Shown here: positions 1 to 36,238 of the stretch, one piece after another | Position numbering within the stretch: position 1 is the stretch's first letter | How the letters are laid out: the number at the start of each line of letters is the position of its first letter | Assembly (NCBI GenBank): GCA_903924955.1 | Contig: CAIYDK010000232.1 | Location: forward strand, 1-36,238 | Length of the DNA stretch: 36,238 bases | DNA from: an uncultured beta proteobacterium | Lineage (GTDB): Bacteria; Pseudomonadota; Gammaproteobacteria; Burkholderiales; Burkholderiaceae_C | Direction: 5' to 3' | Notes under the pieces: generated by a model | Seen by the model: only the letters and a program-made list of their open reading frames with translations | What the model was told of the DNA's origin: nothing | Databases searched by the model: none | Translations under genes and position numbers: made by a program

Positions 1-2
1 AG

Positions 3-878
3 GTGTTTGCCCTGGCCAACCGCAAGGACACCAACGGCCTGCCCTTGTTCAGCGCGTTGGGCAGTGCACTGGCGCCGTTTGTAGGCCCGCAAACGCTGCC
101 ACAGGATTACACATTTGCCGGCCAACCCGGCCAGGTCGCCAGCAATGAAGTGGCCATACCCTACGCACTGGATGGCGACCGCGCCTTCATGCACTTACCC
201 GCGCGTGACGGTGTATTCAACGCCACGCTAACGACCGTGACAGCACCTGCGCACGCCATTGGAACCACGGGTGTGGTGCTGACCGACCCCGCGCTGGTCA
301 CGGGTTCGGCGTACACCATCAGCATTACTGGTGTCAACACCGTGGCAGGCACCACGACGGTGACCTACGACGTCGCAGGTGCGCCTACCGCTGTGGTCGG
401 CGGGGTCGGGCTAACCGCCTCCTACCCCAGCAGCAGCTCGGCCAATATCGCGGTCACCGCCATTCCAGGGCTGTCGGTCAACATCACAGGCAAGCCTGCC
501 GTGGGTGACACCATTGCGCTGGACCCTCGGCCCAGCGTCTTCAGCGTGCTCGACGATGCTATCCGCGACATTGGCAACGCCGTGGACGCCAATGCTGCCA
601 CGCAGGCTGTCGGGCAAGCGTTGCACAACGTCGATATCGGCCTGTCCCGCGTCTCCTCGGCACGCGGACAAGCCGGCGACTTGTTGAACCGCGCTGACCG
701 CATTTCTTCCAATCAGGAAAAGCGCAGCATTCAGGTCGAAAGCGACCGCTCGCGTGCTGAAGACCTTGACATGATCAAGGGCGTGTCAAATTTCCAAAAC
801 CAGCAAACCGGCTACCAGGCGGCACTGCAGTCTTACGCTCAAGTGCAAAAGCTGTCTCTTTTCAACTTCATCAGCTAG
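3..878 (+). CDS. flgL: Flagellar hook-filament junction protein FlgL, 3' part
   Basis: This is the C-terminal ~291 residues of a flagellin-like hook-associated protein; the true start lies left of the window. FlgL (HAP3) sits at the junction between hook and filament, outside the cell. Near the N-terminal side of the visible part is ANRKDTNGLPLFSALGS, followed by a region rich in Thr, Val and Gly that fits a surface-exposed variable domain. The last ~110 residues (VFSVLDDAIRDIGNAV, then LLNRADRI, SRAEDLDMI and the terminal LQSYAQVQKLSLFNFIS) match the conserved flagellin-type C-terminal helix typical of betaproteobacterial FlgL. The HDOD gene follows 26 bases downstream on the same strand. 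FlgK is less likely because of the short flagellin-like C-terminus. Confident in the family; the length cannot be judged. Confidence 0.85.
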   Translation: MFALANRKDTNGLPLFSALGSALAPFVGPQTLPQDYTFAGQPGQVASNEVAIPYALDGDRAFMHLPARDGVFNATLTTVTAPAHAIGTTGVVLTDPALVTGSAYTISITGVNTVAGTTTVTYDVAGAPTAVVGGVGLTASYPSSSSANIAVTAIPGLSVNITGKPAVGDTIALDPRPSVFSVLDDAIRDIGNAVDANAATQAVGQALHNVDIGLSRVSSARGQAGDLLNRADRISSNQEKRSIQVESDRSRAEDLDMIKGVSNFQNQQTGYQAALQSYAQVQKLSLFNFIS

Positions 879-904
879 GCCCTTAGCCCGCCGACGCAGT
901 CGCC

Positions 905-2125
905 ATGGCCCAATCGGTTCTCGGTAGCGTCACTCTCGGCTACGAAGCGATCTGGAACCAGAAGCGCGCCCTGGCCGGAGTGCGCCTGTTCATTGAACCC
1001 ACCAACGCTAGCGCGGTCGATGGTCGGCACCTGCTGGACGCCATTTCCGAATTGTGGCCAGAAGCGGCTGCTCCCTTATTGCTCTGCGTGCGTGCACCCG
1101 TGCTGCTGGGCAGTCTTTTGGAGCAACCCGCCGCCAGGAACCTCTGGATCGAGGTTCAGGACCCCTTTATGGCCGACGCACTTTTTGCCGGCCGGGTCCG
1201 TAAAGCCCAGCAGCGCGGCACGACTCTGGTTTGGTCCGGCGACGCAGGGCAAGCGATGGACGGGGCGATCGCACCCCTATTTCACAAAGCCCTGCGCATG
1301 CTCACCCCCCAGGAAGCATTGTTGGCTCTGCGCGTATCGCTGCGTCAGAACCTGGATGGCGGCATGGGCGCAGAACAAGGCTTTCGCAGCCCCGTCCTGC
1401 AGGGCAGTCTGTACCAGGGTCTGGCGAGCAAAGCCCTGCTGGAGCACGCCCTGGACCGCCAGGGTATCTGGGGTGTGGCGGGTTGGCCGCTGGAAGAAAT
1501 CTTGCATGGCTACCGATTTCAACAAATTCAACCAACACGGCAAGCGCTGCGCGCGCTGGTACGGGCCATTGAGGCCGACGAATCAATGGAAGCTCTGGAA
1601 CACCTCCTGGGCAATGAGCCCCTGCTCACCTACCGTTTTTTACGGTATGCCAACTCGGCCCATCTGGGCTCCCGCAGCGAGGTCAGCACCGTGCGACAGG
1701 GCTTGATGGTGATGGGCTACACCAAGCTGCGCAACTGGCTGATGGAACAGATACCCCACGCCAGCAGCGACCCCAACCTGGACCCCATCCGCTGGTCCAT
1801 GGTGTTGCGCGCGCGCATCATGGAGCGGTTGGCTGATGCGGGCATTGAAGACAGCTTGCGCCGCGAGGTGTTTCTGTGCGGCGTACTTTCTCAGATGGAT
1901 TTGCTGTTAGGCGAGCCCTTGGGCGCCACGTTGCATCGGCTACCACTGCCCGGGCGCATTGCCTCGGCCGTCGTCGGACAAACCGGCCCCTACGCTCCGT
2001 GGCTGGAAGTGGCCACCGCGCTGGAGTCCAGCAACACCCACATGATCCACGACGTGTGCAGGGCCCACAAAATGCCTGCGGACGAGGTCAACCGAGCACT
2101 GCTGCACACACTGGCGAACGCCTGA
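905..2125 (+). CDS. HDOD domain signalling protein with degenerate N-terminal EAL-like region
   Basis: A 406-residue soluble protein. The C-terminal half (about residues 190-380) is an HDOD domain: the stretch LEHLLGNEPLLTYRFLRYAN and the following VSTVRQGLMVMGYTKLRNW are characteristic of this HD-related, usually non-catalytic output domain. The N-terminal ~180 residues (GYEAIWNQKRALAGVRLFIEP) look like the degraded EAL-type region of YuxH-like proteins. The catalytic EAL/ExL motif and metal ligands are not seen, so cyclic-di-GMP hydrolysis is unlikely. It lies 26 bases after flgL and is probably cotranscribed, which suggests (inference) a link to flagellar or motility signalling. It converges with the MocR regulator gene. 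The ATG at 905 was chosen because the protein reads as GYEAIW homology soon after it. Confidence 0.75.
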   Translation: MAQSVLGSVTLGYEAIWNQKRALAGVRLFIEPTNASAVDGRHLLDAISELWPEAAAPLLLCVRAPVLLGSLLEQPAARNLWIEVQDPFMADALFAGRVRKAQQRGTTLVWSGDAGQAMDGAIAPLFHKALRMLTPQEALLALRVSLRQNLDGGMGAEQGFRSPVLQGSLYQGLASKALLEHALDRQGIWGVAGWPLEEILHGYRFQQIQPTRQALRALVRAIEADESMEALEHLLGNEPLLTYRFLRYANSAHLGSRSEVSTVRQGLMVMGYTKLRNWLMEQIPHASSDPNLDPIRWSMVLRARIMERLADAGIEDSLRREVFLCGVLSQMDLLLGEPLGATLHRLPLPGRIASAVVGQTGPYAPWLEVATALESSNTHMIHDVCRAHKMPADEVNRALLHTLANA

Positions 2126-2147
2126 CCGGACTACGTTAAAACGGCCC

Positions 2148-3578
2148 TCACTGCTCGGCCCGCAGCCGTTCAAACGTCGCCCAAAACTGTGCGTCCTGCG
2201 TGGTCGCAAAGTTGATGCGCATCAGTGTGCTGGGTTGGCGCTCGGCATGGAACAAAGCGCCGGGAGCCAGCAGGTAGCCCACATCGAGCATGCGCTGCGA
2301 CAGCGCGTCGGTGTCCACACCGGTTTCCACCCAACCAAACAGGCCGGCCGGTGGCGAGGCAAAACTGCAGCCGTGGGCCATTGCCAGCTTGACGCTGCGC
2401 CCGCGCGCCTGATCCAGCCGCACACGGATACGCTCGGCGTGGCGGCGCAGTTGCCCCTGCTCGATACACCAGGCCAGCGCCTTTTCCAGCAGAGCGGGTG
2501 TGGTTAACGTGGCCAGCAGCTTGGTGTCGATAAAAGCCTCGACCAGGGCAGAAGGCGCCGCCAGATAGCCCACTCGCCAGCCCGGCGCCAGAATTTTCGC
2601 AAAGCCGCTGACATAAATGGTGCGCTGCAGGCCGTCCAGCGCACACAACCGCGTGGCATGGTCGGGCGCGATGTGGCTGTAGGTGTCGTCCTCCACAATG
2701 TAGAAGTTGTGGGCATTGGCCAGTTGCAACACGCGGTGGGCACTGCCCGGCGTCAGGCAGTAGCCAGTGGGGTTGTGGAACACGCTCACACTCACAAACA
2801 GCTTCGGGCTGTGCAGCTCGCAGTAGCGCGCCATCACCTCCAGATCCGGCCCGTCGGCACGCCGCGGCACGGGCAAGATGCGCATGCCCAATGCGGTCAG
2901 GCGGGCAAACTCGATGGCCCAGCCGGGCTCTTCCACCATCACATAATCACCTGCCCGAAGCAGGGTGCGACTTACAATGTCCAGCGCATGGGTGGCACCG
3001 ACGGTCGTGACAATCTGGCCCGGTGCTGCCTGCACGTTGTACGCAACCAGCTTCTGCGACAGGGCATGGCGCAACCCGCTGTCCCCAGCAGGCTCGCCGT
3101 ACTGCAGCGAGAATGCCTGTAGCGCAGGACCGCTGGTGACCTTGCGCACGGCGGCGGGCATAAAGGTCGTCTCCAGCCAGTCGGGCGGAAAAACTCCCAT
3201 GCCGGGCTGGGGCTTGTCAGACCCGCTTTGAAACATGCCGCGGATCAGCGCCGTAGCACTCACCGGAACGTGCTGCGCCTGCAGACCGCCCCGAGGGGAC
3301 GATGCTACGTTATCAATAGCGCCTTGCGCATATTTCTCGGGGGCTACAGCCATTTCACGCACATAGAACCCGCGGTTCTTGCGCGCCTCCACCAAACCCT
3401 GCGCCAGCAACTGGTCGTAGGCCGCGACCACGGTGGACGGGCTCACACCCTGCTGCTGCGCGCACTGGCGAACCGACGGCAGGCGCGCTCCCGGCGCCAA
3501 TAACCGGGTGCGGATGCGTTCGGCAAAACGGGTGCACAACTGCTCGGTGAGCGATTGCGATGCGGTCTTCATCAACAT
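2148..3578 (-). CDS. MocR/PdxR-type transcriptional regulator (GntR HTH fused to aminotransferase fold)
   Basis: A 476-residue MocR-family regulator. Residues ~1-70 form a GntR winged helix (LPSVRQCAQQQGVSPSTVV, then LVEARKNRGFYV). Residues ~110-476 are a fold-type I aminotransferase domain with HNPTGY, a VEDDTYSH segment and the PLP-lysine motif SGFAKILAPGWRVGY. Family members bind PLP and an amino compound to switch DNA binding. Two Met codons lie at 3578 and 3572; the upstream one is used here. It is divergent from the lysE-eamA-aminotransferase-phzF-dehydratase cluster, the classic arrangement for a local regulator of that operon. The interdomain linker (about residues 75-92) is encoded by a copy of the dispersed repeat read on the opposite strand. 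The family call is firm; the effector is unknown. Confidence 0.9.
   Translation of the reverse strand: MLMKTASQSLTEQLCTRFAERIRTRLLAPGARLPSVRQCAQQQGVSPSTVVAAYDQLLAQGLVEARKNRGFYVREMAVAPEKYAQGAIDNVASSPRGGLQAQHVPVSATALIRGMFQSGSDKPQPGMGVFPPDWLETTFMPAAVRKVTSGPALQAFSLQYGEPAGDSGLRHALSQKLVAYNVQAAPGQIVTTVGATHALDIVSRTLLRAGDYVMVEEPGWAIEFARLTALGMRILPVPRRADGPDLEVMARYCELHSPKLFVSVSVFHNPTGYCLTPGSAHRVLQLANAHNFYIVEDDTYSHIAPDHATRLCALDGLQRTIYVSGFAKILAPGWRVGYLAAPSALVEAFIDTKLLATLTTPALLEKALAWCIEQGQLRRHAERIRVRLDQARGRSVKLAMAHGCSFASPPAGLFGWVETGVDTDALSQRMLDVGYLLAPGALFHAERQPSTLMRINFATTQDAQFWATFERLRAEQ
3304..3355 (+). repeat. Dispersed ~50-bp repeat, copy A (inside the MocR gene)
   Basis: Consensus parts run in order on the plus strand: GCTAC, six bases, ATAGC, then CGGGGGCT and a T-rich tail. 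It lies wholly inside the minus-strand MocR gene and translates there as MAVAPEKYAQGAIDNV, the hinge between the HTH and aminotransferase domains. The reading frame is kept open. Linker length varies widely in this protein family, so the position is tolerant of insertion. Confidence 0.7.
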
Positions 3579-3676
3579 AGTGGACTGCCTTATGGGGTTT
3601 CTCAACTGTGTGTGGCCGGTGGCGCACTACCCGCGCCTGTGTTGCCCCGGCCAACCATACAGCTTAATATTCTGAC

Positions 3677-3720
3677 CTATAAACTGTACTGGTACTGTGC
3701 TGATTTCAACTATAAAGTGT
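3677..3720. promoter_or_regulatory. Candidate MocR operator: 11-bp direct repeats, 33-bp period
   Basis: CTATAAACTGT (3677-3687) and CTATAAAGTGT (3710-3720) form a direct repeat whose starts are 33 bp apart, about three helical turns, so both lie on one face of the DNA. Between them is a GTACTGGTAC palindrome. The site is in the 147-bp gap between the divergent regulator and lysE starts, ending six bases before the lysE ATG. MocR regulators such as GabR are known to bind direct repeats about three turns apart. Function here is inferred. Confidence 0.5.
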
Positions 3721-3725
3721 GGCAC

Positions 3726-4337
3726 ATGACTTGGCAAGAATTTACGGCTTTATTGGTGCTGGCCACGGCGATGAGTTTCACGCCGGGGCCCAACACCACG
3801 CTGTCGACCGCGCTGGCCGCCAATGGTGGCCTGCGCCGCGCCATGCCGTTTGTCTGCGCTGTGCCCCTGGGCTGGAGCGCGTTGCTGCTGGTCTGCGCCT
3901 GGGGCGTGGGCGCCCTGGTGCTGGCGGTGCCGTTGCTCGCCTGGGCGGTCAAGGCGGTGGGCGTGGTCTACCTGCTGTGGCTGGCCGGGAAGTTGGGTCA
4001 GGCCCGCCAACTCAGCGAAGCCAGTGCCGCCGCACTTTCGGTAGGATTTTGGCAGGGCGTGGCACTGCAGTTCGTCAACATCAAGGCCTGGATGCTGGCG
4101 CTGGCCATTGTGAGCGGCTGGGTCGCCGGGCGGGCCGACACGACACAACGCCTGGCCATCGTGGTGCCCACCATGCTGTGCTTCGCCTTTGCCAGCAACA
4201 TCCTGTACGCCGCGATGGGCTCACTGCTGCGTGACTGGCTGCGCGGCCCTGAAGGCACCGGCCAACGACTGCGCCTGTTCAATCAGGCCATGGCGTTGGT
4301 GCTGGTGGCGACCGCAATCTGGATGGCCACCCTATGA
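3726..4337 (+). CDS. LysE/RhtB-family amino-acid exporter
   Basis: A 203-residue inner-membrane protein with about six hydrophobic segments. The opening ATAMSFTPGPNTTLS is the LysE/RhtB family signature (TPGPN near the end of TM1), and GFWQGVALQFVNIKAWMLALA is the conserved central segment with the N-x-K motif. Members export amino acids or derivatives using the proton-motive force. The ATG at 3726 was chosen because the open frame upstream has no transporter homology and runs through the promoter. First gene of a five-gene cluster; its stop overlaps the start of the EamA gene by four bases. The cargo cannot be read from sequence. Confidence 0.88.
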   Translation: MTWQEFTALLVLATAMSFTPGPNTTLSTALAANGGLRRAMPFVCAVPLGWSALLLVCAWGVGALVLAVPLLAWAVKAVGVVYLLWLAGKLGQARQLSEASAAALSVGFWQGVALQFVNIKAWMLALAIVSGWVAGRADTTQRLAIVVPTMLCFAFASNILYAAMGSLLRDWLRGPEGTGQRLRLFNQAMALVLVATAIWMATL

Positions 4338-5260
4338 ACGCCCAGCGCGAACGCCTGGGGCTATGGCTGGGGGTGCTGGGCGTGGCCATCTTCGCGGTCA
4401 CCCTGCCCATGACGCGCCTGGCCACCGGCACGGCAGATGCACCGCAACTGTCGCCGTGGTTTGTCACCTTTGGCCGCGCCACGCTGGCCGGAGCCCTGTC
4501 GCTGGTATTTTTGTTGCTCACGCAGTCGCCCCTTCCCACACCGGCCCAGCGCAAGCCGCTGGCTCTGGCACTGCTGGGCAACGCGCTGGGATACCCCCTT
4601 TTGCTGGGTTTTGCCTTGCGCCATGTCACCTCGGGTCATGCGGCGGTGATCACAGCCCTGCTGCCGCTGGCCACCGCCGCCATTGCGGCCATGGTGCTGC
4701 ACCAGCGGGCGCGGTTGGGGTTCTGGATTTGCGCCGCCCTGGGCAGTGCGCTGGTGGTGGCGTTTTCACTGTACCGGGCATCATCTCAGGGCCACGGCTT
4801 TGGGCTGGAGTGGGCCGATGCGCTGCTGGTGGGCGCGGTGCTGGCGGCCAGCATGGGCTACGTTTACGGAGCACAGGTGACGCCGGCCTTGGGGGCCGAG
4901 CGGGTCATCTGCTGGGTGTGCGTGATGGCCTTGCCCCTGACCCTGCCAGGCGCACTGCTAACCTGGCCTGCCCACAGCGTCAACACCTCGGCATGGCTGG
5001 GGTTGGCCTATGTCGGCGTCTTTTCCATGTGGGCCGGATTTTTTGCCTGGTACCGCGGGTTGGCGATTGGCGGCGCGCTGAAAGTCAGCCAGACGCAACT
5101 GTTGCAACCGTTTTTGAGTATTCTGGCGGCGGTACCCCTGCTGGGTGAGCCACTGGAAACGGTCACACTCGGGTTTGCGCTGGCCGTAGTGGCCACGGTA
5201 TTTATCGGCAAACGGTTTGCCAGTGCCCCCGACAATAGGACAAAAGAAGGACCCGCATGA
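4334..5260 (+). CDS. EamA/DMT-family transporter
   Basis: A 308-residue protein with about ten predicted membrane helices, the usual EamA (drug/metabolite transporter) layout of two five-helix repeats. Visible landmarks are VTFGRATLAGALSLVF in the first repeat, the segment after HVTSGHAAVITALLPLATA, and near the C-terminus GLAIGGALKVSQTQLLQPFLS with LLGEPLE, typical of the second EamA domain. Such proteins commonly export amino acids or metabolites. Start and stop overlap both neighbours in ATGA junctions (4334-4337 and 5257-5260), which implies translational coupling with LysE and the aminotransferase. Two exporters in a row suggest that the pathway product, or a toxic intermediate, leaves the cell (inference). 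Confidence 0.88.
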   Translation: MNAQRERLGLWLGVLGVAIFAVTLPMTRLATGTADAPQLSPWFVTFGRATLAGALSLVFLLLTQSPLPTPAQRKPLALALLGNALGYPLLLGFALRHVTSGHAAVITALLPLATAAIAAMVLHQRARLGFWICAALGSALVVAFSLYRASSQGHGFGLEWADALLVGAVLAASMGYVYGAQVTPALGAERVICWVCVMALPLTLPGALLTWPAHSVNTSAWLGLAYVGVFSMWAGFFAWYRGLAIGGALKVSQTQLLQPFLSILAAVPLLGEPLETVTLGFALAVVATVFIGKRFASAPDNRTKEGPA

Positions 5261-6444
5261 CACAAACCCACTGGACCATGGCGCGCCGCGCCGCAAAGAT
5301 GAACCCTTCCGTGATCCGCGAGATTCTGAAGGTCACCGAGAGGCCCGGCATCATCAGCTTTGCGGGTGGCCTGCCCTCCGCCAAGACCTTTCCGGTAGCG
5401 GAATTCGCCGCCGCCTGCCAGAAGGTGTTGACCACTGACCCACAAGGCGCCCTGCAATATGCGTCCAGCGAGGGCTTTGCGCCACTGCGCCAGATGGTGG
5501 CCGACCGCCTGCCGTGGGACGTGGACCCGGCCCAGGTGCTGATCACCACCGGCTCGCAGCAAGGTCTGGACCTCGTGGCCAAGATCTTGATCGACGCAGA
5601 CAGCCGCGTGCTGGTGGAAACACCGACCTACCTGGGCGCATTGCAGGCCTTCACCCCCATGGAGCCCGAAGTGCTCAGCGTGGCCAGTGACGACGAAGGG
5701 GTGGAAATTGCGGATTTGGCCAGCAAAGTCGGCAGCGGTGCCAGCAAAGCCCGCTTCCTGTATGTGTTGCCCAATTTCCAGAACCCGACCGGGCGCACCA
5801 TGAGCGAGGCACGCCGCGCCGCGCTGGTGGCCAAGGCGGCCGAGCTCGGCCTGCCACTGATCGAAGACAACCCGTATGGTGACCTGTGGTTTGACACGCC
5901 CCCACCGGCGCCACTGACCGCGCGCAACCCCGAGGGCTGCATCTACATGGGCTCATTCTCCAAGGTGCTGGCACCCGGCCTGCGCATGGGCTTTGTGGTG
6001 GCGCCCACGGTCATGTACCCCAAGCTGCTGCAGGCCAAGCAGGCGGCCGACCTGCACAGCCCCGGCTTCAACCAGCGCATGATCACCGAGGTCATGAAAG
6101 ACGGCTTTCTGGACCGCCACATTCCCACCATCCGCGCACTCTACAAAGGCCAGCGCGATGCCATGCTGGCGGCCCTGGCCAAGGACATGCCCAGCGACGT
6201 CACCTGGAACAAACCCGATGGCGGTATGTTCCTGTGGGCGCGCCTGCCAGAAGGCATGAACGCGCAAGACCTGCTGCCCAAGGCCGTGGACAAGGGTGTG
6301 GCGTTTGTGCCCGGTGCCGCCTTTTACAACGACCACGGCGACCCACGCACCATGCGCCTGTCGTTTGTAACCCCGGACGGCGATGAAATTCGCAAAGGTG
6401 TGGCTGCGCTGGCTGCGGCCATTGCCGAGCACCGCGCAAGCTGA
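5257..6444 (+). CDS. PLP-dependent aminotransferase, class I/II (2-aminoadipate aminotransferase/LysN-like)
   Basis: A 395-residue fold-type I aminotransferase. It has the N-terminal IISFAGGLPSAKTFP segment of the LysN/KAT II-like subgroup, the substrate loop QYASSEGFAPLR, LPNFQNPTGRTM with the conserved Asn, IEDNPYGDLWF with the cofactor-contacting Asp/Tyr, and the Schiff-base lysine in GSFSKVLAPGLRMGF. It transfers amino groups between an amino acid and a 2-oxo acid in the cytoplasm. Substrate preference is unknown; relatives act on 2-aminoadipate, aromatic or branched amino acids. Coupled to the EamA gene by ATGA and followed after 37 bases by the PhzF-like gene. The family call is firm; the substrate is not. 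Confidence 0.88.
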   Translation: MTQTHWTMARRAAKMNPSVIREILKVTERPGIISFAGGLPSAKTFPVAEFAAACQKVLTTDPQGALQYASSEGFAPLRQMVADRLPWDVDPAQVLITTGSQQGLDLVAKILIDADSRVLVETPTYLGALQAFTPMEPEVLSVASDDEGVEIADLASKVGSGASKARFLYVLPNFQNPTGRTMSEARRAALVAKAAELGLPLIEDNPYGDLWFDTPPPAPLTARNPEGCIYMGSFSKVLAPGLRMGFVVAPTVMYPKLLQAKQAADLHSPGFNQRMITEVMKDGFLDRHIPTIRALYKGQRDAMLAALAKDMPSDVTWNKPDGGMFLWARLPEGMNAQDLLPKAVDKGVAFVPGAAFYNDHGDPRTMRLSFVTPDGDEIRKGVAALAAAIAEHRAS

Positions 6445-6481
6445 TCCGCTGCGAGCGGTCTGAACTTTCGAAAGAATCCGA

Positions 6482-7444
6482 ATGCAACAACGCCGGTTCA
6501 AACAAGTTGACGTCTTTTCCGACCAGGCCTACCGGGGCAACCCCCTGGCCGTGGTGCTGGATGGATCGGGTCTGAGCACCGATGACATGCAGCGCTTTGC
6601 GCGCTGGACGAACCTGTCGGAGACCACCTTTTTGTTACCCCCCACCGCCGAAGCGGCTGCAAGTCGTGCTGACTACCAGGTGCGCATATTCACAACAGCG
6701 TATGAAATGCCGTTTGCCGGCCACCCGACGCTGGGCAGTTGCCACGCCTGGCTGGAGCAAGGCGGCGTGCCCAAAACCCCGGGCAGGGTGGTACAGGAGT
6801 GCAAGGTAGGCCTGATCAACATTCGCCAGAATGGAGCGCGCTCTTCCTTTGCCGCACCGACGCTGCGCCGCAGCGATGCAACGCCCGCGTTGGTGCAGGC
6901 GCTGGCCGATGCGCTGGGCCTGCCCCGTTCGGCGGTGCTGGCCAGCCAGCATCTGAACAACGGCCCCAGCCATTTTGGGCTGTTGCTCGACAGCCCGCAA
7001 CGGGTGCTCGATCTGGCACCCGATTTCGTCCAACTGCGCGCCGCCATGCAGGGCGCCGCCATCACCGGGGTGGGCGTGGCCAGCGTGGACGGCAGTACCG
7101 GCCCTGTCGGGCTCATCGTGCGCTCCAACCGCGAGGCCCGCGCCTTTTCCGGCAACGCAGCTCCCGTGGCTGGGGCTAACAGGCCACATGAGGAACCCGG
7201 TGTTGAGGTGCGCTTCTTCTTTGACCACGGCCACGGCGTCGGCGAAGACCCGGTCACCGGCAGCTTCAACGCCAGCCTGGCGCAGTGGCTCATCGCCCAA
7301 GGGCACGCACCCCGCGACTACACGGCGGCGCAGGGCACCTGCATCGGTGTGCAGGGCCGCGTGCACATTCATCAGGACGCTGCAGGCCAGGTCTGGGTGG
7401 GCGGCGACACCACAACCTGCATTGACGGAATGGTCACGCTATGA
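6482..7444 (+). CDS. PhzF-family isomerase/epimerase-like protein
   Basis: A 320-residue PhzF/diaminopimelate-epimerase-fold protein. The N-terminus RRFKQVDVFSDQAYRGNPLAVVLDG is the family hallmark, and WTNLSETTFLLPP carries the Glu equivalent to the PhzF catalytic acid. MPFAGHPTLGSCHAWL and the C-terminal GVGEDPVTGSFNASLAQWL are the paired conserved loops of the two lobes. Members isomerise small amino- or hydroxy-acid compounds, without PLP. A GAAAGAA purine run lies just before the ATG at 6482. Its last four bases overlap the dehydratase start. Its place between an aminotransferase and a PLP lyase suggests a step on an unusual amino acid (inference). Confidence 0.88.
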   Translation: MQQRRFKQVDVFSDQAYRGNPLAVVLDGSGLSTDDMQRFARWTNLSETTFLLPPTAEAAASRADYQVRIFTTAYEMPFAGHPTLGSCHAWLEQGGVPKTPGRVVQECKVGLINIRQNGARSSFAAPTLRRSDATPALVQALADALGLPRSAVLASQHLNNGPSHFGLLLDSPQRVLDLAPDFVQLRAAMQGAAITGVGVASVDGSTGPVGLIVRSNREARAFSGNAAPVAGANRPHEEPGVEVRFFFDHGHGVGEDPVTGSFNASLAQWLIAQGHAPRDYTAAQGTCIGVQGRVHIHQDAAGQVWVGGDTTTCIDGMVTL

Positions 7445-8400
7445 ACCTGCCTACCCTGCAAGACATCGAAGACGGCGCCCGCGTGGTGTACCGCGAATTT
7501 GCCGCCACACCGCAGTACGCCTGGGGCCTGCTCGGCCAAAAACTGGGCGCCACCTGCTGGGTCAAGCACGAGAACCACACCCCGGTGGGCGCCTTCAAGA
7601 TCCGCGGTGGCCTGACCTACTTTGACCAACTGGCGCAATCCGGCACGATGCCCAAAGCGGTGATCAGCGCCACGCGCGGCAACCACGGCCAGAGCATTGG
7701 CTGGGCGGCACGCGCCCACGGCGTGGCCTGCACCATCGTCGTGCCGCTGGGTAATTCGCTGGAGAAAAATGCCGCCATGCGCGCTCTGGGCGTGACCTTG
7801 ATCGAACATGGCACCGACTTCCAGGAAAGCCGTGAATACGCCATGTCCCTGGCGCAGCAGCGCGGCGCCCACATGGTGCCCAGCTTTCACGTCAACCTGC
7901 TGCGCGGCGTGGCCACCTACTGGTGGGAACTGTTCAAAGCCGTGCCGGATCTGGACGTGGTGTATGTGCCTATCGGCCAGGGCTCGGGCGCCTGCTCAGC
8001 CATCATTGCAAAACGGGCATTGGGTCACAAGGCACGCATCGTCGGCGTGGTCAGTGCCCACGCCACCACCTATGCCGACTCGCTCGCCGCCGGGCGCGTG
8101 GTGGAAGCACCGGTGACTACGCTGCTGGCCGACGGCATGGCCTGCCGTGTGGCCGACGCGGAGGCCCTGGCCATCATGCACGGCGAGATTGATCACATCG
8201 TGCAAGTGACGGACGCTGAAGTCGCCCAGGCCATGCGCGACATCTTTGCCTGCACCCACAATGTGGCCGAGGGCGCGGGTGCCGCAGCTTTTGCAGCCGC
8301 CATGCAGGAGCGCACCCAATTGACCGGTCAGACTGTCGGAGTGGCGCTTAGCGGGGGTAATGTCGACAGCGCAATGTTTGCCAAGGCACTACAAAATTAA
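7441..8400 (+). CDS. Threonine dehydratase-like PLP lyase (EutB-type, hydroxyamino acid dehydratase family)
   Basis: A 319-residue fold-type II PLP enzyme. Features in order: the Schiff-base lysine in HTPVGAFKIRGGL (Lys near residue 54), the substrate-binding loop SATRGNHGQS, the phosphate-binding glycine loop GQGSGACSA, and the C-terminal ALSGGNVD cofactor-contact segment. No ACT regulatory domain is present, so it resembles catabolic threonine/serine dehydratases or the EutB group rather than biosynthetic IlvA. The reaction would be loss of water and ammonia from a beta-hydroxy amino acid, giving a 2-oxo acid. It overlaps the PhzF-like gene by four bases. The last codons (ALQN) and the TAA come from a copy of the dispersed repeat. 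The exact substrate is unknown. Confidence 0.85.
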   Translation: MNLPTLQDIEDGARVVYREFAATPQYAWGLLGQKLGATCWVKHENHTPVGAFKIRGGLTYFDQLAQSGTMPKAVISATRGNHGQSIGWAARAHGVACTIVVPLGNSLEKNAAMRALGVTLIEHGTDFQESREYAMSLAQQRGAHMVPSFHVNLLRGVATYWWELFKAVPDLDVVYVPIGQGSGACSAIIAKRALGHKARIVGVVSAHATTYADSLAAGRVVEAPVTTLLADGMACRVADAEALAIMHGEIDHIVQVTDAEVAQAMRDIFACTHNVAEGAGAAAFAAAMQERTQLTGQTVGVALSGGNVDSAMFAKALQN

Positions 8401-8429
8401 TAGCTGCTTACGCAGTATTGACGGGGGCT
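8388..8429 (+). repeat. Dispersed ~50-bp repeat, copy B (end of dehydratase gene)
   Basis: ACTAC, AAAATTA, ATAGC, TGCTTACGCA and ACGGGGGCT occur in consensus order. The copy supplies the final codons and stop of the dehydratase gene and fills the 28-base gap to the convergent diguanylate cyclase stop at 8429. Its position between convergent genes would suit a role in transcript 3' ends, but no T-run hairpin is evident here. Confidence 0.75.
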
Positions 8430-11400
8430 CATTCCACGGACGGCAACGTCGGCGCGGCACGCAACCTATCCGCTGCGGCATGGCCCGGCGCACCAACCAG
8501 TTGCACGGCGCCGCTGGCCACCCATTGCCCCAGCGGTTGCTTGGACGCCTCGCCCAATGCAGCGGCTGACACGGCCGTAGCCTCCACCACGCCCAACCAG
8601 CCATTGCGGCCATTGTGTTTGACGGCATACAGGGCCTGATCGGCCAGGTCCACCACGGCGGGCCACTCCAGCGCGGTCGGCCAGACCGGCGCCAGCGGAA
8701 ACGCCGCAAAGCCCACCGAACACGTCTTGAACAGCCGCGTGCCATCGTCGAGCACAAAGGGATTGTTAGCCACCGCTGCGCATGCGCGTTCGGCAAGCTC
8801 CGGCGCTTGCGCTCGCGTCGTGGCCCGTGCAACGATGAGGAACTCCTCGCCGCCCCAGCGCACCAGGTAATCAGCCTGGCGAAAAGCCTGCTGAAGGCGT
8901 TGGCGCATCTGCACCAGCACAGCGTCTCCGGCGGCATGACCGTGCTGGTCGTTGACCTGTTTGAAGTGGTCAATATCAAGGATGAAGAACACGACGTCGG
9001 CGCCTTCGGCCAGCGGCGTTCCATGCTGGCGGTGCTCTTCGTGTCTTCTCAAAGACTGCGTGATCTCGGCGTCCAGGTACTGATTCAGAAAACGCCTGTT
9101 GTGCAGGCCGGTCAGTGGGTCAATCAGGCTGCTGGCCTCCAAAGCCGCCGACTTGATTTGCAGCTCACGCGACAGATTTTCGAGTTCAGCCGTGCGCTCC
9201 TGCACCTTGGCTTCCAGCTCGACCTGACGGCGGCGCAATACGCCCGTGCGTGAACGCACCACTCCCAACACTGCCAGCGTGCCCGCCAGTGCGGCCAGTG
9301 CCAGCGCCCACCAGGTTTGCCACCATGCCGGCTGCACGTTGACCAACAGGCTCAGGGTCTGCGGGCTCCACTGGCCGGTGCGGTTGCTGCCCTGCACATC
9401 CAGCACGTAGTTGCCCGGTGGCAAATTGCTGTAACTGGCAACACGAAAGTCAGCGCGTGTGTCGATCCAGTCGGCATCAAATCCCTGCAACCGGTAGCGG
9501 TAGCGCAGGCGTTCCGGGCTGCTGAAATCCAACGCAGAAAACTCAACGCTGAAATTACGCTGCTTGGGCGTCAACATCAGTGGGGTGCCGGGCGGCACAC
9601 GCTCGTCGGCCAGGCGCAACTCCGAGATCACCAATGGTGGCGAGTACGCCCAGGGTTTGAAGCGCTCGGGTTGCACCACCAGGATACCGGTGCTGCCACC
9701 AAACAGCATGCGGCCGTCGGCCAACCGTGCGTAGCTGCGGAACCAGCCTGTGCCGATGTCCACGCCGTCGGCCGGACTCAGCTCGTAGCGGCTGCTATCG
9801 CGCGGGTCAAACACGTTTTGGTGCGTCCAGATGCGACCCTGCGCATCCTCCAGCAGGTTGGCCCCCGCACTGCCACCGCCTGACTCGGCCACCAATTTGA
9901 AGCCCACCTGGTCGCCCGCCTGACCCTCCATACGATACAGACCCGCGTTGGTATCCACCCACAGCGTTTGCTGGTGGTCCACCAGCAGCCCCAGAACCAC
10001 CTTTTGCGACAGACCCAGACCCGGCGGTGAAGTTACCTGCTGCAAACCCGCCCCACCCGGCGGCACTACGTACAGGCCATTGTTTCCGCCCACCCAGACG
10101 CGCCCATCGGCGGCTTCGGCCAGGGAATTGACGTTGCCGTTAAGCACACCGCCTTCTTGCAGGTTCAAGCGATCAAAGCGCTCGCCCCCCGACGGGCGCC
10201 GGTACACGCCGTCTTGTGTACCCACCCACACGCTGCCGTCGGCCGTGGCCAACATACGCCGGGCGCGCCCCTGACCGACGTTGTAGCTGCGCAGCAACTG
10301 GCGCTGCGGATTGAACTGGTACACGCCACCATCGGTTCCCACCCACACCGAGCCGTCGATAGACTGGGTGATGGCACCCACCACACCACCCTTGAACAGC
10401 GTCTTGCCAGACGGCCGACCTGCGCCGGTGTCGTTCGTCAGGATTTGGCCAATCTGGCGCAACTGCGGGTCCAGAACGGACACGCCACGTTCACTCATGC
10501 CGGCCCATATCTCGCCGTTGCGCAATTGGTGCAAGCTGCGCACGTCGCCACTGGACAGGATGCTCTCGTCGTTAACTTCTCCACGGCGCACCCACAGGCC
10601 GCTGTTGGGGCTATGCCGTTGCAAGCCACCGCCGTAGCTCCCCAGCCACAGGCCACCCGAGCGCTCACGCAGGAGCGCCACCACGTTGTTAGCGGCCAGC
10701 CCCCAGGGCTTTCTGGCGTCGCGCACCAGGCGCATCACGATATGGCCGTCCCTGCTGTCGCGTAATTCCACGCCATTGCCGCCACTGACCCAGATCTCGT
10801 CGGGCCCGGCGACGGCCATGGCGGTGTAGGAGTGCGTGGCACCGGACAGCCGGGTGCCCGCAGAATCGGCCGCCTGTTCAGCATGCACGCCCTCACCGCT
10901 CGCCGGATCAATCAAAATCAGCTCACCCTGGCGCGTGCCGGCCCAAATCCGGCCGTCGGGTGCCTCCCCCAGCATGGCAACGATGCGCCCGGCCAGACTG
11001 CCGGACCGGGAAGAATCAGACCACACGGGCTCAAAGTGTTGGGCGCCACGGCGCAGTCGCACCAGGCCGTTCCAGGTACCCACCCACAAGTCGCCTCTGC
11101 TATCCACCAGCAGGGCTTGCACGCGATCGTCGGGCAAGGCGCCACTGGCGCGCGTGTGGGGCTCGAAGGTGGTGGCCTGTGGCGCAAGACGGTGCAGTCC
11201 TCCACCGGTGGTACCCACCCACAGCGCGCCGTCTTGACCCAGCGCAAGGGCTCGCACCGTGCCGTTGGTCAGCGCACCGGCTTTTTTGGAGTCAGGGCTA
11301 TAGCGGGTCCAGACCTGCTGTTCGGTGTCGAGCCTCGCCAGGCCTTCACCGTCCAGCCCCACCCACAACACACCGCCAGGAGCCTGCAATAGGGCGCGCA

Positions 11401-11686
11401 CAAAACTGGATCCGGCCGGTGCGGGAGCAGACGCAGCCCCGGCCAAGGGTTTGCCTCCCACGGGCACACGGCGAAGCTGGTAGCCGTCGTAGCGCACCAA
11501 CCCTACCGTGGTGCCGACCCAGATCAACCCGCGCTGGTCTTGCGCCAGCGCAGTGACCACCCCATCGTTGATGGAACGTGTGTCGCCCACTGCGGTGAAG
11601 GCGGGCTCGTTCAACGGGTCGCGTTCGGCCATGGCCGTGTTGAGCACGCAAGCCAACCCAAGTAGCGCGAGAAGGCGCCGCATCAT
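8429..11686 (-). CDS. Membrane diguanylate cyclase with periplasmic two-propeller sensor, Y_Y_Y domain and GGDEF
   Basis: About 1085 residues. From the N-terminus: a signal peptide (MMRRLLALLGLACV ending AMA), then about 13-14 blade repeats of the form G-x-(I/L/V)-W-V-G-T-x-x-G-L (Reg_prop type), fitting two seven-bladed propellers. Next come a Y_Y_Y domain (RYRYRLQGFDADWIDT), one membrane helix (WWALALAALAGTLAVLGVV), a coiled coil (RRRQVELEAKVQERTAELE) and a GGDEF domain. The signature is GGEEF, and the inhibitory RxxD site is intact in RQADYLVRWGGEEF, so it should make cyclic di-GMP and be product-inhibited. The layout resembles hybrid two-component sensors in which the kinase is replaced by a cyclase. 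An upstream ATG at 11737 would add 17 residues; neither start has a clear ribosome site. Confidence 0.9.
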   Translation of the reverse strand: MMRRLLALLGLACVLNTAMAERDPLNEPAFTAVGDTRSINDGVVTALAQDQRGLIWVGTTVGLVRYDGYQLRRVPVGGKPLAGAASAPAPAGSSFVRALLQAPGGVLWVGLDGEGLARLDTEQQVWTRYSPDSKKAGALTNGTVRALALGQDGALWVGTTGGGLHRLAPQATTFEPHTRASGALPDDRVQALLVDSRGDLWVGTWNGLVRLRRGAQHFEPVWSDSSRSGSLAGRIVAMLGEAPDGRIWAGTRQGELILIDPASGEGVHAEQAADSAGTRLSGATHSYTAMAVAGPDEIWVSGGNGVELRDSRDGHIVMRLVRDARKPWGLAANNVVALLRERSGGLWLGSYGGGLQRHSPNSGLWVRRGEVNDESILSSGDVRSLHQLRNGEIWAGMSERGVSVLDPQLRQIGQILTNDTGAGRPSGKTLFKGGVVGAITQSIDGSVWVGTDGGVYQFNPQRQLLRSYNVGQGRARRMLATADGSVWVGTQDGVYRRPSGGERFDRLNLQEGGVLNGNVNSLAEAADGRVWVGGNNGLYVVPPGGAGLQQVTSPPGLGLSQKVVLGLLVDHQQTLWVDTNAGLYRMEGQAGDQVGFKLVAESGGGSAGANLLEDAQGRIWTHQNVFDPRDSSRYELSPADGVDIGTGWFRSYARLADGRMLFGGSTGILVVQPERFKPWAYSPPLVISELRLADERVPPGTPLMLTPKQRNFSVEFSALDFSSPERLRYRYRLQGFDADWIDTRADFRVASYSNLPPGNYVLDVQGSNRTGQWSPQTLSLLVNVQPAWWQTWWALALAALAGTLAVLGVVRSRTGVLRRRQVELEAKVQERTAELENLSRELQIKSAALEASSLIDPLTGLHNRRFLNQYLDAEITQSLRRHEEHRQHGTPLAEGADVVFFILDIDHFKQVNDQHGHAAGDAVLVQMRQRLQQAFRQADYLVRWGGEEFLIVARATTRAQAPELAERACAAVANNPFVLDDGTRLFKTCSVGFAAFPLAPVWPTALEWPAVVDLADQALYAVKHNGRNGWLGVVEATAVSAAALGEASKQPLGQWVASGAVQLVGAPGHAAADRLRAAPTLPSVE

Positions 11687-11921
11687 CCGCGCACTGACAA
11701 TGAACGCGCTTTTTAATCGGTTAGGAAATTCAACCATATCGAACCAAGTATGGCACGGGTTTGCACGGTCAACAGCCCCGGCGCCAACGACACGCGCACG
11801 GCAGACACAGCAATCATCGAACAACTGTCGCTGCAACCTATGCGACTCAATTACGTGCAAATGCCGCACGACTGTCGCACCCATGACAAGGCACAGACAA
11901 CGCTTCCCTTAGATTTGATGC

Positions 11922-12590
11922 ATGGGAAATCTCTATCTGGTACGACACGGGCAGGCCTCTTTTGGCGCTGCAGACTACGACAAACTCAGCGAGCTCGGGC
12001 ACCGACAGAGTGTGCGCCTGGGCGAATACTTTGCGGCGAAGGGGTTGTTGTTTGACGCCGTGCTGACCGGCACACTCAAGCGCCATGCAGAAACCTGGGC
12101 CGGCATCGCGCAGGGTGCGGGTCTGGACTTGCAGCCCGAGCTGTGGCCCGGCCTCAACGAATTTGACAGCGCAGCTGTGATTGCCGCCATTCACCCGGAT
12201 CCGCTTGCCGCCACCGACACGCCAGAGATGTACAAGTACCACTTCCGACTGCTGCGCGACGGCCTCACACAATGGATGAACGGCGTGGTCAGCCCCAAGG
12301 GCATGCCCAGCTATACCGAGTTTGTGCAGGGCGTAACTGGCGCGCTGGACCATGTGCGCAAGCAGCACACGGGCAATGTACTCATCGTCAGCAGCGGCGG
12401 CCCCATCTCCACAGCCATCGGGCACATACTGGGAACCGTGCCAGAAAAGACCATTGAACTCAATATGCAGATCCGCAATAGTGCGGTGACCGAGTTCCTC
12501 TTCACGCCCAAGCGCCACCTGCTATTGACCTTTAATTCGCTGGCCCATCTGGACGGTGCGGAATATGCGCCATGGATTACCTACTCCTGA
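11922..12590 (+). CDS. Histidine-phosphatase-superfamily protein with altered second catalytic site
   Basis: A 222-residue phosphoglycerate-mutase-like protein. LYLVRHGQASFG at the N-terminus carries the phosphorylated histidine of the RHG motif, and an Arg/Glu-containing middle (GLNEFDS) is present. The second conserved motif, usually S/T-H-G-G, reads VSSGGPISTAIG, with Ser where His is expected. I recall related proteobacterial proteins with this SSGGP form, so it may mark a subgroup rather than decay; activity could be reduced or different. The gene is divergent from the diguanylate cyclase gene. The product is presumably cytoplasmic as no signal peptide is seen. Substrate unknown. Confidence 0.85.
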   Translation: MGNLYLVRHGQASFGAADYDKLSELGHRQSVRLGEYFAAKGLLFDAVLTGTLKRHAETWAGIAQGAGLDLQPELWPGLNEFDSAAVIAAIHPDPLAATDTPEMYKYHFRLLRDGLTQWMNGVVSPKGMPSYTEFVQGVTGALDHVRKQHTGNVLIVSSGGPISTAIGHILGTVPEKTIELNMQIRNSAVTEFLFTPKRHLLLTFNSLAHLDGAEYAPWITYS

Positions 12591-12794
12591 TTTCTGAAGC
12601 ATGACCGGCGGCATCATGCGAAGGGCTGCCGCCATGGCCGCACCGCTGCTTCGCTGCCAGGTGGCTTATGCCGGCACCACCCACACTATTGAAGCCAACC
12701 CGGTTGCCGACCCGTACCCCGTGTCGGAAACGCCGTACCTGCTGACAGGCGAACAGCATTTGTATGCCGGTGTGGTGGAGCGGGAGTTGATCTA

Positions 12795-13325
12795 CAGCTG
12801 CACATCGTGCTGGACGACACCGCGGGCGAGATGATTGAGCACGGCGATGACCCTCTGGCAAGTTTCGGCTCCGTCTTTGCCAACGCCGACATTCGCATCG
12901 CCAACCTGGAATGCGGGGTCGCCACTACGGGTTCGGCGAGAGAAAAACTACTCCTTTCGCACCCACCCGCATCCGCAAGGCACGGACTGTGTACCGCGCC
13001 GACAAAACGAACTCACTGCCAATGATCGCCAACGCCAACTGGCCCGCATTTTGGTGGACGCCGGGGCCGACGCAGTCATTGGCGGGCACCCGCATGTCAC
13101 ACAGGACATCGAGCACTACCAGGGCAAACCCATCGTCTGCAGCGTGGGCAATTTCGTCATGAAGGAAACCGACAATGACAACCAGCGCCGCGGCTGGGTG
13201 CTACGGTTAAAGCTGGACAGACAAGAGGTAAGCAGTTTTGGCACACGGGTTGCTCAAATTAGTTTCGATGGCATTCCAACACTGGATCGCCTCGCCACCA
13301 GCCCCTGCTGGAAGCGGGGGGATAG
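12795..13325 (+). pseudogene. Decayed CapA-family (PGA_cap) metallophosphatase gene
   Basis: Remnants of a CapA/PGA synthesis-type protein are split over two reading frames. Around 12800-12945 one frame reads HIVLDDTAGEMIEHGDDP and ADIRIANLECGVATTG. Near 12945 homology jumps frame to REKNYSFRTHPHP. After about 12995 the central part of the family, including the expected Asn-His metal-binding region, is missing, and homology resumes at 13020 with RQRQLARILVDAGADAVIGG, HPHVTQ and GKPIVCSVGNFV, fading out near 13325. One frameshift plus an internal deletion of roughly 100 residues or more argues strongly against function. Intact relatives are about 350-400 residues. The ends are approximate. Confidence 0.75.
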
Positions 13326-13330
13326 CGGCG

Positions 13331-13764
13331 TTGGACTGTGCCGGGGGAATCAGCATACGTTCGCCTGCATTGCGCGGACGGCGAGACTTACGTTCTCCGG
13401 CGCACGTGCAAGTACGGTCTGCGCCCGCAAGTCACGCCATCCGCCTTCCGTTGCGATTGTTGGATGTGGTGAATTCAATTGCCGGTTCAGACGCATTGCC
13501 GAAATTCGACTTACTTATTTGCTTTCCAGATAGCTGGCATTGGTTGAGCGCAACAGGGCGCTATGTCAATAAGGCGGCGGACAGCCCGCCAGGGCGGTAG
13601 GCGCTAAGTTTTGCTCTTTAATATTCATTTGAATTCTTGAGCTAGGTCATTGATTGACCAATTAACCGGGTGCATTTCCGTCCCCAATCGAAAATGCCGG
13701 AGCTGATTCAGCGATGTAGCCTAGCGAGGCGAACACGTTCGATGGAATTGCAAGGAATGGATAT
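13331..13764. other. Intergenic stretch without a recognisable gene
   Basis: About 430 bases between the CapA remnant and the lipoprotein gene. An open frame crosses it but has no recognisable features and atypical composition. From about 13600 the sequence becomes AT-richer (TTTGCTCTTTAATATTC). Small inverted repeats are visible (GGCGG/CCGCC near 13573-13590; GGTCA/TGACC near 13646-13660). A good ribosome site, AAGGA, begins at 13752, eight bases before the lipoprotein ATG. The promoter of the lipoprotein gene probably lies in the AT-rich part, but no clear -35/-10 pair is assigned. Confidence 0.4.
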
Positions 13765-14904
13765 ATGAACTTTTGTTTGAAGACGATATGCCTGGCCTTC
13801 GCAGCTGTTGTCGCCTTAGCTGCTTGTGGCGGAGGTGGTGGTGGCACCACGACTCCGATTGGCACCACACCTGCTGCTGTAACCTTCCCGGCAGCCGCAC
13901 TACTCCCTTCTTCTTATGAAAACTCGGCTAAGGCCGGGGAGATCATGGGTTCTCAGCTACTGCCAAAAGAGGTTCAGAGCGGAAATGCGATTGCTTTTGG
14001 CAACTTTTTTCAGGACGGCAAGTATTCAATGGTGACGCATTCTCTGCTCTACAACCCAGCAGACCCATCCACTTCAACGAAATATGGAGCAATCCACTTT
14101 TGGAAGCTGATCAATGGCTCCTGGGTTGATAGCACCTCTTCGATTTTGGCAAATACCGTAGGTTGTCTGCATCCCCGTAAGGCGATCGTGGCTGACTTTA
14201 ACCGCACTGGGCGCCCAAGTATTTTCTTCGCTTGCCATGGGTTTGATGCATCGCCTTTCCCAGGCGAATCACCACATCTTTTGCTTAGTCAAGCTGATGG
14301 AACCTATACCAATGTTACTTTGCCGTTTACTGGTTTCTTTCATAGCGCGACAGCGGCTGACTTGAATGGAGATGGCTACCCTGACGTAGTTGTTACCGAT
14401 AACTTCACGCGGCCCTATGTGCTTTTGAACAACCAAGCGGGTGGCTTCACTAGTGACCTTACTCGAATATCGGCAAGCACGGCTGGACAGCCTATATTTA
14501 CCGCCGAGCTGATTGATGCGTATGGAACAGGAAAGTACGCTCTATTTATGGGCGGACATGAGCAGTCGGGAAATTGGCCCGCCACAGTTTTTCCCAATGA
14601 CGGCAGTGGCAGGTTCGTAACAACAACACCAGTAACCCTGCCTGCGCTTTCGGGATATGGATTTCCCACTGACGTAGTGTTTAAAAATAGCGCGTTCTAT
14701 ATCGCGAGGACGATAGATGCCAGCAGCAATTTCTATCGTGGGGCAGCCATTCAAAAGGTTACATTTCCGTCGCTGACAAGTTCAACTTTGTACCAGCACA
14801 GCGGTTCTTACTCATCGGGTACTCAATGGGTAAATTGGATCATCCCAAATAATGGAAATATTGTTTCAAAAGACTCCCTGTATGGGATATCCATTCCTCA
14901 GTAG
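13765..14904 (+). CDS. Secreted or surface lipoprotein with FG-GAP/VCBS-like repeats
   Basis: A 379-residue putative lipoprotein. The N-terminal signal ends in a lipobox (ALAAC, Cys21), followed by a poly-Gly run (CGGGGGG) and a Thr/Pro-rich linker common in outer-membrane-anchored lipoproteins. The body contains FG-GAP/VCBS-type beta-propeller motifs: ADLNGDGYPDVVVTDN, with a calcium-loop D-x-N-x-D-G, and a weaker ADFNRTGRPSIFFACHG. The start at 13765 has AAGGA upstream. Codon use is plainly different from the neighbours (many AAT, TTT, ATT and GAT codons, lower GC), which suggests horizontal acquisition. It sits alone, next to a pseudogene and followed by a hairpin terminator. Function unknown; adhesion or polymer binding is possible but not shown. 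Confidence 0.8.
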   Translation: MNFCLKTICLAFAAVVALAACGGGGGGTTTPIGTTPAAVTFPAAALLPSSYENSAKAGEIMGSQLLPKEVQSGNAIAFGNFFQDGKYSMVTHSLLYNPADPSTSTKYGAIHFWKLINGSWVDSTSSILANTVGCLHPRKAIVADFNRTGRPSIFFACHGFDASPFPGESPHLLLSQADGTYTNVTLPFTGFFHSATAADLNGDGYPDVVVTDNFTRPYVLLNNQAGGFTSDLTRISASTAGQPIFTAELIDAYGTGKYALFMGGHEQSGNWPATVFPNDGSGRFVTTTPVTLPALSGYGFPTDVVFKNSAFYIARTIDASSNFYRGAAIQKVTFPSLTSSTLYQHSGSYSSGTQWVNWIIPNNGNIVSKDSLYGISIPQ

Positions 14905-14968
14905 AGGAGTGTGGCCCCAATAGATTGAAGGCATCTGAACCCATACGCTGAGCCTATACACTTGTGAT

Positions 14969-15030
14969 ATTGATAGTTTTACTGTAGCAACAGTGGTTTA
15001 ACCGTTGAAATAGTGTCTATCAATCGATAG
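14969..15030. repeat. Inverted repeat pair in AT-rich spacer
   Basis: ATTGATAG (14969-14976) pairs with CTATCAAT (15017-15024) across about 40 bases. The right arm also begins a smaller inverted repeat, CTATC/GATAG (15017-15021/15026-15030). Between the arms is ACTG-tagcaa-CAGT. It lies 65 bases after the lipoprotein stop. It could be an operator, a transposon-end remnant or a transcript structure; none is proven. Confidence 0.35.
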
Positions 15031-15040
15031 CATTGTTGAC

Positions 15041-15078
15041 ACCCCAAAATCAGGCGCACAGCGCTGATTTTTTGGGGT
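15041..15078 (+). terminator. Hairpin terminator after the lipoprotein gene
   Basis: ACCCCAAAATCAG-GCGC pairs with GCGC-TGATTTTTTGGGGT around an ACA loop, giving a long stem with a small bulge. The right arm itself contains six T residues. It may act on transcripts from either side. It sits 136 bases past the lipoprotein stop. Confidence 0.55.
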
Positions 15079-15116
15079 ATTTCGTGACAACCCACTAATC
15101 CAGAAATCAATGTGTT

Positions 15117-15236
15117 CTAAACCTCTGGATAAATAGCACGAAGAAAGTCGCTAAATTGAACTTCCAGTAACCTGCCGTTCTTGGAGGTCGGGTTGCGCCC
15201 GAAAACGGTCGAAGTCCAACTCCGTCTGTGGCGACC
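15117..15236 (-). pseudogene. Possible 3' gene remnant, family unknown
   Basis: A minus-strand frame open from a TAA at 15239-15237 down to a TAG at 15119-15117 reads about 39 residues. It includes VFGRNPTSKNGRLLEVQFSD and ends FLRAIYPEV. Composition looks protein-like (charged and polar residues ending in a natural-looking C-terminus), but there is no start codon in context and no family is recognised. It may be the tail of a gene truncated when the neighbouring accessory DNA arrived. Weak call; it could be chance. Confidence 0.18.
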
Positions 15237-15262
15237 TTAGCGCACTGCACCGCGCCAAACAG

Positions 15263-16135
15263 TTAGCCCACACCATCCATCAGCACCGACAACGGCAACG
15301 CATGGATTTCGCCCAGCAGCCTCGCCAACGAACGCCCCGCTGCATCCAGCACTGCGCGCCCCTTTTCCGCACTGCCAGCCGCCGCATTGCCGACCGCACC
15401 CTGCGGGTTGTAGTCCTGCATCTGCCAACCCATCTTCGCACTCTTGCCGTTGCCCAGAATGTCGAAACGCCCGGCCCGCTCCTCAGAGGTTGACGCAAAA
15501 TTTTGCGCCAGCGCCATGTTTACCAACTCCGGTGCCAGCGACAGCATCATGGATGTTTCAATCTCGCCGGCATGGATGCCAAAACGGTGCTCATGCGCGC
15601 TGAACAGTGCATTCACGTCTTCGCCCAGCGGGCCTACCAGCGGTAGCCCAAACCAGTTCACGCTGTAGACCAGCATGCCCAGCCGCGCACGCAGGTCGCG
15701 GGCCACGATGTCCATTACGCCGACTTGGCCGCCATGGGAGTTGAACAGCACCAGCTTCTTCACCCCGGTGGCCGCTACGCTCTCGCCGATGTCGGTCCAC
15801 AGGCGGATGGTGGTTTCGGCTTTCAAGGTCAGAGTGCCCGCAAAACCCGCGTGCTCCGGGCTCAGGCCCACGGTTTGCGTGGGTAAAAACAGGGCCGGCA
15901 CTGTTGCCGCCAAATGGGGCAGTGCAGCAGAAACCACCCCATCAACCAATGCGCTATCCACCCGCAAAGGCAGGTGGGGGCCATGTTGCTCGGTCGCAGC
16001 CACAGGCAGCACCGCGATCAACTGCCCAACCGTACCCCGCGCCTTGCACTGTGAAAAATCACGCGTGGTCCAGTCAGCCCAATAGCGCGATGTCGGCTGG
16101 CTGGAGGTTGTCGGTACGTCAGTTGCTGCGGGCAT
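15263..16135 (-). CDS. Creatininase-family amidohydrolase
   Basis: A 290-residue creatininase-fold enzyme. Metal-ligand motifs are present in order: LPVAATEQHGPHLPL (Glu, His), DSALVDG (Asp), FNSHGGQ (His) and HAGEIETSMML (Glu). The family hydrolyses cyclic or linear amides, for example creatinine or formamidopyrimidine-type compounds, with Zn/Mn in the cytoplasm. The ATG at 16135 is preferred over a TTG six bases upstream. It is divergent from yggU with about 70 bases between starts. No neighbours suggest a pathway, so the substrate remains open. All key residues appear intact. Confidence 0.88.
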   Translation of the reverse strand: MPAATDVPTTSSQPTSRYWADWTTRDFSQCKARGTVGQLIAVLPVAATEQHGPHLPLRVDSALVDGVVSAALPHLAATVPALFLPTQTVGLSPEHAGFAGTLTLKAETTIRLWTDIGESVAATGVKKLVLFNSHGGQVGVMDIVARDLRARLGMLVYSVNWFGLPLVGPLGEDVNALFSAHEHRFGIHAGEIETSMMLSLAPELVNMALAQNFASTSEERAGRFDILGNGKSAKMGWQMQDYNPQGAVGNAAAGSAEKGRAVLDAAGRSLARLLGEIHALPLSVLMDGVG

Positions 16136-16206
16136 GATCAAAGGCGGGCTTGATGTTGATGCATGGTAACGCGGTCTGGCACATACCCGGTCGGTATCAT
16201 CCCCAC

Positions 16207-16539
16207 ATGACCACCCAAAGACCCCGCAACATCACCGGCGACTCCTTCTTCGCCTGGGACGGCGACACGCTGATCGTCAATATTCTGGGCAAACCCTCTG
16301 CAACGAAGGACGCCATTGGCAAGCCAAAGGGCACGCAGCTCAAGATCAGCGTCACAGCAAAGCCCAAGGACGGCAAAGCCACCGACTACATGGTGCGTTT
16401 CCTGGCCCCCCAGTTTGGCGTGGGCGTGGCCGACATCGAAGTGGTCTTCGGGCAGGAAAACGTGAACAAGCAGTTGCGCATCAAGGCGCCCACGAAATTG
16501 CCTGCCGTGTTTACCCAATGCGCCCTGGATTTGGACTGA
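16207..16539 (+). CDS. UPF0235/DUF167 family protein (YggU-like)
   Basis: A 110-residue small protein of the DUF167 (YggU) family: WDGDTLIVNILGKPSA at the N-terminal side, KGTQLKISVTAKPKDGKAT in the middle and the C-terminal VVFGQENVNKQLRI all fit the family's alpha/beta fold. The function of the family is not established. The ATG at 16207 was chosen because residues before it in the open frame do not fit the domain. Neighbours are the divergent creatininase gene and, about 97 bases downstream, the dsbD-like gene. Confidence 0.8.
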   Translation: MTTQRPRNITGDSFFAWDGDTLIVNILGKPSATKDAIGKPKGTQLKISVTAKPKDGKATDYMVRFLAPQFGVGVADIEVVFGQENVNKQLRIKAPTKLPAVFTQCALDLD

Positions 16540-16635
16540 AACCCCCGGCGTCTGGTGCGCAATGCCACAATCAGGCATGCCCTCTGACCCACCGTGCGGC
16601 GGAACTTTTAAGCGGACTCAGGCTCCCAACTTGCA

Positions 16636-18936
16636 ATGACTTTTACTTTCACACTCCCCGCGCTGTGCCCCAGCGCCCAGCGCCCGTTCTCACTAATTCG
16701 CCAGTTTGCTACTTTTTCCATAGCGGCATACGCAATATTGACGGGGGCTAACGCCCAAATTCTCACAAGAAATACGGCATCGGCCGGTGCTGCGTCCGCC
16801 GTCGTGCAAACCGAGCAGGTCCGCGCCGAGCTGTTCGCCCACGCGCCAGATGGCGTGGGCCCCGGCAAGACGGTGTTGCTGGGTCTGCAAATCAAACACC
16901 AACCGCACTGGCACACCTATTGGAAAAACCCGGGTGACTCTGGCCTGCCAACGACTCTCCAATGGACACTGCCCGCCAACGCAACTGCGGGCGAGATTGC
17001 CTGGCCCACGCCGCAGCGCATCACCATTGGCAACCTGGCCAACTACGGCTTTGGCGACACCCTGTTGCTGCCCGTGCCGCTGACCATTGGCAAGGGCTTC
17101 CAACCAACGCCTGGAGGTGATCTGGAAGTGCGCCTTGCAGCCTCGTGGCTGGTGTGCCGGCAGGAATGCATTCCGCAGGATGGGAATTTTGTGCTGCGCG
17201 TGCCCGCAAAAGGCTCTACCGCCTCGCATGGTGGCGACTTTGAGACCGCACGCGCCGCCGGCCCAACCGATTTATCTGGCACATCGACCGCCAAACTGGT
17301 CGGCAGCAACCTGACGATCACGGTGACCGGTCTGCCCGACAGTTGGCAGGGCCGAGCGCTGCAGCCATTCCCGGAAACACCCAACATCGCCGAACCTGTG
17401 ACCTCACCCCAAACCGGTGATTCGGTCAGCACCAGCAACGACGCAACACCCACCGCGGGCAAACAGGTTTGGAAAGGTGGCGTGTGGAGCGGCAGCTTCC
17501 CGCTGTCCGTACAGCGGGAAGGCACTGCGGACAAACTGCCCATCGTCCTCGCCTTGGGCACGCAAAGTCTTCGCACTGTCGCCACTGTCAGCGGGATCTG
17601 GCCTGCGCTGGGCAACAGCGGAGCAGTACCAGCCAGCATTGGCGCGCAAGCCGTTTCACCCAGTGCAGCCCCAGGCACCCAGTCGATCCCGGTGCAACCC
17701 AGTGGCTGGAGCAGTTGGATGCTGGCCCTTGGCGCGGCCCTGCTCGGCGGCATGATCCTGAACTTGATGCCCTGCGTACTGCCGGTGCTGGCCATCAAGG
17801 TGCTGGGCTTCTCCCGCCACAGCGAGCACAGCCCCGCCTCGCAACGCGCCCAGGGCTTGGCTTACACACTCGGTGTGGTGCTGTCGTTCGTCAGCTTGGG
17901 TGCGCTGATGCTGGCCCTGCGCGCCACCGGCGAACAACTCGGCTGGGGTTTTCAGCTGCAGTCGCCCGCCGTAGTGGCGGCATTGGCTGCGCTTTTCACG
18001 CTGCTGGGTTTGAATCTGGCGGGCCTGTTTGAGGTGGGCATGTTGCTGCCCCACCGGCTGGCTTCACTGCAGGCGCGCCATCCGGTGGTTGACGCATTTT
18101 TGTCAGGTGTGTTGGCCGTGGCAATTGCATCGCCTTGCACCGCACCCTTCATGGGCGCGTCGCTGGGGTACGCCATCAGCCTGCCAGCCGCCCAGGCACT
18201 GGGCATTTTTGCAGCGTTGGGGCTGGGGCTTGCGCTGCCGTTCCTGGCTGCTGCCTGGATTCCGGCTGTTGGACATTTGCTGCCGCGCCCCGGTGCGTGG
18301 ATGGACACGCTGCGCCGCTTCATGGCATTCCCCATGTTGGCCACGGTCGTCTGGATGGTCTGGGTGCTGGGCCATTTGAGTGGCGTCGATGGCGCTGGCG
18401 CCCTGCTGGCCCTGCTGCTGGGCATGGCGCTGATGGTGTGGTCCCTGGGTTTGACAGGCCGCAGTCGTCTGATATTCGCTACGCTTTCGATAGCTGCTCT
18501 CGCAGTACTTACGGGGGCTTTAGGCCCATTGATCACAAAAATGGACGACTTGGGTGGCGCCACTGCAACTGCCGGACCGGCGGACTCAGGCGCCACCGCA
18601 AACTGGCAAGCCTGGGCGCCGGGGCGGGTAGAAGCCGAACTTGCAGGCGGACACCCGGTGTTTGTTGATTTCACCGCCGCCTGGTGCATCACCTGCCAGT
18701 ACAACAAGAAAACCACGCTGGGCAATGCCGAGGTGCTGGCCGACATGCGCACACACCAGGTCACGCTGTTGCGTGCCGACTGGACCCGACGCGACCCGGC
18801 CATTACCGTGGCGCTGGAACAGCTTGGGCGCAGCGGCGTGCCGGTCTATGTGCTGCACCAGGCTGGCAAGCCGCCGGTGGTGTTTTCCGAAATTCTGGAT
18901 GCGCAGGAGTTGCGCGCCAGCCTGGCCCAATTGTGA
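16636..18936 (+). CDS. DsbD/ScsB-type thiol:disulfide interchange protein
   Basis: A 766-residue inner-membrane reductase that would pass electrons from cytoplasmic thioredoxin to periplasmic partners. In order: signal peptide (residues ~15-42); periplasmic N-terminal domain with WHTYWKNPGDSG and a Cys pair, VCRQEC (174 and 178); a transmembrane domain from ~355 to 632 with the redox cysteines in NLMPCVLP (380) and ASPCTAPF (501); and a C-terminal thioredoxin domain with WCITC (684 and 687). The WHTYWKNPGDSG-type N-domain resembles ScsB/DipZ-like proteins more than E. coli DsbD. Two copies of the dispersed repeat lie in the same frame and encode the signal-peptide core and the last membrane segment. 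Followed 11 bases later by a CoA-binding protein gene, then hemE. Confidence 0.9.
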   Translation: MTFTFTLPALCPSAQRPFSLIRQFATFSIAAYAILTGANAQILTRNTASAGAASAVVQTEQVRAELFAHAPDGVGPGKTVLLGLQIKHQPHWHTYWKNPGDSGLPTTLQWTLPANATAGEIAWPTPQRITIGNLANYGFGDTLLLPVPLTIGKGFQPTPGGDLEVRLAASWLVCRQECIPQDGNFVLRVPAKGSTASHGGDFETARAAGPTDLSGTSTAKLVGSNLTITVTGLPDSWQGRALQPFPETPNIAEPVTSPQTGDSVSTSNDATPTAGKQVWKGGVWSGSFPLSVQREGTADKLPIVLALGTQSLRTVATVSGIWPALGNSGAVPASIGAQAVSPSAAPGTQSIPVQPSGWSSWMLALGAALLGGMILNLMPCVLPVLAIKVLGFSRHSEHSPASQRAQGLAYTLGVVLSFVSLGALMLALRATGEQLGWGFQLQSPAVVAALAALFTLLGLNLAGLFEVGMLLPHRLASLQARHPVVDAFLSGVLAVAIASPCTAPFMGASLGYAISLPAAQALGIFAALGLGLALPFLAAAWIPAVGHLLPRPGAWMDTLRRFMAFPMLATVVWMVWVLGHLSGVDGAGALLALLLGMALMVWSLGLTGRSRLIFATLSIAALAVLTGALGPLITKMDDLGGATATAGPADSGATANWQAWAPGRVEAELAGGHPVFVDFTAAWCITCQYNKKTTLGNAEVLADMRTHQVTLLRADWTRRDPAITVALEQLGRSGVPVYVLHQAGKPPVVFSEILDAQELRASLAQL
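16708..16761 (+). repeat. Dispersed ~50-bp repeat, copy C (in dsbD-like signal peptide)
   Basis: GCTAC-N6-ATAGC-GGCATACGCA-N8-ACGGGGGCT with a following GCCC and AAATT tail. Read in frame it gives FATFSIAAYAILTGANA (with the leading Phe just upstream), the hydrophobic core and cleavage region of the signal peptide. It aligns base for base with copy D without gaps over most of its length. Confidence 0.8.
18478..18530 (+). repeat. Dispersed ~50-bp repeat, copy D (in dsbD-like last membrane segment)
   Basis: GCTAC-N6-ATAGC-TGCTCTCGCA-N8-ACGGGGGCT-TTAGGCCCATT. It begins at the first base of codon 615, as copy C begins at the first base of codon 25 of the same gene. It encodes FATLSIAALAVLTGALG, the hydrophobic segment just before the periplasmic thioredoxin domain. 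Confidence 0.8.
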
Positions 18937-18947
18937 AGACCCCACCC

Positions 18948-19367
18948 ATGCCCGATACCGCAGTCACCATGGCCGAGATCCTGGACAAATACCGCACGGT
19001 CGCTGTCGTGGGTCTGTCACCCAAGCCGCACCGCGACAGCTACGAAGTGTCGCGGTACATGCAAGCCCACGGCTGGCGCATCATCCCCATCAACCCGAAT
19101 GCGAGCGAGATTCTGGGTGAAACGGCCTATCCGTCGCTGACTGAGGCCGCACGCCACCACACGATCGAGCTGGTCAACGTGTTTCGAAACAGTGCCGATG
19201 TGCCACCGGTGGCAACCGAGGCGATTGCGATTGGCGCCAAGGCGTTGTGGTTGCAACTGGGCATATCCAACGAAGAGGCCGCTCAACAAGCCCGCACTGC
19301 CGGACTCCAGGTTGTCCAAAACAGGTGCCTGCTGGTGGAACACCGGAACCACCATCGGGGTGCGTAA
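18948..19367 (+). CDS. CoA-binding domain protein (YccU-like)
   Basis: A 139-residue single-domain Rossmann-like protein of the CoA_binding (YccU) type. [20 protein letters not shown] is the nucleotide-binding glycine loop, followed by [17 protein letters not shown] and the C-terminal [17 protein letters not shown] and [10 protein letters not shown], all family hallmarks. Such proteins bind CoA or a related nucleotide; the physiological role is not settled. The start at 18948 lies 11 bases after the dsbD-like stop, and hemE starts 32 bases beyond its end, so the three genes may be cotranscribed. The Cys in the terminal motif is retained. Confidence 0.85.
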
Positions 19368-19399
19368 AACATCCCCTTGTCCTGCGCGACAATAGGGGC

Positions 19400-20578
19400 A
19401 TGAACGCACCGCACACCACCCCAGGCGCCCCAGGCGCACAAGACCCCACTTTCGCCAACCTGCAGAACCCCTCCTTTCTGCAAGCCTGCCTTCGCCAGGC
19501 CACCGACCACACCCCCATGTGGCTGATGCGCCAGGCCGGCCGCTACCTGCCCGAGTACTGCGCCACGCGCGCCAAGGCTGGCAGCTTCATGGGCCTGGCC
19601 ACCAACCGCGACTACGCCACCGAAGTGACGCTGCAACCGCTGGACCGCTACCCGCTGGACGCCGCCATTTTGTTCAGCGACATCCTGACCGTGCCCGACG
19701 CCATGGGCCTGGGTCTGAGCTTTGCACAGGGCGAAGGCCCCCGTTTTGCCACTGCCGTGCGCGATGAAGCCGCAGTGTCCAAGTTGGCCGTGCCCGACAT
19801 GGCCAAACTGCAATACGTGTTTGACGCCGTGTCGTCCATTCGCAAGGCACTGACGCAATCCGATGGCAAAGGCCGCGTGCCGCTGATCGGCTTTTCTGGA
19901 AGCCCCTGGACACTGGCCTGTTACATGGTGGAAGGCGCAGGCTCGGACGACTACCGTCTGGTTAAGTCCATGCTGTACAGCCGCCCGGACCTGATGCACC
20001 GTATTCTGGCCATCAACGCCGACTCGGTGGCGGCTTACCTGAACGCGCAAATTGACGCGGGTGCGCAGGCCGTGATGATTTTTGACAGCTGGGGTGGCGT
20101 GCTGGCCGATGGTGCATTTCAGGAGTTTTCACTCGCCTACACCAAGCGGGTTCTGGCCCAGCTCAAGACCACGTCCACCGATACCAAGGGCGCCACCGTG
20201 CGCATTCCGCGCATTGTGTTCACCAAAGGTGGCGGCCTGTGGCTGCAAGAGATGGCGGCGCTGGACTGCGAAGTGCTGGGGCTGGACTGGACGGTCAACC
20301 TGGGCAAAGCCCGCGCGCTCGTTGGCGGCACCGAGAACGGTCCTGGCAAGGCCCTGCAAGGCAATATCGACCCCAATGTGCTTTTTGCCCCTCCCGCACA
20401 AATCGCCACTGAAGTGGCGCGCGTGCTGGACAGCTTTGGCAAGCCCTACCAAGGCAGCGGAACGGGCCCGACGCACATTTTCAACCTGGGGCACGGTATC
20501 AGCCAGTACACACCGCCTGAGCATGTGGCGGCGCTGGTCGAGGCAGTGAACCATCACTCACGTGCCATGCGGGTTTGA
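19400..20578 (+). CDS. hemE: Uroporphyrinogen decarboxylase
   Basis: A 392-residue HemE, slightly longer than the usual ~355 because of an extended N-terminus. It converts uroporphyrinogen III to coproporphyrinogen III in cytoplasmic haem synthesis. The signature [14 protein letters not shown] (Arg and Gln-Ala-Gly-Arg near residues 44-48), the second signature [16 protein letters not shown], the catalytic-Asp segment [16 protein letters not shown] and the C-terminal [16 protein letters not shown] are all present. The ATG at 19400 follows an AATAGGGGC purine-rich stretch. priA follows after 369 bases, a neighbourhood I recall from other betaproteobacteria. Confidence 0.96.
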
Positions 20579-20621
20579 TTTTCTGATATTTTTTGGTGGA
20601 ATTTGACGCACTCTGTTGTAC

Positions 20622-20837
20622 TTATGCACAAAAGTGGGGATGCCGGTCCGTCTAACTCCCCTATTTGAGGGATAGGCGCTATTAAAGCCATAGCGCCTGT
20701 AACTTGTTGATTCATAAGGAATTCAAACTTTGCTTTTTTTCCGGGCATTCCAGCGAAAGCCTTGATTTCTAAGGCTTTGGCGGCTCTCACGACAAGATAT
20801 CAACAAAGTTATCCACAGAATCTCTGAATTTTGCACA
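20622..20837. promoter_or_regulatory. DnaA-box-like cluster between hemE and priA
   Basis: TTATGCACA (20622-20630) and TTATCCACA (20809-20817) both fit the DnaA-box consensus TTATNCACA exactly. TTTTGCACA (20829-20837) differs by one base, and ATATCAACA just before the second box is a further weak match. All are in the same orientation. The gap is AT-richer than its surroundings. It could be DnaA control of priA, a DnaA titration site or part of a replication origin. Binding is not shown. Confidence 0.5.
20675..20700 (+). repeat. Dispersed repeat, partial copy E, forming a perfect hairpin after hemE
   Basis: GGCGCTAT (20675-20682) and ATAGCGCC (20690-20697) form a perfect 8-bp stem with a seven-base loop. 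The GCTA...ATAGCGCCT arrangement matches the 5' half of copy H at rpoC. No T-run follows, so simple intrinsic termination of hemE is not assured; attenuation or RNA end protection is possible. Confidence 0.5.
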
Positions 20838-20947
20838 AAGTGTTTTCAAATCAAGCACTTAGCGCAACTTTCGCAAGTTCACATGAATAAATCCCCTCAA
20901 GTGGCGACTCCGGCGATGTGGTACAGGCAACGCACGACGGTCACCCC

Positions 20948-23218
<2,271 letters not shown>

Positions 23219-23244
23219 CCCCACGCTGGCGGCTGTGCGTAGTT

Positions 23245-24816
23245 TTAACGTGGACCGGCCGCGCGGGGAAAGACCACGCGTATTCGACTGCCTTGCCCGG
23301 GCGCGCTTTGCACTGTGATTTGCCCGCCCATAACGCGGGTGACGATTCCGTGAACAATGTTCATGCCCAGGCCGGTTCCCCCACGCCCCATCTTGGTAGT
23401 GAAGAAGGGGTCGAAAATGCGAGCCCGCACCGCCTCAGACATACCGATGCCGTTGTCGACCACCACCAGTTCAACCATATCGGCGTCGAGCTCGGCAATA
23501 CTGACCGAAATGCGCCCACCAGCGCCTGGCTCGAACGCGTGGATGGTTGCATTCATGACCAGGTTGGTCAATATCTGGCCATACCGTCCCGGGAACCCGT
23601 CGCAGCGCAGATCAGGAGTCAAATGCCGTTGCACTTCGCAGCCCGTTTTACGCACACCCGGTTGCAGCATATTGAGGATCTCATTGGTAACCTCGGCCAG
23701 ATCGAATACGCGGCGCTGGTCGCTGGTCTGGTCCACCGCCACTTGTTTGAAATCTGAAATCAAAAGCGCCGCACGCTGCAAATTGCTCACCGATAGCGTC
23801 AGACCCTCCCCCGCACGTTCAATAAATGAGCTTAACGTAGTCCGTCGCATGGAGCCTGAGGCCAGCTCTTTGCTGATCACCTCCAACTCGGACTGAATGG
23901 TCGATGCCACCATCAGCGCATTGCCAATCGGCGTATTGAGCTCATGGGCCACACCGGCCACAACCCGCCCCAGCGAAGCAAGTTTTTCGGTTTGAATGAT
24001 CTCCTCCTGGGCGCGCTCCAGCGTCTTCAAGGCTTGCTCCAGCGACTCGGTGCGGTCATTGACCCGCTGCTCCAGATGCTCATTGGCGTCGGTCAGTTCC
24101 TGGTTTCGGCTCTCCAGTTGGGCAATCAGGTGCAGCAGGGCCAGGCGCGTGGCCTCCAGGCTGTCGGCCAGTGCGCCCACCTCGTCGCGAAAGACCCGCC
24201 GAATGGGGATATCGAGCTGACCTTTTTCGATCCGCCCGGAGGCCTCTACCAGAGCCTCCAACGGGCGCACCAGACGCCAGTGCATGATCAGCAAAATAAT
24301 AACCAGGGCGCCCAGGGAGATTTGCAGCCCATGACGAAGGTACTGCAGACGCACCTCGTTCACTTTTGCCAGGTAACCTGCAGTGGACATTTCCATGGTC
24401 AATTTGCCCACCAAGGTCTTATTGCGCTCCACTGCACGCGTCGCCGACGCCACCAGCAGGGGGTCTTCCGCGTTGCGCGCGCGCTGGGCAAACGCAGCGC
24501 CCTTGTCGTCCCAGATAGCAATCGACACCACGTCCGGATTGATGAACGCCGCCTCCATGATGGAGTTGGCCTGCTCTGCCTCAAACTGCCACAGCGGCTC
24601 GCGCAAGGCCAGCGCAGTCAAGGCACCCAAATGGTCCAGCTCGACATGAATTTGATTGATGTGCTGCTCGCGCAAGTCGGATGCCTGGTCCAGGTACGAC
24701 AGAAACGATGCCAACAACACGCCCGCCACCACCGTCAGGGCAATCACCACACGCAGCGAGTGCATGCGCAGCCAAAGTTGGCGAGAGCGTGCAGACAGGG
24801 GGCCGAAGTTGCTCAT
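23245..24816 (-). CDS. Orphan membrane sensor histidine kinase
   Basis: A 523-residue sensor kinase. Membrane helix ~20-40, a periplasmic domain ~45-160 (with WQFEAEQANSIMEAA and SIAIWDDKG, consistent with a dCache/double-helical sensor), second membrane helix ~163-182, HAMP linker, a coiled coil (~233-280), then the phospho-acceptor in AGVAHELNTPIGNA (His291). The catalytic domain has N-box NLVMNATIHAF, G1 VVDNGIGMSE, F-box FFTTK and G2 GGTGLGMNIV. HELNTPIGN is typical of the group with HisKA of the HWE-unrelated, DctB-like type. No response regulator lies beside it, so its partner is encoded elsewhere. The ATG at 24816 places a short cytoplasmic tail before helix 1. Confidence 0.9.
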   Translation of the reverse strand: MSNFGPLSARSRQLWLRMHSLRVVIALTVVAGVLLASFLSYLDQASDLREQHINQIHVELDHLGALTALALREPLWQFEAEQANSIMEAAFINPDVVSIAIWDDKGAAFAQRARNAEDPLLVASATRAVERNKTLVGKLTMEMSTAGYLAKVNEVRLQYLRHGLQISLGALVIILLIMHWRLVRPLEALVEASGRIEKGQLDIPIRRVFRDEVGALADSLEATRLALLHLIAQLESRNQELTDANEHLEQRVNDRTESLEQALKTLERAQEEIIQTEKLASLGRVVAGVAHELNTPIGNALMVASTIQSELEVISKELASGSMRRTTLSSFIERAGEGLTLSVSNLQRAALLISDFKQVAVDQTSDQRRVFDLAEVTNEILNMLQPGVRKTGCEVQRHLTPDLRCDGFPGRYGQILTNLVMNATIHAFEPGAGGRISVSIAELDADMVELVVVDNGIGMSEAVRARIFDPFFTTKMGRGGTGLGMNIVHGIVTRVMGGQITVQSAPGQGSRIRVVFPRAAGPR

Positions 24817-24881
24817 GGGTTGGTGATCGTTTGAAACACTGTAACGCAATGGCGGTACAGTGCTCCGACCATCACGGCAAT

Positions 24882-24935
24882 GCTACCAAATACATAGCTG
24901 CATACGCATACTCCACGAGGGCCACAGGCATATTT
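24882..24935 (+). repeat. Dispersed ~50-bp repeat, copy F (kinase/AEC gap)
   Basis: GCTAC-CAAATA-CATAGC-TGCATACGCA-TACTCCACGAGGGCC with an ACAGGCATATTT tail. It fills most of the space between the sensor-kinase start (24816) and the AEC-gene stop codon (24934-24936), reaching into that stop. In this orientation it lies upstream of the kinase, so it may sit in the kinase promoter region. Confidence 0.7.
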
Positions 24936-25920
24936 AAAGCAGACCCTGCCGGGTGATCAACGCCACTGCACCGGAGAACGTGAAAAACGCAGCCGCGGTG
25001 GACACCAGAATGATGCGGGCAATACGACCATTGTCTGCACCAAAGCGTTCGGCCAGCAACGACACGTTACTTGCGCTGGGCAACGCGGCCAACAACACCA
25101 CAACCGTCAACGCAAACCGGTCCAGCGGCATACCCATTTGAATGGCCCCTGCGCCCACCAGCAAAACCAGCACCGGGTGCAAAAACAGCTTGATGGCGGC
25201 AACCGGGACCACTTCAAGCCAGTGCACGGGGTGCGCCTCGCCAGACTGCGCCATCATCTGCGAGCGCGCCAACACAGCACCAATGGTGAACAGTGCCACT
25301 GGTGACGCCGCGTCGGCCAGCAACCCAACGGTTTGAACAAGAGGGCTTGGCAATTCGAGCTGCAGGGCCGACACCACCGCACCCAGCAGGATGGACCATG
25401 GCAATGGGTTGGCAGCCACGCCCTTGAGCGCATTTTTCGCCGCTTGGCCTGCTGAAGTACCTGTGCCGCCGTCCCCATCCAACCGCGAAAGCGCAATGCA
25501 CAGCGACGTGGTGACCACCATGTCGAGCAGTACCAGCAAAATCGCTGGACCGGCAGCCCGAGGACCAAGCAGCGCGACGACCAATGGCACACCCATGAAT
25601 CCCGTATTGGGAAAGGCCCCCACCAACGCACCAAAGGCCGCGTCATTCCAGCCAATGCGACCATGGCGGGTGACGGTCACCACGAAGCCCACCATGATGA
25701 GCGCGCACAGCAGATACATGGCCACCACACTGGGGTCGAGCAGCTGGGCGATGGGCGTATTGGCGCCCAGCCGGTACAACATGCACGGCAATGAAAAAAA
25801 CAACACAAATGCGTTCAAGCCGGGAATGGCAGGCATCGGCAACATACCCCCGCGCGCAGCGACGAAACCACACAGTACGAGAGCAAAAAAGGGAAATGTG
25901 ACCGAGAGAGTTTGCAGCAC
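24934..25920 (-). CDS. AEC-family (auxin efflux carrier-like) transporter
   Basis: A 328-residue integral membrane protein with about ten hydrophobic segments and the two-bundle layout of the AEC family. Landmarks: FFALVLCGFVAARGGMLP at the N-terminus, FVLFFSLPCMLYRLGAN, GAFPNTGFMGVPLVVALLG (the conserved N-x-G-F-M-G-x-P motif) and AALPSASNVSLLAERF with the matching second-half motif. Members export organic acids or other small anions. A long open frame upstream has no transporter features; GTG at 25920 is chosen because it directly precedes the first helix. It is divergent from rep, with 78 bases between starts. Substrate unknown. Confidence 0.82.
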   Translation of the reverse strand: MLQTLSVTFPFFALVLCGFVAARGGMLPMPAIPGLNAFVLFFSLPCMLYRLGANTPIAQLLDPSVVAMYLLCALIMVGFVVTVTRHGRIGWNDAAFGALVGAFPNTGFMGVPLVVALLGPRAAGPAILLVLLDMVVTTSLCIALSRLDGDGGTGTSAGQAAKNALKGVAANPLPWSILLGAVVSALQLELPSPLVQTVGLLADAASPVALFTIGAVLARSQMMAQSGEAHPVHWLEVVPVAAIKLFLHPVLVLLVGAGAIQMGMPLDRFALTVVVLLAALPSASNVSLLAERFGADNGRIARIILVSTAAAFFTFSGAVALITRQGLL

Positions 25921-25998
25921 GCGGACATTGTCGCGGCAAATCCTGCCACGCCCCGCACACCCGGTAAGATGGCGCGCTTGTCTGTCCGTAAAGTCTGC

Positions 25999-28170
25999 AT
26001 GTCGTCGCTCTCCCCCGCCTCCGTTCCAACTTCTCCTTCGCCCCCTGTGGCCCATGGCCTGAATCTGGCTCAGCAGGAAGCCGTCAACTATTTGCACGGA
26101 CCCTGCCTGGTGCTGGCAGGTGCCGGTTCCGGCAAGACCCGGGTTATCACCCACAAAATTGCTCGGCTGATTCAATCCGGAATGGCGCCCCAGCGCATTG
26201 CTGCCATCACCTTTACCAACAAGGCTGCCGCCGAAATGCGCGAGCGCGCCAAGGGCCTGATTGGCAAGGCGGCCAAAGACGTGGTGGTGTGCACCTTTCA
26301 CGCGCTGGGCGTGCGCATGTTGCGCTTAGACGGCTCCGCCCTGGGGCTCAAGCCCCAGTTCAGCATTCTGGACACGGACGACGTGACCAGCATTCTGAAA
26401 GACGCGGGAGGCAGCACCGATGCCGCCACCGCGCGGCAGTGGCAATGGACCATCAGCGGCTGGAAAAGTGCGGGCCTCAACGCTGCTCAGGCGCTGGCCC
26501 AGGCCGAGAACGACGGTGCCCGCGTAACAGCCACCATCATGGCGCGTTACGAAGAGCGACTCACCGCCTACCAAAGCGTCGATTTTGATGACCTGATCAG
26601 CCTGCCGCTCAAGTTGCTACAAAATTATGAGCACGTCAGGCACAAGTGGCAAGGGCTGATGGGTCATGTGTTGGTGGACGAGTACCAGGACACCAACGCC
26701 ACACAATACGAGGTTTTAAAGCTGCTGGTGGGTGGCAACCCGGTCGAAAGCGCCCGATTTACCGCCGTGGGTGACGACGACCAATCCATCTACGGCTGGC
26801 GCGGCGCCACGCTGGACAACCTGAAAAAGCTGCCGGTGGATTTCCCATCACTCAAACTGGTCAAGCTGGAGCAAAACTACCGCTCCACCAGCGCCATTCT
26901 TCGTGCGGCCAACAATGTCATTGGCCCTAACCCCAAACTGTTCCCCAAAAACCTGTGGAGCGATTTGGGCGAAGGCGAACCGGTCCGCGTAGTGGACGCC
27001 GACAACGAAGAGCACGAAGCCGAGCGCGCGGTAGCCCGCATCCAGAGCCTGCGCGCTGAGGGCACGCTGGCGCAGGCGGGCATGCAGTTCAAAGAGTACA
27101 AAGACTTTGCCGTGCTGTACCGAGCTAACCACCAGGCAAAGCCGTTCGAGAAGGCGCTGCGCAAGGCCAATATTCCGTACAAGGTGTCGGGTGGCCAAAG
27201 CTTCTTTGACCGAGCCGAGATTCGAGACCTTTGCGCTTGGTTTCGGCTGTGGGCCAACAACGATGACGACCCGGCTTTCCTCAGAGCCGTCACCACGCCC
27301 AAGCGGGGCATTGGCCATCAGACACTGGGCACGCTGGGCGTATTTGCCAGCCAGTACAAGCAAAGTTTGTTCGAGTCCCTGTTTTCCAGTTCCCTGAGTT
27401 CGGTCCTTGCGGCCAAGGCAGTTGGCAGTCTGCACGAGTTTGGCCGCTACGTGAATGATCTTGAATACCGGGCCCGCCAGACGGAGGGTGCCGAAGCCGC
27501 CAGGGCCTTCATGACTGACTGGCTAAGGGACATTGACTACGAAAAACACCTGCTTGATGGTGAAGACAGCGACAAAGTGGCCGCAGCCAAGTGGTCTAAC
27601 GTGTTGGAGTTTTGCGACTGGATGGCCCTGCGCTGCGGTGGCACCCTGGACGACGCGGCCGGAACATCGGTTCGCGAAGTCAAAAACTTGCTGGAAGTTG
27701 CGCAAACGATTGCCCTGCTATCCACCATCAGCGAGCGCGAGAAGGATCAGAACGTGGTCACCCTGTCGACCCTGCACGCATCCAAAGGACTGGAATGGCC
27801 GCATGTACTGCTGGTGGGGGTAACAGAGGGCATGCTGCCCTTCAAACTGGGTGATGGTGCCGAGTCTCAAGGTGGCTCAGAGAAAGCGCATGAGTCGGTC
27901 ATTGAAGATATGGCACAACGCCTGCAGGAAGAGCGAAGGCTGATGTATGTGGGCATCACCCGCGCACAGCGCAGCCTGGCCGTGAGCTGGACCCGGCGCC
28001 GCAAGAAGGGCCGGGAAATGGTGGCAGTGCTACCCAGCCGCTTTATTGCAGAAATGGGTCTGGACAAGGCAACGGTCAGAGAGGACCCTCGGGAAAAGCT
28101 GAAGGCACTAAGGGCAGAGTTTGCGCTAAAGGCACTGGCAAGCGCGACGGCCGCTGCTCAAAACCGGTAA
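25999..28170 (+). CDS. rep: ATP-dependent DNA helicase Rep (UvrD/Rep superfamily 1)
   Basis: A 723-residue SF1A helicase, closer to Rep than UvrD/PcrA in motif spelling. Motifs in order: Q motif LNLAQQEAVNYL, I AGAGSGKTRVI, Ia FTNKAAAEM, II VLVDEYQDTN, III VGDDDQSIYGWRGA, IV QNYRSTSAIL, V TLHASKGLEWPHVLLVG and VI ERRLMYVGITRAQ. It unwinds DNA 3'-5' and clears proteins ahead of the fork. The N-terminus has a Pro/Ser-rich ~18-residue leader before the core, a bit longer than E. coli Rep. The ATG at 25999 was picked over in-frame upstream Met codons because the latter run into the divergent AEC promoter. It ends 11 bases from the convergent hypothetical gene. Confidence 0.93.
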   Translation: MSSLSPASVPTSPSPPVAHGLNLAQQEAVNYLHGPCLVLAGAGSGKTRVITHKIARLIQSGMAPQRIAAITFTNKAAAEMRERAKGLIGKAAKDVVVCTFHALGVRMLRLDGSALGLKPQFSILDTDDVTSILKDAGGSTDAATARQWQWTISGWKSAGLNAAQALAQAENDGARVTATIMARYEERLTAYQSVDFDDLISLPLKLLQNYEHVRHKWQGLMGHVLVDEYQDTNATQYEVLKLLVGGNPVESARFTAVGDDDQSIYGWRGATLDNLKKLPVDFPSLKLVKLEQNYRSTSAILRAANNVIGPNPKLFPKNLWSDLGEGEPVRVVDADNEEHEAERAVARIQSLRAEGTLAQAGMQFKEYKDFAVLYRANHQAKPFEKALRKANIPYKVSGGQSFFDRAEIRDLCAWFRLWANNDDDPAFLRAVTTPKRGIGHQTLGTLGVFASQYKQSLFESLFSSSLSSVLAAKAVGSLHEFGRYVNDLEYRARQTEGAEAARAFMTDWLRDIDYEKHLLDGEDSDKVAAAKWSNVLEFCDWMALRCGGTLDDAAGTSVREVKNLLEVAQTIALLSTISEREKDQNVVTLSTLHASKGLEWPHVLLVGVTEGMLPFKLGDGAESQGGSEKAHESVIEDMAQRLQEERRLMYVGITRAQRSLAVSWTRRRKKGREMVAVLPSRFIAEMGLDKATVREDPREKLKALRAEFALKALASATAAAQNR

Positions 28171-28181
28171 GAGTACGCCGC

Positions 28182-28748
28182 TCAGCGCAGCCCGTCGTAG
28201 CCCGTTCGGACCGAGAAATCGCCAAAACCAAGGCCGCTGCCAGACGGCATCACGCCAAAAAGTTTATCGTGCAAATCAGACAGCACCATCATCGCAGCGG
28301 CGGCATCCTGATTGAAGCCCATGCGAGCGTTGCCCTTGCTGTCACCGCCATCCATGATCAGCTTGGAAATGTATTCGCTGCACTCCTTGTGGCCCCATAG
28401 CGTGCGAATGGTGTTGGCGATGCGATGGTGGTGCAGTTCAACTAGTTGAAGGGCATCCTCTTTGCGTTGCCCGTCGGTGCGCTCCCGTGTCGCAACGGAC
28501 TCATCGGGTGTTCCGTCTTCAAAAATCGGCAATGGAACGGTTTGCAAAAACGCACCAGAAGCATCGGGCAGCGGTTGCGGCACGTTCAAGGCGCTGAACC
28601 GGGAATCCTGCTCGGCTACGGCGTTCTCCCAAAGACCCCAGGTTGTGTCCGGGTCGTCCTCGACAATTTCAAGGCCGCGCGAGTCCACCGACTCCTTGGT
28701 CGATGCCTGCGCTGACTTTTTCCCTTTGCCTAGAAAACTACTGAACAT
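28182..28748 (-). CDS. Hypothetical protein, 188 residues
   Basis: No family is recognised. The protein is hydrophilic and has no signal peptide or membrane helix, so it should be cytoplasmic. It opens with a Lys/Ser-rich tail (MFSSFLGKGKKSAQA), has an acidic Trp-containing segment (DDPDTTWGLWENAV), a Pro-rich middle, and a helical second half with LHHHRIANTIRTLWGHKECS, a His/Cys-rich stretch that could bind metal but is not a known motif. The C-terminal region is Gly-rich. It converges with rep and is preceded, in the same orientation, by the cyclic-nucleotide-binding protein gene 191 bases upstream. Codon use matches the host, and a normal ATG start supports a real gene. Confidence 0.7.
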   Translation of the reverse strand: MFSSFLGKGKKSAQASTKESVDSRGLEIVEDDPDTTWGLWENAVAEQDSRFSALNVPQPLPDASGAFLQTVPLPIFEDGTPDESVATRERTDGQRKEDALQLVELHHHRIANTIRTLWGHKECSEYISKLIMDGGDSKGNARMGFNQDAAAAMMVLSDLHDKLFGVMPSGSGLGFGDFSVRTGYDGLR

Positions 28749-28939
28749 GTACGTTCCCCATCATTTCTAACAATGCTACCCCAGCTGGTGAAACTTGGCC
28801 ACCGCTGGTCCGATCAAAATGCACCAGTCATCCAGAAACGATAACAAACCGCCACAACAGTTGGAATTGATTGCAATTCACATGGAATCGGCCACACCCT
28901 ATTTTATGACGCATGAACAGAGCCAGCCATTTCGAACGA

Positions 28940-29491
28940 TTACCTGATGACCCTGTCCATCTCTGCACGCATTGACTGGCACATCTTTGCATAGAGTTTC
29001 AATTTTCGTGACGTTTCCCTTAAACGCCCGGTAATGCGGATGGAAACACCTAACATTAACTTTGCTCCGATGGCGGGTTCCTTGACGATCAAGGTGAAAA
29101 AATCGTTTCGAGTCAGAACTGCGCAATAGAGTTCCGTTGCGGCCGTGCATGACGCTGAACGAGGCCCGTTGTCCAGAAGCCCCATTTCACCAACCAGCTC
29201 ACCCGCACCGAGTACGGCTGTTGTTATAGGAGAAAAGCTATCAACAACAATGTTTTCAACCACAACTTCGCCCTCAATGATTAGCGCCATAAATCCGGTA
29301 TCCGAAGCATCGCCTTCTTGGATAAAACAGTTGCCGCTGTCATACCGCGCAGGCTTCATGAATCCAACAATTTTGGCGGCTTCGTTCAGAGTCAACGATG
29401 CGAATGCGGAGGGTGCCGTTAGCAATTGCACTGCCAAGCTAACCGAAAGAGGGGCGGCATTTTCGTCGGCTTGGCTCTCGGATATTTCCAT
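28940..29491 (-). CDS. Stand-alone cyclic-nucleotide-binding domain protein
   Basis: A 183-residue protein with one cNMP-binding (CRP-like) domain at about residues 40-140. The barrel strand YDSGNCFIQEGDASDTGFMA is followed by the phosphate-binding cassette VGEMGLLDNGPRSAS, whose Glu and Arg, needed to hold the cyclic phosphate, are both present. The C-terminal ~45 residues are a basic, helical tail (RITGRLRETSRKLKLYAKMC). No HTH is seen, so it is not a Crp/Fnr transcription factor; it may act through a partner or on membranes. The ATG at 29491 is chosen because upstream residues do not fit the domain. AT content is somewhat higher than in rep. Confidence 0.82.
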   Translation of the reverse strand: MEISESQADENAAPLSVSLAVQLLTAPSAFASLTLNEAAKIVGFMKPARYDSGNCFIQEGDASDTGFMALIIEGEVVVENIVVDSFSPITTAVLGAGELVGEMGLLDNGPRSASCTAATELYCAVLTRNDFFTLIVKEPAIGAKLMLGVSIRITGRLRETSRKLKLYAKMCQSMRAEMDRVIR

Positions 29492-29636
29492 TACTACGCG
29501 CTTTATGCAAAAGGTGCAGCTATCGTAACCCAGCAAACCCGGCCCTGTCATGTCTACCAGACGGCACCCCTGAATGCAAAAAACCCATCAAATTGGACGG
29601 ACTCTTGTGGGCACTCGCCAATCCGACAAGACCTTC

Positions 29637-29891
29637 TCACCCATGCCGCGCACAGCCGCAGTCGTTGTGCTTCCTGAAAATCACTTCCCCGGTCGGCGTA
29701 TGTACCACCCGGATTTCCCCGCCACAAGGCACTGTGCGCGTCTTGGCGGCCATCGCCACTGCCAGTGATCTGTCGTGCACCAGCATTTCCTTGCTTTCAG
29801 ACGTTGCGCCAGCGGCCCAGTGCGGATTGCGCAAAGTGCGGTTGCTTTCTATCCTGAATTCACCCCTGTTGTGGTGCTTGATTTGTCGCAT
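29637..29891 (-). CDS. Small hypothetical protein (84 residues)
   Basis: No family is recognised. It starts at an ATG preceded by AGGGGGA at good spacing, which makes translation likely. The sequence is basic at the N-terminus (MRQIKHHNRGEFRIES) and ends with IRVVHTPTGEVIFRKHND and a CGC pair, resembling a compact beta-hairpin. It lies between the cyclic-nucleotide-binding gene (145 bases downstream on the same strand) and the tRNA-Gly gene. It may be a short cytoplasmic protein. The strong ribosome site is the main evidence. Confidence 0.55.
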   Translation of the reverse strand: MRQIKHHNRGEFRIESNRTLRNPHWAAGATSESKEMLVHDRSLAVAMAAKTRTVPCGGEIRVVHTPTGEVIFRKHNDCGCARHG

Positions 29892-30063
29892 GGAGATTCC
29901 CCCTATCGTTATTGTTTTAAGTAAGGCCAGTGGTCAACCTTTGCAAGTTTCCACCGGACCTGTGCCGGACCCCCTTGCCAATGGCGGAAACGCCAAAGGC
30001 AAAGCCCATCACGATGGACGGGATTGGTGCAATGATGGCCTGGGTGGGCCAGTGTGTGAAATA

Positions 30064-30139
30064 TGGAGCGGGAAAAGAGGCTCGAACTCTCGACCTATAC
30101 CTTGGCAAGGTATCGCTCTACCAACTGAGCTATTCCCGC
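30064..30139 (-). tRNA. tRNA-Gly (GCC)
   Basis: On the minus strand a 76-base cloverleaf begins GCGGGAATAGCTCAGTTGG and ends in an encoded CCA. The anticodon loop reads CTTGCCAAG, giving anticodon GCC. The acceptor stem GCGGGAA pairs with TTCCCGC. Standard D and T arms (GTTCGAGCC) are present. It lies 56 bases downstream of tRNA-Phe on the same strand; the two are probably cotranscribed. Confidence 0.96.
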
Positions 30140-30195
30140 GGGGAGACCACCAGGGTGATCAAAGAAAAACCCATCAGGCGATGGGTCAATCAATT

Positions 30196-30271
30196 TGGTG
30201 GCCTGGGGCGGAATCGAACCACCGACACAAGGATTTTCAATCCTCTGCTCTACCGACTGAGCTACCGGGCC
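30196..30271 (-). tRNA. tRNA-Phe (GAA)
   Basis: A 76-base minus-strand cloverleaf beginning GGCCCGGTAGCTCAGTCGG and ending in an encoded CCA. The anticodon loop ATTGAAAAT gives anticodon GAA. The T arm GTTCGATTC is standard. It lies 50 bases downstream of the response-regulator stop. Confidence 0.96.
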
Positions 30272-30321
30272 TGAGCCTGAAATTATAGCAGGAAGATTGG
30301 CAGGTTTGGAACCTCAGATAA

Positions 30322-30999
30322 TCAATGTCCGTTACGTTTACCGCGGGTCAGGTCCACGCCTAGCTGCTTGAGTTTACGGTACAGATGCGTGCGCTCCAAA
30401 CCAGTCTTTTCAGCTACCCGCGTCATCGATCCATTTTCTCTCGCCAAGTGGTATTCGAAGTAGGCTTTCTCGAACTCATCCCGTGCCTCGCGCAAAGGCT
30501 TGTCCAGGACAAAGTTTTGTGTGGCCTGCAAACTCAATTCGCTGGGAGCGCTCACTGCGGATACGGAAAAGCCCGCAACTTCAGCGGCTGCCACCACCGA
30601 TTTGGGCGCCGCGGCCGCAATAGAGCGGTGCAAGTTGCTTCGCGCCAACCCCTGCTCCACCGCCTTGAGTAGCTTCTGCAAAGTAATCGGCTTCTCAAGA
30701 AACGCCAAGGCACCAATTTTGGTGGCTTCAACCGCTGTATCAATAGTGGCGTGCCCGCTCATCATGATGACGGGCATAGTAAGCGCACCAGAAGATGACC
30801 ACTCCTTGAGCAGCGTCACACCGTCCGTGTCGGGCATCCAGATATCCAGCAACACGAGGTCAGGTCGCTCGCGCAAACGTGCCGCCCGCGCCTGCGCTGC
30901 GTTCTCTGCAAGCTCAACGTTGTGTCCTTCGTCATTGAGAATTTCCCAGAGTAAATCCCGAATGCCATGCTCGTCATCCACAACCAGAATGTTTGCCAT
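30322..30999 (-). CDS. NtrX-like response regulator lacking the AAA+ domain
   Basis: A 225-residue two-domain regulator. The receiver domain (residues ~1-120) has the acid pair VVDDE, phospho-acceptor Asp52 in LLDIWMPDTDG, Ser81 in MMSGHAT and Lys103 in LEKPITLQK. A ~50-residue linker leads to a C-terminal Fis-type helix-turn-helix (YHLARENGSMTRVAEKTGL, then RTHLYRKLKQLGVDL). The sigma54-activating AAA+ module of canonical NtrX is absent, so it should not activate sigma54 promoters by ATP hydrolysis. It starts 38 bases after the NtrY-type kinase stop and is presumably its partner. I recall the short form from other betaproteobacteria, so it is likely natural and not a recent deletion. Confidence 0.88.
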   Translation of the reverse strand: MANILVVDDEHGIRDLLWEILNDEGHNVELAENAAQARAARLRERPDLVLLDIWMPDTDGVTLLKEWSSSGALTMPVIMMSGHATIDTAVEATKIGALAFLEKPITLQKLLKAVEQGLARSNLHRSIAAAAPKSVVAAAEVAGFSVSAVSAPSELSLQATQNFVLDKPLREARDEFEKAYFEYHLARENGSMTRVAEKTGLERTHLYRKLKQLGVDLTRGKRNGH

Positions 31000-31037
31000 G
31001 TTGTATGCGTTATCCCTTAGATGCCAATGGTTCGCGG

Positions 31038-33335
31038 TCAAACCGGATCTGTGCCGTCTGCCGACAATGATAACGACACTTGCGCGCCGACCACTGCGCC
31101 ATCAACAATGCGGTTCACAATGTCAACGCGTGAGGCATGTTCGTCGGCGATTTTTTTCACCACCGCCAGCCCCAGTCCGGTACCTTTTGACTTGGTCGTT
31201 ACATACGGCTCAAATGCCCGTTTGAGGATGTTGTCAGGAAATCCCCCTCCATAGTCCAGGACACTTAAGCGCACCCGCTTGGCAGCTCGCTGATTCTGGG
31301 TGCGTATGACCACGCTGACATCTTCGCGGGTTTTTGCACTTTCAGACTCACCGGCAGACTCGCTGGCATCTTGTGCATTTTGAAGCAGGTTGTGAATTAC
31401 TTGGCGCAACTGCTGCGCATCCCCCATTACCCTAGGGCACTTGGCGTCCAGTTCCAAATGGACAGGGACTACTAAACTTTCATGCTCGTAGAGTTGCAGC
31501 ACATCGGCGATTAGCGCATTCAGGTCGACTGGTTTTAGTTCGGCTGCAGGCAATCGCGCGTAATCGCGAAAATCGTTCACCAATCGTTTCATGGCCTCAA
31601 CTTGATCGACGATTGTCTTCACAGACTTGGTCAGTATGGCCTGATCTGCGCTCGCCAGTTTGCCAGTCAGCTTCATCTCCAATCGCTCGGCAGACAATTG
31701 AATCGGGGTCAGCGGATTTTTTATTTCGTGCGCCAGTCGACGTGCCACCTCTCCCCACGCCTGCGCCCGTTGTGCTGACACGATGTCCGATATATCGTCA
31801 AACACCAGCAATCGCGCGTTACCAGGCAACTCTGCGCCGCGTGCCACCAGGATCAGCTTTCGGTCAAATGGCCCCTGTGGCGCCGATCCGTCACCGCCAA
31901 GTTCAAACGAGCGCTGCCAGTGATCCAACTCCTGCTCGGTCCGCTGGATCAAAAAATCATCGAACTGGGTTTGTACCGCTCCCGCAAAGTGGTGCAGTCC
32001 TTCGATATCCGCAAGCAATTTTCCCTCATAGTCCGCAAGGGAAACCTTGAGAATACGGGTCGCACCGGGATTGGAAGACCTGATCAGGCCCTGCGCGTCC
32101 ATCACAATCACACCGGCAGTCAGATTGTCCAAGATGGTCTGCAGGTTGGCACGCGCCGCATCGACCTGGGCCATACTCACTTGCACGGCACGCCGGGCGT
32201 CAGCCACCTGTTCTGTCATGGAGGCAAAAGCGCGGGTCAAATCGACCAGTTCATCATTGCCTTGCATGACCAGTTTGGGAGTCAGGTCTCCCGCGGCCAC
32301 CTGGCTGACGCCTTCAGCCAACGTCAACAAAGGGCGGGCAATCTGATCCCCCAAAATGACCGCCAACAACACTGCGCCAAACACCGCCAAAAACAAGCTC
32401 AGGGTAAGCGTTCCAATGTACATGCGCTTGAGTCCTTCACGACCCAGCGCGCGCTCTTGGTACTCGCGATTGGCATTTTCCACCGCCAACGCATTTGCCA
32501 CCAGATTGGGAGGCAAGGCGCGAGTAATCATGAAATACCTAAGTTCCGGGCTCAACCCTAAAACCGAACTTGGAATTGGAACGAGCACCTTGATTCGCGC
32601 ACCGTCCAGACTTGCAGGAACGACGTCATCAAGACCCTCGATCCATGACAGCGCACGCTCGGCCCGTGCAGTACGAAACTGTGCAGGAGTTGGCTTATCG
32701 GGCGCCAGTTGAAAGCGGGACTGGCCGGCACTAGCCAGCAACTTCCCGGACGCACTCCAGAGTGTCGCGTCGGCCGCTCCAAGCTGCTCGACCAACCGGT
32801 CGAGCAGCAAGCCAACAGTCGGATCCCCTGCTTCCGTAAATTGCGCTGCCGAGGTTCGCGCCTTACTCGTCAGATCATTCGATAGGGTATCGAGCGCTAC
32901 GCGGCCCAGATTCAATCCAGCTTCCAGGGCACCTTCTACTTTTACGTCGAACCAGGTTTCAATGGACCGGGACACAAATTGGTAAGACACCACATAGATG
33001 AGCATACCGGGGGCCAGACCGACCAAGGCAAATATGGTGGCCAGTTTGACCAGCAGCCGACTGCCAAACCGCCCTTGACGCAAGCGCATGAGCAGCCGAT
33101 AACCGACCCAGACGATGGAGCAAAACAAGGCGGATGCAACTACAACGTTAACGACGAACAAGCGCGCGTAGTTACGTTCGTACATTTCCCTGTTGTTGGT
33201 CGCTTCCATTAGGAGGTAAAGCAACCCCAACCCAATAGCCACCATGGCCAGCGCACCACTCGCCAGCGTCCAACGCAGGGCCCGAGAACGCTGCATGGCT
33301 TGATCGGACTGGCCCGTGCGAAACACGCCGTTCAT
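31038..33335 (-). CDS. NtrY-type sensor histidine kinase
   Basis: A 765-residue membrane kinase. Two N-terminal helices (~21-41 and ~60-80) and a third near 95-115 precede a large extracytoplasmic domain (~120-290). A further helix (~305-325) leads to a HAMP domain (LGDQIARPLLTLAEGVSQV), a PAS domain (NLQTILDNLTAGVIVMDAQG) and the kinase core with phospho-acceptor His536 in LAHEIKNPLTPIQLSAERL. HATPase motifs are HNLLQNAQDAS, LDYGGGFPD, YVTTK and GTGLGLAVVKKI. Start ATG (33335) and the DUF4390 stop overlap as ATGA. This is the NtrY architecture, linked to nitrogen or redox sensing elsewhere; the signal here is unknown. All catalytic motifs are intact. Confidence 0.92.
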   Translation of the reverse strand: MNGVFRTGQSDQAMQRSRALRWTLASGALAMVAIGLGLLYLLMEATNNREMYERNYARLFVVNVVVASALFCSIVWVGYRLLMRLRQGRFGSRLLVKLATIFALVGLAPGMLIYVVSYQFVSRSIETWFDVKVEGALEAGLNLGRVALDTLSNDLTSKARTSAAQFTEAGDPTVGLLLDRLVEQLGAADATLWSASGKLLASAGQSRFQLAPDKPTPAQFRTARAERALSWIEGLDDVVPASLDGARIKVLVPIPSSVLGLSPELRYFMITRALPPNLVANALAVENANREYQERALGREGLKRMYIGTLTLSLFLAVFGAVLLAVILGDQIARPLLTLAEGVSQVAAGDLTPKLVMQGNDELVDLTRAFASMTEQVADARRAVQVSMAQVDAARANLQTILDNLTAGVIVMDAQGLIRSSNPGATRILKVSLADYEGKLLADIEGLHHFAGAVQTQFDDFLIQRTEQELDHWQRSFELGGDGSAPQGPFDRKLILVARGAELPGNARLLVFDDISDIVSAQRAQAWGEVARRLAHEIKNPLTPIQLSAERLEMKLTGKLASADQAILTKSVKTIVDQVEAMKRLVNDFRDYARLPAAELKPVDLNALIADVLQLYEHESLVVPVHLELDAKCPRVMGDAQQLRQVIHNLLQNAQDASESAGESESAKTREDVSVVIRTQNQRAAKRVRLSVLDYGGGFPDNILKRAFEPYVTTKSKGTGLGLAVVKKIADEHASRVDIVNRIVDGAVVGAQVSLSLSADGTDPV

Positions 33336-33961
33336 TTTGGTGGAGCAATTGTCAGAACGGAGCTGCTCGTGGCAGCGATGTCCCAATCCGATTGCCCCAG
33401 CGCCCCGATCTGGAACGGGCGCGGCAACTGATTCAGGTCCAGTCGGAAGCGAAAGTCGACCTTGTACTTTTGACTCGCGTCGAGGTCACTTGCATCGGCA
33501 ATTTTCCATCTCGAAACCCGCTTGATCGCAGAAAGTACCTGCGCCAGAGTGTCAAAATTCTGATTCAACGCAAGTCCCAGACCGACTTCTCGTCCCGCGC
33601 CCGCTGTAACGTTCAGACGCCACCGTCGGGTGAGTGGTTGGTAAGCCAAGCGCAAGTGCCGCTCGACGGAACTGATTTTTTTGTCGTACCAATACCAACG
33701 TTCACGCAAAACATCGGCTTCCATAACAAAAAACAGAGGGATTCCCTTCAGCAATGCATCTTCTACCGCTGTTGGAAGCTCAAATGCAATTTGCGCGGAA
33801 ACTACGATCTCCTCATCAAGGCGCTCCAGTTGGTACTGCGTTATCTCAGTTGCGTTTTGAGCATACGCCCAACCAGTCAGCAGTACCAGGATCAAGGCGG
33901 CAAGCGCGTTCCTGGCTCGTTCAAACCATCCGCTTTTGTAGCAACGCGTAATAGAAACCAT
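33332..33961 (-). CDS. DUF4390 family exported protein
   Basis: A 209-residue protein with an N-terminal hydrophobic segment (ALAALILVLLTGWAYAQ) that looks like a signal peptide ending AYA. The remainder matches DUF4390: EEIVVSAQIAFELPTAVEDALLKG, then PLFFVMEADVLRERWYWYDKK and YQPLTRRWRL. The function is unknown, but members regularly precede NtrY-type kinase genes in betaproteobacteria, suggesting a periplasmic partner of the sensor (inference). It overlaps the rsmB end by 41 bases and the kinase start by four. The start at 33961 is the best ATG in frame; its ribosome site is weak, as expected for a coupled gene. Confidence 0.8.
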   Translation of the reverse strand: MVSITRCYKSGWFERARNALAALILVLLTGWAYAQNATEITQYQLERLDEEIVVSAQIAFELPTAVEDALLKGIPLFFVMEADVLRERWYWYDKKISSVERHLRLAYQPLTRRWRLNVTAGAGREVGLGLALNQNFDTLAQVLSAIKRVSRWKIADASDLDASQKYKVDFRFRLDLNQLPRPFQIGALGQSDWDIAATSSSVLTIAPPK

Positions 33962-35246
33962 CGTAATCACAAGCCTGATTGTCCGGGACGCCCTCGCAAA
34001 ATGCGCCATTTTGGGGAATTAAATGCCCCGCCGAAGGCAGCAAAGCTGCGTCGGTGTTGTGTGTTAGAAACGTTTGCACTTGGTTGTGGCCTTCAGCAAG
34101 AAACACCGAACAGGTGCAGTACACCATTCGTCCACCTGGACGCAGCAACTTCCACAGTGCGTGCAGCATTGTTTTCTGTTGCTCAGCCAGTTGGGCAATG
34201 TCAGACTCGCGCCGTAACCATCGCACATCTGGATGGCGGCGCACGATGCCCGATGCCGTGCACGGTGCGTCCAACAAGATGGCATCAAACAACTGGCCAT
34301 CCCACCATGACTGAGGGCGTGACGCATCTGCGGTCAAAACGCGGGCCTCGAGCCCCAGGCGCGTCAGGTTTTGATGAATGCGTTCGATGCGTCGCGCATC
34401 AATTTCCAGTGCGACAACCGGGCTATTCGTCAACTCCAGCAGATGCCCGGTTTTTCCACCCGGCGCCGCACAGGCGTCAAGAATGCGCAGACTTGGAGAC
34501 TGCAATGCCTGCCCCAGTAGAAGCGGGGCCGCCATTTGGGCGGCTGCATCCTGCACGGAGACCCATCCATCGGAAAAACCAGGCAACTCCTGCACCGCAA
34601 CAGGGCGTTCCAATACAAGAGCGCCACCGTCGGTTGTTCGAGCGACGATCCCCGTTTTTTCCAAAAGCGACAGGTAGTCCGTCAGGGTGGTCTTACGGAC
34701 GTTAATGCGCAGGGTCATGGGTGCGTGGCTATTGGCAGCCAGCAGGATGGCTTGCCACTGCTGCGGGTGGTCTTTTTGCAGTCGCTTGATCCACCAGAGG
34801 GGGTGATTCCAACGGGCTGTCAAATCCGCGTCGGTACTAGCTACCAGTGCGTCGCGTTCTCGCAAAAATCGCCTCAAACACGCATTTAGAAAATTGGCTT
34901 GCGCCTTGGTTGAGACACCACGTTTGGCCGCCTCCACCGCCTGATTGACCAGCGTGAACATGTCATAAGGTGCATCAGCACCTTGCCATGCAAGTGACAA
35001 CGCCACGCACAACAGCGCATCGGCCGGGGGCGGCGGCAACTTGTTTACCAGTTTGGATCGAAGTGCCTGCGCGCGCCCGAGATTGCGCCACACATGAAAG
35101 GCAAGCGCCTGCACGCCCGCTCGCAGTTCCGAGGGAATCCTTTCGATGGCCGCAGTTCCTGACACCCCGTCACGCACCGCCATAACCACGGCGGCGGTCG
35201 CGTTCAATTGACGCCACAAGGGAATGGCTTCGGCACCTGATTTCAT
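33921..35246 (-). CDS. rsmB: 16S rRNA (cytosine-967-C5)-methyltransferase RsmB
   Basis: A 441-residue RsmB/Sun. The N-terminal ~150 residues are the NusB-like helical domain (PLWRQLNATAAVVMAVRDG). The C-terminal methyltransferase has SAM motif I LDACAAPGGKTGHLLEL, motif IV with the first catalytic-site Cys DAILLDAPCTASGIVRRHPD, and motif VI with the nucleophilic Cys YCTCSVFLAEG. It methylates C967 of 16S rRNA using S-adenosylmethionine. The ATG at 35246 has AAGGA placed five bases upstream, itself just after the LemA-like stop. Downstream it overlaps the DUF4390 gene. In enteric bacteria rsmB follows fmt; here it sits with a two-component system instead. Confidence 0.94.
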   Translation of the reverse strand: MKSGAEAIPLWRQLNATAAVVMAVRDGVSGTAAIERIPSELRAGVQALAFHVWRNLGRAQALRSKLVNKLPPPPADALLCVALSLAWQGADAPYDMFTLVNQAVEAAKRGVSTKAQANFLNACLRRFLRERDALVASTDADLTARWNHPLWWIKRLQKDHPQQWQAILLAANSHAPMTLRINVRKTTLTDYLSLLEKTGIVARTTDGGALVLERPVAVQELPGFSDGWVSVQDAAAQMAAPLLLGQALQSPSLRILDACAAPGGKTGHLLELTNSPVVALEIDARRIERIHQNLTRLGLEARVLTADASRPQSWWDGQLFDAILLDAPCTASGIVRRHPDVRWLRRESDIAQLAEQQKTMLHALWKLLRPGGRMVYCTCSVFLAEGHNQVQTFLTHNTDAALLPSAGHLIPQNGAFCEGVPDNQACDYDGFYYALLQKRMV

Positions 35247-35253
35247 ATCGTCC

Positions 35254-35811
35254 TTATAGCGTGCCACCACGTTTAAAGCCCATAAGGCCAACAACCAAAC
35301 GTGCCGGCACCTGTGACAACGCTTCGTTGTACTTCAGCAAGATCTGGTTAAACCCGCTGCGCGATGTTTCTACCCGATGGGTGACTACATCCCATTGCAT
35401 CCGCATTTCGTTGGGCATGGGCGGTCCTGCGAGGTCCTCTGGCACATCGCGCAGCCGGTCCCAAACTTGCTGGAGCGTCGCCATGGCTAGCGCCAGCTCA
35501 CCCAACGGCTCGGTGTCCAGCGGCGCCGCCCGCGCATTCTTTAACGCTTGGTCAACTGATTGGAGTGCTCCCGTTAATAAGGCCCAACCATGCGCTGATT
35601 CACCCGCATGCGCCAGCGCGCCGTTCTCCAGTCCGCCTTGAAAGCTTTGCGTCTGCTCCCGAGTCAAATCTGCGTATTCGTGCAAGTGTTTTTCAACGGA
35701 TCCAAATGCACTCAATCCTCTTGCACGCATTCGCATCAGTCGGTTGTACAAGCCAACTCCCCAAAAAAGAAGGAGAGCTAGCGTCGTCCACAGCAACAGC
35801 GTACCGCTCAT
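35254..35811 (-). CDS. LemA-like membrane-anchored protein
   Basis: A 185-residue protein with one N-terminal membrane helix (LLLWTTLALLLFWGVGLYN). YNRLMRMRARGLSAFGSVEK directly after it matches the LemA core, YN-x-L-x-x-x-R-x-x-V-x-x-A, and the C-terminus YNEALSQVPARLVVGLMGFK matches the LemA tail. The middle is shorter and more divergent than classical LemA, so this is a family relative, not a typical member. Topology would be N-out with a helical cytoplasmic or periplasmic bundle. The start at 35811 has GGGGA five bases upstream. It precedes rsmB by seven bases and likely opens that operon. Function unknown. Confidence 0.7.
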   Translation of the reverse strand: MSGTLLLWTTLALLLFWGVGLYNRLMRMRARGLSAFGSVEKHLHEYADLTREQTQSFQGGLENGALAHAGESAHGWALLTGALQSVDQALKNARAAPLDTEPLGELALAMATLQQVWDRLRDVPEDLAGPPMPNEMRMQWDVVTHRVETSRSGFNQILLKYNEALSQVPARLVVGLMGFKRGGTL

Positions 35812-35857
35812 GTAATCCCCGAACAATCCATCGCAAAGTCACGAAGAATGCATATAT

Positions 35858-35895
35858 AAAAAAGGCCTCAAGCCCCCGTTAAATGGGCTTGAGGC
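35858..35895 (-). terminator. Intrinsic terminator of rpoC
   Basis: A perfect 11-bp stem (GCCTCAAGCCC at 35865-35875 with GGGCTTGAGGC at 35885-35895) and a nine-base loop is followed on the minus strand by a run of six T residues (35863-35858). It is 25 bases after the rpoC stop and 46 bases before the LemA-like start. It coincides with the 3' half of repeat copy H. Confidence 0.88.
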
Positions 35896-35912
35896 GCTAT
35901 GTTTAATATAGC
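35864..35912 (-). repeat. Dispersed ~50-bp repeat, copy H (rpoC 3' end)
   Basis: Read on the minus strand: GCTATATTAAACATAGCGCC, then TCAAGCCCATTTAACGGGGGCTTGAGGCC. The order GCTA, ATAGC, ACGGGGGCT, AGGCC and T-rich tail is the repeat consensus, but base changes have made its 3' half a perfect stem. It overlaps the terminator. Confidence 0.6.
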
Positions 35913-35920
35913 AAATATGG

Positions 35921-36238
<318 letters not shown>

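Follow-up and report, generated by a model that had tools for sequence, protein, structure and literature searches.

A DNA motif of about 50 bp, present twice in frame in a DsbD-like gene, may be a recognition site kept in place by an uptake-like drive

RESULTS

A DsbD-like gene carries two in-frame copies of a dispersed motif

The window, by which we mean the whole analyzed stretch of 36,238 nucleotides from an uncultured beta proteobacterium (contig CAIYDK010000232.1, assembly GCA_903924955.1), holds six copies of the motif GCTAYNNNNNNNATAGCNSCNNNNGCNNNNNNNACGRGGGC, two of them within a single gene for a DsbD-like protein (Table 1). These two copies, C and D, each match the motif with no mismatch and begin at the first position of codons 25 and 615, as had been claimed in a sequence-only reading of this DNA. 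That reading was also right that one DNA repeat occurs twice in the gene in the same frame, and its two peptides are the encoded ones once their strings, which begin one codon (F) too early, are trimmed. In DsbD, the open frame of the motif reads A-T/I-x-x-I-A-A-x-A-x-x-T-G-A-x-G. The roles it had assigned to the two segments, signal-peptide core and last membrane helix, fared differently. Copy D does coincide with the final hydropathy peak preceding the thioredoxin domain (residues 612-630, mean 2.16), whereas the N-terminal segment at copy C looks like a signal peptide by eye and no 19-residue hydropathy window in that region rises above 1.5. Family conservation at copy C reaches ∼10 nt beyond the 41-nt core in the conservation profile.

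Table 1. Positions of the DsbD-like gene and of the motif copies in the window
Feature	Position	Strand	Basis
DsbD-like thiol:disulfide interchange protein, 766 aa	16636..18936	+	ORF; DsbD_N, DsbD_TM and Thioredoxin_7, all above cut-off
Motif copy C, 41-nt core, from codon 25; N-terminal hydrophobic, signal-peptide-like segment	16708..16748	+	0 mismatches; carrier/non-carrier contrast
Motif copy D, 41-nt core, from codon 615; last hydrophobic helix before the thioredoxin domain	18478..18518	+	0 mismatches; hydropathy peak; carrier/non-carrier contrast
Motif copy antisense and in frame in MocR-type regulator gene (2148-3605, -), around residue 90	3304..3344	+	1 mismatch
Motif copy over the stop codon (8398-8400) of PALP-family enzyme gene 7441-8400	8388..8428	+	1 mismatch; PALP match
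Motif copy in 84-bp gap between ORFs 23245-24849 (-) and 24934-26301 (-)	24882..24922	+	0 mismatches
Motif copy on terminator-like hairpin, downstream of gene ending at 35921 (candidate rpoC 3' end)	35872..35912	-	0 mismatches

In the MocR-type regulator, the copy is gene-interior in frame -0 and falls between the GntR (20-82) and Aminotran_1_2 (167-473) matches. The 105-aa end piece of the candidate rpoC gave no match in Pfam, whereas the matches in relatives fall inside reading frames as long as 1466 aa. A search of the window against Rfam at the gathering threshold returned two tRNAs only.

The motif is dispersed over the genome in both orientations

The repeat was searched for in the whole genome, and 266 copies at no more than two mismatches were found in 4.55 Mb (627 contigs), 133 on each strand. 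The reversed pattern gave no match in the same genome at the same threshold, and the copies are therefore not due to chance. Across 30 aligned zero-mismatch copies, conservation extends from about -4 to +53, a span of ∼55 nt in which the number of fixed positions is inflated by the pattern that selected the copies. The fixed blocks are GCTAY, RTAGCTGC..CGCA, and ACGRGSGCT..GGC, separated by spacers that lean toward A/T, and the motif contains the inverted pair GCTA/TAGC.

We examined the placement of 108 copies, 96 of them within two mismatches (out of the 266 in the genome), with genes called from codon usage and open reading frames. Only 34 of the 96 are gene-interior, the other 62 lying between genes or at gene ends, while ∼85% of the window is coding. 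The interior copies divide into 15 in sense phase 0, 15 antisense, and 4 in other frames; one sense frame is shut by the TAG of the motif itself. Pfam families among 20 host ORFs include AMP-binding/acetyl-CoA synthetase, kdotransferase, MiaA (IPP transferase), UvrA, PurL (FGAR-AT), LpxB, IspD, and ComEC, the ComEC ORF holding two copies. Judged by family name, most of these proteins are soluble enzymes and about four are membrane proteins. A 17-residue peptide with a mean hydropathy above 1.2 is encoded by only 4 of the 34 interior copies, D included but not C (0.91). A general preference of the motif for membrane segments was therefore rejected, and the membrane helices of the DsbD-like protein are one case among many rather than the rule. 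Both ATA and GCT are usual in the motif, while in the genes of the window they make up 7.8% of Ile and 11.8% of Ala codons, respectively.

The equal use of both orientations inside genes argues against a function as RNA and for one as double-stranded DNA. We rejected an RNA hairpin for this reason and because four typed copies gave z scores of only -1.67 to +0.90 against shuffled sequences. The chromosome of a relative, G007, has 82 copies, 44 on one strand and 38 on the other, with 4 to 15 in each eighth. These show no polar strand bias, no strand switch between the two halves, and no regional clustering, and their spacing fits a random one (the position of the origin being assumed), which argues against polar sites.

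Motif-free homologues are colinear across the motif sites

The sequence-only reading had the repeat inserted into the gene, supplying two hydrophobic segments. Neither claim was supported. We compared DsbD orthologues of the same genus from 30 genomes (the best 30 of 55 matching, from 61 searched), and those free of the motif carry the same hydrophobic segments, colinear and written in GC-rich codons. At site D, a gap of four residues across the motif columns appears in only two distant sequences among the 30, and the hydrophobic segment is also present in eight genomes of other families, with the larger length differences falling in the flanking loops. The test has less force at site C because the length of signal segments is variable. 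The DsbD-like protein did not acquire its helices from the motif.

The same picture was obtained for PolA (DNA_pol_A) and RarA (MgsA_C), where motif-free orthologues of the genus align across the motif without a gap. In other families, these proteins differ by at most two residues within the motif codons, and in PolA up to six more are missing just upstream. Downstream of rpoC, relatives keep a terminator-like hairpin without the motif, and the distance from stop to hairpin is 22 to 27 nt where the first motif block is present (8 of 9 measured) and 16 to 32 nt where it is absent (19 of 21 measured). At DsbD site D, in PolA, in RarA, and downstream of rpoC, sequences with and without the motif do not differ by a block-sized stretch, and insertion of a mobile element was rejected on these grounds. 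None of the homologue comparisons caught an individual gain of the motif by point mutation.

The sites are held at the DNA level and follow the genome copy number

Genomes of the genus fall into two groups. Among 37 of them, 17 have 37 to 316 copies and 20 have 0 to 6; members of the genus in the first group (37 copies or more at no more than two mismatches) are called carriers. DsbD was scored in 15 motif-rich and 15 motif-poor genomes, the carriers G025 and G033 having given no DsbD match. Over 27 scored positions, site C scored 23 to 26 in the rich genomes and 11 to 15 in the poor ones, bar one relic at 22 (G008), and site D scored 19 to 27 and 10 to 15, respectively; background best-of-19 scores have a mean of 12.7 and a 99th percentile of 16. 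The motif is thus present at both sites in all 15 rich genomes and lacking in the poor ones in 14 of 15 cases at C and in all 15 at D. G008 has no copy within two mismatches anywhere in its genome, yet its decayed site C persists. When relatives were aligned, then, what differed between rich and poor genomes was the motif DNA at both segments; the hydrophobic segments themselves were not absent.

In PolA, 8 of 10 rich genomes scored 23 to 27, with the carriers G003 and G022 at 14, and 13 poor genomes scored 12 to 17. For RarA, 12 rich genomes scored 19 to 24 and 12 poor ones 13 to 19, overlapping at 19. Spearman correlations between score and copy number, which ignore kinship, were 0.83 for DsbD-C and 0.81 for DsbD-D (n=30 each), 0.63 for PolA (n=23), and 0.78 for RarA (n=24). 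Across 28 family genomes, of which 27 belong to other genera and were the best matches among the 235 that gave a hit, the values for DsbD C and D were 0.77 and 0.71, again with kinship ignored; exceptions are G267, which scores 14 at DsbD-C with 197 copies under a looser pattern, and G260, which reaches only 17 at D. Downstream of rpoC, the fit to copy number is poor: 7 of the 15 rich genomes carry the first block, as do 2 of the 15 poor ones, and it is retained by G006 and G014, whose whole genomes contain 2 copies and 1 copy, respectively.

Where the motif is present, its synonymous sites are frozen. At the DsbD motif codons, 0.786 of same-residue pairs share the synonymous codon, compared to 0.502 in the rest of the gene, a value not reached in 20,000 resamples. 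The corresponding figures are 0.943 and 0.600 for PolA (1 of 20,000 resamples) and 0.573 and 0.454 for RarA, in which the freezing is weak (914 of 20,000). In non-carriers, synonymous sharing at the motif codons lies below the background in all three genes. Ordinary conservation of the protein, which the sequence-only reading had named as the finding that would overturn it, is thus not what we observed.

In a FastTree tree of the three proteins with the motif regions masked, the carriers appear paraphyletic, with motif-poor genomes nested among them three or more times. Support is weak at some nodes (0.84 and lower), and the root rests on two outgroups. The motif-poor lineages include G006/G014/G018/G032, G008, G023, and a clade of small genomes. 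It is therefore probable that the motif is ancestral in the genus and has been lost repeatedly, many of the motif-free states being losses. The decay of the motif in relatives that lack it genome-wide suggests that, elsewhere, some factor in the cell maintains it.

The motif has dialects and is widespread in the family

The end of the core reads GGGC in 91 of 96 copies of the genome under study and GCGC in none. In G007 and G034, copies with ACGRGCGC in place of its ACGRGGGC are abundant, and the corresponding change in PolA, GGG to GGC, is synonymous. A further dialect is found in G009, in which 8 of 20 copies among the matches listed have TCCCGC (7 of 20 CTCCCGC), compared to 0 of 96 here. 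The PolA and DsbD-C copies of G009 both read GCT CCC GCA CTA TCC ACG, with residues altered in both proteins. Relative to G007, the PolA copy of G009 shows a block change, CAGGAT to CTATCC plus GGC to CCC; this change also fits gene conversion. Because dialects are shared by groups of genomes and followed by the coding copies, the recognition sequence appears to evolve genome-wide, by a route that may be drive, selection, or gene conversion.

With the looser pattern, matches were obtained in 92 of 250 family genomes, and at least 10 copies in 55 of them (counted by hand) from 34 genera. At no more than two mismatches, the 24 genomes examined from other families had 0 or 1 copies.

DISCUSSION

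An uptake-like drive as the proposed explanation

The explanation we favor, to which we give a little less than even chances, is that C and D are sites of a DNA recognition motif of ∼50 bp kept in place by an uptake-like drive. A trans-acting, sequence-specific process on double-stranded DNA would keep the sites; the joint loss of the motif at several loci points to such a trans-acting factor. With less certainty, this process would most likely be sequence-biased DNA uptake followed by recombination, a molecular drive as for USS and DUS. Sites would then persist wherever the protein tolerates the encoded residues, and both stretches of DsbD would be usable, since the open frame of the motif suits the core of a signal peptide as well as a helix in the membrane.

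Known uptake systems need ComEC. The family is near-universal, with matches in 55 genomes out of 61, and shows no correlation with the motif; no ComEC was seen in the carrier G026 (99% complete, 142 copies). The distribution of ComEC does not explain that of the motif. Given this and the differences in length and number from USS and DUS, we propose, by analogy, that the motif may work like an uptake sequence, and we do not file it as one. The carriers G003 and G022, which lack the PolA motif, the exceptions G267 and G260, the random-like spacing, the poor fit downstream of rpoC, and the weak freezing in RarA speak against this explanation.

According to PMC7811141, USS arise through point mutations, differ between lineages, and are scarcer than expected both in coding sequence and in recently gained DNA. 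Like our motif, the USS of Pasteurellaceae and the DUS of Neisseriaceae are described in PMC7811141 and PMC3630211 as many scattered copies with dialects internal to the family and not as inserted elements. The motif shares with them the under-representation in coding DNA (34 of 96 copies interior), and for acquired DNA the same is only hinted at by four viral contigs with an exact match, a raw count. It also shares the occurrence in both orientations around the chromosome and the division into lineage dialects, here GGGGC, GGCGC, and TCCCGC. It differs in its length (∼50 bp versus a core of 9 to 10 bp), in its number (37 to 316 copies in carriers within two mismatches versus ∼1500 to 2200), and in belonging to a different bacterial family. 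A bolder claim, which we regard as tentative and less probable than the maintenance of C and D by drive, is that this family (Comamonadaceae in the older naming) is a third bacterial one with self-specific uptake sequences. Their ∼50-bp motif, far longer than USS or DUS, would through its drive override the local choice of amino acids in core proteins, PolA, RarA, and DsbD among them, and its dialects would divide up a genus.

A binding site, a mobile relic, and weaker alternatives

The motif could instead be a site for chromosome organization or DNA processing, recognized by a DNA-binding protein and kept by selection rather than uptake drive, with dialects that follow changes in the protein. 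The long motif with its fixed blocks and A/T-leaning spacers, the spread of copies across a complete chromosome on both strands, the dependence of coding sites on genome copy number, and the failure of ComEC to track the motif are all in keeping with it. Chi/KOPS and matS show a polar strand bias or regional clustering, however, which the 82 copies of G007 do not. Hundreds of redundant sites would also be hard to hold singly by selection, yet the DsbD sites persist across genera. We consider this alternative rather doubtful.

Less likely still is the relic of an ancient mobile repeat, REP- or MITE-like, that spread in the ancestor of the family and was homogenized by gene conversion between copies. 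The many dispersed copies, the inverted pair GCTA/TAGC within the repeat, the block change in the PolA copy of G009, and the presence of Y1_Tnp-family (RAYT-like) genes in the genus are what such a relic might leave, and the same short repeats, inverted pair, and Y1_Tnp gene liken the motif to REP/RAYT. The likeness ends at the four loci compared, where no block-sized insertion is seen, and at PolA, where the spacer codons QD also occur in motif-free homologues. Y1_Tnp does not track copy number: of 23 genomes of the genus that were searched, 22 have it, whether carriers or not, and its distribution does not explain that of the motif. Gene conversion between copies is a possible route of maintenance.

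That an element was inserted in frame twice and supplied both hydrophobic segments, as first proposed, is very improbable: an in-frame repeat does lie at both places, but motif-free members of the genus have both segments in colinear position, and eight genomes of other families have a hydrophobic segment at the D position, although the exclusion is less strict at C. The two peptides are indeed hydrophobic and are found again in orthologues, but ordinary conservation of a hydrophobic peptide is scarcely credible as the cause: the synonymous sites are frozen only with the motif present, copies also occur in antisense orientation, in intergenic DNA, and over a terminator, and the state of the sites tracks copy number.

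Significance and relation to other repeats

A motif that is seemingly neither gene nor insertion and that fixes codons and alters residues of core proteins across genera implies that a large environmental family possesses a machine acting in trans. Either it allows a direct test of self-specific DNA uptake beyond Pasteurellaceae and Neisseriaceae, or it reveals a binding site, spread over the whole chromosome, of a new kind. Caution is also called for when unrelated proteins in these bacteria share peptides, since the cause can lie in the DNA.

We did not find a description of the motif in the PMC open subset. Rickettsia palindromic elements (RPE) resemble it as in-frame repeats in unrelated protein genes, according to PMC10969869, but they are ∼150 bp long and integrated into genes, whereas the motif leaves no block-sized length difference from motif-free homologues. 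Beta-proteobacterial repeat elements (BRE) occur in Betaproteobacteria, including Rhodoferax and Polaromonas, with some copies in coding sequence, and PMC3110155 gives them as 75 to 91 bp long with an average of 69% GC, some tandem arrays, and at most 29 copies per genome. The motif, with ∼55 nt of conservation, A/T-leaning spacers, and dispersed copies, differs from that description of BRE. Exact matches to the motif in named records comprise 67 stretches, largely from Rhodoferax and uncultured Betaproteobacteria, with some from Polaromonas and Curvibacter.

Motif copies within genes

The dsbD-like gene is not the only one with two copies of the motif, since two further ORFs, in the sequence stretches L112 and L023, carry pairs too.

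Positions of motif-bearing features
Position	Feature	Motif
L112:1249-2622	ORF, chromate transporter (Pfam)	two copies, one of the pair weak
L023	ORF	two copies, one of the pair weak
L068:1851-3929	comEC-like gene	two copies, one antisense and one sense
Window, 35872-35921	terminator-like hairpin past the rpoC end	superimposed on the hairpin

No ComEC-family match was found in the whole genome of the same-genus carrier G026, which is 99% complete and holds 142 motif copies; this absence may reflect gene loss or an assembly gap.

The polA copy of genome G009 (L190) departs from that of its relatives by a block of changes, spacer bases included, and the block agrees with the motif dialect of G009 (TCCCGC). 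The QD residues encoded by the spacer codons in other carriers are altered in G009 PolA by this dialect-type copy.

Individual copies and the rpoC hairpin

A decayed motif is still present at DsbD site C in genome G008 (L037), where genome-wide copies at two or fewer mismatches number zero. Within the window's own genome (G000), the copies at C157:8438 and C298:4528 are the same at 41 of the 41 listed bases, spacers included, and are perhaps duplicated assembly fragments.

Downstream of rpoC, the right block of the motif forms part of the hairpin arm, and the hairpin is retained in relatives without the motif.
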